A stretch of 64,000 nt of DNA. It comes from Trichostrongylus colubriformis. Its lineage: Eukaryota; Nematoda; Chromadorea; Rhabditida; Trichostrongylidae. Shown piece after piece: positions 1 through 64,000 of the stretch. The notes under the pieces were generated by a model. The model was not told the origin of the DNA and made no database searches. It was given only the letters and a program-made list of their open reading frames with translations. The position numbers were made by a program, and so were the translations under genes. How positions within the stretch are numbered: the first letter of the stretch is position 1; every line of letters begins with the position of its first letter. Where the stretch lies: contig OZ022259.1 of the NCBI GenBank assembly GCA_963978905.1, positions 9,920,001-9,984,000 of the forward strand, written 5' to 3'.

Positions 1-3000
1 GTGAACAGGCCCTTACTTTTCATTATTTGATCAATTTGAACCGCTCTCGAGCAGAAGGAAAAAGGTGGACTGGACGGCCAGAGACATCTCTGATTTCATC
101 AAGAACGGATATTCGCGCTTTCTCATCACTTGAGGGGTGGAGTTGCGGCCTCACAAGGTGTAGCCGCCTTAGTTTACACTATTCATGGCCTTCCTGTCCT
201 TAAAATCCTCATTCTTTCCTGTCGCTTTCGAAGGAATCGTCCACGAAACAAGTTTTTGTGCTCTCACACAGTTATGTTGTATTTGTTAATTACGGGCCAC
301 ATGTTCAAAGAAATCAAAATCTACAGAGATACTTCCCTGGAGATCCTTCTGCCCACGCGGGTAAGGTAGCCACACTGGGAAGGCTGTGGGCAGAACGGCG
401 GTCGGTACGTGCTCGGAAGGCGATGTGAGGAAGGACTGAAGATTAGTGACGTGAATTTGAGAACCGCCGCTGCTTCCTTCACAATCCTAGTGGCTAGCAC
501 ACGATAACTGCGTGGCCGAAACTTGAAGGAGATGCATCTCCGACGGATCTAGATTTTATCGCGTGATTGCCCGTAGTGGACAAATACAACATAACTGTAG
601 GGGAGGACTCAAAAAACGAATGTTCGTGGACGATTCCTCTAAGGACTGAAGGAGCCATATCCTGCAAAAGAAACTACCCAAAAATAAGGTTACTGGCAGA
701 CAGTATGAGCTTATAGACACCTATCAGAAGTTCAAATATCACTGATTAGCAGTTCAAGAGTGTATATTGATCAATCGCTGCAAACCATACCCTAGCGTAC
801 TAGGCCATGTACGGTGTCTCATTCAAATGACAGGCTGAAAAGACAGGTCAAGAGGGACCTGTTTTTTCAATTGTAATATTACCCGTTCACAAATCATCAT
901 CTGAGGAGTGTGTCCACAATAAGTGCTGACGATGAGTCGCCGTTTTGCTGAAAGAGCACGCTAAACTCTGTTGTTTTTGCTTTTCGATAACCGCCGCAAC
1001 CGTCGTTGCAAATGTTGTCACGAAGATGCTAAGTTGTGGGCAGTACATACACTCAGCTCTGATGAGACTGCAACTTGCATTCATGCAGTTTGGCCACCAT
1101 GCTTATCCATTGCTGAACCGACTCCCCATGCGCCCTCCCTCAGCTTCCCAAAAAGGTACTATGTGTATGTACAACTTTATCTATAAGATAGTGTGAGTTG
1201 GAAAGCCACGGCAGACATATGTACCAGCAAAAACTTCACGGAATATGCGCAAGGCTTCGATAGAGAAACGGATAAGCACGGTGGTCAAAATGCATGGGTG
1301 CAAGTTCGGGTCACATCCTTCGTCTAGAGTCTTGCCCTGCAAATTCCCAGTTAAGCGCTAAATTCTAGATCACAGCCAACGGAAGATATGTACTTCAGTC
1401 GTTCCAATTGTCCAGTGCCGACTGAGCGCTCCGTTTTTTTCCTCAGATAACCTCTCTAGCGTTCTATGCGGGCGATCGTTGTTCGTCATCGGCACTTGAA
1501 ACAGTCCACATCGATGCTGCGCACGCGTATCCCTTTGCTTCCAGTAATCATTCATCCTCACTCACTGCTGCTCTAAGGGTTATCACGGAGCAGTCGACCA
1601 ACACGATGTCACCTCCTGTTGCGCACCGATTTATTTCCGAACCACAAAGGTATTGAATCTACTAATTTCACAATAAAAATCAGGAAATATTTGCTAATGA
1701 TGAGGGTAAAGGTGGGACTTTGTCTTGTTTCTGACCCGATTCCTAGAAAACTGTGCAGAAACAACAAAGATGGCCTTTTTGCTGTGCGGTAGCCAGAACG
1801 TGTATACGAAAACCGTTGATATGCTTCGAGTTTCTGGCTGCTGGTGCCATACGCATGGTTTTCTTATTTCGCTCAGAAAACCCAACAATTATGTGCATAT
1901 AGGACCTACTGATGACTGAGGTAGTGCGGGTATAGCTAAGCCACAACAGGTGCTGGAATTATTAGATTAATCTGTGGAACAAGATCCTCCCAGAGGAGCA
2001 AAATGCGCAGTACTCTATGCTCCATCACCTAGTACCATGCTTGTCAGGGAGGATGCAAGTGATTAAAGTGATCACGAAAGATGGCTAGCTCTTCAATTAA
2101 CTGTCTTGTCTATGTTATCTAGATTGGCATTGAAAAGACTCACAATATTACATGGAGGTCATATGCGTGACGCATCCCGGAAGGTCCTTCTGTCGTTCTC
2201 AAAAAAAGTACACTTGTCTTTAGCTTCCGGTCAGCTTCAGTCTTAGTAAGATCCAAGAGCTTTGACTGCTCTTGGTTTCAGGTTACTGACTTTGTATCCG
2301 TTATGGTTTTATTCTCGTCGAATTCATTTTGCTGTTATTATACTACTAAGTTGCAATAGGTTCAAGGCATTTTTATTTCCCTCTGTCTCACAAGGCTCTC
2401 TATATATAGTGCTAGTTGTTGTTCGATTACTTTAATTCTTGGAATTCGCGCTTTCGGCGTTTACTCTTCTTCGTCTGTCACGTCAAAAAATACTCTTACA
2501 TAGGTATTCGATAAATTTTAGCTCAACCAAACAGTGCTATTTGCTTTTGACCGCTAGTGATTTGCTGTTTAGAAGAGGTTTGCTGTTTGCTGTTAGTTTA
2601 GAAACGGAGTAATTGGAGGGCAAAAGTTCACTTTTGTCATCTTGAGGTGCAGAAAAGCTGACCTTCTTCGCGTCAGGTGGAATCATATAAGGGAAATAGC
2701 CCATCACTAATCAGTTAGCTTTTGTAATTGGAGCTTTTTCGCTCCAACAGAACTGTTTGATGAATTTCGATTTTCAGCGAATAAAAAAGGAGAGGTGCTG
2801 AGAGTATAGGATTTGCTGAGCACCTCCATTTCTAAGCCTTATAAATATTAAACTATGAGAGGACTCAAAACGAGAATGGTACCTCCTTGTAAAGTAGAAG
2901 AAGCTTTATCGAATGCATGAGTGGATGTTCCAGTTAATCTCGATGGTATGCGCACAAGAAGAGGTACCGCGATTGCACATCTCTGCTGCGTCCCATTTCT

Positions 3001-3116
3001 AAGCCCTAAAAACAGCAAACAATTAGTTCAAATAAAAAGCAGTACATACCGTTTTGTAGAGTAGTACCGAAAAAGCTCTATCAAATACATATATGCATAA
3101 TTTTTTTGCATACATA
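1..3116. other. Region upstream of the Tyr/Arg/Ser-rich gene
   Basis: No convincing exon was found. It contains one palindromic element (231-638) and, towards the end, a degenerate tandem repeat (from 2826). From about 640 to 2825 I see only A/T-rich sequence with scattered short open frames. Confidence 0.5.
231..638. mobile_element. Palindromic element, family C (AGGAATCGTCCACG ends)
   Basis: The left end AAGGAATCGTCCACGAAAC is mirrored by GTTCGTGGACGATTCCT at the right. The shared subterminal motif TATGTTGTATTTGTTAATTA/GGGCCACATG is found in every family member in this window (7960, 25251, 43402, 58525, 63621). The flanks do not show a clean duplication. Non-autonomous, no coding capacity. 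Confidence 0.75.
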
Positions 3117-3290
3117 ATGACTTCGATGTCAGACGAAGAAAGGAAATTCAGGCTGTGCAATTTATCTTAAGAACGCTCCCTTCTAAACCTCATGAATAGT
3201 AAATAATCAAAGGAATCGAACAACAAATATCATTACTCTGTAGAACAGAAGATGTACTATCGAACATATATCTAAGCTTTGTCGAAAGAT
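2826..3290. repeat. Degenerate tandem repeat, about 165-185 base units
   Basis: Three units begin with similar text: CCATTTCTAAGCCTTATAAA at 2826, CCCATTTCTAAGCCCTAAAA at about 2992 and CCCTTCTAAACCTCATGAAT at about 3178. Each is followed about 60-75 bases later by a GTAGA(A/G) motif and a TATCGAA/TATCAAA motif. Function unknown. Confidence 0.5.
3117..3154 (+). CDS. Candidate first exon of the Tyr/Arg/Ser-rich gene
   Basis: An ATG at 3117 opens a short frame (MTSMSDEERKFR) that reaches a possible GT donor at 3155 in phase 2, exactly the phase needed by the acceptor at 4306. A GC donor at 3152 would also keep phase. Both donors are weak. The segment also lies inside a degenerate tandem repeat (2826-3290) whose neighbouring unit has an alignable sequence, which argues against it being a conserved exon. 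It is the only phase-compatible start I found upstream; the true first exon could lie elsewhere. Confidence 0.2.
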
Positions 3291-4305
3291 GGAGACGCCG
3301 TTGTGAAACACAGGGAATAAAAAACGGCACGAATTTAGTGAACAACCTAATAAATGCATTTTTCATTCTTTGTTCCTCCCACGAACTGCATCTACGAGCA
3401 TCCTGGCCGCGATGGAGTCAATTAGTACATGGACTACTGGACTACTTTATAAAAGGATTTTGACCTACCGTTCTTGAGTTTATTGGTTCCGTAGATTTGA
3501 TGACGGACTAGGGTTCAGCCGAGGTCGATGACACTATATTAACAATATTTAAAAAGGTAAGAAAATCGCCATACTATATCGACTCAGCGACTCCATGTAA
3601 CAGGAACTCAGAAAACAGATCAACTGAATTTTTCAGCACTTTCATTGATTTGATATTCAAATTCAATTTCAAATTTTTCAAGTGACCAGTGTATATTTCA
3701 GAGCAGTGCCTCCTCTTTTCTATCGAAATTATTGTTGTTATATGACATTTGTTCAACCTATCAAAAAATCACCCGTTGAAAAACGCTCTTCCTTAGGGAT
3801 ATAAGAACAAAAAATGTTTCTGATCGTTACCGCTCGATTTTTGACCCTACCGGGAATAGTGAAATAAATTAATCAAAAACCGAATAAAATAAGGGTGCTA
3901 TCGCGATGAGGGTGGACTCTCATGGAATGTCGAGTATTTAGGCTTGTTGGCGTTCCATTCTGCATGGCGTATATTTGTGGCATTTAAGTTTATTGGCGTG
4001 CCATTCTGCATTCTGCCTAGGCGTTAGCGGAGGGAGGAAAGAGGTCACTTTCGCCTCATTTTTTTCTTCATTACGGTAGCACCTGTATAAATGGTGAAAT
4101 AATGCAACAAGTCAAGCAGAAATATGTCTAATGTAATCTTTTGACCAGAAATACTTCATTTATTGGATACTAATTTTCTCATCGTCAAAAACACGTGTTT
4201 TATCTATCACTGGCTCTCACAAGCAATTCTAGTTATCCTTTGACACATCCAATCATTATATGTATATCTGTAATATTAAATTATTATATATCGATACTGT
4301 TTAAG

Positions 4306-7300
4306 AGAGTCAGCGCTCAAAGCCGCGAAAGCGCTCTTAGAGGCATCGAAGGACAAGACTTGGGAACAACTCGTCAGCAGGCAACTCGACGGCATCCAAG
4401 GTCGTCCTTATTGCGAAAGGTACGGCATTTCTACGTTTTAACTGAATTTATACTAAAATAAATGGCCATTTTTCCATTCACTTCTCGTGAAACCATTTCT
4501 TAGAAATGGACAGACATATCCGCTGACATTCGTTGTTTACTTACTGCGACAGCGATTTAGCTACTGAAAGATCCGAAATCGATTTGTGGTCTTAGATCGT
4601 CAAATAGATGTGATTCGCCTAGACAAACTGAGACGATCAAACACAAAAAACGTTTTAAAATGGTTGAACAGTGAAAAACAGTCTTGCATATGGCCTTGAG
4701 ACTCAAGTAGGACTCATTCACTCATAAACATTACTTTCTGTGGCTGTGACTCCCCACAAGCGGTGGAGCCATCGGCGAGTTTGTTGTTCTGTTACTGAGT
4801 TGAGAGCTTTCCCGAAATGATGTCGGAAACGGTAGAGGGAAGGAGGCACTTGTCCGAGAACTCGACAAATCAAGAGCTCCAAGCCATCTTCAGGTCTCTG
4901 AAGAAGACGAAACGGTCGAAACGTTTGGCCACGGATAAGGGTTTCACTTTAAAATCTCGAGTGGCATAATAAACATCACAATGACCTCAGAATATTATTT
5001 TTGCAAAAAAAAATACCCTCAATCTACTTTATATATGAGCAAATTTCCACGCCACCCATTTTTCTAACCTACAAATCTGATGTCAGAATTTGAGATGCTG
5101 CAAGTTTGCGATACCGGTATCATTATATGCATCAAGTTCGATAGATTATCATTATAAAACATATCAAGTTCGATAGATATGGCTAAATTGAGTTTTTGAG
5201 GGCCGACATTAAAAATTGTTCAATTTTTCAGGTTATCAGAGGAAGAACTCGAGAAAAGCCCAATGTCGTATCGCGATTCACTTCGTATTTACCGCAGTCG
5301 CTCAGTCGATCTCGGCTTTTTGTCGAGGTTGGTTCAATCTTCAATAAGCCTTGAATTCATTAACATTTCACTTATTTATACCTGTGATAATAATGTTGTC
5401 TGAAGACTATGCTCTTCGAAGACATTATTTGTTTCACTCTGAATCCCTTGCAGCGTAACTGGTATGTACCCTTATGTCGGGATTTCGCACCGCGGCATAG
5501 CCGCAAGCGAGACATAGCGGACGAGCTAAAGGCACCATGTCGTTGGGTCCCGAAGCGATTACAAGTCAACTGCGTATCGCGCCATTAGCATTAGCATGTA
5601 ATCGTTTAAGACCCAACTGCCGGGACGCACATAGCACGCACACACTGCGTCGCACGCTGCTCGTTGTCGTGCAAATCCTGACATAAGGGTACACACCCCA
5701 GCGTAACTATTGAGCTTAGGAATTGGCAGGGAGATTGCAGTAGTCATTTTACTGTGAAGAGTCTGCAAATAATATGTATACGCCCATGTTGTTCGAAATA
5801 CACATAGTGACCAAAGAAACATCATGTAAATCACTCCGGTCATTCAAGAACTCACCCTCTACTCTCACTCTCCACTCCCGTTTTCGTCCTCCTACCTCTC
5901 TTTCACGCTGCTTTCCATTTCACGAATGAAGCACCCCATACCAACAAAGCTTCTGAATGACTCCTATAACTCTCATGCACTCAGACTCAATAGAATATCT
6001 GCCCGCCTTTCTCGATCTGGTTGGGTGTCATTCCAGCATAAACTTGCACGCGTGTGGCGCGCGATGCGATGTGTACGAGCTATGTAGGGACGCCGTACTA
6101 CTTGGGTCTTGGGGATATTACGCCTGAAATAAAGCATGAGACACCTCGGTCGTTTTGGACCCTAGCAGGCACTTATCGCTCGCCCACCTGCGAGACAATG
6201 CGAATTTTCTGGCATAATGGCATGCACCCCTTTCAACTATAAAGGTAGATGTCCGACTTTGTCACTTCGCGCATTGCAGAGCCGCAGAATATCGCGGAAA
6301 ATCACAGAATCGATGGTCTCCTTCTGCTCATAGTAGAAGATCCTAAAAAGACAACAACTTGCTCCGGGTGCAACACCGAATTTGACATTTTGCGCGAGGT
6401 AAATTGAGCAGCGCGCAATAGGAGCAAAGAGACTTCCGCCACCAACACCCCACCCCACTCTTCTGAAGTTGTCTCAAGTTGGGAGATTCTGGGAGATCCT
6501 TTGGCATTCGATAAGCCAACCTTGATGGCACAGTTCGCAATAATTTTCGTGCGTCTTCGCACTTCATAAAGTCCCTGGGTGTGTTAGACAAAACAAAATG
6601 TGAAGAAAATACAAAGAAAACTTCAAGAACTTGTAAATAATTGGATAATGAGGTATTCCGACCATTCGCTCCGACAAATTTGCAGCCTAAAAGCAAGCAT
6701 TTCAACAAGTTTTCATGCGCAGATACTATCCGATGAGGTTGTTGTTACAATGGGAGTTTCTCCCATCGTTTCTTATCGCAGCGGTATCATGCCTCTTAAC
6801 CACGTAGACGCCACCGCTGCCACTCTGGCTAAGAAGGTGGATGTAGCTCATCCTGAGACAGTGGTCCTCATCTCATTTACGGGTTCTTCACAATCCATTT
6901 CTGAGCGCCTGATAGGTCGTGACATAAGGACTCGGGTGAGGGTTTATCAAACTCTCGCACTCTGCCCCACTCACTCTTGCCACGCATTATCACTCTGGAC
7001 ACTCACTCATGTCCGTAGGCCACGCCCTACCAAGCGCTCCGAAATGGAGTATCGTGTCTAGCGCTCACCCTCTGCGGTGATGGCACACGCTCTAGTGCTG
7101 TGGAAGGGCCTGACTACTCGCGCATGAAACCAAGATACTAATATCATTGTGAACCGAATCTTTGATATCTTCCGTGAGACCACACATGTGTTACAGGGAG
7201 AGCTACCTATCGCAGTGGAACCGAGAACGAACACCAGTACACAACCAGGAACGATATCGAAGCCATGTTAGACGCAGTTATACACCTGTAAGAGAAATCG

Positions 7301-10300
7301 CAGCCGTCGAGGTAAGGCTACAGTGTTATCGTGCATTCCGCAAAACGTTACCCAGTTGCTATTAGTCCGTGCTCACTTTTTGACAGTAGCCGCTTGCATT
7401 TAACTCGATACTTATCCTCGAACAGAAGAATGGGTAACCCATTTGTACAGAGTTAGTTTCCGGTCGAACTCTAAGATTTTCTAAAACAGGTACTTGCATA
7501 CCGAAGCCATAATTATCCAGCCTCAGTGCTACATACAGTCCATTTCGGAGCACTTGATAGGGCGTGGCCTACGGACTTGGGTGAGAGTGTATCAAACTCT
7601 CTCACCCCGCCACACACTCGCACTCCCGCCACTCAGCCCACGCGCTATCTAGCGCAATGGACTGTACATATGTTGAGGTGGCAGCTTGACATCGGTAGTA
7701 TCATGGCTTTACACGACTGATGTGTTAATGACCAGCACAGCAGTGCGCTAAATGTCAGTAAGATACAGCACCTCGAAATCTTAGTCATTCCGAGGCATGT
7801 TGCACGATAAAAGGTATACAACGCTCGAGATTACTTCACGAAGGTAGAACGCAATACCTTCGAATGACAGTGGAGAATAATCGTAGTGAAATAATCATTG
7901 AAAACGAAACAGTTTGGCTGCATTCCCAATCCAGACCAAGGTGAAGCTTGCGTCCTTGAGGGAATCGACCACGGAAAAAATTAGTTTCTTTGTTACCCTT
8001 ATATTTATGTTGTATTTGTCTAAGAAGGGCCACATGCAAAGTTTCGCGCAAAGAAAGCGAGGATTCGGCAAAAAACATAGCTCCATATTCTTGGCCGAGT
8101 GGGCGGGCCTCCAAGTAAAAGCCCCGTCCCGTCGTCCGCCGCGGCTGGGAGCGCAGAGTGGGACTGTTTGAGTAGCTTTCTTCCCATAAAATGCGTATTC
8201 GGCAGCGGCGGATAACGGGGTGGGCACTTGCTCGAAGGCCCCGCTCACCCGGCCGAGACCTTGTGCTGCTGTATCTTGGCCGGATTCACTTTTGTTCGCG
8301 TAAAACATTGTATGTGGCCCTTATTAGAATGCAACATAAATATATGGGGAGCAAACAAATTCATTCTTTCCGTGGGCGATTTCTTGAAGGATTGACCTGT
8401 TTAGCAAACCCGACACCTTACTCGTGTTCTGCTTTTCCGAGAACAAAGTGATGACGACTGACTGAATTATGGCAGTTTACTTTTTCAAAGTGCCATGCTA
8501 TGGCAGCACCACTTCAAATCGTGAAGTGTGAAGTGGGTTGACTAGGAAAATAGCTTCACAGCTGTTGTCTTATTTCATGTTACACACGTCGTCAATTCGC
8601 CCACACATCGAGCTTCCTTGAGCCGTCAAAACAAATCTGTGCTCGATTACTGGGGGTGCATTGATTGATAATACGCAGGTTATGGGCTTTTTATGGGATC
8701 GGGAGCACTGGTGTACAAATCCCGCAGACAGAGTGCCCATAATCACAAAACAAAAAAAGGTAGACGGAGATCTACGCTTTATTCATCAATCCCTTTCAGG
8801 GATACAGCAAATTCTATTTCCATTCAGAATCCTGGTGGCAGGTGAATATATGGCTACTAAGTGAGCCGTAGGCTCCAATGGATGTACTAGTCAGTTTTTA
8901 TTGTCTCAAACGGATCACCTGCTAATACTTCAAATGGATGGAAGGCTTGGTCGGTCTGGGAAGCATAAATCCATGGTTTGATCTCTAACCCTGAACCATG
9001 CAAGTACTACATAGGTGGGCGCTATTTGTAAGTAAGTTCGCTACCTCCATCACCATATCCAGGAATAGTACGAACCGATGCATATTAAACTATAAAAAGA
9101 ACATAAAAACACTAAATATAAGCCAAGACAATCCACCCCCAGCAAGCTTGCCACTCAAGCTTGCTGACGTGACTAATTGTGCTTGACTCTCCGCCATGAT
9201 ATCGCCTTCTCGACCCAGATGAAGTGATAAATGATGTTGTGTCGTTCAGACAATTTTTACAAAAAATAGCAAACTAGCATTGAAACCGGGAGATAGAGAA
9301 TCAGACTAGAATCGTGACTTCGCCTGCTGCTCTTCCGAATTCTAATTTTATCTGACGGATGTGTCATTTTAAATAGCTACCATCGTTTCTCCAAAAAAAG
9401 CCAATCCCAAGGAAATGCACTTGCAATGTAATTGCAACTTTTCCTGAAGAAAAGCGAATGTGGAGGGCACTGCTAGCACAAAACATCGAAAAAAAAGAAG
9501 AATAAGTGATGAGAGAGGAAGAAACAGAAAAACAGACAAGCAATTTTATTTTCCGACGGGCAGAAACTTTGAGCAGTCGATCAGCAGGAGCCATTTACTT
9601 GATGCTATTTGATTCCAGTCACCGTTTGTTCTTCTATGAGTCCGAGCGCATTATTTTGTAAATTCAAATGAGATCTACATAAACAAACTAATAAATACCA
9701 ATAAAAAGCACAAGTGGAGTGCATTGAAGAGTATTCTGGCGGCATCTGACCAGTGTATCAATCGTGATCCGATTTTGAAAAACCCGAATCGTCCAGGCCT
9801 CCCTTCACAACGCCGTCTTTCTATTTGTCATTCCCTTTTGTTTTCTGTTGCTCTCGCATAATGCACTGCATACCTATTTTACAGCAGTACACAGCTTTTC
9901 CAGCTGTCTCCTGTCGACTCATTTTGTTTGCCTCTCTGCTCCATGCTTGTCACTCAGAACAGAATCTATCCTTTCCTGGTATCTTCAGACCTTCATCCCT
10001 CATTGCTTTCCTTCTTTACCGTGTTAAAAGCGAACTTTATCTAAGCATTTACAGGGGAATTAGGGTAGCAGTTAAGTAAGCCAGAACGGATACTTCTCCC
10101 TATAAAGCATGAAAAAATTTCCAGCAGCGAAATTTAAACTGCCTGAAATTCGATGTGACTGAACTGTTGCTCAAACTCCACAACTCCACTCGCTTGCACT
10201 AAAAATATTTTCGGTTTATCTCATACACTTTCACCGCTTATCCGCCCATGAAACCGATTAACTATTGCACGACATTCATGTGTCTCAAACGCTACAGCTT

Positions 10301-13300
10301 ATTGTCCAAACCGCTCCATTAATCCTTAATGTAGCGTTTTTTTTTTTGAATTGGTCACGGAGACTTCCAGAGGGTTGCTAGAGGACTTTCTTTTTCATCG
10401 CCCACTACTGTTTTCCTCGAATCTCTACGTTTTCTGCAACCACGCCCTCTCATTTATCACTTTATTCGATAATTATTGGGTCATTCCATTACCAAGCGGT
10501 GTCGTTTTTTTTTTCAAACGAAAATTTTTCATATAAAATACAAGTTTGTGCAACTAGTCATTCGGAAGAGATTCTTCTGCTCTACAAAAAAGATTTTCAA
10601 TCTTGAGTACATCAGAACGGCACTGATTTCCATACTGACGAAGGGGTACATCCAGTCGACAAAAATTGACCAAACCGGCAAAGGATCAAAACTCTATATT
10701 TCACCTCCGAAAATCAACCGTTCATGTGTCTCGTACTCAGCCCCGATCTCTTCTATGAGTTTCACCAAGTGGTTGCTTGAGAAATGGCGTCGCTCTTTTT
10801 CTGAATCCCTTTTTCTGAAAGCACTTATATTTATTTGAGATAAAACCTTCCCTTTCAAATTCTTTGTTCAACATTGCTTCACGGAACATTTTGAAGGACT
10901 TCCTCTACTACATCAAAAACATGTTTCGATTTTGTTTTGGCTGCGATTCAGATTGGATTTTTATACCATGTAATAGGGGTCCTGTTAATATTATTCCACA
11001 GTTTTTTCATTGAAAAGTAAAGGAATCCGATCAGTGATGCTTCCCCGTTCCTATTCACTAACTCCTCTTGAAATTTCACCCGTTCTTTCAGCGGACCTGT
11101 TGAAAAGAATTTTCTCCCTTCGATTCGACGAAATTCTCAAAAATCACCCATGTTATGGCGGAAAAACTAAATTTGGCAAAGAGCGACGCTATTTTTCAAG
11201 GAACCAAAGTGGAACTTGTAGGAAAGGTCGGGGCTGAGTACGAGACACATGACTGATTGATTTACCAGGAGTGAAAGATAATATTTTAATTAACTGCCGG
11301 TGAGGCCAATTTTGGTTGACTTCACTAACCACTTCGCCGGCCTGAAAATCAGCCCCACTATGACCGACAGAGAAATTAAGCATATTATTTCGTAGATCAA
11401 AAAAGTCTTTTGAATGTAGAACACTTGTTGCATAAACTTGTAAGTTTATAGAAGAAAATTTTTGTTTGAAAAAAGCGACATCACTTAGGAATGATCCAAT
11501 AACTTATTGTTTTTCTACCAGTAATGGAACTTATCGCAGCAGTTTCTTGAAGTGCCTGTATGCGCCGGGATACTTCCACATAATGGCTGGAGTGAAACTT
11601 CGGAGAGCTCCGTCACTTCAGGTAAACCTCATCCCTTCCTCTACAGATGCCAAAAAGGGGATACATTCTTCTGACAATACGTTTTTACCTCTAACTTCAT
11701 CGATACGCTTATACGATCACGAAACCCCACGATGGTCCTTCATGTGTACCAGATCGAGAGCGTCTGCCAAGCCACCATTATGCGAAGTTTCATCTTATAA
11801 CTCAACATCCTAGACTTCCTCACTTTCGCACATACCAAACTAATCTCTACCCACACTTGGTGGTCACGGGTTGAGTTCGGGTGACGCATTTGCGTATCCC
11901 GTACAGCTAAGCGTGGAAGTACCATTACACTGAGCGCTCAACGGTAGATGGGTCATGTAATATGTTACAGTGGATCATATCAGAGCTGTACAGGCTGCCC
12001 TTACGGAACCAGAGCGACAGTCACATGAGAATTGATCACAAGTAACTTGGTTAGGGAGTGGTGCAGCTGTTCTAAGCCGATGAATAAAGATAGCATTAGG
12101 GGGAATGTGGTAATGGAGAAATCCCTACAAGAAGTCACTCACATGGTTGTCCTGGGCCTAAGAAGACTACCTGTGGCGAAATTCCGGTGAAAAACACGCC
12201 CTTTCGAGCTGTAGAAGCGCCGCAAAACGCCGCAACCGCCCATCTGTCCCGCCTCTTGTTAAGTCGATCCCGCCCCCGGATGACGTAATCCCCGATTGAC
12301 TGGGGTGGGGGCGGTCAAGGAGATGCGGCAGGATCGAAGCTTTTGCGGCGCGCTTTTGCAGTTTTAGCTTGAAGCTCACTCAAAAAAAAAGATGCTGTCG
12401 TATTTCCAAACAATCCCTTGTGTTTACTGTGCAATATGCCAATGGAAACAGATCAGACTACCCGCCTCTTGACGGACAAGTCGTCCGCGTCGAGAATCAA
12501 CAGTGGAAAGGGGGTCCTATTTCTCGGGTTTTTGGCCGATTCCATCCGTTGTTTCTTCACTGTCCTCTTACTAGGCATCTCGACTTTCACATTTACTACT
12601 CTATTTACTTTTCTGCCTAATTTACCCTAATGCTGCCTTTAAGTCCTCCGACGATGATGGCACACAGTTTCTCCTTCTGATGACGGGGAAAGTTTAAGAA
12701 CAATCTGCATTTGCTTATCGAGAGACGCTTCAGGAATATTTTCCTCCATTACCTCATCTTTCCGTTACTATGATTCGTATACGCGGCCACTATGAGTCGT
12801 GTGGAAAATGACTCTTTTATGGCACTTCTATGCAGCCACTTCGTTCAGGCGTTTCAAATCACCTACACTTTCAAAAAATATTTAGAGCTGATAATATCAC
12901 TGTCAAGTCGGGAAAAATAACCGTGGTTGAAAAATTCATGAAAGATGGGTAGGAAGGCAGAAAAAAGATTAATTGTGTTCCAAAGATTGTCATGCCCTGT
13001 GCCCTTTTAATTGATCGATTAATCGATTGATTAGAGAGACTTTGCATAACTCAATGTTCATAAAAACAACACGGATTGCAAAACTCTACATGCATGCTGC
13101 TACCAAATGAACCTTCCAACATTCGCTCATTTATATATTCCTATCGATTAGAAATGCATGTAACGAATTTCAGCCAGTGTACGACACCCGTCAACCGCTC
13201 ACCTCGTATCGTGCACGTACGCCGATTGCGATGGTGACCGCACCCTATCACACCAATATTCAGTACCGGTCCGAGGATCAACCATTCCGTAAATATGACG

Positions 13301-16300
13301 TATTCGGTCTACGAACATGGAGTTACCCGATATACAAGTGAGTCACAAAAACAGCAGAAAAAAAACGAGATTAAAAGAAAAATGGTGAAAAAAATTGGTC
13401 CAGTTCCGAATTCCCATGGGGAGAGAGAATGGAAGTGGACTCAAAGAAATTTCGTAGCAAAGAATTACAACTGGTAGTTTCAAGATACACTTTACAGCTT
13501 CTGCTCGGATTTTGGAGATGTTCAAGAGCTCATCTGCTTAGAACCAGACAACCCTCAACCGAATTAGATCAGACCATAAAACTTTAGTATTGCCTTGACT
13601 TGAGCGTCACGTTGATCCAAACGTGTTTGGGGAAGAGTGAAACTCCGAAAATTTGATTTCAAAAGAAAAGAAAGGAAAAGCGTCTACAAAAATGGTGACA
13701 AAAAGTATTGTAGGCGGTTTTAAGCTCAAGGCTGTGTTCATCCCGAATTGAATAGGGTTTTTTGCGCATCGATCCCTTTGCGATTTGGGATTTTTGACGA
13801 TCAGCCGTGTACCACCACTTCAACTTATTTGCATTATGGCAAACAGTCAAAATCGTGAATGCGCCGATCCGCTAATTTCCTCAAGTCGCGAATGCACGGA
13901 TACGCTCGTTTTCTCGTTTGACGCGTATCTTATGCTTGAAGCGATAAAGGTACTGGAAGAGGTGAATTCGGTAGATTGTGGAATATGGAAGTAGGGGTGC
14001 TCAGCAGTTAACATTGGAGAAATAGCGAAAGAAACGGTGAAAACCGAGAAAAAGAAGCCTGCAGACCCCTTCTCTCTCGCCCCCCTCTGCGTCACTAACC
14101 GCGGGTAGACTGCAGGCGGATAGACAGAATCTGTCATGCAGCAGCCGTCATACAGCCGTTGACAGCAACTCACCCGGAAGATGAACTGCAGAACGACAAA
14201 CCGTGCTGTGGGATCGTGATAAGACCCCAGCCGCGCTTTTTCATTGCGAGTTTCGCTACACATCATTTCTTTTAGAGTGAAGGGTTTGTTTTCAGAGCAC
14301 ATGTATTCCCAGTTATCACTTTCTCTTTATCACTCGCGGTACCTCTAAATGGAACCATGCCCATAATCTTACTACATACAAAGGCTGGACGCACACCGCT
14401 ATTAACTCATGGTCAATCGACATAAGATAGGCAGAGAAATCTTGGGATTTTCCTTTTTTGATGCTGATTGGCCATAGAGTACATAGTAATCATATTGTGA
14501 AGATGATATCGTTTTTAGCTTGTAGAAGACTTTCAAATGACTTACATAATAATCATAACCATTCATAATCAAAATCCTTTTGCGATTATTTTATTTTCCA
14601 GATACGTTTATGGGCGAGAACAAGATCATCGACGACCTTACTCGTACAATTCATTCTTTCGGCAGTACGGTACGACGTCACTGTACACACCACCACAACT
14701 TACACCGGAAAGTCGTCCAATAACCACTAGACGAGGGTAAGGAAGGGTTTAAAAGGGGTTGTGCAGATATGACAGCGAATCGCTTCGCAGCGTTTCACTC
14801 GCGGCGCCACCAGTACGACTCGCCGTATCGATTGTCCTTAAGAGCCGGCCAAGCGTGACTGCGTCACGTCTGCGCTTCCGCTCATGCCACACTGCCTCGC
14901 GATCGCCGCGGGCGGCCACGCGATTCGCTGTCATGTCTGCACACACCCATTTCAAAGCATTGCACACAGGCCCTATGTCTCTGCTATATCGAAGCCAACT
15001 GCATGACGGTAAAGGGCACATGGAACTGATGTTTACATGTGCACCTGAATTCCATAAGAGAAAGATTATTTGTTGTCAGATCACTTCAGTCTTCCACGTC
15101 ATGGGTACAGCAGGTTTTTGCGCGGTTCCTTTTATACCGTGCCACACTACCTTACCCAATCAGAAGAAAACGCTTGCATTCTATCAGCATTATGGCGTAA
15201 GGATGTGGAAAAATATGGTTGAGTAACACATGTCTGGACTCCAATGTATAGTGAAAGGAAAAGTAAAGGATGAAGTTTTTTGGCTTTAATCAATCACCAC
15301 TATGGGATGCGCCTCGCATTCTAGTTCCATGCAGAATCTGGTGGCAGATATATGCTACAACGAATTGCGGGGGCCGATTATATCCTGTCAGACGAGTCCG
15401 GTACCAATTCACCTACCCCGGAGGAATAGGCTTGGTTGGCGCCTGGAGGGGGGGGACGCCGATGCACAGTTTGATCCCCGCATCACAAGAGTGGAATACA
15501 CGTCACCTGTTACTACACCATTGCCGCCCCCAATGTATGGTACACTGTGAAAAATGTTATTATCATATGACAATTTGAAAAAACACTGATAACTTCCAGT
15601 GTTTTCACTGGAGAAAAAAGTCAAACCAAAAGACCTAGGCTCATAATTCGATTTTTAGGTACTCCGGCTATACCTACCTAGCTAGTGAGACGAACTACGA
15701 TATAGCCAGTCAACCGAGAAGTCTTAAAAACTACATGTATACTCGGACATACTTGGGAACCACGTAAGTATATAGAAAAATCAGTTACTCAGATTATTTT
15801 TTGAATTTTATTGAAAAATCAGTTACTCAAATTTTTTAAATTTATCATTTTGATCTTTTCTAAAAGTTCAATAAAACCCATTCTCGACAAGAAGCTCAGT
15901 AAAACATGGAACTTCATCCAAAAGTCTTGCTGTGACCAAACAAAAATTGAATTTACATGTTTTTCATTGAACTATGCTACTAATTTGTCTATTCCCCTTC
16001 ATCTGTTGCATTACAAGGCATTTTCGAATTATTACATTAACAATCACAAATACCGTTAGAATATACTCCAGAGACTTTGACTGATCTTAGAGGACAGGTC
16101 CATGCAAAGCACGGAAACACATGGTTCTGCAGGGTATACCGCTGTTACCGCAGCCGCACTGACCCTTGTTATAAATATTCTGCGCCCGCTCTATACACTC
16201 CACGCCGGAGGAACACACGAGGTCCAACCGCTGATTATGTTGGGCGCGACTGCTATGAAAGTTGACATATTGGTTCGCGCCCAAGCCTATGAGACTATCA

Positions 16301-18173
16301 GACCTCGCAGACGGTTTTTTTTTTTGAGCTCCCAATAACAGGGCTTACAAAGGATCTACGCGAAAAGGAAAGCAACAGTTTGGCAGAGCATTATTCAAAT
16401 TTACAGCAACAGGACAATATGTTCCTCGTCTTTTATGCCCGGATGTACTGTAATAGTGGGAGCTGTGGTGCATCGCTTATCGGTTTCTTAAAACCACCTG
16501 ATTGGAGTTGAGCTCACCATACCAGTTAATGTATTCATCAATTCCTTGACCTCATGAAAAGAACATCAAGTGCACCCAGCACTTTTACATACATCGATAC
16601 ACTACATCCGATCACTGGGAATACGGGGTGTCCTCGTGATAGATAAGTTTCAGTTGTAAAGTATTTATTCCTATCGCATGCGCTATACTTCGAAGCACAC
16701 GCATACACGGTTTGTCATCATGCAACTACATGCTCAGTTTTCATGTAATTCGGCCACTTTTCGATTAGTTTTTATGAACGTTGGCTTGTGCATCGGAAAT
16801 GAAGACTTCATTATACTAGGAGTTTTGCAATAAAAAAAGAATCAGAAGTGTGCGAACATGAAAACGTGCAACATGCAATCATCATGCACCATGCGCATAA
16901 ACAGCTAAACAATAAGAATCTTGACGGTTCATCACGAGAGCTGACTGCTGCAGTTCGAGCAAGCACTTCACAATGGGTGTAGGTTGGGACACACGAATCT
17001 AGGCCGTGACCCTGTAACAGCCTGTGGCCTTTGACCTAAGCCTTAAATAATTCAGACAATTTGTTCATGTAAATCGTGTCCTCCTTGCAAGTCTGTTCCG
17101 TTGTATAGTCAAATTGTCTGAATTATTCATGTCAGAGGGCAAAGGCCACAGGCTGTCACAGGGTCACGGCCTAGATTCGTGTGTCCCAACCGTCACCCCT
17201 TCACAATCCACAGTAGTCTGAAACAGCACCGTTGAAGAACATTCCAAAATACCGGTTTCATTTAGTGCCATTCAATAAAAAGACCGGAGTCAGCCTCTTC
17301 CCAGCAGTGCTATCTAGAGAGACAAGGATGCTGATTATGGGCAAAAGCTTCGGTGTCGGACGGGACTCGAACCCGCACTTCATCTTTCCGGGGATATGTG
17401 CTAATCCATTACGCTAACGACACCCCTTTCACCTTAAATCAGCTTTTGAATGGTATATTTACAACAGCTTATCAGCACTCACACGTTCTATATGTGTTGA
17501 GCAGGTTGGCCAATATCGGCATCGAACCGTGAAGCTAAAAGCTTCAGTACAGATTTTGATATTTTTGATTTTTGATAACTGCTGTTTATCGGCGCAGCTC
17601 GCGATGCGAAAGTTACTACAAGGATCCTGAGTTATGGGCAAAAGGCAAGTACAAGACAAATAAATTACACATGAGGATGGTGAAATACCAGCATTTCGGG
17701 AGTGAGGTTGAGAACTCTGGATGCGGAGAAAGTTTGAAAAGACAGTTCGCAGATCTAATCGCCCAGATTGATCCACGAGTGAAACATATACATAGTACTC
17801 TGATATTCTATTTTAGGGTCTTGAGCTTCACGCCAAGCTTAAATCCTTTTCTTCAAATGTAATCACTGTTCTCACCACCCTTATTTGCTTCATAGTAGCT
17901 ATGCTTCCTTCCTTGATATTTGCTTAACCATCTATATAAAAACTGCTGAAAGATTCCAAAAATTCCACAAAATATATTGACTAGAAATACTTGTTTCCAC
18001 TTCACTGTTATGGCGCTACCAATTTGTTCCAGGTTCATCTAACCAATTCATTTTTCAGTTCCGCTCCTTCATATTGGTCTTACTACGGTAACAGTAGTCT
18101 GCGTCACTTCAACAGCTACCGCCCACACAACTACACACCATCCACTGCGTCATGGTCACGCTATTATTTCTGA
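4306..18173 (+). CDS. Tyr/Arg/Ser-rich protein of unknown function (start unresolved)
   Basis: I do not recognise this protein. Seven exons join in one frame with matching splice phases: 4306-4419, 5232-5327, 7197-7287, 13174-13337, 14602-14736, 15659-15763 and 18059-18173, ending in TGA. Acceptors are mostly of the TTTCAG type and donors GTAAGT/GTGAGT. The N-terminal part is charged and helical-looking (ALKAAKALLEASKDKTWEQL). The rest is strongly enriched in Tyr, Arg, Ser, Pro and Thr, with repeated YR/RS and SYR motifs, for example YRDSLRIYRSRSVDLGF and the terminal SWSRYYF. No signal peptide, membrane segment or enzyme motif is visible. The composition suggests a structural or disordered, perhaps cytoskeleton-associated protein, but that is inference. 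Introns carry elements at 5461, 6891, 7536, 7960, 12096, 14756, 15270 and 16975. It is convergent with the nitrilase gene, stop codons 739 bases apart. The start codon is uncertain; see the entry at 3117. Confidence 0.75.
4780..4990. other. Intron segment with repeat-like sequence
   Basis: Within intron 1 of the Tyr/Arg/Ser-rich gene. The stretch ending CTCGAGTGGCATAATAAACATCACAATG resembles a short piece near 57,705 (CTCGGGTGGCACAATGCACAT). Probably a repeat fragment; ends not defined. Confidence 0.3.
5461..5698. mobile_element. Mutator-like MITE, subfamily B, with AGCGTAACT duplication
   Basis: The ends GGTATGTACCCTTATGTCGG and CCTGACATAAGGGTACACACC are inverted copies. The element is flanked by a perfect direct duplication CAGCGTAACT (5451-5460 and 5699-5708). 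A 9-10 base duplication is the mark of Mutator-like transposition. The second subfamily B copy is at 24,295. It lies in intron 2 of the Tyr/Arg/Ser-rich gene. Confidence 0.85.
6891..7050. mobile_element. Foldback element, family D (ATCCATTTCTGAGCGC end)
   Basis: CAATCCATTTCTGAGCGCCT at the left mirrors AAGCGCTCCGAAATGGAGTA at the right, enclosing a (CACTC)-rich interior. It matches copies at 7536 and 46,393. It lies just upstream of exon 3 (7197) of the Tyr/Arg/Ser-rich gene. Confidence 0.7.
7536..7665. mobile_element. Foldback element, family D, TACATA flanks
   Basis: Left end CAGTCCATTTCGGAGCAC, right end TAGCGCAATGGACTG. TACATA occurs immediately outside both ends, a possible 6-base duplication or a TA duplication with chance extension. 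It sits 249 bases after exon 3 of the Tyr/Arg/Ser-rich gene. Confidence 0.7.
7960..8383. mobile_element. Palindromic element, family C, TTGA duplication
   Basis: Left GGGAATCGACCACGGAAAAA and right TTTCCGTGGGCGATTTC are inverted. TTGA flanks both sides (7956-7959 and 8384-8387). The interior has the G+C-rich CCGCGGCTGGGAGCG type palindrome seen in other copies. Confidence 0.75.
8700..8990 (+). repeat. Dispersed repeat, family F
   Basis: Shares CAGAATCCTGGTGGCAGGTG and a downstream GGAAGGCTTGGTCGG/TTTGATC motif with segments at 15,270-15,510 and 57,785-58,040, in the same order and orientation. No terminal repeats were seen, and the copies are strongly diverged. Confidence 0.55.
8991..12095. 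other. Intron of the Tyr/Arg/Ser-rich gene without recognised content
   Basis: A/T-rich sequence inside the 5.9-kb intron between exons 3 and 4. Several open frames of 60-120 codons occur (for example 10,476-10,838), but they lack splice context, codon regularity or any recognised motif. I see no gene here. Confidence 0.5.
12096..12640 (+). repeat. Long dispersed repeat, family E, copy 1
   Basis: About 545 bases closely matching 53,048-53,602 in the same orientation, beginning at AATGTGGTAATGGAGAAATC and including GCCGCAAAACGCCGCAACCG and GACGGACAAGTCGTCCGCGT. No inverted ends were seen and the mobile class is unknown. It lies in intron 3 of the Tyr/Arg/Ser-rich gene. Confidence 0.8.
14000..14360 (+). 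repeat. Dispersed repeat, family G, copy 1
   Basis: Shares GTGGGATCGTGATA and a following TTTCGC..CA segment, then CATGTATTCCCAGTTATCAC, with 28,820-29,290 (plus) and 56,500-57,060 (minus). The copies are diverged and no ends are defined. Confidence 0.5.
14756..14948. mobile_element. Mutator-like MITE, subfamily A
   Basis: The ends GGGTTGTGCAGATATGACAG and CTGTCATGTCTGCACACACCC are inverted. Flanks GTTTAAAAG and ATTTCAAAG agree at 7 of 9 positions, a decayed 9-base duplication. It starts 20 bases after exon 5 of the Tyr/Arg/Ser-rich gene ends. Confidence 0.75.
15270..15510 (+). repeat. Dispersed repeat, family F
   Basis: Contains CAGAATCTGGTGGCAGATAT, ACCAATTCACC, a GGCTTGGTTGG motif and TTTGATCCCCGCATCAC, matching the order seen at 8700-8990 and 57,785-58,040. 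It produces open frames that mimic an exon between 14,736 and 15,659 but is not part of the gene. Confidence 0.55.
16975..17198. mobile_element. Foldback element with perfect 9-base duplication CTTCACAAT
   Basis: Arms of roughly 90 bases are inverted copies: GGGTGTAGGTTGGGACACAC at the left and GTGTCCCAACCGTCACCC at the right, continuing through GGCCGTGACCCTGT and AATTCAGACAATTTG. CTTCACAAT flanks both sides (16966-16974 and 17199-17207). The GGGTG end and duplication length place it with the Mutator-like group. It sits in the last intron of the Tyr/Arg/Ser-rich gene. Confidence 0.85.
17351..17424 (-). pseudogene. tRNA-like sequence (probable tRNA pseudogene)
   Basis: On the minus strand the sequence begins GGTGTCGTTAGCGTAATGG, has an A-box-like TAGCGTAATGG, a T arm GCGGGTTCGAGTCCCGT and ends CCGACACC, so acceptor and T stems pair. 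The anticodon stem does not: the loop CCGGAAA lacks T33 and its flanks are mismatched. A related copy at 35.9 kb has a better stem and would give anticodon GGA. A ~190-base sequence on both sides recurs with the 35.9-kb copy, suggesting a tRNA-containing repeat. Confidence 0.6.
17425..17650 (-). repeat. Spacer block of the tRNA-like repeat
   Basis: On the minus strand it contains TTGGCCAACCTGCTCAACAC, CACGGTTCGATGCCGATATT and AACTTTCGCATCGCGAGCTG. The plus-strand stretch 35,958-36,170 has the same motifs in the same order, again placed between tRNA-like sequences. Confidence 0.6.
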
Positions 18174-18912
18174 TCAGCTTCTTTTCGTCAAGGCCGCGGT
18201 TATACTTTGCGGTGCCAGCGGCAAGGCGTGGCTGCGTGTTTCAGCATCTCCGCCTGTACCACGCAGGCTCATTGCCTCTGCACCTCCCCCGTCCCACTCT
18301 GTCTCGCTGCCTGTGAACGCATGCACGCCCTGTCAGCGTGAAATATGAACGTCTCCGAAGTCTCTCGGCCCCTCGTCAATCAAAAGCTATTTTGCTGTGC
18401 TTCTCAATATCTTTAGCAAAACTCTGTGTTGCCTGAGCATTTGACAAAGTCGTTGTGCTAATTACTGCCCTTTTAGGAGAATGCTTCATTGACATAACTT
18501 TGTTGACACAGAGAATGCTAGCCTTCACAATAACTGGTCTAAAGACTTTGTGAAAAGTCCCATGTCACGCTTTAGTGAACCAGTTTTCTGCCTCAGAATT
18601 AGTAATACACGCATTTATGCGCCCTCAATCACCAATATAATTTTAAAGGTCTATCGATCCACACAAAATCGATAGCATTGTACAGAATAGATACGATCGA
18701 TATTTGTATTTCTGGCAATCATTATTTGTATCTTTAAAGCTTGGTGTCGAATAATTTTCATATTATGTGCAAATAAAGTTCCGCCAACAAATTTCACATA
18801 TAGCAAGAGACGTGACCGAACATTTGAGGAATACTGTTTCGTATTAAGGTTAACTCGTATAGAAAGATGAAAATAAATGTCGAGGATGCGAAATTCATTA
18901 CACACCTGTATA
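18174..18912. other. Convergent intergenic region
   Basis: The 739 bases between the stop codons of the Tyr/Arg/Ser-rich gene and nit-1 hold both 3' UTRs. A plus-strand AATAAA occurs near 18,771; no clear minus-strand signal was found. Confidence 0.5.
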
Positions 18913-21900
18913 TTATTGCCTCATCACCGCGTCGCAGGGCTTCTCATTGACGATTAGTTGGAAGACTTCTGGGCGACTGTAGTGACCCACAGTATCCAGA
19001 TCCATCTTTCCACAAGCAATTTGTGAAAGATCTGGCTCAACATAGCTGAAAGTCTTCTCAAATCTTTACTTACTTATTATTCAATTACTTATTTAATTGC
19101 ACTACCCGGTGCACAATAGCATCTGTTCGTTACTGCAAAGGGAAGAATAAAAATTGCAGTATCAACCAAAACGTTGAGGCAGATGAGAAAGAGGCTTCCC
19201 AAATTCCAGAACAGTAATAGAAGGCTTCAACAGCAGTTCGTTGTTCAAATATGTGGACACGTTCCAGCCGCTGACGAAGGTAATAGCAACTTTTGACGGA
19301 AAGAAGAGATTAGAGTCAGCTACGTAGTTCATAGCATCTTATGCGGGATGGAAGAAATCATAGTCAGCCAAGTGGAAAGTCGAGAAGATAACTAAGCCCG
19401 AAACGGTAGCAAGGGCGGGTGCAGGTTGGACACCTCATTGACCTAAACACTGGCTCGATGGTGCCTCTTGACAATTAACCTAGATCGTAGGTGCAACTCC
19501 CGCTGAGCGTGTGAGGGACGACAAAAGAAAAATTGAGGACAATAGATGAGGGCGTGAATGAAAAACCGGCACTGATGTGGTGTTCTAGGCGAGTAACAAC
19601 CAACTATGTGAGTTAATGGGAACTGTATTTCGAGTGATGGGAAAGGAGCGCTCTCTCTAGAAGACATCACTGAACATGCACTGAGATGCGCCACAATACA
19701 TTTGTTAGTAGAACAGTACAACTCGAACACGGCGAAGAGCAAAGTTTAAATTACTAGCAAAGTAACTCGTTCACTATTACACTTCCTAACAATTATGCTA
19801 CCTCTACTTACTGTATGAGTTCCTTCGTGAAATCGGGTTCAACAAGTATAGTCCCCAAAGGATCTACAGCACAGGATCCGCCTCGAATCAGAACCTCCAG
19901 CGAAATTTAATAAAAGAAAGGAAATTATTAGCTGTAACAACATTCGTAAACAGCCCTCACCTTATCATTGCCATGTTTCACACGCATAGGATGGCCCTCT
20001 GGATATGCCGACGAGGTCATGAATTGAGCAGACGAGATAACGAAACATCTAAAGCGTCAGAATTTTGCTAGAATTTATGTTGAAAATCTACTATATTCAC
20101 CAATGAAAGTTGAAAAACGTGGTTCCGAGTAATCCGCACCGTCTATTCCTTTTTGGAGTGTACATCACTGCAATGATAACCCCACCTACCAGTCAGTACT
20201 GGGCAACACATTCAATGCCGTGATTAGAAGAATCTGATGTGAACTTTGGTGGAGCTGACTACGAGCGCCCAATGCCATTTGACTTCTCAAGACCACCTGG
20301 AATCTTACAAATTCCTGACTCACCTGCCTTCGAGCGCTATCGTTCGCATTGTAGACAGCCATGTTTCGCGATCATCCACCGTACAAGCCAAATAAAGTTC
20401 GATGCCTAAACTGATATCACATATTATGAGTCAAGATTTCAGGAATACACTTTATTGCTCTTATACTGTTTCAAAACACCATACCGCGCAAGTACAGGGG
20501 GGAGTTTGCGAGAGAATAAGCTACGTATAGTAGCACATGGTCGTTGAGCGTACTTATTGATGTGAGAGGCGCACTTATCACAAGCATATTCAACAATAGA
20601 AAATGTAACAAACCTTTGTTATAAAGAGTCACACGATACATAGGCATGTAGTTCTCCCAGCAGATAGCGCCACCAATCTTCCCTAACGGGGTGTCAAACA
20701 CCTGAAATAATATATTCTTTATACCTTTGGTAGTTGGAAATGGTGACAACGAATGGGAAAAAAACCATGTCACTTAATTCAAATTGGGAAGCAACATAGC
20801 ATTACATGCAGTTTCTTCTAGCTTTCTAACACTTTCTTTTCTCATAGTAGCAAGAATCAATTAGCCATTCAACCAAAACATGTATGGGACATCAGGAAGC
20901 TCCCCCATTCAAAACATAATCTTATATGGAGACACTGTGAATACCAGTTGGAGGAGGGGGGGGGGCCTTACTGCAAATCGCTCATTAGTTTGTACACGCA
21001 AATGTAATTTTTTGACTATACCTCATGTGGGAGAAAAGAGGGGGGGCAGAAGCCTTCTTTGCAACTAACGCCTAGGTTAAAAGCCTAGGCAAAAACAGCG
21101 TCTGACCCCGAGCACAGTGGTCTCCCCCACCACCAGCATACATTAGCACCAGAAAATTAAAAAAAATCCGCACACAACTTCTATGTTAAACAATATAAAG
21201 AACATGTCCAGAACTGAAAAAAAACGAACCGGCATCGTAGAGCCATCGCCATTTCCCCAAATACATCGTTCCAACGCTGTTGGCATAAGTTTCCGATGTT
21301 TGCCCATGTATCCATGTGGTCCATAGTAAAACATCTGGGAAAGGATATAAGAAATGAAACCTCATATTCAGCACTGCAGAAGTTAAAGGTGGTGGTTATT
21401 CAGAGGCCATGCCCTACAAAGGGAAACCACTGATTGATGTTGAATTTATGTAAATGACAGTTCCGACAAAATCATTTGGGAACTAAATAACGAGTACCGA
21501 ACAGTACAGCGTGCCACCCTGCCGTTCAACTACTCCGACCACAATAAAAATATCGTTGGTGATTGCGATTTCGGCGATACGTTTCGACTCCGGGCCATTT
21601 TCTTCAATAGCAGACTTGAAATACCTAAAGAAACTTGAGATACCAGGAATTTCAAAAAAGTGCTGTCAACTACTCCATTTCCTATTCTTACAATATCCCA
21701 TGGGTTCGTTATGCATATTTCTCATAGCACACAATCTAAAATTTTAAGGATCAATAATACCTATCAATTGGATCTGCTGATTTGTAAGGATTCTGATTTA
21801 TGCCACAAAAGAATTACCTGCTAAACTCCTCACGACCTTCCGGTGATCGCGTACCGAGAACGATCCCAAAATCGGATCCTTTCGGATATCCACCAACGAA

Positions 21901-22089
21901 AGCTTCTGAAATTATTAAATCCACGTGTGCATTAGATTAGATATAAATAATCGGGGAACTCACTTACCTGGGAATAACACCAGTTTGGCTCCTTTCTCTG
22001 CGGCTTCTACAGCAAGTCGTTCAAGTTTGTCTATTGTCGCTGGGGTATCATATAAAATGGAGCCCGCCTGGACAATCGCGATCGACATC
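18913..22089 (-). CDS. nit-1: Nitrilase (NIT-1 type), one-base frameshift in exon 1
   Basis: Carbon-nitrogen hydrolase of the nitrilase family; by family it hydrolyses nitriles or related substrates in the cytosol. Nine exons: 22089-21968, 21905-21818, 21624-21498, 21334-21230, 20701-20614, 20405-20324, 20048-19961, 19894-19812 and 19045-18913 (TAA). All splice phases agree. The catalytic triad is visible: Glu41 in [10 protein letters not shown], Lys127 in KHRKLMPT and Cys161 in [11 protein letters not shown]. The Lys-Cys spacing of 34 matches characterised nitrilases. The C-terminal [11 protein letters not shown] motif is present. The corrected length is 304 residues, close to what I recall for C. 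elegans NIT-1. The ATG directly follows a TTTTGCTTCAG acceptor, suggesting spliced-leader trans-splicing. Exon 1 has one extra base near 22020-22021 (AAA where AA is expected). This shifts frame after DKLE, and the normal sequence [16 protein letters not shown] resumes one base later. Either an assembly error or a young pseudogene. Confidence 0.93.
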
Positions 22090-22101
22090 TGAAGCAAAAG
22101 A
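22090..22101 (-). promoter_or_regulatory. Probable spliced-leader acceptor of nit-1
   Basis: Reading the minus strand, TTTTGCTTCAG ends immediately before the nit-1 ATG. A 3' splice site with no intervening 5' UTR is typical of nematode genes receiving a spliced leader by trans-splicing. No cis donor was looked for exhaustively upstream, so a 5' UTR intron remains possible. Confidence 0.5.
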
Positions 22102-23236
22102 GCTTTTCAGCGGAACTAGAAAATGAGTCACAGGTAAAACACGAGGTGCCCGTTTCCAGCAGGGACACGGTATCAGTAGGAGCTGGATCTATTGTCAAAA
22201 TTCTTTGGAACCACAAGCAAAAGGCAGCAGTCCGTGTGCACGGACGATAGCAGTACGTGGAATTTACACAGACGGTTTATAGAGGCAAACTCGAGCCACA
22301 TCAAGGAAACGATAAAAAAGCAAAATATCTTCAATTCAAGTGATAATCAGTCAAAGTCTATTAAAAATTCAGGACCACTTAACGTGTCTGATCTGTGCAC
22401 TACATCGCTACACCAGACGATTGCCTATGGACTGTGGAGGCAACCTGGAAACCACTCCGACAGATGAGTTCTGAGGCCAACGTCAGACTTCGCTCGGCAT
22501 TCATACCTCGGGGCACCGGCGCCGATGACGCAAAGTATGAACGCGGTCTCACGATCACGAAAGTAGCGGCGAAGTATGGAGTGCTCACCACCATCTCCCT
22601 AACCCCAACTACATTAGCAACAGAAAATCTAATGCCGGAAGGTTTATGTTCTAGACTAGGGAAACAATTAGTCCGATATCTGACTTGGCGGTATCGCAAT
22701 GTGGCAACCTCGATGTGAAGTGGGAGCAGATATAAGCTAAACCACGCACTGTGCGCCGGGTTTTTCTTCGGCAACACGCGGGGTCAGACACCAGACAGGT
22801 CAGAGTACGCGACGCCAAAGCTCCCTCTCTGAAAAGGCTCAGGCAAATCCGAGAGACCCAGGCGGCGAAGGATGACATAGACGCAGGGTTACGCAATCAC
22901 GGCCGGCGAACAGTGCGTGCATCAGCTGCGATCAGTGGGAGCATCGCCGGCGTGCGGAACTACGACTTCACATAATCACCAGATCGTTTAATCACGAAAT
23001 CTGACAACCTTAGACGTGAAAGGTAATTCGAGTTCTTGCTACTAAGCCGAAATAAGGCAACAATGTGAGCTGTGGCTGCAACTATAAACACAAGCAGTTG
23101 TTCTGAAAAACGTCACAGAGTAAAGAATAGAGAAAAATTAGTTTCAGAACGAAAATCAATACATCCCCACTAACATAAACGGGATGTAAACCTCTACTAG
23201 AGATATAGTTTCAAGCTGATGTGGATGATAAGAACT

Positions 23237-24150
23237 ACAAGCAGCTAACTTCAGTACCCAACCAAACATTTACCGTAACCCCAGTCGTCAGTTTCGGTGT
23301 ACGTGACGTGGACTGCTCACGTACTCGCGCCGGACTTGACGCCGCATCACGCCGTAGTTGCTTAGCTTACGCTGGAGTTAGCTCAGTGGCTGCACCTTTC
23401 TCAGCGTCAAAGCTCCTTTCCCTCCCTAAGCTTAGGCTTAAATTGATATCCTCTCCTCCCACATGAAAAAGCATCTATAAAGGATAAGTTTCATCTGCTT
23501 TAGCCTAAGCCTTAGGAGGGAAAGAAGCTTCGATATGGGTGAAAATCAAAGGGTCAAATCAAGTCTGGGGGGAGACGCAACTTTGCGTCAAATTTTCACC
23601 GACGTCAAAGCTTCTTTCCCTCTCCAGGCTTAGGCTAAAGCAGATGAAACCTATGCTTTGACAGATGCTTTTTCATGTGGAAGGAAAGGATATCAATTTT
23701 AGCCTAAGCCTAGGGAGGGAAAGGAGCTTCGACCTTGACGCAAAATTGCGTCTCCCCCCTGACTTGATTTGACCCAAATCAAAAATGAGAGGTCACTGTA
23801 AAATTATTTACCAGCGATGTGCAACATACGAGGAGCAGACAAAAAACGTATCGGAGGCAAAGAAACTTTGCAGCAGCGAGTTCACTTCAAAAAAGACAAG
23901 AGGAAGGACTAGCTCCAGTGCACTAGTAGCACTAAAGCTGGAACTGCCGAGTGGTTAAATTCGGTACCAGCAACAACAAGTGGCCCCAGTTTTCAGTCAA
24001 GCGATGAAAAAAGCAACGAATGCAGCATGTTGCATCATGTTTTGAGCGTCGAGTCCGATGCGAGTACGAGCACTCTACGTCACGTACAACGAAATTGACG
24101 ACCGCGGGTTACGGTAAATGTTTGGTTGGGTACTGAAGTTAGCTGCTTGT
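23237..24150. mobile_element. 914-base inverted-end element, perfect ATAAGAACT duplication
   Basis: The left end ACAAGCAGCTAACTTCAGTA is matched in reverse at the right for at least 45 bases, and more loosely beyond. ATAAGAACT flanks both sides (23,228-23,236 and 24,151-24,159). The duplication length suggests a Mutator-like element; the termini differ from the GGGTGTGT group. No transposase frame is present. The interior holds a nested inverted structure at 23,398-23,780. Confidence 0.88.
23398..23780. repeat. Nested inverted repeats inside the 914-base element
   Basis: AAGCTCCTTTCCCTCCCTAA and related stretches (GCTTAGGCTAAAGCAGATGA, GATATCAATTTTAGCCTAAG, CTTTTTCATGTGG) occur four times in alternating orientation. 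They form two long hairpins around a central AAATCAAGTCTGGGG/GACGCAACTTTGCGTC region. Probably an older foldback element that was captured by or inserted into the larger one. Confidence 0.7.
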
Positions 24151-24294
24151 ATAAGAACTCCTAAAATGAGTCACCCAAGTGAAAACTAGAAGTCCAGGAA
24201 GATTATGTAAGAAAAAACCCGGTGAAAGGAGCGCCCTGAGCTCTGAAGGAGCCTTCTTTTTTGGCCGGCCCCATTTGCAGTCACTGGTGGAAGG

Positions 24295-24534
24295 GGGTGT
24301 GTACCCTTAAGTCAGCATTTCGCACTACGACGAGCGGCGTGCAACGCAGTGTGTGCGAACTATGCGCGTCGCGGTAGTTGAGTCTTAGAGCGATTACACG
24401 GTATTGCTGGGGGCGCGATACGCAGTTGACGTGTTATCGCTTCGGAACTCAACAACACGGAGCCTTTAGCTCATCCGCATTGCTTCGCTTGCGACACACC
24501 GCGGTGCGAAATCCTGACATAAGGGTACACACCC
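24295..24534. mobile_element. Mutator-like MITE, subfamily B, GGTGGAA(G/T)G duplication
   Basis: Ends GGGTGTGTACCCTTAAGTCA and TGACATAAGGGTACACACCC are inverted. Flanks GGTGGAAGG (24,286-24,294) and GGTGGAATG (24,535-24,543) agree at 8 of 9 positions. It is homologous to the element at 5461. Confidence 0.85.
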
Positions 24535-24543
24535 GGTGGAATG

Positions 24544-24830
24544 TGGGGCTTATTTCTTACCAGTTGGCTGGCGCACACTACTATGCTCGAAACACCACGT
24601 ACGACAGTAAGTCGATCGAAATTGCTCGTTCTTTTGAGGACAGAGTATTTCAGTGCACGCTCCGCTCACAGTGGGCGGAGATTAACTTGATCCCTGTGTG
24701 GTTGGTTTTTACTTTTTGTCCGATGCCCTACCCATACCACATTTGTTCCATTTTCAGAGGTCGCTTTTCATATAATACCTTATTTCGTGACAGACGGACG
24801 GAGGGACGTACAGACAGACGAAACGTTCTA
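24544..24830 (+). mobile_element. 5'-truncated SINE body and tail
   Basis: Contains ACCAGTTGGCTGGCGCACAC, then AGTGGGCGGAG, TATAATACCTTATTTCGTGA and a (GACGGACGGAGGGACG) tail. The same motifs follow a tRNA-like head on the minus strand at 35,893-35,290. The tRNA head is missing here. Confidence 0.65.
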
Positions 24831-25250
24831 TATATAGTAGGGATGTTTCTAGGCGTCCTATCCTATTTTTCTTCTCTTTCGTATTAGTAAGCATCTTTAC
24901 GTTATAATTAATGACCTTCCGATATTCAGCCCAAACTACTACCGCTGCTTCGAAGCGAGAGACTAGGGCTCGCGCTTTTTCAAATATCACTCTCGTTATT
25001 CCTCCAAAAGTGAAATGAGAGAATAGCACTAAATAAATAAACGGTTCCCTGCAACACACGAATGCCTAATAATGATTAGCAGTCGTCCACTGCGAGTACC
25101 AGCCATATAGACATGCCATCTTTATGACAGGCGCAAATGGGCTGTACTTGGAGATCTGGTCTTTACACGAGTAACTAGTAGCAACAACTAGTCCAGATCA
25201 AGTTTCAGTGGCAACATTCGTCACCTACCGTCAGGGCACCTTTTTCTTGA

Positions 25251-25670
25251 AGGTATCGTCCACGGAAAGATTAGTTTATTTGTCACCCTTATATTTATGT
25301 TGTATTTGCCTGATAAGGGCCGCATGCAAAGATTCACGCGAAATAGTGAGAATTCGGCCAAGATACAGCTCCCAAAATCCTTGGTCGGGTGGGCGAGACC
25401 TCCGAGTAATACTCCGTCCTGTCCTGTCGCGGTTGGGAACGGAGAGTGGGACTGTTTACGTAACTTTTTGTTCCTGCAACGCGTCTCTGACCGCGGCGGA
25501 CAACGGGGTGGGCATTTGCTCGGATGCCGCCCATCCAGCCAAGGCATTGTGGTGCTGTCTCTTCGCCGTATTCACATTTTTCGCATGAAAATTTGCATAC
25601 GGCCCACATTAGACAAATACAATATAAATTTTTAGGTAGCAGAAAAATCATTTCTTCGTGGACGATTCCT
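25251..25670. mobile_element. Palindromic element, family C
   Basis: Left AGGTATCGTCCACGGAAAG and right CTTCGTGGACGATTCCT are inverted. The left flank is TTGA (25,247-25,250). The right flank is TTAA (25,671-25,674), which is also the left duplication of the adjoining piggyBac-like element. Confidence 0.75.
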
Positions 25671-25674
25671 TTAA

Positions 25675-26641
25675 CCCATAACGGACGGCGTGCGCCACCC
25701 GTGGCGCACCCTAGAACTGGACCTGGGGACGGCGTGCGCCACCTGGCGGCGCACGATATTTAAAAAATTTTTCTTCTAATTTTCCTATATTTCCAAGAAT
25801 CTAATTATACACGTATACACTGCTAGTATTGGAGAATAGCATATGTTCTCAGGACCGGTGCAGCAAAAAGTTTACCAGAGATACAACAAATCAGACAAAT
25901 AGATGACAATAACCGTTTTTAGTTACAATATGCAAACTGTAGAATGTATGGCAAACTTGCAAACATGTCAAGCAATAGAAAGCCCTACATGAGGAATGTT
26001 TTGTGGTTACCCGTTGGCATGGAACCCCGTTCGTGTAAGCCGTAACAAAACCTGCGTTAGGTGCCGGCGTTTATCACAGTGTGGCGCGCCAACACCCTAG
26101 GCACGTTTTATTCCCGCATAATGAACGACAATGGAAGCCCGAAACAGCTAAAATGGTGAAACGAAGGATTAACCCAAAGTCAAACGAACAGAAAAATCAA
26201 GAAGAGCTTGAGAACAGTCCAGTGCATGTCAAATGTAGCAGAAGTGATATTTGGGCGTTCAGGAATACGAAAAAAAGCGAATAGGGTCGAGTGTGACAGA
26301 AAGTCAGAGAGCAATTCGTGCCGAAAAGCGAAGTGTATGATGACAAGGTCCTACGATAAATAGATTGCGTGTAGTGAAAACAAGAAGTGATAAGTGTAGT
26401 GAAAATGTGAAGTAACAAGAAATCGCTGAAGAGTTCAAGTGCGAACTGTGTTACTTTGGCGCGCGCCAACATTTGTTTTCCCGTCTGCACCCTCTTGACG
26501 AGATACCCATCCGCGTATGCTGGAACAAAACCTGTCCTGGGTGCCGGCGTGCGCCACCGGTGGCGCACGCCCGCGACACAAAAAAAAAACGCGCCCGTCC
26601 CAGAGGCCATCCCGCGCAAAAACGCTGCCGTCCGTTATGGG
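25675..26641. mobile_element. PiggyBac-like non-autonomous element, TTAA flanks
   Basis: Ends CCCATAACGGACGGC and GCCGTCCGTTATGGG are inverted. TTAA flanks both sides (25,671-25,674 and 26,642-26,645). TTAA duplication plus CCC-starting ends is the piggyBac signature. A subterminal GGCGTGCGCCACCxGTGGCGCAC palindrome is present near both ends. 967 bases, no transposase frame. Confidence 0.8.
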
Positions 26642-28819
26642 TTAAGTTTGGTGATGAAGTTACTGCCCACGGGCTTCACAAATGGTAATTTTCGACCGCT
26701 TCCATTTCGTTCTTAACAAACCATTATGCCTGAAGAGATCCAGAAATAAGTAAAAGCAGTTAGTAGTGATGCCATGAGTAAACGAAGAAAAGCGAAATGT
26801 TATCGAATGATAAATAGATAGAGTTGCCGTCTGAGAGACAGCGATACGCATGAAAATCGAAAATCGCACGTAGCTGTCGAAGACCTTTGACTTCTATGGT
26901 GGAGAAAATAGCAACTGAACGTGCTCGTGCAATCAATCGTAAAGTGTGGAAATGTTCATCGATCTGCAAGTGTTGACCATTTGCACAAGTACTGTTCGAA
27001 TACTTGTTTTATATATATTTTCAATAAGCTAGTGGTTTATGTACGGCGATGCAATGGAGCATCAAAGGAAAGAAGTATTATATTTTTGAGACACTGCTTG
27101 TGTGTTCAATTTGGAGTGCTTCAAAAATTCTACTGATAAGTTTAGATCTTTGCGCTCACAGTTATCGCGAAAGGGCGAGCGCCTTCCCCCCCCCCCACCC
27201 CTCTTCGGCCAGGACGTCCCATTGCCCTTATTTTCAGTCATCTTTCCAAATAATAATGTGGATTTGAAAAAATCTTAATCACATGGAACTACCTTGTGTG
27301 ACAGTAAACAATTACGAAGCGCTCAGGAAGCCCTACATTAATCGCCTCGATAGCTCTGAAGACCATTGCGTAGCTTCCCTGTTACTAGTCGATACTTTTA
27401 TTTATTAGAGATCATAAGCGAGATGACGGGTAGTGACCGCAACAGACGACACACACTGACATCCTCCACTAACGAACTGATAAGAGATGATTACCATCAA
27501 TTCGGAAGATTTTAACTTTTCGTCATTAATTGCCATTTTCAGTAGCAAGTAGGAAATATCGGCCTATATCCTAAGTGCTGACTGCTGTAATTATTCCTTT
27601 TTTCGTTATGGTAGTTGACATGTATCGGTTTTCGGAGGGCTTCTACCAATGTCTGTTATTAATATGTATGACATCACCATTGTTACTGTTCACTCTTCAT
27701 TCATCACCAAATCGGAGAAACGCTACATGATGCATTCAGTAAATATATGAATGATACGATTGATGTTATCGACCTGGTGACATTTATGCGACCCACCAAA
27801 AGAGGCATGTAATGACACTGATTTGTCAGTGGAATGTGAAATGCACTTATTGTCAAAGGTGCCCGAACACTTGCACAGTTCAGATAGCCATACCACCTTT
27901 TGTAAATTCAAATTAGTTTTTGGATCTTTTGGACAAATCGGACTCGATTTTAGACTTGTGCACTTTGCGTTTTTTTTTTACTTGTAGTGCTCTCTTGAAT
28001 GACTCACCAAGAAGACACGTTCCCTGGTTCAGTCTTATTGTTGGACGTGGCAGGATTGTAGACCAAAATAACTGAAGCGGGTCACTGCTCGATGCGAATA
28101 GCGTCACTGTGCGCAACAAGTGCCATCTTCGTTGTGAGTTGGCATCGCGCGAAGGGATATAGCCGCCGCGAGACGCTGTAAGGTGGGTGCAATTCGAGTG
28201 TCCTGACTCACATCCCTATAGCATTGAGTCAATCGTTATCTTCTCATCCATTCACGCCCACGCCGGTTGGATCTGGTTAATCGTATCATGGGTGGCTTGA
28301 CCCTCCGACCCCACACTACACACTAATCACCGGAAAACTCGCCTACTTTTTCCTCACTTTTTATTTTTTCACTGGCTGACTATTCACGGTCTTCTGATCA
28401 TAGAACATGACAACCACCCGGAGTGTGACTTTAAAATGTGGGCAGCATCCCGCCATCCTACTACCCGATGCTTCCCCATTGGAGCTCTGGCTTTCTTCAC
28501 CGCGTTTCCGAAAAAGAAACTCTCAAAATGCAAAGCAAAAGGGAGAAGCAATGAGGCACACGTCATTCTACTGCCTCTTCCATAAAGCTCCTTGGCGGCA
28601 TCTTATTTCCTGTTTTCCACATAACGCCTCTTGGAAGCATTCTACAAGATTAGCAATCTTCCATTTCTTCATTTAATAATTCAACTCTTTTTCCAACGAA
28701 TTATGACCATAGCTGACTCCCGTTTGCACTCGATGACTTCCTCTCAATTCACCAACTTTTTTACCCTCTCCGTCTCTTCAGCGGCAGTTTTGGCAGCTTG
28801 AGGAATAATTGTTGAACAT

Positions 28820-29290
28820 GAGGGAGGTGTCCAGTAGTGCAACAGTAGAGAGAGAACGGAATAAAATGGTCAAGGATGAGGAAGAAAGAACCTCAAAACC
28901 CTTATTGCTCTTGCTCTTTCGCCCTATCTGGTTCACTAGCCGCTGAGGGATATATGCAGACGGCGAGGGCTATAACAGTCGACCGTAAGCGCTGCTCCAC
29001 CCTCGCGGTATTTCGGTAAATGGATGCAAAAGGACGTGGGATGTCGCGATGAAACCCCAAGTTTCGCTTTCATTAGGCGTTTCGCCACAGCTCATCTCTT
29101 CTGCATTTCAATGTTCGTTCGAGAGGACCATGCTTCCCAGTTCTCATTTTCTCCTTACCTCTTGCGGTGCCTGTAAGAGAAGCTTTACAACTGAAATACC
29201 GGTTCTATTACAAAGTGATCTGTTTCACTCATTGCTTGATATCATTAATCCTTCATTGAACATTTTCACGCAGCCAAAAACATCACTATA
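28820..29290 (+). repeat. Dispersed repeat, family G, copy 2
   Basis: Shares the GGGATGTCGCGATGAAACCC, TTTCGCCACAGCTC and CATGCTTCCCAGTTCTCA region with 14,000-14,360 and, inverted, 56,500-57,060. It lies 167 bases before the GTPase start codon, so it may contribute promoter sequence. Confidence 0.55.
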
Positions 29291-29456
29291 GATTACGACA
29301 ATTTTATTATCTATGTTGAGATTTCGTTGGATTTCATTCAATTGATAGTGATTTGATAGCGATCACCATTTCTCATTCTGTCATATCTGCCAGAAGGGAG
29401 TTCATTCGCTAACTTCTCGTCGAGGCCGTTGGCCGTCTGGCTGTTTGGCCCGCCGG

Positions 29457-32400
29457 ATGCAGCCATACACGGCTTGCCTTCAAATCAATCGGCTCAAAGT
29501 TCTCATCTGTGGAGACAAACGTGAGTAAGAGTAATTGTAGATGATGGCACTCAAGTCTGAAGTCCATAAAAATTTGGCTCTATCATTTAGAAGTTCAACA
29601 CAGTGATAGAGGCAATGTGCGTCTTAAGGAATTCCAAAAGATGTCATTATCCGAAGAATAGGTGTCTAGGAAGCCTATCTGCCACAAAATTCCTTGCGAA
29701 AACGCCCTTAAGCTGTGGCGGAGGAGGCTTTTTCAGCTCCACCCGCCTTTCTGGCTCGGTCCGCCTCCTAGGGTCGACTTTGCCGAGGAATGACTGAGAT
29801 GTAGAGTGGCGAGCATGATAGCAGGGTGATACTTATCGTATCGTATCAAATGTTACCTTTACCACTGTCTTCAAGTCGCCACTTAAAGACAGCATAAGGG
29901 ATAATAGGTTAAGGAAAATCTCTAAAAGAATTCACTCACACAAAAACTATGGACCTGAGAAGCTTATTTATGGCGAAATCCCAGTCAAGTGGTAAATCCC
30001 AGTGGTGGGGGTAGTTCGGTTGTATCAATCATTCCAATCTTTGATACTGACCGGTGGATGTTTTCACCACAAAAATCGATACGTCATACATCACGTAATT
30101 CCATCTATGCGGCATTAATACGATACGATATGTATTATTCAGCTATCATGCTCACTCCACCCCTAGGTCATTCTTCGGCAAAGTCAACGAGGCGAGGTCT
30201 GTCATCCAAAGGCGTCAGCTGTAACCGCCACGCCATTCCTGTGGCTCGGGGGCGTGCTTTCGAAGCGGACTTCGCCGCAAATAGTCTTCCTATACCGCTA
30301 GTTTCCATTAAGTGACTTCTTCCAGAGATTTCTCAATAATCACATTATCCTTATCACTGTCTTCAAACTAGACCATTGAGGAATTGTTCAAAGTTCGCGA
30401 TTTAGGCGTATCATTCATCTGATCGATACGCATTTTATTCTTTTCACGTGAATCACTTGATCAATATGTATCTTTTTCTTTCCGCCAAAATCGCTCGTGC
30501 TGCGCGAGTCGCGAACTCTGAACAATACCTCAGAGTTTTCGATTGTACATCAGGCGATTTGTCGATCATGAGCAGCTCGGTGTTAGGATCAGTGTGTGTG
30601 CAGATATGACAGCGAATCGCTTCGCGGCGTTTCACTCGCGGCGCCACCAGTACGACTCGCCGTATCGATTGCCCTCGGGAGCTGCGTCACGTCTGCGCTT
30701 CCACTCATGCCACTCTGCCTCGCTTGAAGGCAGCCATGCCGTGCCACTGGCACTCGCACCCGCCGCGCCGCTCGCCGCGGGCGGCCACGCGATTCGCTGT
30801 CATATCCGCGGAAACCCTTAGGATCAAGACATCATTTTCCGTCCACTCATTTTCACCCTACTCACATCCATCTCATCACCCAATCCCTGGTCGCACAATC
30901 GCGTAATCGCTTAGTTGCCTGGTCGGCTAATCGATATGTATCCTTGTCCCGTGTTTTCTCGTCACCTGAATCGTCAGCTCTGAATAATGTTCAACTTAAC
31001 TGAGCATTCAGGTCTCGCCATACAGTTCCAATGTCATCCTTATTGGGTCGGGAGGGGAGAGGGGGGGGGGGGATATTGAAGAATGCTGCACATTCAACTG
31101 TATGCTCTTTCCTAAGCTTAGGGAGAGGCCTACCTCCTCTCTTCCGAAGCTTTAGAGAAAATAGCGGCAGATGTGGAGCACTGTGGGCTGCGATCTCTTC
31201 GGTAAAACCCCACCATTCCTTGTAATCTTGTTCCTGGAATTGTGAACTTGGGTGATGGCGAATCGGTTCTTTGCCTTTGGGCTTGCTGATGCGTGTATTC
31301 CTCTCGAAAATTTATCATCCACCACTGCAATCATCGACATTATCAGCGGCTACTGTAACGTCTTTTTCCTTATTTCACGTTAGCAGATGCACAAGTTCGC
31401 TGATGATGTCATTAACGTTGCCGTGATATACACAACCAGCTCCTCAACGAATTCTGTCATTGGCTTGCTAACCTCTTTTGTGCCGTCTACATCCACAGAA
31501 GAGCATGTCACGTGTTGCGGATAACCACCACACATCACAGATCTACCTGGCCCCGATCAAAACACGGATGCTGCGCATTGGAGCATACGTTCGTCACAGA
31601 TCCTCCTTCTTTCTTCATTTTCTTCCTTCAAAAAATGCATGTCCAAGTTCAATCGCAAATCTCTCATTCTCGAAACCAGAACTCATCATCCTAGCTAGTG
31701 CCACTGAAATCTAGTCAATTGTGTGTGTCTCATTTTTTAGAAGCGATCCAATGCATAGTCTTTAAAAGCACATTCCAGGATTATTGGGATATCACATCTC
31801 CTGCCGTGGATGGATAGTTCGAACCAAGCCACGTAGGCTGTACCTTTACCGAGGCGTGGATGTCAGTTCCTGGAGCGTGCAGAACCAAAGAATCTAGCGC
31901 AACAGCTTGGCCCCGCCCAACCCAGCCGGGGGTGTGCTGCAAGTGTTCCGGTGCCTGGAGTGGGGTCAGGTCACTCAGTAGTGGGTTCACTTCACGAGGA
32001 GATTGGTTTGCTGCCAATTTCAAGATCTTGGCCAGTAGCTGGTCTACCTATGTCGAAGATAAGGGTCGAAGACTAAAGGCAGACCCCCGGCTGAGGTGGG
32101 CGGGGCCGAGCTGTTGCGCTAGATTCTTTGACTCTGCACACCCCAGGAACTGACACCCGCGCCTCGGTAAAGGTACAGCCTACGTGGCTTGGGTCGATCC
32201 ATCCATCCACGGCAGGAGATGTGATATCCTGATAATCCTAGAATCTGCCTTTAAATTCATGCTCTTATTAGACTCTCGCTAACGTCTTCATTTGAGGTGT
32301 CGGTAAAACGTCACTGATACATGCGTTTCGCGATGATTATTTCACGGAGAACGTGCAAGAGACCGGTGAAATGGTCTGTAAAATGCATTACATACAAGAT

Positions 32401-35400
32401 CGTCGAACGCTATTCCAGGTAAACCATGTAGTAGAGAATATTATCGAGAACACCAATCACCGACATCTCGAGGTACACCATGTACATTTTTCGACCACAC
32501 TGGTAGTAGTACGAGTGGTTATAATAGCGAACAGTCACGGTTTTATGTGCTTGATACATAACCAAGACCACTTAGCCATTATTACGTTCACCGGGGCGAA
32601 GGGTATCATGCAGAACGATACTTATCGTGTCGTATTAAAGCCGTGTCTATCAAAATGACGTGGTGCTTGGCGTATAAGCTTTCGTGGTGAAAACGTCCAT
32701 CGGTCAGTATCAAAGATTAGAAAGGATGAAATAATCGAGTTACCCCTAACGCTGCCTTTAAGCACCAAATGCACAGCAAATGAATACACTTCGTACTCCA
32801 TTGTGAATGAACGAAGCGTTACCACCGCTGAACTTGAGAAGTGATAGGCTTCCAAAGGGTTATCAGTTGAGCTAGCTTAGTCCATTTTCATGCTACAGTA
32901 CTATCGTGTTATCCGCGCAGTACTGTGGATAGCTCAACTGGTCGATAAAATGGGCATTCAACTACACCTGTAGTTACCTTCCTTCTTTAGTTTTTCTTGA
33001 TGCCAGCGCTTTGCATGCGTCTGCGGTCTCCACTGAGCTTTCATACTAATGCGATTAGCAGAATAAGGTCAAGGTAGGTTAGGAGGGGAGAGGGAGGTGG
33101 AAGGGAGAGGAGGTGCGACTTCACGTTTCATGGCTCTATCACAACCGCGCACTATTGTTCACAAGCACGAAAAGACGTGACAAACATGGCCATAAGGATA
33201 CGAATTTCAACCTGAACCTGGGGAAAGGAAAGGAGCTTAGAGTGAGTGAACTGCTAGGAAGGCTCTTCAGCAACGCCCTATGCGCTATTGCACGTGTATA
33301 CGACCCGCGACATAGAACGTGAAGTCGCGTTTCCCCGCTGACCCACATTGACCAGCAGAGTAGGCGGAATCAGTAAAATTTGATGATGAATTGGAGATGT
33401 ATCGATCGGAACAATCATGCTCGTGGAATTGTGGAATCCGTGCAATAGGATCAAGTACGTATATGTTGTTCCGACCCGCCCGCTTCAGAACGTATCTAGC
33501 AGTTTCCACGAATTTGCTAATTTCAGGGTGTTCGTCGGGAGAGTCCATATAGGCTGGGTCATGCGAGGAGGCAGCGAAAGAGCCCTTTAGAGAGCAGCCA
33601 AATCACAGTGTAGGCAGCAAAGCATTTTTCGCTTACGGTGACGCTATTCACGTGACGCGGGGATCTACGTAGTCGGACAGGGGTGTGTGCAGATATGACG
33701 GAGAATCGCTTCGCGGCGTCACCGGTACGACTTGCGAAACGATTGCTCTTGGGAGCCCAGCAAAGCGTGGCTGCGTCACCTCTGCGCTTCCACCCATGCC
33801 ACACTGCCTCGCTTTAAGGCTGCCATGCACTGCCACTGGCACTCGCACCCGCCGCGCCGCTCGCCGCGAGCGGCCACGCGATTCTCTGTCATATCTGCAC
33901 ACACCCAGCCTCGAGCGTGTCGCCCTTGTCAATAACTTCTATCGCAGACAATGGAGCAGCCCGGAAAACTTGATGAAACTGATCAAAGGTTTTCACCTTG
34001 GATTGCAGATGGTCGAACTCCACGTTGGACGATTGGTACCACCAGATGCTTCCAACGCCCATGCCATTCTCCTTCTTTTCGACGACGAATCAACAGCGAC
34101 TCTAAACAGGATTAAAGTATACGTGAGTAGATGGACTCTTTTTTCAATTCGCGCCCTCGGACAGTTATGTTGTTTGCACTCCAACTTGTCACTACTACAA
34201 TTTAAAAGGCTTGTTGTCAATTCATATAACATGGATCCTTTATCGGAATTTCCCTCATGGTTTCATGGAAACGTCCACTGAAATCTGAGTTTTTACTTGC
34301 TCCCATACAGCTGTTGTATTTGTTCATTACGAGCCACATGTAAGGTTTCAGATGAAAAAATCGGAGGCCAGCAGAGATAGTTCTCTACAAAGTTTTTCCA
34401 TAACAGGTGAAGGACTGCTCACCTGTGGTTGGCAACTTTGAGCAAATATAAACTTGAAATAACAATAAAATAGAAGACAAAACTCGGCCACGGTGATCTT
34501 GAATTTATGGACCAACCTAATGAGACTGCACTCGGTACTATTTATTTGTCTATTTATTTTATTGCACGGCACGCTGTACGAAAAAAATGTGCTTGTTACT
34601 TCACACAGGAAAGCGTAAAAAGTGTAAGGGGCTCTCTGAATTCATAAAACAGTAGGCTTTGTCAGTGATTGGTTGTTCGAATGAATAAGCATGTTTGAGC
34701 GTTGACGGACAACAGTACGGTGGCGTCGTTTATTCCTGAGCACAGGGGTGAAAAGAGCTTCGCTTTAGGTGGGATAATTCGCTTATGTGCAAAGGGAGGA
34801 CTTTATATAAGGTTGAAAGTGGTTGCTTCCCTGTTCTTTTCCCCTACGCCGAGCTATTGCAATTATGCTCAGTGCACCTGAAACCCTTCGTGCACAATGA
34901 AAAAGCGATATCACAATGTCTATCCAACTTTTGCTCCCCCAAAATCAGCTCGAAACTGATCACAAGCAATGTACGCAATTAATCCATTTCAGTGGTATTC
35001 CAAAATTAACCTCTATTTCTCTCATGTGCCATTATTTCTTGTTCGAACAAAATGTGACTTAAGAAAGGTTAGTTTAATTTTATTCGACCATACACAAAGA
35101 TAAATGACACGATGGGAGGGTCCATAATGGTCACGCCTACCAAAAGTGAAGTTGAATTTAGTCTTTCAATCCCGATCTCGGAGAACGATTAAAAAACTCG
35201 ATGCATGCAGTGCGATATCTTGAATGTTCAGCTAAGCAAATGGTGAGTCCTTGATTTTATGTCCGGATTAATCCTTACCAAATATTGAACGCTACGCCTG
35301 TCTGTAAGTCCGTCCGCCCGTCCCTCCGTCCTCCGGTCTGTCACGAAATTAGGTATTATATTGAAAACGACCTGTGGAGATGGGAACAACTGTGGGATGA

Positions 35401-37902
35401 ATAGGGCATGGGACAAGAAGTGGAGACCACACATGAACCAAGTCGAGCTCCGCCACGATAGGCGGAGCGTGCACCGGAATAATCCGTTTTAAAAGCGAAA
35501 ACGGTTAACGGGATCCGAATGTGTCCCAAACGTGGGGTGAAAATGGATAGGTCAGCGATGAGTTTCAGAAAGTCATGAAAGAGGCCCGCGCATAGTGAGC
35601 GGCCCTAACAACAAAAACTCATGACCAGTTCGTAGCGCAGCCTCGAAACCACGAAAAAATCGTTAGAAATAACCACTGTCTAGGCCATCTTGAGCACACT
35701 CTAAATGAGCGGAGAGCAGGTCACAAGGCGGAGTGTGTTCAATCTGTGTGTACAGTTCATAGAAAAAATCAACTCCGACCGACCTGCTGACGCCCATGGT
35801 ATGACCCGCACAGTAGTGTCCGCCAGCCAACTGGTATATCCCTAGTCCCAGACGAGACTCGAACGCGCACTCCATGCTTTCCGGGCATATGTGCTAATTG
35901 GCACATATGCCCGGAAAGCATGGAGTGCAGGTTCGACTCCCCTCCGAGACCGAATTTTGTCCATATTTTAGCATACTTGTAACAACTTTCGCGGGCTGTG
36001 GCGAAAAACAGCAACTATCAAAAATCAAAACATCAAAGTCAATATCAACTTAAGCCTTCAGCCTCACGGTTCGATGCCTATATTGGCCAACCGGCTCAAC
36101 GCGTTATACGTGTGAGTGGCGATAAGCTACGATGAACATACCGTCCATAAACTGAGTTAATGAAAGGGGTCTCGAGGGTATATCTATGATTTATCTGTAC
36201 TCGGAAAATTGCACATTATAGGAGCTATTGGTTTCACATATTAACAAAATTGTAAGAACGTCATTTTAGAACGGAGTTAAATACGTGTTCCTCGAAACTC
36301 TAGCAGCCCTCAAACCAAAACCCGAAAAGGAACCTGAGGACCCTGAATGTGAGTCTGTCGTGTTCAATATATCGACTTCCGAAAATAGCTGAATGAAACA
36401 CTTCCATTGCAGTCATGTCATTAACACCTCTGGAGGGTGTCGCCGCAGTAATCAGTCGACTTGGAAGTTCTGGTCCCCTGTTGAACGTATGTGTACAGAT
36501 CGACCGTAGTCTGGAAGTCGGTCATCAATCTCGAAGACTTGATTTTTCAGCAAGTTATGGTGAACGCTCGTGAATGTCTAACAAATCCAGCAGCATTTCC
36601 AGAAGTTAAGCAATCGGTAGGATAGAGTGATACCGTCATTACAAAACCGGCGGGTGTGTGCAGATATGACAGCGAATCGCTTCGCGGCGTTTCACTCGCG
36701 GCGCCACCAGTACGACTCGTCGTATCGATTGCTCTTGGGAGCCGGCCGAGCGTGACTGTGTCACGTCTGCTCTTCCGCTCATGCGTCACTGCCTCGCTTG
36801 AAGGCTGCCATGCTCCGCCACTGGCACTTGCACCCGCCGCGCCGCTCACCGCGGGCGGCCACGCGATTCGTTGTCATATCTGCACACACCCCAATACCGG
36901 CTAATGGGCGTATGTCATGTTGCCTTTATACTCTCGCTGCTTCCGTACGACTGCGTCGGATGCGCTACGTTGTACAGCTGGTGCCGTAAAATTATAAAAA
37001 ATCGCCTAAGATCACAAATTTTAGTTAATGCCATAGAAGTGTCAAAAATTATAGAAAACGCATTTTCGCATTTTAATAATTTTTTCGCTAGAAATCGATT
37101 GATTATCGTACGAAAGCGTTTTCCCTGGCGAATCGAACGACTTGCATTTAATTAAAGAACTCACGTCTGAAAGTGAGTTTAGAGATGATTTTTACAGCGT
37201 TTACACGGAGGCGCTGTTTAGGGGAGCAACAAGGAACAGGGTCTTACCTGGAATCTCAGGATCTTTAGAATTCCTTTAAAACTTAGATTAGGTCCTTAAA
37301 TTATGTCTGCGGAAAGATTGCGTCGCCAGCTCATCAAATTTTTGAGAGATTTTTTTTCAAACTTGGAAAAATGGCCTAGCACCGATTTTACGAAATCAAG
37401 AAACACTTTATAGCATTAACTGTTATTTGTGATCTGGTCCCGCTTCGTTCATTTCATATGACATATTGTACTAGAACCAGATAACAGATAACTGCCAAAA
37501 AGTTTGGTGAAGGACAAGAAATTTCTGAAAAAGAAGGTAGAAAACGAGAAAAAAACGTGAGATGGCCCTAGCAGCATATAAAGCGCGACCAGGGTCATTT
37601 GCGCAGTTCTGTGCGACAGCTCAACTGGTTGAATAATACTGATTGTTGAAGTTCATTTTCAGATTGATTCGTACCTGCCGTTCAGCATCTTTGGCACAAC
37701 CCCAGCAGTCACGGCCAAACTGGAGCAAAAGCAGTTGTCACCAGCGTCACCGCATACCCGCAGTGATCACACAGCAGTTCAAAAATCACCAGACAACAGT
37801 CGACCGAAGGCCGATGAGCAACCCACGGAGGACATGAAGACGGCTATTGAACCACCACTGGAAGAGCAGAAGCCACACGATGGTGACGAAAACGACAACT
37901 AA
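29457..37902 (+). CDS. Atypical Ras/Rho-superfamily GTPase with C-terminal extension
   Basis: Nine exons: 29457-29520, 32297-32418, 34009-34122, 34993-35067, 35162-35242, 36270-36348, 36413-36486, 36551-36616 and 37663-37902 (TAA). They total exactly 915 bases, 304 residues, and every phase matches. G1 is GDKRVGKT (residues 19-26), a P-loop. G4 is TKCD (119-122) and G5 is ECSAK (146-150), within YLECSAKQM as in Rho/Ras proteins. Where DTAGQ should be, the junction reads VELHVGRL (64-71), so the switch-II Asp and catalytic Gln are missing. After a C-terminal helix (about 153-166) comes a ~130-residue acidic/Pro/Lys/Glu-rich tail ending in DGDENDN, with no CAAX lipidation motif. It may bind nucleotide without normal hydrolysis; that is inference. 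The acceptor before exon 2 is weak (TTTGAG) but supplies the P-loop. The gene is convergent with the CHP gene. Confidence 0.85.
30592..30817. mobile_element. Mutator-like MITE, subfamily A, perfect TTAGGATCA duplication
   Basis: Left end GTGTGTGTGCAGATATGACA with interior GCGAATCGCTTCGCGGCG; right end GCGATTCGCTGTCATATCC, slightly decayed. TTAGGATCA flanks both sides exactly (30,583-30,591 and 30,818-30,826). It lies in GTPase intron 1. Confidence 0.9.
31061..31072 (+). repeat. G-run
   Basis: Twelve consecutive G follow a G-rich stretch (GGGAGGGGAGAG). Such runs are prone to length error in assembly. A ten-base G-run also occurs at about 20,956-20,965 in nit-1 intron 4. Confidence 0.6.
31761..32254. 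mobile_element. Long foldback element, about 494 bases
   Basis: Arms of some 180 bases are inverted copies: GGATTATTGGGATATCACAT at the left and ATGTGATATCCTGATAATCC at the right. The arms continue through TACCTTTACCGAGGCG and AATCTAGCGCAACAGCTTGG. No clear target duplication was found. It ends 42 bases before GTPase exon 2. Confidence 0.75.
33681..33906. mobile_element. Mutator-like MITE, subfamily A
   Basis: Inverted ends GGGTGTGTGCAGATATGACG and CATATCTGCACACACCC, with the family interior GAATCGCTTCGCGGCG. No duplication is recognisable at the flanks. It precedes GTPase exon 3 by about 100 bases and reads open in the same frame, which creates a false 198-codon frame. Confidence 0.75.
35290..35893 (-). 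mobile_element. tRNA-derived SINE
   Basis: Reading the minus strand: a tRNA 3' half (ATTAGCACATATGCCCGGAA, GTTCGAGTCTCGT), then GGGATATACCAGTTGGCTGG, an unmatched body, TATAATACCTAATTTCGTGA and a pyrimidine/purine tail of GACGGACGG type units. The same body and tail occur without a head at 24,544. It lies in GTPase intron 5. Confidence 0.65.
35897..35951 (+). pseudogene. 3' half of a tRNA-like sequence, head-to-head with the SINE head
   Basis: GGCACATATGCCCGGAAAGC, T arm GCAGGTTCGACTCCCCT and acceptor end CCGAGACC. The anticodon stem TATGC/GCATG pairs around the loop CCGGAAA (GGA in the anticodon position, C at 33). The D arm and 5' acceptor strand are absent, replaced by an inverted copy of the same half ending at 35,894. 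Confidence 0.6.
35958..36170 (+). repeat. Spacer block of the tRNA-like repeat, copy 2
   Basis: Matches the minus strand of 17,425-17,650: AACTTTCGCGGGCTGTGGC, CACGGTTCGATGCCTATATT, TTGGCCAACCGGCTCAACGC and a terminal GAAAGGGGT. In the other copy that terminus runs directly into a tRNA-like sequence; here it runs into GGTCTCGAGGG, a decayed start. Confidence 0.55.
36651..36891. mobile_element. Mutator-like MITE, subfamily A, CAA(A/T)ACCGG duplication
   Basis: Inverted ends GGGTGTGTGCAGATATGACA and TGTCATATCTGCACACACC. Flanks CAAAACCGG and CAATACCGG agree at 8 of 9 positions. It lies 34 bases into GTPase intron 8. Confidence 0.85.
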
Positions 37903-38044
37903 GATTTCCCATGGGTCTTTCTTCCAAACATGCTCTCAGTTACAAAACATATCAGCGCATATCGCATAAGTATTTTATGTATAGTTTAAACACATCACAC
38001 AACATTATCTCAGGACTCGAATCGGAAACATTTTAATGGAAATC

Positions 38045-38050
38045 AATAAA
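38045..38050 (+). terminator. Polyadenylation signal of the GTPase gene
   Basis: AATAAA lies 143 bases after the GTPase stop codon, within an A/T-rich run, and just short of the convergent CHP stop codon at 38,125. Position and spacing fit a cleavage and polyadenylation signal; further ATCAATAA copies follow. Confidence 0.6.
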
Positions 38051-38124
38051 TCAATCAATAATATATGATATGGAGTTTACACTTTGGTCGACCACAGACC
38101 GATGAACTATAGAACATGCTGCTG

Positions 38125-41100
38125 TTATGTCAGAAAACGAAACGACATCTTCTGTTCGATGTCCGTTTTTTCCATTGCCTGAAAAGTGTTCCTTTCAGGA
38201 CAACTGCCACTGATCATGTTCCGACACATACCGTACTTACAAATTGGACAACTCATCTCCACTGATCTATAGCTCACTATTTTACTGGTTTTCGTGATGT
38301 TTTTAATTGAAGAAAACTAATTTATTCAATGCATTTTCACGTGTTCGAAAATCAGTGATGACTGCGCTACACGTCAAATACTCTCAACACCTAATGCCAA
38401 TTTCTGCGTCTCTGAAATTTCCCTCATTTGGAGATGAATCGTTTCCTTGGCCTCAATGTGGTGGGGAGTAAAGAAGTGGCTAAGTGGGGTGTGCTTCATG
38501 TAAACGCGAACACATGGCCCCACAGTCAAGGATAGGTTCTCACTGATCGACACCACATTCTACTCTGAAGTATTTGTGCACTATTTCTTCGAAGGACTCC
38601 CACAGAGTCAGCTCACTGCGGCCTGTGCGGAATGAGCTGGTACTGTGGGATTTCTTTGAAACCGGCACCGGCAACTCGGGCTGATGGCGCTGCGAGTGCC
38701 GCAGACGGCTGAGACGCTGCCGCAAAGCTCTGTTTGAAGTATTTGAGTAGTATTTCTTCGAGGGACTCCTACAGAGTCAGCTCAGTGCGGCCTGAGCGGA
38801 ATGAGCTGGTACTGTGGAAATTGTTTAGTACCGGCACCGGCAACTCGGGCTGATGGCGCTGCGAGTGCCGCAGACGGCTGATGACGCTGCCGCAAAGCGA
38901 AGGCCCGGAAGACGATAGAGGGAAGTTTGTGCAGCCTTCACACCTTTGGAGGAGAAAACCAACCGTCTAGCTAGTCCACCCCTACGATCTCAAATGTTTG
39001 ATTCCATAGTTCTACCTGAATTCTACTACGCAGCCGAGACATGGGTGAATAGTGGGACCACGTCAAAGGCCCCGACGGTAACACGCAGCGAGCTTAAACG
39101 CTGCCTCCTACGCTTCAACCGGTTTATATCGAGCCGAATTGTGGCTCAGACTGAGGCATGGTGTATCTCTTGCGTGATCCGATGGAACACATAACGAAAG
39201 CTGATTGGCGACAGGCCGGCCTTATCGATTCTGACGACAGGTACACAAAAAGGACGGTTGAGTACATTCATAGGACTTCCACGGTTGAAGGGAGATCCAC
39301 TGGAATAAGGGGTGATGGGATCAGGCAAGAAAAACGGCTGCAATACCGTCGATTGATAAATCATATCGATGTCTTTATCGGTACTTATATTGTCCGTGGA
39401 TGGCAATCGCATGGAACAATGGAATGCTTTATTGCTGGCGCTTGCACGTCGGGTGAAGTCGAGCTGTGTAAGGTATAAGGTGAGGAGAACAAATCTTACA
39501 TTACAAAATTCGACGAATGTGATGCAACCATCGCCATCCTTGTCAGCTTCCCTCATCGTACGATCAGCGATCGAGTTCACTTGTTCTTCTGGAACATTAG
39601 CGCCGATCATCATCTGTAATTGCGTAGGTTTAGCTGAAAGCAGCAGGAGCGAAGATTTGCACGCTCGTAGGAAGCGAAATGAGAAGCGCTCAGAGTGCAG
39701 AATCCTGATATATAAACCAGTAACTTTGAGTTCTTGTCGGTATTTAGAGCACCTGATGATGTGAACATGTGTGATAGTACAATCATACATAAACAGTATT
39801 CATTGCTTTACTAATACTGAAATCATCCGAGATTATCCCAACAACTTATAGCTAAGAATGAAGTGTGTGATTTAACTTGTCGTATGGGTTAATCTTCTAT
39901 TATACGAACCACTAGATTTGTGTGTCTGTTTGTGGATCGGTTTCTGTGTAGGTTTGTCGGTGGGTTTGTCTGTGGGTTTGTTGGTATATCTGTCTGTCCG
40001 CAAGCGAGTAATTGTGATTAGGGAATGACAGAGCAAAACAATCGTTCTATGAAAGGAGAAACAGACGGATGTTGAAGAGTCATTGTAGGGCATATTATCG
40101 AAGTGGTAGCACCTTCCACTTATATATATGAACACATTTTATGCAATCTCACCGTCATCCTACGGTGTGCTGAATGCGCACTATGATGTCGGCACTTTGA
40201 GATGGCGTGCAGGTACCCTGGGTTATCGGTGGACCAGTGCCGTTCGGAGTGAACCGATCACACAGTGGGTAGTTCTTCGAATGTAATCAACTACAATCTT
40301 TTTGACAAGTCATGGTCGGCTCAGACAGCTATCATAAAGTGAGCAGAGGACGTAAGCGGATGGTGAACTTTACCATCACAGAGTACACTCTCCGATTTCT
40401 GTGGCCAATGGGTAGCACCAATAGACGTGTGGATAAGTGTAGATTCGATGAAGTTGCCAATGCCCCGCGACGAGCGAGGTACATCACGTAGCCAAAGCTC
40501 TGAAGAAATTCTAGTAGGTGTCGAACTCGAGTCAATCGTCGACGCGCAGCTGAGCTTGTAGCAATGGTTGCAGTTGTCGTTGATGTTGTCTTCGTGATCG
40601 GAGCAATTGCAGCCAAGGTAAGACAAAGTGATAATGTAGCTTGTGGATTTGTGGGTGGGGCCGGGTTTAGTTGAAGGGCACGGCGAATGCTTCCAGCAGC
40701 TGGGATGCTGTTTCCATTGGTGCACAGGGAAGTAGATGGTACACCTAGCGTTTCCAGACGTTTCTTTGAAGCATAACGTCGTACTGAGCGTGTCCGTGTC
40801 GGAATAGAAGGCGGTCAAAAGCCCATCGCGGTTGTCCGGAGCGGGTCTCTGGCATGGACGAGATGGTCCCGCTTAAATTTTCTGGACTTAGTTCCATGTC
40901 GGAGATTGAACTGCTCCTCAATCTCACAAGGGAAGGTATTTTACTTCCCATGGAACTTTGAAATGAGACTCGGGGGATCGATAGAGCTTCGAACGGAGAT
41001 TATAACTGTGGAAACCAAAATCGCTACCAGGCATTCTGAAGCGAGTTACGATGGGCCAAAGTTTGCCTGTGACTTGCCTGACATCTCATTGGCGAGGCAC

Positions 41101-44100
41101 TTGCCCTCAGCAAGGCCGTTGGATAGCCAGAATTGACCACAGTGGCTTACTGGTAGTGTTCGAGATCTGCGGGGTTGGGTTCGTGGGTGATTGGGCTTAG
41201 CAACGGCCTTGCTGATGGCAAAGCGCCTCGCCAATGAGGTGTCGCAGGCAAACTTTGACCCCTCGTAACTCGCTTCAGAATGCCACTTAGCAATTTGTGT
41301 TTTCACAGTTATAATCAGCGTTCGAAGTTCTATCGATCCTCCCGGGTCTCATTTCAAAGTTCCATGGGAAGTGAAATACCTTCCTTGTCAGTGTTTGGCG
41401 TGCCTCCCTTTTTTCATCGAGCCTGAGTAGGTCTAGGGTGCTCCGAGGGTGTCGTCCTACGTCGATGGTAGAAGTCTTCGGTATGATCTCCATTTGGAGA
41501 AGGTATCTACGCCGACTAGTTAGGTAGTCCCATCAAGAGGACCGGCAGAGTCACTGTGTATGCGGCACCGTGGTGCACTTGGGCGAAGTTATAGACAGAG
41601 TATGTACGTTTCTGTTCGGTAATTTTGCGGCCTCCTAACAGTCAGTGCGATGATGATACGGGCTCCAAACAGTAGGCAACCTTGCTAATGATAGGTCGCC
41701 CCGTAACTGGACATATTTGGCAACGGTGAGTGACACGGTCCGAAACGTCACGTATGCAGCCGTACTCAGCACTAGCACGAGCAATATCAGTTAGCAACAG
41801 GTGATCATGGCCGCTGAAGATGGTGTTCACATCTCTGGCAACCTTCGCAACAATAACGTCTTCTTCCGAGGGCGATTGGGCGGCGATAAAACGAGAGGCT
41901 GTGTCGGCTTGCCATCAGCTTGTGCGGAGAGGACCAGAGACGCCTCTTTCTTAGTTCAAAGACGGGTAAGACCACACCATCAAGGGACCATTGACGTCGC
42001 AGAGAGCATCTAGCGTCGGAGGGGGATCATTCATTAGTGATGCTCTCTCCCCACCTCAGGATGGGTCCATTCATTTCAAGGAACGTCCACAGAAGAATTA
42101 GTTCCACTGTTATCCATATATTTATATTTACCTAATGTGGGCTGCATGCAAAGCTTCACGCGAAAAAATGTGAATCCGGCTAAGATACAGTACCACAAGT
42201 CTCGGCAGGGTGGAAGGGACCTCCACGCAAATGACCATTTCTCTCTCTTTCTTATTCTTTTTCTTTTTCCCATATTTGTTTCTCATGAGCGCCATATGTA
42301 GTTTTGTCTGAAACATGATTTCAACTCCCGTCACATCTCTTACTGCGCCAGCCATGTACTCATTGAAACAACTCCTCGTCCTCAGAAATTTAAAAGCACC
42401 TTTTTTTGCTGTTCTATTAACGAGTTTTTCATTTCTCATTAGTGCTAATGTGCTTCATTACGTTTTCAGTTTCAACTAGACCTCGTGGATCCGCTGTGTA
42501 AAAATGTGAAAATGTATGGACATGAAAAAGATATAAAAGGTCACGATACGGATAAACGGCTATTTATACATAGAACGTATGAATATGAAAAAAGATATAA
42601 AAGGTCATGTTAAGTATAAACGGCAACCTATACATTGGAAGGTCACCCATCAAAAACGAGCGACACGCGCGCAGAACATCGCGGGCGCGACGTCCCATCG
42701 CGATTTTTCTGTCCTAACGACATACACACAGAGCAAACGACTATCCATCCATTCATCCCTTCTATCGTAGTACCCGTAAATTCGAGTTCTGCAGAAACTC
42801 ACTAAACCCTTATTCGCTACGCACCCTACTGAAAGGTGTAGGACTACATACTTGGGAATATGGATACACAGCCACAACAAAGTACTGCATGGACGAAGTT
42901 AACATTCTTATGTTTTTACAAATTTGAGTAAAATCCCAATGTGCGGTAGGTACCAAGAAAATGCAAGAAAAAGCTGGAAAGTGGAATGGTCTCTCACTAA
43001 AACTACTTTTAATTTTGAAAACAAGCTCAATGGGGTTGTTGACATTGACTTGGTGAGTCTACGTGGCGTTTCCACGCACGCCAACTTGATTGGTAAACAG
43101 ACTTCCATGCAACCTCATTAGTCTTAAAACTGCTGCAAATGCATCAGGAATTCTCATTTTTTCCAAAAAGGGCGTGGTTATGCATTACGGCTGGATTATT
43201 TACGAGTCGCCCGTGCCTACTATATTGTTTTGAAAGATAAAAAAAAGTACCGTGCCCCCGCTTCCTGGGACTTTCTGTACGTCAAAGACAGACTCCATCG
43301 CCAGAGCAATTTCAAGTGAAATCATGCGCCTGGTCACTTTATGTGGCTTCCTCCTCCCCAAATTTTCGTAAGCTACATCCGCTCCTGAAGACTACGCTTA
43401 AAGGAATCGTCCACGGAAAATGAGTTTTTGTGTTACCCATATATTTATGTTGTATTTGCCTAATGTTGGCCTCATGCAAAATTTCACGCGAAAAAATGTG
43501 AATCTGGCTGAGATACAGCACCACAAAGTGCAGTCCCAGTGGGCGGGGCCTCCGTGTAAAAGCCTCGTACCGCGTCCGCCGTGGTCTGAGACGCGTTGTA
43601 GGGACAGAAGATTACGTAAACAGTCCCACTCTCCGTTCCCAACGGCGGCGGGAGACGGTACGAGGCTTTTACACGGACCCCGCCCACTGGGACCGCACTT
43701 TGTGGTGCTGTATCTCAGCCAGATTCACATTTTTTCGCGTGAAATTTTGCATGAGGCCAACATTAGGCAAATACAACATAAATATATGGGTAACACAAAA
43801 ACTCATTTTTCCATGGACGATTCCTTTAAGCTTTGCAGGTTCAGAGATCGTGGGAGAGAGGCCAAAACGATGGCGCCTTTTGAGGGATCAAAAGCTCTGT
43901 TTAGCAAACAGAAGCCATTTCTGCGTCCCCATATTTTCACGAGCTACATCCGCTCCTGAAGACTACGCTTAAGCTCTGCAGGTTCAGAGATCGTGGGAGA
44001 GAGGCCAAAAAGATGGCGCCTTATGAGGGATCAAAAGCTTTATCTGTTTAGCAAACAGACGCCATAAGCTCGATTTTCTAGCGGGCATGTGACTGGGATG

Positions 44101-47100
44101 TGAAGATTTAGAATTTTAGCATTCAGCGGTGAGAAAATGAGGGGAAAGCGAAAGTGTTCAATGCCCAAGTTGTCTAACCTAACTGCCGGCGTCCGCCGAC
44201 GAAAACACGTCTATTGCTGTTTTTAACCGAATAGCTAGAGCAACAGCACACATGCAAACATCACACGGCCGTAAAGCAATTAGCATAATTATGCGCCGTC
44301 TGAACAAACTTTTAAGCCGACTCCTGCCCCTCTCGGGCCACAAATATCAGCAGTTCCCCCTCCTCCTTCCTATCATTCTACATTACATCCCCATGCGCCT
44401 CTATTTGGAGCCCGCGCTCCATGTGCTTCTTCCACCCTACCTCTCAAACCAAACCCACGCACCACATTCATCAGCCCTGCAAATCTATTCCACAACACAA
44501 ATCGCATCGCAAAATCATCCATTTGTTTTTGCCCTCCGATTTCAATCCGTTCCGTTTCAATTTCCCATCGACGCAGTTTTTTTATTGTCCATTCAACACC
44601 CATACAACGTGGGAATATAGTGTATTGGCCAGACATCTCCAGTATAAAAAATTAGTTCCATGCATCACTAACTTAGGACCCCTGACGAAATCGTGGTCCT
44701 CTATAAAAAAGAACCCCACTGCAGTTTCTTGTCATATAATAAATAAGACGGAGAAATAAGTTTTGATTTCCTTGTGTATGTTTACTCCCTCACAACAATT
44801 CCGGGTGGGGGGGAATACGCCAAAAAATCGCGTGGCCGCCTGCAGCGAGCGGCGCGGCGGGTGCGAGTGCCAGTGGCAGTGCTGGCAGCCTTCAAGCGAG
44901 ACAGTGTAGTAAAGTGGAGGAGGCAGGGTGGCGTGGCTGGAGGAGGCAGTGTGGCATGGGTGGAGTGCAGCAGCGCCGCAGCCACGCTCTGTCGGGCTCC
45001 CAAGAGCAAAATCGATTCGCAAGTCATACTGGTGGTGCCGCGAGTGCGACGCCGCCGACGCGATTTTTTTGGCGTATTTACCCCCACCCAACAATTCCTT
45101 CCACATCAACAACAACCCTTTTTTTAACTGGTTAGGTAAGAATATTTTCTTTTTATTCCTGTTACAGCAATTGCACGAAGAGCGCCCGTGCTATTTCGAA
45201 CATCTAAAAAATGGAATATGCCCATGTACTACGTTTGAGAGTTCAGCGACACTATGGGTGTTACACAACTGAGCCATTTGAGCCTGCCCAGGACACTCCG
45301 CCATCCACTTCGCAAAATTCACTCAACTGGTGCATTGCTGACTAGTATGCAATCTTTTCTTCTTCCATGGAGTACTGTCTGGGGGTTTTGGACGTCGAGA
45401 TCTATATAATCCCAGAAGCTCATAGCTCTTACTTGGCTGAAAAGCTTCGACCTTTGCATTTGTGACCTAGGCGGCCTCATAGCAGAAGAATGGAGATGAT
45501 GTCATTCCCTTTCTTTTCCATGCTTTCCTACCCTTTCAAAATGTTTGCAGCTTTTTGCTGTTCATATTATTCTACCACAAATCTCCAGAAGTTCTTTCAT
45601 TGCTTTTTGGCAATCAAAATGGTAACAGGTTCGAAATCCTATTCAATTCCCTAATGGAAATTCAAAAAGATCTTCTAGATGATTAGGAAATGAAGAGATC
45701 AGAGAATGAATTGTTTTATCTTTTTGCGGCGTTACAGACGGAAACACCAAATTCCATCTTGGCCGAAGTTTAGGGCCCTAGACCCTAATATGTTGGGTGT
45801 GTGCAGGTATAACGGGGAATCGCTTCGCGGCGCCACCAGCACGACTTGCCGTATCGATTGCCTTTGGGAGCCCGGCAGAGCGTGGCTGCGTCACCTCTGC
45901 GCTTCCACCCAAGCCACACGCCTCGCTTGAAGGCTGCCATGCTCTGCCACTGGCACTCGCACCCGCCGTGCCGGGCGGCCACGCGATTCCCCGTCGTATC
46001 TGCACACACCCAAATACGTTGCGCGTTATTCTTCCCAACAGAGAGGAGTTCGTTCCCACTTCTTAACCATACTCCGCGTAGATGCGACTCGATATCTTTT
46101 CTAATGTACCCGTAGGTGAGGCACCGATGCCCATGTTCGAAACGAATCCCAAAAATCCTCTAAAATGGGTGGGAAACAGCAATTCATCAGAACTCGGTAA
46201 TTGCCATATTACTCGCTGCATCCATAAAGACAAATCAAAAACAACGGGATGTCTACCTGTAATATATCCTTGAATTCGTCTTTTGTAATTGTTCCACTTT
46301 TGTTCAGATCGTACATGGTGAATGCAACTATAAAACCTCACATGTCCCATAGTCTCAACCAATTAATAGCCATAAGATCAAATTATGTACATATACTCCA
46401 TTTTGAAGCACATGATGGGGCGTGACCTACGGACATGGGTGAGTGGCGAGAGTGAGTGCGTGGTAAGAGTGATGGTGTGTGGCGGAGTGAGAGAGTTTGA
46501 TACACTCTCATCGAAGTCCGTAAGCCACACCCTATCAGGCGCTCCGAAATGGACTGTAACTCACAACGCAATTTCGCTTCACGACTGTTCCATGGATGTG
46601 GCTTGTTTTTATTTATCGGGCGGAAATGACTGAGCACTTTGACAAAATCTCGAAAATACACCTTTCTTCTCTCGACAACTCTGAAAACAGAAAGTCAGTA
46701 TATCAAGTTTTTAAAATGGGCCAACACTGAGTGCATATTGCTAAAATTGCAATCTGCAAAAAAAAAAATAATAAATAAAGTCAAGTAAAGCAAAGCAGAG
46801 AAAATTGACAAGTCTGAAATATTTCAAATTGTCCCAAATCACAATGGTTACACAATTAGTCAATTTCGTATGTTTTGTGATAATGCTAGTATATGGGAAA
46901 AGGTGCAGTGTAGAGGGGACCGATGCGACTTCGCGATGCGCTACTCTCGACTGTGATAACGAAGTGGGCCCGTGGAAATGTCACGCGCTTGCATTCGCAG
47001 CATCGCAACGGACCCTACTGCACCATAGATGAAGGCAAAGCAATGTCCTATACCGATTTTCTCTATTAGGGTTAGCAGGTCCTGACTGGATCTATGTATG

Positions 47101-50100
47101 TCATGAAGGCGAAGTAGCAATCATAGATTTGAGAGGACCGACTGGAGACTACATAAGCACACAAATGCAGCGCGCTCAAATCTCATTTCAGGCCTAATCA
47201 CTGCTGCAGTCTGCTCGGAGGGTTCACTGATCGCCAGCTTCAATTTTTGGGTCTTTTCGGCATTTTATTTCTCACAATCCATCTTGTGGCTTTACTACCG
47301 TCATTAATCCTTTGATTCTGCTGTTTTTCTCACACAAATGAGATGTGAGAGCATCTCCACGTACAACTACATCATCCGGCGACTCACCCTCTTCGATCGC
47401 ACAATTTCTCAACTGCTTCTTCGTAGCGGCTCGATAACATGCTACATTTCACCCTTGATTTTAAAACTGCCTAGCCCTGAAGGTGCTTATTTCACCGGCA
47501 TCAAAGAGCGCGCTCATTTATTCATTGCTATTCGAGAAGCTTCTACAAGTCGGGACTACACGACGGATTAATCCAAACAGGACGCCACTGCTTGTTGCCA
47601 CGTTTGCTTGTGGCTTCAACGTCCAATGCCGTCGCCATCCAATTATTCACCTCTTTCCACATCCCAAGGTTCCCTTTTGTTCACGACTAATCTAGCGAAT
47701 ATGTTTTTCAACATTCCCTATCCGACTGACGACTACCCCTCCACTCCAATAAGTATTAGAGTGATTAAAGAACCATAGTAGCAGTTGCAAAAGCAACTGA
47801 TAAATTCCTGCCCTAACAGCCAAGCAAATTCCACTCCGATTGATTACCTGTCACAAATCCATAACTGGAAAGTATAATAAATACGAAAGCAATATAATGT
47901 TGTGTAGCATTCCTAATGCACTGTAACATTTTTTAACACAACTTGATACCCAGCGTTCTTCTCAGATTCTCCAGAACGCAATAAGGCCGGCCTGCGTACT
48001 GATAGTGCCATATTGGACCCTCGTTATGGGGTGTGTGCACTTATGACGGAAAATCGCTCCGCGGCGTCGTGTTCGCGGAGCCATCAGTACGACCTGCCGA
48101 ATAGATTACCCTTAGGAACCCGGGAGAGCGTGCCTGCTTCACATCTGCACTTCCACCCATGCCACACTGCCTCCTATACCCATACCACCCTGCCTCCTCC
48201 ACTTATGCCACACTGCTTTGTTTGAAGGCTGCCATGCCCTGCCACTGATACTCGCACCCGCCGAGCCGTTCCTCGCGCGCACCCGCGCGAAATCCGTCAT
48301 AAGCGCACACACCCCACAACATCGCGCTTTTGATCTGGGTATCTTTAGCGATTATCGCTTCTACCTCGACTGTTCGTTTCAAAGCGATTATTTTTTCTTA
48401 TCTTCCTCTTTCTCCCGACCCTTCCCGATTACTTCGAAAACCACTAACCTCACAGTAATCTTTCTTGAATCATGACGTATTTTTTGTTTTCACGTTCTTC
48501 ACCTTAGAATATTGCATGTATTCCAATAATTCATTAGAACTCGGACATGAATTAATCTACTTCGACAACTGCCGCATTGCCAACACATGTGTGTCGTGTT
48601 CACTGCTCAAAATAGAACCTCATTGAATTTCCTATTTGTCGCATAGGATCTCTTTAACATAATCACTTCTGTGAGAAGGCAAAAAAATCCATAATCCCCA
48701 TTTTATGCTATTTTTAGGCTTTTTTTCGGAAGTCCCTTTTTGAAAGGGCATCTTGAAGTAATGAAAAAATGTTAATGGAGATACTTGTATGCAGTTGTAC
48801 TCGCAAACCTTTGTGTGAAATGTGAATCAGGCTGAGTTACAGTACCACAAAGTCACGGCCCGGGTGGGCGGAGAATCCTAGCAAGTGCCCTCCTCGTCGT
48901 CCGCCAGAGTCGGAGACGCATTGTAGGTGCAGAAAGTTACGAAAGTTACGTAAGCAGTGCCACTCTTCGTTCCAAACTGCGTCGAACGACGGGACGGATA
49001 GTTTTCTGCTGTCGAGTTCTCTGGAGAGCGGTATGGTTGTCTTGCTCGACCTCTTATGCGCTCCAGGAATACCTGAGTACCCACCCCGTTTTTTTAGTTT
49101 TCAGCAGCATCATTCTCTAATCAATAAGTTGTAGGGACCCGCGAGGACACCTCACGCATGATGATGGCTCTTTTTCTTCGGACTTATTGATGCCAACTTC
49201 TGTCGTCCTTTCTTATTCTTTGGCCTTCTTGTCCTGTCTTGTGCGCCTAACGTGTGGTTGATGCTCCTGCTCGGATAGTTCTTATCGGGTATCCACCTGA
49301 GAATACATTGCTATGCCTTTTTGTTTTGTTTGCCATCCCCCTAGATTGTTTGCTATATGGTAATTATTCTCCCGTGTATTTCGCTAATAAAATAGAAGTA
49401 TAAAGTAGCAGCCCGGATACTGAGAAGGCTGGTTAGTATTACATGTTCTAGTTTTTCGTGGAACTTCAGGTTTAATGAACTCCTCGCTTGAAGGCCCCTT
49501 AACTGATAGTGGTCGTCTGTGTCAAAGATGAATTCGTTCGTTGCAGGTTTAGTTGCTCACAAGCCCCAGTACTGTCGTATTTCCACGCTCCGAACTGGGT
49601 ACCAGGGTCTCGAGAAAACTCTTTTATCTACCTGAGGAGAAAAACCTTTATGCATCACTTTGTGGTTTCTCGGGAACGACACGTTGACCTCTCCTGATTT
49701 TTCTGTGGTTTGTCAATTACAGGGGGTGCCAAAAAAAGTAATTCTTTTCAGTAATTTCTCATTTTTCACTAAACTCCATGATAGCTTTCCGCACGAGCAG
49801 GATCGGGTGGATCTTACGAGTGAATTTGATGTGTCACCTCAACTCGCCAAAATCCGAAATTTCGCCGCTCTCATTCATAACCTTGCTAAGGTTTGTTCAC
49901 TCTGGAAACTTGAGTAGATTCGTACTGGGTGGTGTTCTTAAACATTCCGCTTTCTCCGGGTCGCTAACGCCCTTCGTTTCCAAGAACCAGAACGTGCCAT
50001 AAACATTGAAACCCCAACGGGGCGGGTTTGAGGCATGAAAAATGACACTTCGGATCATAGCAAAATTGTCCAAGCAGCGAGAGCTCTGTGACTTCTATAA

Positions 50101-53100
50101 GCCGAAGGGTCAGTCCTCAGGAAGCTTCCCACGAGAAACGTATCACGGAAGCTGGCCCACGAGAAACCTACCACGGAAGCACGGGAGACCTACCACGGAA
50201 GCTGGCTCTGCTGTTTTAGGCGAACCTCAATGCCGTGAATGCTCTATACCCAGAATCTACCGACTGAGGCTCCATATTTTCATGACGGTGAATCAGTGAG
50301 CCTTAGCTCAATCTTACTTTTGAAGGAACATTGCAGGAATGGTTTGCCTGAAAACTTTTATCTCTTTCGTTACCCTCTCTCTTGTATGTACATTAGGCTC
50401 ATGTGAGCCGTGAGCAAAATTATTTTGGCACCCCCGTATTCCCTTTTCCAGAAACCTGACGGAATTCTTGATAAGCATATAATCAGGAGACAACTTTTCA
50501 TCTATCTAAGAAGCGCAACACTAGGTTGCTCTGAATTGGTGTGCTTTCAAATTTCGATAATGTAAATGCACGAAACCAGCCACAACTTCCTTTTCATGTG
50601 AAAAGCGAGTAAAATTAGCTCCAAACCGGAGCAAATACCATAATATAAGAGTAGGTCGCAGCATTATTCTCTTCATTTTTCCAATTGGGGTTCATACAGG
50701 ACACCTTTTACTACTGCAGATCCCAAGTTTGCGCTCTCATCTTATCGATCTACTGGCATTTTCAACAAGCCCAGTTCAAGCAGTGTTGAGCTCAGAAAAT
50801 TAGCTGCACTGTCACGACCCCCTTCCCTCTGGAGGGTTCGCTTTCTCCCTCCCTCATCTGAAGGTTTTCCCACGCAAATATTTATCCTATCTAAAAAAAG
50901 GTGAATAGATTGAATGCTTTCGAAATTTCTAGGAAATTCACTCATTGCATTGCATTAGTTCTTTCTGCCTGCTCCCCAGACGCTAAATTCATTACAACCC
51001 TCCTCTCTCATGTTGGCGTTCACTTGACAAATAGTACCTCCCCTCCCCAAAGGGCCACACATAGCTCTTCTTTCAAAGAATCCTCGAATAAGGTTTGCCC
51101 CTAATTCCTGGTAACTTTTCATCCGACTGAATGGCTCATTACAACGCAGCCGTTTGTTCGAGAAGTTTATCTTATGTTCCCCGAGGAAATTAAAGAACGG
51201 ACGCTTTCTTTTCAACCTACCGTATTCCCCAAAATGTGGAGCCTATATGAGATTTCTCAGCAAAGAAACCAAATACAGTAGCGCTCAAAAGTCTTCGGCG
51301 ACATGGTTTTTCAGCTGTCAACTTTTTTCTACTGAACCAATCCGAGCGAATTTGTAGTATGTTTTACCTGAGGGTACTGCATATGGGATGTATTGCAGTG
51401 ACACTAAACGGTAAAAGATGCGTGGTTATATACAAGTTTTTGCTATGACACCACCTTTTCCGGGTTCCCATGCTTACTACTCCCATGCCCTTGCGTAGTA
51501 GCAAATATACAAAGTAGGTTTGGGCACAACATACTAAAATTTTGCCCAGTTTGTTCCAGCAGGAAAAAAGTTATGGTAAAAAAAGCATTTGGCCGAAGAC
51601 TTTTGAGCGCTACTGTATGTAAGTCCACAACACTCAATTTGGGACTAACCTTTAGCGAAGGTTAAGACTCCTTTCGTTGCCATTGAATGGTTCTAGTCCA
51701 GTGACTTCAACTTTATCTATAGTAACATGTCCCCGACTTTCTCTTCTCGAGTTCATCCGAGCTAGCAATCGAACTACGGCTTGACTCCGATTCGTCAAAA
51801 TTCAAAAAATGGGTGCTGCGCGATTCTTCGGAACAGCCATGCACGACCGCATTTTTCACAGGTCGTCTTCCAGAGATTGAGAGAGCTGCAGGTTGAAGCC
51901 CTCAATCGTCCGTCATTTTTATCAGATCTAGCCCTGTCAACTTTTGAAGATTTCGCACAATGTAAATCATTCGATTTTATCAAAGTGGGATGTGCAAATA
52001 TGTATCAAGTTGCCAAAAGATCATAAAACGATTGGTGATCATTTTGTGGGAGAAGATGAGTTCTGAGCTTTGTGCTAATCTTCCAAAGGTAGAAAGGCGA
52101 AGACCAGCCGAAATGACAACGCAGTGACTTACAATGATCCTTGCCTCACAATTCAGTGATCTCATCATCCCTTTATGTAACTTTCCTTTTGTTTACCTGC
52201 AGAAAAACGAAAATTGCAGAATTTCAGTGGATTTGAAAGTGATTTGGTGGAGCACGTAGTTACTTGCGAGTGCCTTTCCCTCATTTCAGGCACTAATTTC
52301 CGACTCATCTATTAAAAGGGAAATAATAAATCGAATCACAAATCCACGAAGGGATGAATAAAAAGGCGCTTCAAAAATCACAGTCACATCATTCTTAATT
52401 GCCCTCTGATTCGCACTCGATTTCACCTTGTTCTTTTGTTACAGGTCCCGAGTTCTTTCGTTCCCATAGAAACATTTGTGCACCAAACTCTTCATCCACG
52501 CGGTCTTGCACATGCTTAAATGTGGCATGTCATCGATTTCCTAGCCATCATAGCCCGGCTATTTGATTTGTTTTATCTTTACATCCTATTCTCACCGTTT
52601 ACCACATCGTATCGAGTGGTCTGTGACTCCACGTAATCTACACCTTAACTCATAATCGACCACTGAACCTTAATGACTTGCTTTTGCCTTCTTAATCTAC
52701 CACGAACGATTCAAAAAATGCGAGTAGAATTGAAGAGGCAATAGATTTGTGAGATTTTATGGAATTCTGAAATGTTGAAAAAGTCTGAGATGAGAAAAAT
52801 TAATGAAGCGCTTCGTGTCGTTTCTTTTTCGTAAAGCGCCACGCACCTCGCATTCAGTTAGAAGCTTAATGGTGATCCTGGAGTGGTGTTTCCAATCTTT
52901 CGTGTCACTTTCTGCACGCCGGCTTGTTTCGTTCAATTACAAGCCTTTATGGCTTATCGAAATTTTTATTGGAGATCATTTTCAGAGTTTTTAGTTAAAG
53001 TATCCACCCTGCCTTACTCAGCTGAGATATTTGTTTCACTTGAAGACAGTATTACGGGCAATGTGGTAATGGAGAAATCCCTACAAGAAGTCACTCACAT

Positions 53101-56100
53101 GGTAATCCTGGGCCTAAGAAGGCTACCTGTGGCAAATCCCGGTAAAAAAGCGCCACTCCAAGCTGTAGAAACGCCGCAAAACGCCGCAACCGCCCATCTG
53201 TCCCACCTCTTGATGAGTCGATCCCGCCTCCGGATTACGTAATTCCCGATTGACTGGGTTGGGAACGGCCAAGGAGATGCGGCAGGACCGAAGGTTTTGC
53301 GGGGCGCTTTCCAGTTTTAGCTTGAAGTCTAAAAAATAAATGTTGTCGTATTTCTAAGCATTTCCTTGTGTTTACTTATCAACATGCCAATGGAAAAGTA
53401 GATCAGACTACCCGCCTCTTGACGGACAGGTCGTCCGCGTCGAGAATCAACAGTGGAAGGGGGTCCTAGTTCTCGGGTTTTTGGCCAATTCCATCCGTTG
53501 TTTGTTCACTGTCCTGTTACTAGGCATCTCGACTTTCACATTCACTACTTCTTTTACTTTTCGTCCGATTTTCCCCAAACGCTGCCTGCCTTTAATAGAT
53601 GTGCCACACCCTCCAATCCACTCAGAAAAGTGACATAAATGAGTGCGGTTTGGCGTACACCGTAACTCAAGGCCCAGCCAATATCAAATCGAGTCACTGT
53701 CTACAGTTCGGAAGAGAGAAAGCCTTCATTGATCCGAGCGGGCCATTACAAAGGATTGATGCCTGCATCATGCGATCGAGGGCGACGTCTGCTGTAATAC
53801 ATCAACTCCGCTAGTTTTTGTATAAGAATCACAATTTTGCGGAGCGTAAACACCATCGTAATACAGCTCTTGACCGAGCAAACAGGCACTCTTCTTGGAG
53901 GTGAGGTGGCGGTTTCAAGACAACCAAAAGTTTTCCATATGTTGGCAAAAAAGTGTCAAGTAAATTTTCTCAGACGTTACTTCTTGATTTGATTCTCAAC
54001 TTTTCCAATGAAATTTTCTGCAAATCAGATATGCTGTTCTGCTGCTTGCCTTTTTCAGCAAATCAACCCCTTACATCGTCAGCATTTCGTCTCTGATGCT
54101 TCAAGCAAAACTCAATTGAAACCATGTCAATACCCAGTGCAGAAGTCGGACATATGGCATAAAGTGCATGTCACGGCCACCCGTTTCTAGGGCGTGTCAT
54201 CTACACAATATCGCACTGCATGCACGAACCCCAGCTGTCTTACCCAGTAATGCATTCAATTGTGAATCAGTTCTTCTACACTCTAATCTCATTCTCTACT
54301 TCTCCACCCCACCCCGCCCAAATCGATAGGAGAAACTTGCAAAGTTAATTTAGAAGTTTCCAGAGGTCGGAACTGCGAAGATTCTCACATCGCTCGAAGG
54401 AACTTCTGCTTTTGCTCACTGACATCGACATTTCTCGGGGGGTCATCCATAAGGTTTTTCATGTGCCTTCTCTATCCCGTTACCATGTCAACGCAACGAA
54501 ATGCTCCATTCGAAATTATAGCTTGCCTTTACATTTTGATTTTTTGGTAAAAAAATAATTCGAAGGGTGTCTGTCTTTTCTCACGAATCTCACGACGGAT
54601 CGCATCATCCGTTATTTCTTTGTTTTTGCCTATTCTCACTACTATACTCAATATCTGGATGAGCAAATACTCAAATATTCGTTCTAACCCTTTTTCTAGT
54701 GAGCCATGCATATGACTTCCATCCGGTTTGCAGTGATGTCTGTGTACGCAGTAAGCTTATGCGTATAATGGCAATTCCCGGTGGAGAAATTCGAGATTTT
54801 AATTTTTCTTCATGAGTCTGGTGGTCGTATAAGGTTCCACTGAGGGCTTGTCTACGCAGGTTGGACTATTCGATCTGTTGAGCATGAAAATGGTATCTGC
54901 GCCTCTTTCCACAGTCTCAGCTACGCTTTGGAAATGGCAAGTGAGACTGACATTTGGTTTAAATTCATCAAACTTTCTTACTTCTAGGCCCATGCACCCC
55001 TTCATCCATAAAATGAATTGTGGATGAGACGTACAGTGGAAAACGGTGCTACTCTCATAAGTCGGGAACTAGCTATGGGTGAACTCCTGCTCAAGCCAAT
55101 CAAGGTTGATAGGTTGGTACCAGACCTGTTGGGAAGGACTGCCACCTGTACATAGAGTGGCTCCACAAAACATCGCATACGCCCAACCGCATTTATATGA
55201 TAACACGTTTTTGAATGGAAGTAGAAAGCGGGGCGCATCTTAGAAGCGATTATCAACATCGAACTCTTTCTCCATTATTCAAGTTGATTCTGAATACTCC
55301 CGACATCCCAGTACCCTTGAATACACCAAGAAATAATCTGATTCCAACCAGTCACTGTATAGCAAGCGAAGAGATGTAGCGTTGAATGACCCTCCTTGGT
55401 GTACAGATATGACAGCGAATCGCGTGCCGGCCCGCGGCGAGCGGTGCGGCGAATGCGAGTGCCAGTGGCGGGGCATGGCAACCTTCAAGCGAGACAGTGT
55501 GGCATGGGTGGAAGCGCAGATGTGACGCAGCCACGCTCTGCCGCGCTCCCGAAAGCAATCGATTCGTGAGTCATACAGGTGGCGCCGTGAGTGAAACGCC
55601 GCGAAGCGATTCGCTGTCATACCTGCACACACCCCACCCTCTTAACAGGAGCGATCACCATTCACAACGGTGATATTATGAATCCTCTCAACAGTGTCAT
55701 AATAGCGCACTAGAGCGAGACGCTAGCGAATTCGCAATCGCGGCCTGTCGCAATTGCTGTCTCTTCAAACATTCTCCACAGGTTTCAGTAATTGATTACC
55801 AAGTGACATCTAATATTATATATTGGTTATAGTCAGTAACCGAGCAAAGAAGCTCCTATCACGATGGTAAATAAGTATGACTACATATGGCTTTAGCGTC
55901 CAGTTTTTGAGAGAAATTTCGAATTTAAACAAAGAGAATTTAATCAATACAGGTACGCGTTGCAAAAAAAACTATAAAGAAAGTAACTCACTCAGCATCA
56001 GCGAAAAACGCGTCGATAATCCGTTGACCAAGTGGGTTTTGCTGTAATTCGACGATGCTCTGGAAGTCGATCTCCGTCAAAAAGTGCTCGTTTGTCTCCT

Positions 56101-56163
56101 TGTCACGATGCGTGGCCAGTGATAGAAATCGTTTGTAAAGCGTCACTATACCACTGCGGGACA
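38125..56163 (-). CDS. Calcineurin-B homologous (CHP-type) EF-hand protein, 5' exon missing
   Basis: By family, CHPs are myristoylated Ca2+-binding cofactors of Na+/H+ exchangers and regulators of trafficking. C. elegans relatives include PBO-1 and CHPF-1; I cannot tell which is the orthologue. Exons found: 56163-55992, 46680-46565, 46327-46257, 39613-39500 and 38178-38125 (TAA), all phase-compatible, giving about 174 residues against about 195 for human CHP1. The N-terminal half has degenerate EF-hands (NPLGQRIIDAFF, then FRDFVKVLSHFRP). The C-terminal half has two canonical loops: DLNKSGTITKDE and DKDGDGCITFVE. It ends EKTDIEQKMSFRFLT, close to the CHP family terminus. The first exon (about 20 residues, ending in phase 1) was not found; a possible MGKSRS start is at 61,112-61,093. 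Introns of 9.3, 6.6 and 1.3 kb are full of mobile elements. The gene is convergent with the GTPase gene, stop codons 222 bases apart. Confidence 0.9.
38567..38899. repeat. Tandem duplication, two units of about 165-169 bases
   Basis: Units start at 38,567 and 38,736 with GAAGTATTTG and run through AGAGTCAGCTCA(C/G)TGCGGCC, GGCACCGGCAACTCGGGCTG and GCGAGTGCCGCAGACGGCTG. Identity is high. They lie in the last intron of the CHP gene, next to the RTE remnant. Confidence 0.8.
38946..39320 (+). mobile_element. Decayed 3' end of an RTE-type non-LTR retrotransposon
   Basis: One frame reads MFDSIVLPEFYYAAETW, then LKRCLLRFNRF. About 39,160 the match continues in another frame as LRDPMEHITKADW, then DRYTKRTVEYIHR. 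This is the conserved C-terminal region of RTE reverse-transcriptase polyproteins common in nematodes (recalled family pattern: LPALCYAAETW, RDPAEYISKAKHRWAGH). Frameshifted and fragmentary, so non-functional. Confidence 0.75.
40925..41388. mobile_element. Long foldback element, about 464 bases
   Basis: Arms of roughly 200 bases are inverted: ACAAGGGAAGGTATTTTACT at the left and GTGAAATACCTTCCTTGT at the right, continuing through CCATGGAACTTTGAAATGAG and GCATTCTGAAGCGAGTTACG. The central spacer is short. No target duplication was recognised. Confidence 0.75.
42079..42235. mobile_element. Truncated family C element (left part)
   Basis: AGGAACGTCCACAGAAGAAT, then TATCCATATATTTATATTTA, GGGCTGCATGCAAAGCTTCA and GGCTAAGATACAGTACCACA, the family order. 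The right half is missing. Confidence 0.6.
43402..43825. mobile_element. Palindromic element, family C, intact with TTAA duplication
   Basis: AGGAATCGTCCACGGAAAAT at the left and TTTTCCATGGACGATTCCT at the right. Almost the whole 424 bases form one hairpin, including the central GTCTGAGACGCGTTGTAGGG region. TTAA flanks both sides (43,398-43,401 and 43,826-43,829). The adjacent tandem unit keeps the uninterrupted site ACGCTTAAGCT at 43,965-43,975. Confidence 0.9.
43828..44066. repeat. Tandem duplication, about 143-base unit
   Basis: AAGCTTTGCAGGTTCAGAGA starts one unit (43,828-43,970) and AAGCTCTGCAGGTTCAGAGA the next (from 43,971). The tail of a preceding unit (GCTACATCCGCTCCTGAAGA) lies left of the family C element, at 43,370-43,401, so that element interrupted the array. 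Confidence 0.8.
44803..45089. mobile_element. Mutator-like MITE, subfamily A, perfect AACAATTCC duplication
   Basis: Ends GGGTGGGGGGGAATACGCCA and TGGCGTATTTACCCCCACCC are inverted, a diverged end sequence. The interior CGCGAGCGGCGCGGCGGGTG type matches the family. AACAATTCC flanks both sides exactly (44,794-44,802 and 45,090-45,098). Confidence 0.9.
45795..46011. mobile_element. Mutator-like MITE, subfamily A
   Basis: Inverted ends GGGTGTGTGCAGGTATAACG and CGTCGTATCTGCACACACCC. Flanks TAATATGTT and AAATACGTT agree at 7 of 9 positions, a worn 9-base duplication. Confidence 0.8.
46393..46557. mobile_element. Foldback element, family D, inside a 237-base CHP intron
   Basis: CTCCATTTTGAAGCACATGA and GGCGCTCCGAAATGGACTG are inverted ends; the interior is GAGTG-rich. 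It makes up most of the intron between CHP exons 46,680-46,565 and 46,327-46,257 and ends 7 bases from the GTGAGT donor. Confidence 0.75.
48029..48314. mobile_element. Mutator-like MITE, subfamily A
   Basis: Inverted ends GGGTGTGTGCACTTATGACG and CGTCATAAGCGCACACACCC. Longer than average, with an internal duplication of a CATGCCACACTGCCTCC-like motif (48,160-48,215). Flanking duplication not recognisable. Confidence 0.75.
48780..49085. mobile_element. Diverged, partial family C element
   Basis: GTGAATCAGGCTGAGTTACA, AGTACCACAAAGTC and GGTGGGCGGA follow the family C order, then CGTCGTCCGCC and ATTGTAGGTGCAGAAAGTTA. Terminal sequences are lost. Confidence 0.5.
49720..50436. mobile_element. Tc1/mariner-type non-autonomous element, TA flanks
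   Basis: Left end CAGGGGGTGCCAAAAAAAGT and right end ATTATTTTGGCACCCCCG are inverted; TA lies immediately outside each (49,718-49,719 and 50,437-50,438). CAGGGGTGCCAAAA-like ends with TA duplication are typical of this superfamily. 717 bases; no transposase frame survives. Confidence 0.8.
51276..51615. mobile_element. Tc1/mariner-type MITE, 24-base perfect ends
   Basis: Left end CAGTAGCGCTCAAAAGTCTT (24 bases in all) is perfectly inverted at the right (AAGACTTTTGAGCGCTACTG). TA flanks both sides (51,274-51,275 and 51,616-51,617). 340 bases, no coding capacity. Perfect ends suggest a fairly recent insertion. Confidence 0.88.
53048..53602 (+). repeat. Long dispersed repeat, family E, copy 2
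   Basis: Matches 12,096-12,640 over its length in the same orientation, with roughly 90% identity by eye, for example GTGGTAATGGAGAAATCCCT and CGCGTCGAGAATCAACAGTG. Confidence 0.8.
55398..55634. mobile_element. Mutator-like MITE, subfamily A, inverted interior
   Basis: Ends GGTGTACAGATATGACAGCG and CGCTGTCATACCTGCACACACCC are inverted. The interior runs opposite to most other copies. Flanks ACCCTCCTT and CACCCTCTT are similar but do not align cleanly. Confidence 0.75.
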
Positions 56164-56499
56164 CTGAAATAGCAGCTGTAAAAAACGCAGTGCGCCAATT
56201 TTCATTCCACTGTTGACTGTTCTCCAGTTAGAACTCAATCACAAAAAATCAATATTCACATCCTTATCAATTTAGTGCAGACACGAACATGCCGATCAAT
56301 ACATTGGAGACTGAGCAGTCGTACACTTCTCAAAATTTGAGCAACGATTTCATGCATGTCCCCCACACTTTGGATTTTCATGTTTTTTTAAAATCCAGAT
56401 GACAATCGCAGCTAGACTTTTGGCTTCAAATACATCCATCTCAATGACCACGCCTATTCCTTAGCGCTGTGCATTTAGGCTCATGAAAAATGCAATTCT

Positions 56500-57060
56500 G
56501 TGTCAAACTTGGAACATCGCATTGATTTTTTTATATCTACAGCAAGCCCTGCATCCAGCCATTTGCTTCCGAGGTGAAGCAATTTCGGTTGGCGATCGGG
56601 GATGTCAAATCGTATCAGAGTGATTAGTGCATGGTGTGGAGCAGGACCGCACCAAAAGTACATGCCTTTGAGGGCACCGGAAGGTGTAAGGAGAGAAGTA
56701 AAAACTGTGAATACATGTCGTCCAAATAAACCCTGCACTTCAGGAGACGCGAGATTTGGCGAAATTCCCACTGAAAAATGGCAGCTCGTGATTCTATCAC
56801 GATCCCACAGCATGCCGATTGTATGCAGTTCATCCGGCGGGGGAGCTACGTGCGAGGGTGGGACAACGCTCGCGGCCGGCTAACGTAGCCCCTCGTCGTC
56901 TGTAATCTTCCTTCGGCGAGCGAAGCAGAGGTGCGCGAAAGAAAAGAGGGTTCTAGGGTTCCTCTTGGATTTTTCACCATTTCATTTCGTTCTTCCTCTA
57001 CTGTGACACGGCTAAGCAAACCCACTCTCATATTCTACAACTGAAAGTGGTGGGCACGCT
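56500..57060 (-). repeat. Dispersed repeat, family G, copy 3
   Basis: On the minus strand it has GTGGGATCGTGATAGAATCA, GTGGGAATTTCGCC, CATGTATTCACAG and CTCCTTACACCTTCCGGTGC, parallel to 28,820-29,290. The extent is approximate. Confidence 0.5.
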
Positions 57061-57784
57061 TTTATGATTATCCATGAAAAGCAAAAGGTTCAACTACGGG
57101 AGTACGCGAAAGAAAATTTGAGTGGCCGCGTTTAGTGCGACGAGATGGTGCTAGATAAGGGCGCCGTACTGGTTTGGTCCCGAAACGATGACGCCTAGAA
57201 CAAGGAGTGAGCACTGTCATCGCTCTCAAACCCATCGGCTACGACGCGCATAGCTTGCACCAACGCATCGCATGTCGGACACCGCAACGCGAATACTCTG
57301 TCCTAATAGCACACACCTTTCAACTATGTACAACAAGTTACAAATCAAGGAAATAGCCAAAAACCCGGGAAATCTGGTCCCCTGATCGCCGATTTTGACG
57401 GCGGAGGTTTCAGCCTGTCACTCAGAAAGATGCGCATCTGCAATGTGCGGCGGTAATACACATTTACAGACATGTTCATCTGGAGGCGGAATGAAGGACG
57501 AGAACGAGCATGTAGTGAGAATTTACTAAATTGCTTCGAGCGTGCTTCAAGCCATGGAACGCGCTCATAAAAGCCTCTTTATTAAACAGCGAAGTTATCC
57601 TCCCCCATGGTATGGAATGAAAAGCAGCTCTGTGGGATGTATTATTTCTACGCTGGCCGAAAAACTAGAGATGTCTTGACCAACATGTTAAAATTGTGAA
57701 AAAAATCTCGGGTGGCACAATGCACATGTATGGCATACTAGAAAAAAAAACAGGTTAAAAAACTAACGTCAAAAAACATGTCAA

Positions 57785-58040
57785 AATAAGTGTTTCAGCG
57801 TTGATAAACCCTTTTGAGATGCGCCGCTCATTTTGGTTTCATTCAGAATCGTGGTGGCAAGTGATTGCGATTTGGCCTATACAGTGATGTGCAAATTACT
57901 GCTTTCATCCTCCCTGGATTCTGATACCAATTCACTGGCCTCGTAGGGGTGGAAGGCTTTGTTGATCGGACGGGCGTTGATGCGAGATTTCATCCCCGCA
58001 CCACAAAAGCCGAAGTGCGCGCTACTTTTCACTACACCAC
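57785..58040 (+). repeat. Dispersed repeat, family F
   Basis: CAGAATCGTGGTGGCAAGTG, ACCAATTCACTGGCCTCGTA, GGAAGGCTTTGTTGATCGGA and TTTCATCCCCGCACCACAAA in the family order. Confidence 0.55.
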
Positions 58041-58524
58041 TTTTGCTTACAAAAATAAATTATTACCAGAAAAAAACCAAGGACCTTTTCCAACTAAGCA
58101 CACGCTCGCCTTTGTCCCCCTAAGTGGTCTATTTCTCTCTGCAAGTGTTCGGTAACGCTGGGGTCCCCATAAATGGAACACTGCTCGTGGAAAGAATTGA
58201 AGAGAGCGAGAAATCAAGTAGATTCTATCACATTTCCGTGAGACAACCTTAGATAAAAATAATGAGTTCCGTCTAGAATAAAATAACTGGTAATCTCACA
58301 TATCGGTTCCAAGAAGTGCTCATAAAACTGCCGTAATTATCGCGGTGGACAGCTTGTCTCCTATTTCGAGGAGCGACTGAGTAAAAATGTTTTCGGGGAG
58401 CTTGTTAAGTCTGCTTATAGTGCATACGTCCGTCGGCAATCAACTACAGCGTTTTGCCATTCATCAAGGGCGTCGGGGTAATCGATAATTGCTTGTCTCA
58501 AAGCGTTGGAGAACTTCATTGCTC

Positions 58525-58917
58525 ATATATTGTTGTGCTTATATATGTTGTATTTGCCTCATAAGGACCGCATGCAAAGTTTCACGCGAAAAAGTGAGAA
58601 CTCGGCTAAGATACAGCTCCCCAAATCTAGACTGGGTGGGAGAGGCCTTCGAATAAAAGCCGCGTCTCGTCTTCTGCCGCGGCTGGGAACGGAGAGTGAC
58701 ACTGTTCACGTAACTTCCCGTTTCTACAATGTGTCTCCGACCGCGGCGGACGACGAGGTAGGACTAGCTCGGAGGCCCCGCCCATCCGGCCGAGATTTTG
58801 TGGTACTGTATCTTAGCCGGATTACTTTAGCCTCAAATTTTGCATGCGGCCCACATTAGGCGAATACAACATAAATATATGAGTAGCAGAAAACTCATTC
58901 TCCGTAGACTATTCCTT
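58525..58917. mobile_element. Palindromic element, family C, left end eroded
   Basis: ATATGTTGTATTTGCCTCAT and its mirror GGCGAATACAACATAAATAT bracket a G+C-rich centre (ACCGCGGCGGACGACGAGG). The right terminus TCCGTAGACTATTCCTTC is diverged; the left terminus is lost. Confidence 0.7.
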
Positions 58918-60217
58918 CAGGTTTTAGATGAGCAGCAACTCAGCTATTTGATTAGACAGCGATCAGTAAAGGTTCACCTACGCTCATACATAAGTAATGA
59001 ACGAAGGTATGGGCACACAAATGAGGTGATCAATTATTCATGGAGCTTTCACTCTCTCAGATCATTGAACCCCTGCGGTCCACCTCCAGAAAGAAGCCTC
59101 TAAATCTCAAGCGTGATGGGCGGGCACTGCTCACTTTTTTGAAATTTTCAATTACAGCCACTGATATTTTCGAAATCCCCTTTGAAATCCCAAATCACTT
59201 CGAGGCAAATCGGGTGTTTGGAGATTAAGTGAAGATGGGATGTCTAAGCAGACATTATGTCTTGTGTGGCCAAAGTGCCATTACGGCCGCCATACATCAT
59301 GGATCCGTCTAGCATCAATTAATAAGAGGATCACACACCCGCCCACCTCGTTTCGCCTTTCTCCCCTGTTGCACTACTAAACGACTTTTCGTTTGTAACG
59401 ATATACAGAATTGTTGCATCGTCTTAACCTTCAAGATTTCTATTTGGCCATAAAAAAGCGTCGCGATTGAATCGACGAAAGATTATGGCAGGGATGAAAA
59501 TCGTCATGTGACGAACCTTTTTTCTGCTATTTCAACTTGCATTGCCTAACATAGACGACCGTAACTGGCGCGAACCGTTCACATCCTAAAGTTAAAGAGA
59601 CCCTCATGGCTCATCCTATCATGTAGCTTTGATACGAAAATTTTTTTATGAGATGTTGTTTCCCTGCATTTATAGCTAACTATGAAAAATCTAATCACAT
59701 TTACGTCCACGAACTCCTTCAACATGTCGACCATCGACTATACTGATGCTTATATGAATGATTTCTGCTATCCATTAATCTCATTCATGCCTAGTCTACC
59801 GCAAATCATTGCCAGCCCCTCATATGAGGCGGGAGGTTCGCAAAGGTACGAAGCGTGCAATTTCCATTGTGAGGAGTATAATACCAAGCGCTTTATCTTT
59901 GCTATATCGTCATTGCTGCTGCTGTTACTGCCAAAGACGTTTTTTCGCGTCTGGTCCCTCATCCAAACACGTACCGTCTCTCTTCTCGCATCCCTGCTCC
60001 GTCTGTACGCAAGAACTCATCCTTGGCTTTTATTCGTTTCATTCATTTTCGCCCCTCACTTTCAACCTTTGAAGCCACTTCTGTTCCTTCTTTCCTTCGT
60101 AGACGGTCCATTCAACATCGCTGTTTTCATTTTCGAACACACGCGCGCAACTAGGCTTCAGACGAAGGGAGAAATATTGTTGCAGTAAAGGGTAAAAATA
60201 TTGATCTACTCATCTTT

Positions 60218-60590
60218 GGGTGTGTAAACTTACGACTAATTTTCGCTTTGCGACGTCGCACTCGCGGAGCCGTCAGCACAACAGGCCGCGGTCAGTTGAA
60301 ATTCTGCCGAGGACGCAAGGGTCTAATACCATGGAGGTCATTGAAAAATAGCTGTTTATCTCATCATTAACTAAAACTTAATAACTTTTGTGCTCTAAAA
60401 AGACAAAATAGTGACATAAAAGTGAAAGAAGCGATAGCATTACATGATAACAATCCTAATCAATAAATAATTGATTCGAGCGTAGAACCCTAAAGGGAGT
60501 GTTGCAATGGATGCAATCACACGCGAAGAAATCCGCAGCGCCGCTCGCCGTGGGCGGCCGCGCGAAAATTCGGCATAGGTGTACACACCC
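60218..60590. mobile_element. Mutator-like element, subfamily A2, CTCATCTT(T/C) duplication
   Basis: Ends GGGTGTGTAAACTTACGACT and GGCATAGGTGTACACACCC are inverted. Flanks CTCATCTTT (60,209-60,217) and CTCATCTTC (60,591-60,599) agree at 8 of 9 positions. Its A/T-rich interior is shared, inverted, with the element at 62,673. Confidence 0.88.
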
Positions 60591-60774
60591 CTCATCTTCT
60601 CCCATCGGTGATTTCTCGTTTTGATTGGCCTTAGACTAGCAAGACAAAGTAATCGATGTGCCGCTTCAGAAAGTCGCTATTGAATCACCAATGGGCGAGA
60701 ATCCAAGAAGCTCATTTTCCATAATTCTGTATACCTTGCGATGGGGTAGCTCCCACAGAGTTATGAAAGCTCCT

Positions 60775-60868
60775 TCTTCAAAAAAACCCCTCAAAAAATC
60801 CTCAAAAACCTTCAAAATTACCAAAAATCCTCAAAATAATCCTCAAAAAAATCCCCAAAAAATTCAGT
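60775..60868 (+). repeat. Degenerate short tandem repeat (TCCTCAAAAAA type)
   Basis: About eight imperfect copies of a 10-12 base C/T/A-rich unit such as CCTCAAAAAATCCTCAAAAA. It produces a Lys/Pro/Asn-rich open frame that is not a gene. Confidence 0.7.
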
Positions 60869-62672
60869 AGATTGAAAATCTCGTAGTATTAATAAACATC
60901 AGTGTGTGAATCCATCCACGTGCCCTCTGCTTTCGAGAAATCACCAGCGATTATCTGGGTGTTAAGGAAAACGTGATATTTCGGTCGCAAGAAGTATGGT
61001 CTGGAGTCCAAGGAAACGCTGTATAGTGTGATTCGCTGTGAAGGACAACCTTTACGCTCCTATCAATGCGATACGGTGGCCGGCAAACTCACCGTGACCG
61101 AGATTTTCCCATAAGCCAGGGTGTCATTGACTTCGTATCACTGCCACGTGTCATTTAGTGCAGATCCTAATAGTTCGCAGAAGAATTCGCTCATTCGAAC
61201 ATCCTTCGTTGCTGGACTTATGAGTGAACAATTCAATCGAAGCTTACAGACTTCACCACCGAACCAAGTCTGGAGGTTGAGAAATCCACCCAGCTTCCTA
61301 TGGACAGGTATACTCTTTAAGCCCACCTTTGACTAAAATTGTCAAAGCAAGGCTGTATGATCTCCAATTACGGGAAATCTCCTAGAAATCGCCTTTTGAA
61401 GTGCAAGCTCTCCAAAATATTTGAGAAGAGAGCCCCTGAGAGGACGTCACACGATCTCATCATCAACTGCTGCCGTTCCTTGTCGACGAGCTTCACCCCC
61501 AGTCAATTCTGACTAGATGCTAATTCTTCCGCGTCACAAGTAACTCTCATGTTCGTTTTCTCCTTCATTTTTCATCTTCGGCATCATTTTTATCGATCAT
61601 GCTGGGTTGCACTTCCGTGAAGAAGACATATTTCGGCTTCGCAGTCAAAACGCGACCCTGGAGGATTATTTTGCTGTGCATGCCTTTACGAGCGCCCATA
61701 AAGTCTATGAATTTCGGCTCACCCCACCCCTGTCATTTCCTACTATACAGCCATGCTCCGTCATGCTCACTAAAGCCTTACTCGAGTTGACAATCCTAGA
61801 CCGCCCGTCATCATTAAGGTTAACGACCCGCCGTTTCAAGCAGCTTTCTGTCATAATTTTTTATGGGATTATTTCACGGCATGGGAGCACATGAGGCAGT
61901 CCTGAAAACATTAGAATTAATGGCTGATTCTACATATTGATGAGGCATTATGCCAGGCGCCAGGACCCGTGACTTATGTTCATGCGGACACGAGTCTCAC
62001 GTTGACTCTTCTGAACACATTTCGCTCTGACAATGATGACGTTTATTCATGTCTACATGCGGCAGACAGGCCAAGTGAGCCACAGCCAGATGGCGAATGG
62101 TTCTTCTCAACTATTACACCGCGATCCCATCGCCAAAATATCGTGATGATACTATGGACTGCTAAAAAATAAGCAATCATCTGACCAACTGAAGAGGTCA
62201 TGGGAAGTACATAGTAGAAAGCCACTTTCTACAATTGATAAGGCCCTGCCATCGAAATCTGTAAATCTTTTGCGAAATCTATCACCATTCTTGCGGCTCC
62301 ACAACTTTGCCCTTTTAAAAGAAAATCTCCCCGTGAGAATGTAATACATTCATGCCAGAATTATTGATTTGAAGAGTTTTCAAGCAGTAGGTCGTATTTT
62401 GGTTCGGAAAAATGGTGTGGCGAGCGATAGTCGACGATTTTTTTTTCAAGTGATTTCAGATGCAGCCAGGTGCTCTTTAAAAAAGGCCCTCGATCAATAG
62501 TAGTCACAATTTTTACGAGGCAGTGGCACTAATAACCGATGATCTTTTTTTTCGGAGACGGAGACCAATTTGTATAGCATAAATCAATCAACTTAGGGAG
62601 GAGGGAGTAGGAACATAACAACAATCTAAAAATCGAATTTCTAAAAAAATTTCCCTAACATGCGAAACTTGT

Positions 62673-63024
62673 GGGTGTGTAGACTTATGTCAAATTTTCG
62701 CGCAAACGCTCGCGGCGAGCAGCTCCTTGTATCTCTTCGCGTGTGATTGTGTGCATTGCAACACTCCCTCTGAAGTTTTACGCCCTTATTAGTTATTTCT
62801 TAATTATGATAGTTATCATGTGATGTTATCGTTTCTTTTACTTTGGTTCAATATTTTGTCTTTTAGGGCACAAAAATTATTGTTTTAGATAATGATGGAA
62901 TAAACAGCTATCTCTCAAAAGACCTCCATGGTACCAGACCCTGACCTAAGCTATGGCAAGTTGTACTGATGGCGCCGTCAGTGCGACGTCGGAAAGCGAA
63001 AATTCGAAATAAGTCTACACATCC
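62673..63024. mobile_element. Mutator-like element, subfamily A2, G(A/T)AACTTGT duplication
   Basis: Ends GGGTGTGTAGACTTATGTCA and AAATAAGTCTACACATCC are inverted. Flanks GAAACTTGT (62,664-62,672) and GTAACTTGT (63,025-63,033) agree at 8 of 9 positions. The interior (TCACATGATAACTATCAT type, GACCTCCATGGTA) is the reverse of the 60,218 element. Confidence 0.88.
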
Positions 63025-63620
63025 GTAACTTGTGGGCACCCAAAAACGTTCTACTTTATCACATGAGTACAATTATGTGTCTCATACAGCTCCTTCATTG
63101 CCTCTGTCCACAAGGATTTATTATCTTGCTTACTGTAATAAAACACTCTATCGATCTTCTCAGGTTCCTCACACACACGAGAAGAGTGAAAACTTCAGAT
63201 TAGCCATAAGCCTCGCATACATATATCATGTTTCTTCGGAGGCATCAATTCTCCATGGAAAGCGCTTCACTGGGGTGTATGAAGAATCGCAGGGCTTCCT
63301 ATAAATCCTTGTCCCAGTCCTGATCGCTTCGCCCCCCAACATCTGGACGTACCCCATGCTGTTGAATAACAACCACCGATCATAGCCACTCAGAAGCAGT
63401 TCTTTTCCATCCCAAGCCACACCTCTACATAAGCTTGCTTCTCTTCTTATTCTTTTTTTTACAGAATTTGCATATTCGAACTGGGAAAAAGGGTCCAAAA
63501 CACCGGCGACGAGAGTCAGTTGATTCCTCTTCATTGGCCGTACACCGTCTGACCTGTGAATGGAGCTCATCTAGCTGATTCTTCCTTACATATCCTTTCC
63601 CTGGAGGTGCCGGTCCTTAA

Positions 63621-64000
63621 AGAAATCGATCACGGAAAAATCAGCCTCTTTCTTACCTTCATATTTACGTTGTATTTGCCCAGTAAGAGCAGCATGCAAA
63701 GTTTCGCGCGAGAAAGTCGGGATTAGGCTGAGATACAGCTCCCCAAATTCTTGATAGGGTAGGCAGGCCTCCGATTAAAACCCCCTTCCCGTCGTCCGCT
63801 GCGGTTGCGAACGGAGAAAGGGACTGTTTACGTAAGTTTCAGTTCTTACAATGCATCTCCGACCGCGGCGGACGACGGGGTGGGCACATGCCAGCAGGCC
63901 CCGCCCAGTCGGCCAACACTTTGTGGTGCTGCATCTCAGCCGGATTCACCCTTTTTGCATGTAACTTTGCATGCGGCCCACAATGGGACAACATAAATAT
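63621..64000. mobile_element. Palindromic element, family C, cut by the window end
   Basis: AGAAATCGATCACGGAAAAA at the left with TTAA flank (63,617-63,620), then the complete family order up to the mirrored GGCCCACAATGGGACAACAT. Its right end lies beyond the window. Confidence 0.75.

What the first reader, a model, noticed from the sequence alone, without database searches (positions are those of the whole stretch)
29457..37902. Degenerate Ras/Rho-like GTPase that lacks switch II and carries a novel tail
Seen: nine exons give exactly 304 codons with P-loop GDKRVGKT, TKCD and ECSAK in correct order and spacing. The segment that should hold DTAGQE reads VELHVGRL, so the Mg/nucleotide-sensing Asp and catalytic Gln are gone. 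There is no CAAX box, and the ~150 residues after the G domain are unlike usual small GTPases. Inference: a nematode-specific pseudo-GTPase or constitutively nucleotide-loaded scaffold.
Basis: partly seen in the sequence, partly recalled or inferred. Interest (0 to 1): 0.75.

Follow-up and report, generated by a model that had tools for sequence, protein, structure and literature searches.

The report
Nematode pseudo-GTPase missing its switch loop
A roundworm gene encodes a relative of the Rho molecular switches that has lost the loop needed to sense and break down GTP, has kept the parts that hold the nucleotide, and is conserved in this form in related worms, so it probably works as a fixed scaffold and not as a switch.

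Summary
Nine GT-AG exons encode 304 aa with a significant Pfam Ras match. It is a real gene: relatives from 18 other nematode species were found, one on a 1,584-nt contig that must be a spliced transcript (inference). The loss of DxxG is not a gene-model error: 0 of 16 family members covering the region have it (4 of 20 rows do not cover it). Nine residues are missing against Rho proteins (13 instead of 22 between fixed points), and the gap lies inside exon 3. The Rho insert and a CAAX box are also absent. In distant Mesorhabditis relatives the nucleotide-binding motifs G1, G4 and G5 keep 16/17 and 15/17 residues, against 37/133 and 37/135 in the rest of the domain. Best reading: a Rho-like pseudoGTPase family of Rhabditina that probably still binds guanine nucleotide but neither senses the gamma-phosphate nor hydrolyses GTP. 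Nucleotide binding, hydrolysis and partners are untested. Known kind (pseudoGTPase), apparently a new variant.

The parts
29457..29520 (+). exon 1: start codon to the first half of the P-loop (GDK)
   Evidence: tblastn hit by P0001, P0002, P0007
32297..32418 (+). exon 2: rest of P-loop (VGKT), alpha 1, switch I with Phe37 and Thr44, beta 2 to start of beta 3 (LFQ)
34009..34122 (+). exon 3: rest of beta 3, the shortened switch II region, then beta 4
34012..34035 (+). VELHVGRL, where DTAGQE should be; nine residues fewer than in Rho proteins, inside this exon
34993..35067 (+). exon 4: WYSKINLYFSHVPLFLVRTKCDLRK with the G4 motif TKCD (35047-35058)
35162..35242 (+). exon 5: G5 motif ECSAK (35222-35236); the Rho insert that should precede it is missing
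36270..36348 (+). exon 6: last helix of the G domain and start of the linker
36413..36486 (+). exon 7: first conserved tail stretch (GVAAVISRLGSSGPLLN)
36551..36616 (+). exon 8: conserved tail stretch QVMVNARECLTNPAAFPEVKQS
37663..37902 (+). exon 9: conserved IDSYLPFSIFGTTP, then a poorly conserved polar tail and the stop of isoform A
38199..38272 (+). exon 10 (alternative, donor after 37882): C-terminus ...GQLPLIMFRHIPYLQIGQLISTDL of isoform B, 322 aa
   Evidence: same end in P0003, similar end in P0002

Best explanation
A working gene of a nematode family (strongylids, Heterorhabditis, Mesorhabditis) whose G domain most resembles Rho-type small GTPases. A deletion of nine residues removed the G3/DxxG loop, so the Mg-linked Asp, the gamma-phosphate-sensing Gly and the catalytic Gln are gone. 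The P-loop, guanine-reading motif and SAK motif are kept. Most likely the protein holds GDP or GTP more or less permanently as a structural cofactor, does not hydrolyse or switch, and serves as a constitutive docking surface; its conserved tail block and alternative C-termini, not a lipid anchor or a GTP cycle, would fix place and partners. Shown: the gene model, the shared G3 loss, motif retention; predicted: the G fold. Inferred: nucleotide binding, lack of hydrolysis, scaffold role.
For: Gene model and homologues. No DxxG in 16 of 16 covering rows (4 of 20 rows do not cover the region); 13 residues from xELH to beta 4 in the 14 strongylid rows and 14 in the two Mesorhabditis rows, against 22 in the 94 of 100 Rho-type matches that my pattern could measure; 99 of those 100 contain DTAG. 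The gap falls on WDTAGQEEF. G1+G4+G5 identity to Mesorhabditis is 16/17 and 15/17, against 37/133 and 37/135 elsewhere in the domain (one-sided Fisher p 1.4e-7 and 1.7e-6). Phe and Thr of switch I keep the Rho spacing in strongylids. AlphaFold G domain at block-mean pLDDT 79-96. Precedents: Rnd proteins bind GTP permanently without hydrolysis (PMC5593906 passages); RhoH has an altered G3 (PMC13236570 passages).
Confidence: 0.6

Rival explanations
1. A class (i) pseudoGTPase like CENP-M: the pocket no longer binds nucleotide and the fold alone is used as a protein-protein interface.
For: G3 is gone and the switch I Thr is lost in some members. CENP-M lost P-loop glycines and switch I, has a highly divergent switch II, and still drives kinetochore assembly (PMC4080450 passages).
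Against: G1, G4 and G5 are far better kept than the rest of the domain in the distant relatives, unlike CENP-M or the p190RhoGAP pG domains, whose motifs are degraded.
Confidence: 0.2
2. A still cycling GTPase that uses another residue or a partner in place of the DxxG loop.
For: P-loop, G4 and G5 are intact in most rows; strongylids except Angiostrongylus P0013 keep the switch I Thr. RGK proteins, with diverged G motifs, are listed as class (iii), retained activity (PMC5593906 passages), and EhRabX3, which lacks G2, is called a functionally active hydrolase (PMC8514894 passages). The Mesorhabditis rows read DNWD and EDWE near the G3 position, which recalls the RGK motif (recalled, from no call).
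Against: The loop is deleted, not substituted, and nothing conserved through the family takes its place: the His of VELH is Arg in P0122.
Confidence: 0.12
3. Gene-model artefact: a missing exon supplies the switch II loop.
For: Intron 2 is 1.6 kb, and several homologue models are damaged (for example P0005, P0007, P0011, P0013).
Against: The end of beta 3 and beta 4 lie in the same exon, so the gap is inside exon 3. All 16 covering rows agree, among them P0002 from a 1,584-nt contig that must be spliced.
Confidence: 0.03
4. A decaying copy (pseudogene) in this species.
For: Three copies of one repeat with inverted ends and other inverted repeats lie in its introns.
Against: Reading frame and all splice sites are kept, with 73% identity to H. 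contortus over the full length.
Confidence: 0.02

Closest known systems
Rnd1-3 and RhoH (atypical Rho GTPases)
   Same: Rho-type G domain, altered sequence at or near switch II/G3, no hydrolysis (PMC5593906 and PMC13236570 passages)
   Different: Those have changed residues around G3; here nine residues are deleted. Here there is no CAAX box and no Rho insert, but a conserved tail block and two C-termini.
CENP-M
   Same: Small GTPase fold with a divergent switch II, found in metazoans and not in fungi (PMC4080450 passages)
   Different: CENP-M also lost P-loop glycines and switch I and binds no nucleotide; this family keeps G1, G4 and G5.
Dynein light intermediate chain G domain
   Same: Ras-like domain used as a structural part; human LIC1 binds GDP, perhaps for stability only (PMC4359372 passages)
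   Different: That paper says metazoan LIC keeps the canonical motifs; sequence kinship was not tested here.
EhRabX10 and EhRabX3 (pseudoRabs of Entamoeba)
   Same: Parasite small GTPases with broken G motifs (PMC8514894 passages)
   Different: EhRabX10 has a substituted G3 (DTQDME), lacks switch I and has changed G4 and G5; this family keeps G4 and G5 and has G3 deleted.
Fungal Rho3, human RhoG, RhoD, RhoA (ordinary Rho GTPases)
   Same: Best sequence matches outside the family and among the best fold matches
   Different: They have DTAGQE, the Rho insert and (recalled) a prenylated C-terminus; this family has none of the three.

Membership tests
Ras superfamily of small GTPases (Pfam PF00071) | profile match above the curated cut-off | tested here: met
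   69.7 bits against 21.6; Mesorhabditis 46.9 and 51.7 bits, the short Heterorhabditis piece P0020 only 17.3. NCBIfam small_GTP stays below its cut-off.
Ras superfamily of small GTPases (Pfam PF00071) | all five G motifs including DxxG | tested here: not met
   G3 absent in 16 of 16 covering rows
Rho family | closest sequence relatives are Rho proteins | tested here: met
   RhoG first by single sequence; RhoD, Rho1, RhoG first by profile, with Rab12 eighth and about 6 bits below the top; first annotated matches outside the family are Rho3. No tree with other families was built.
Rho family | Rho insert helix between G4 and G5 | tested here: not met
   TKCDLRK runs directly into SFNPDLG; P0010 alone has 14 extra residues there, at the intron 4 position, and Mesorhabditis two
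Rho family | C-terminal CAAX prenylation box | tested here: not met
   Isoform A ends DENDN, isoform B ends STDL
[quoted passage not shown]
   Predicted G fold, block-mean pLDDT 79-96; G3 absent. The fold is a prediction.
PseudoGTPase class (ii), Rnd-like | nucleotide bound, no hydrolysis | not testable with these tools
   Only indirect: G1/G4/G5 kept at 16/17 and 15/17
RGK family | RGK-type G3 (DxWE) and RGK C-terminal motif, both recalled | tested here: inconclusive
   Only the two Mesorhabditis rows read DNWD/EDWE near G3; no RGK name among the 60 rows shown of 639 and 635, which does not exclude kinship
AGAP/centaurin-gamma GTPase-like domain | G domain followed by PH and ArfGAP domains (recalled) | tested here: not met
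   No PH or ArfGAP among the 5 Pfam matches at E up to 1

The most novel reading that the evidence does not exclude
A Rho-derived G domain from which evolution has cut out the whole DxxG loop while keeping the rest of the nucleotide pocket under selection, so that GTP or GDP becomes a permanent structural cofactor of a worm-specific scaffold that is placed by a helical tail and by alternative C-termini (one ending in a T-x-L sequence that could be a PDZ ligand) and not by a lipid.
Probability: 0.5. Interest if true: 0.65.

Novelty: new variant of a known kind. Interest (0 to 1): 0.5.

Why it matters
PseudoGTPases are a small, growing group. In the nucleotide-binding examples I saw described (Rnd, RhoH; passages) switch II is changed, not cut out. 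A conserved family with the loop gone would test whether a small G domain can keep its nucleotide as a mere structural part. The family occurs in many worms that parasitise livestock and people (host knowledge recalled) and was not found in Caenorhabditis within the limits, so model-worm gene lists may have missed it. Its databank names are 'hypothetical protein', 'Ras family protein', 'GTP-binding domain protein' or names of unrelated domains. Two relatives are in Mesorhabditis, free-living worms (recalled), where it can be tested safely.

Tried and rejected
Missing-exon idea: rejected, since the gap lies inside exon 3 and all 16 covering rows share it.

AGAP-like domain: considered because AGAP G domains also lack DTAGQ (recalled); no PH or ArfGAP domain was found.

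RGK kinship: considered because Mesorhabditis reads DNWD/EDWE near G3; the best matches shown are Rho and Rab, so it was left open.

Amphipathic membrane helix in the tail: 18-residue hydrophobic moments stay at 0.09-0.39, so there is no strong case.

First structure model (8 family rows) was useless at mean pLDDT 37; the second used 80 rows, 15 of the family and 65 Rho-type, out of the 120 proteins then held.

Fold as a test of Rho against Rab: not decisive, Rab2A and Sec4 tie with Rho and Rac within 1 Z.

First count of the deletion: I had taken ten residues from the alignment, in which one gap column comes from a Mesorhabditis row; the recount gives nine.

Own-genome search for paralogues: not possible.

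Caenorhabditis relative: none among 22 matches of 2299 candidates at E up to 1e-4, nor by name in the 120 rows shown of 655 matches (only the 7990 candidates sharing most words were scored); a very diverged one is not excluded.

Prior description in print: the listings of searches (no paper) show none on this family; I saw titles and starts of abstracts, and only open-licence papers are held.

A bacterial promoter and terminator scan near exon 10 says nothing about a worm gene and was not used.

Full report
What is there. The product matches Pfam Ras (residues 14-165, E 2.8e-19) and Roc. Its best solved relatives by sequence are Rho GTPases, RhoG first (E 7.2e-13; 60 of 639 rows shown). NCBIfam small_GTP matches 5 of 8 family members at E up to 0.01, on P0001 below its cut-off.

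It is a real and conserved gene. A search of 5.8 billion proteins gave 13 matches at E up to 0.01; the 12 with a source name come from strongylid nematodes, and the remaining one, P0002, is unnamed but shares its tail with the Heligmosomoides polygyrus protein P0011. Among them are H. contortus (73% identity over 100%), Necator, Nippostrongylus, Cylicocyclus, Dictyocaulus, Angiostrongylus and three Ancylostoma. P0003, from Trichostrongylus colubriformis, starts at window residue 101 and differs at one residue before its different end, which fixes the likely source of the window. P0002 (354 aa) lies on a 1,584-nt contig; as the window gene has introns of kilobases, this must be a spliced transcript (inference from the contig length, not from a read alignment). 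Two profile searches added Haemonchus placei, Cooperia, Ostertagia, Strongylus, Heterorhabditis and Mesorhabditis belari and Oesophagostomum and Mesorhabditis spiculigera, 18 species besides the window's own. In one search the next rows are small GTPases, named Rho (mostly fungal Rho3) where a family is named (120 rows shown of 655). No Caenorhabditis protein is among the 22 matches, which scored 2299 candidates. tblastn of seven homologues places hits on all nine exons; P0001 alone does so, the two Mesorhabditis queries reach exon 2 only.

The missing switch II. In the alignment of the window protein and 19 relatives, 16 rows cover the G3 region and none has DxxG or GQ there; four rows (P0015, P0018, P0020, P0123) do not cover it. 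From the end of beta 3 (xELH) to beta 4 there are 13 residues in the 14 strongylid rows and 14 in the two Mesorhabditis rows. In the 100 Rho-type matches P0021-P0120 the same span is 22 residues in all 94 that my pattern could measure (6 unmatched), and 99 of 100 contain DTAG. So nine residues are missing, eight in Mesorhabditis, and the aligned gap falls on WDTAGQEEF. Exon 3 starts at codon 63 and VELH is codons 64-67, so the gap is inside exon 3; with beta 4 in the same exon, a skipped exon is not the explanation. The Rho insert between G4 and G5 is absent too, except that the model P0010 has 14 extra residues at the intron 4 position. Neither C-terminus has a CAAX box.

What is kept. GxxxxGKT, [TS]KCD and ECSAK are intact in most covering rows; exceptions are P0013 (no P-loop in the model), P0007 (extra residues in it) and P0122 (ECSAQ). 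To test whether this is more than general similarity I compared the window protein with the distant Mesorhabditis relatives: 16 of 17 and 15 of 17 residues of G1, G4 and G5 are identical, against 37 of 133 and 37 of 135 in the rest of the G domain (Fisher one-sided p 1.4e-7 and 1.7e-6). The two relatives are of one genus and count as one observation, and motif residues are the best kept in any small GTPase. Phe37 and Thr44, the switch I residues, hold the Rho spacing and are at least 90% invariant in the mixed alignment of 80 sequences; but the Thr is Ala in Angiostrongylus and is not kept in Mesorhabditis. I infer that the parts that hold the nucleotide are under selection, while the part that senses and cleaves the gamma-phosphate has been absent since the common ancestor of Mesorhabditis and strongylids, if it was lost once.

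The tail. A block, GVAAVISRLGSSGPLLNQVMVNARECLTNPAAFPEVKQSIDSYLPFSIFGTTP in the window, is conserved in the strongylid rows that cover it, with gaps in several gene models, and recognisable in Mesorhabditis (WNPDCFPATKNTIHSYIPF). It has no Pfam match. After it the sequence is polar and poorly conserved. A tenth exon, 38199-38272, taken from a donor after 37882 inside exon 9, gives a 322-aa isoform ending GQLISTDL, the end seen in P0003; P0002 ends alike (GQLVFTCL), while P0011 ends in the unspliced form (DEWEC). Both new ends read T-x-L; that this could bind a PDZ domain is recalled motif knowledge and a guess.

How it most likely works. By the classes of Stiegler and Boggon (PMC5593906, passages read) the nearest type is class (ii): nucleotide bound, no catalysis, as in Rnd proteins. 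RhoH is a further Rho with a changed G3 (PMC13236570, passages). I take it that this family holds guanine nucleotide as a fixed part of the fold and serves as a constitutive interaction surface, with the tail block and alternative ends deciding place and partners. A precedent for nucleotide as a mere stabiliser is human dynein LIC1, as its authors propose (PMC4359372, passages). The chief rival is a pocket that no longer binds nucleotide, as in CENP-M (PMC4080450, passages), but there the P-loop and switch I were lost as well. A third possibility, that it still cycles, has precedents in RGK proteins and in EhRabX3, called active though it lacks G2 (PMC8514894, passages).

Novelty. The kind (pseudoGTPase) is known; a family with the DxxG loop deleted and the rest of the pocket conserved was not seen in the listings of searches. 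One paper found, on engineered mini-Gs (PMC5181381, passages), replaced part of switch II by two glycines or deleted switch III in a laboratory protein, which is a different case. I rate it a new variant of a known kind.

The deletion is nine residues and not ten; the tie with Rab folds and the NCBIfam result were added.

Noticed in passing
30594-30817, 33681-33906, 36652-36891: Three copies (two are 85% and 87% like the reference copy over 150 nt) of one short repeat with 35-38 nt inverted ends (GGGTGTGTGCAGATATGAC...GTCATATCTGCACACACCC), in introns 1, 2 and 8 of this gene: a MITE-like transposon family by its looks.
   Followed up: partly
31761-31948 and 32068-32255: Large inverted repeat, two arms of 188 nt, 88% complementary, 119 nt apart, in intron 1; another foldback-like element.
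   Followed up: no
35845-35950: Hairpin with two arms of 53 nt, 85% complementary and no loop, that holds a GGTTCGACTC sequence like a tRNA T-loop (recalled); ARAGORN reports no tRNA in the window. May be a tRNA-derived inverted repeat.
   Followed up: partly
39146-39799 (minus strand): ORF with an EF-hand exon (Pfam EF-hand_1 2.3e-6) whose best solved matches are calcineurin B subunits and calcineurin B homologous proteins: a neighbouring gene on the other strand.
   Followed up: partly
33673-34281: The second longest stop-to-stop frame of the window (202 aa) runs from the middle repeat copy straight into exon 3, so an ORF finder would call a chimera; three homologue models (P0008, P0009, P0010) start at the same Met of exon 3.
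   Followed up: no
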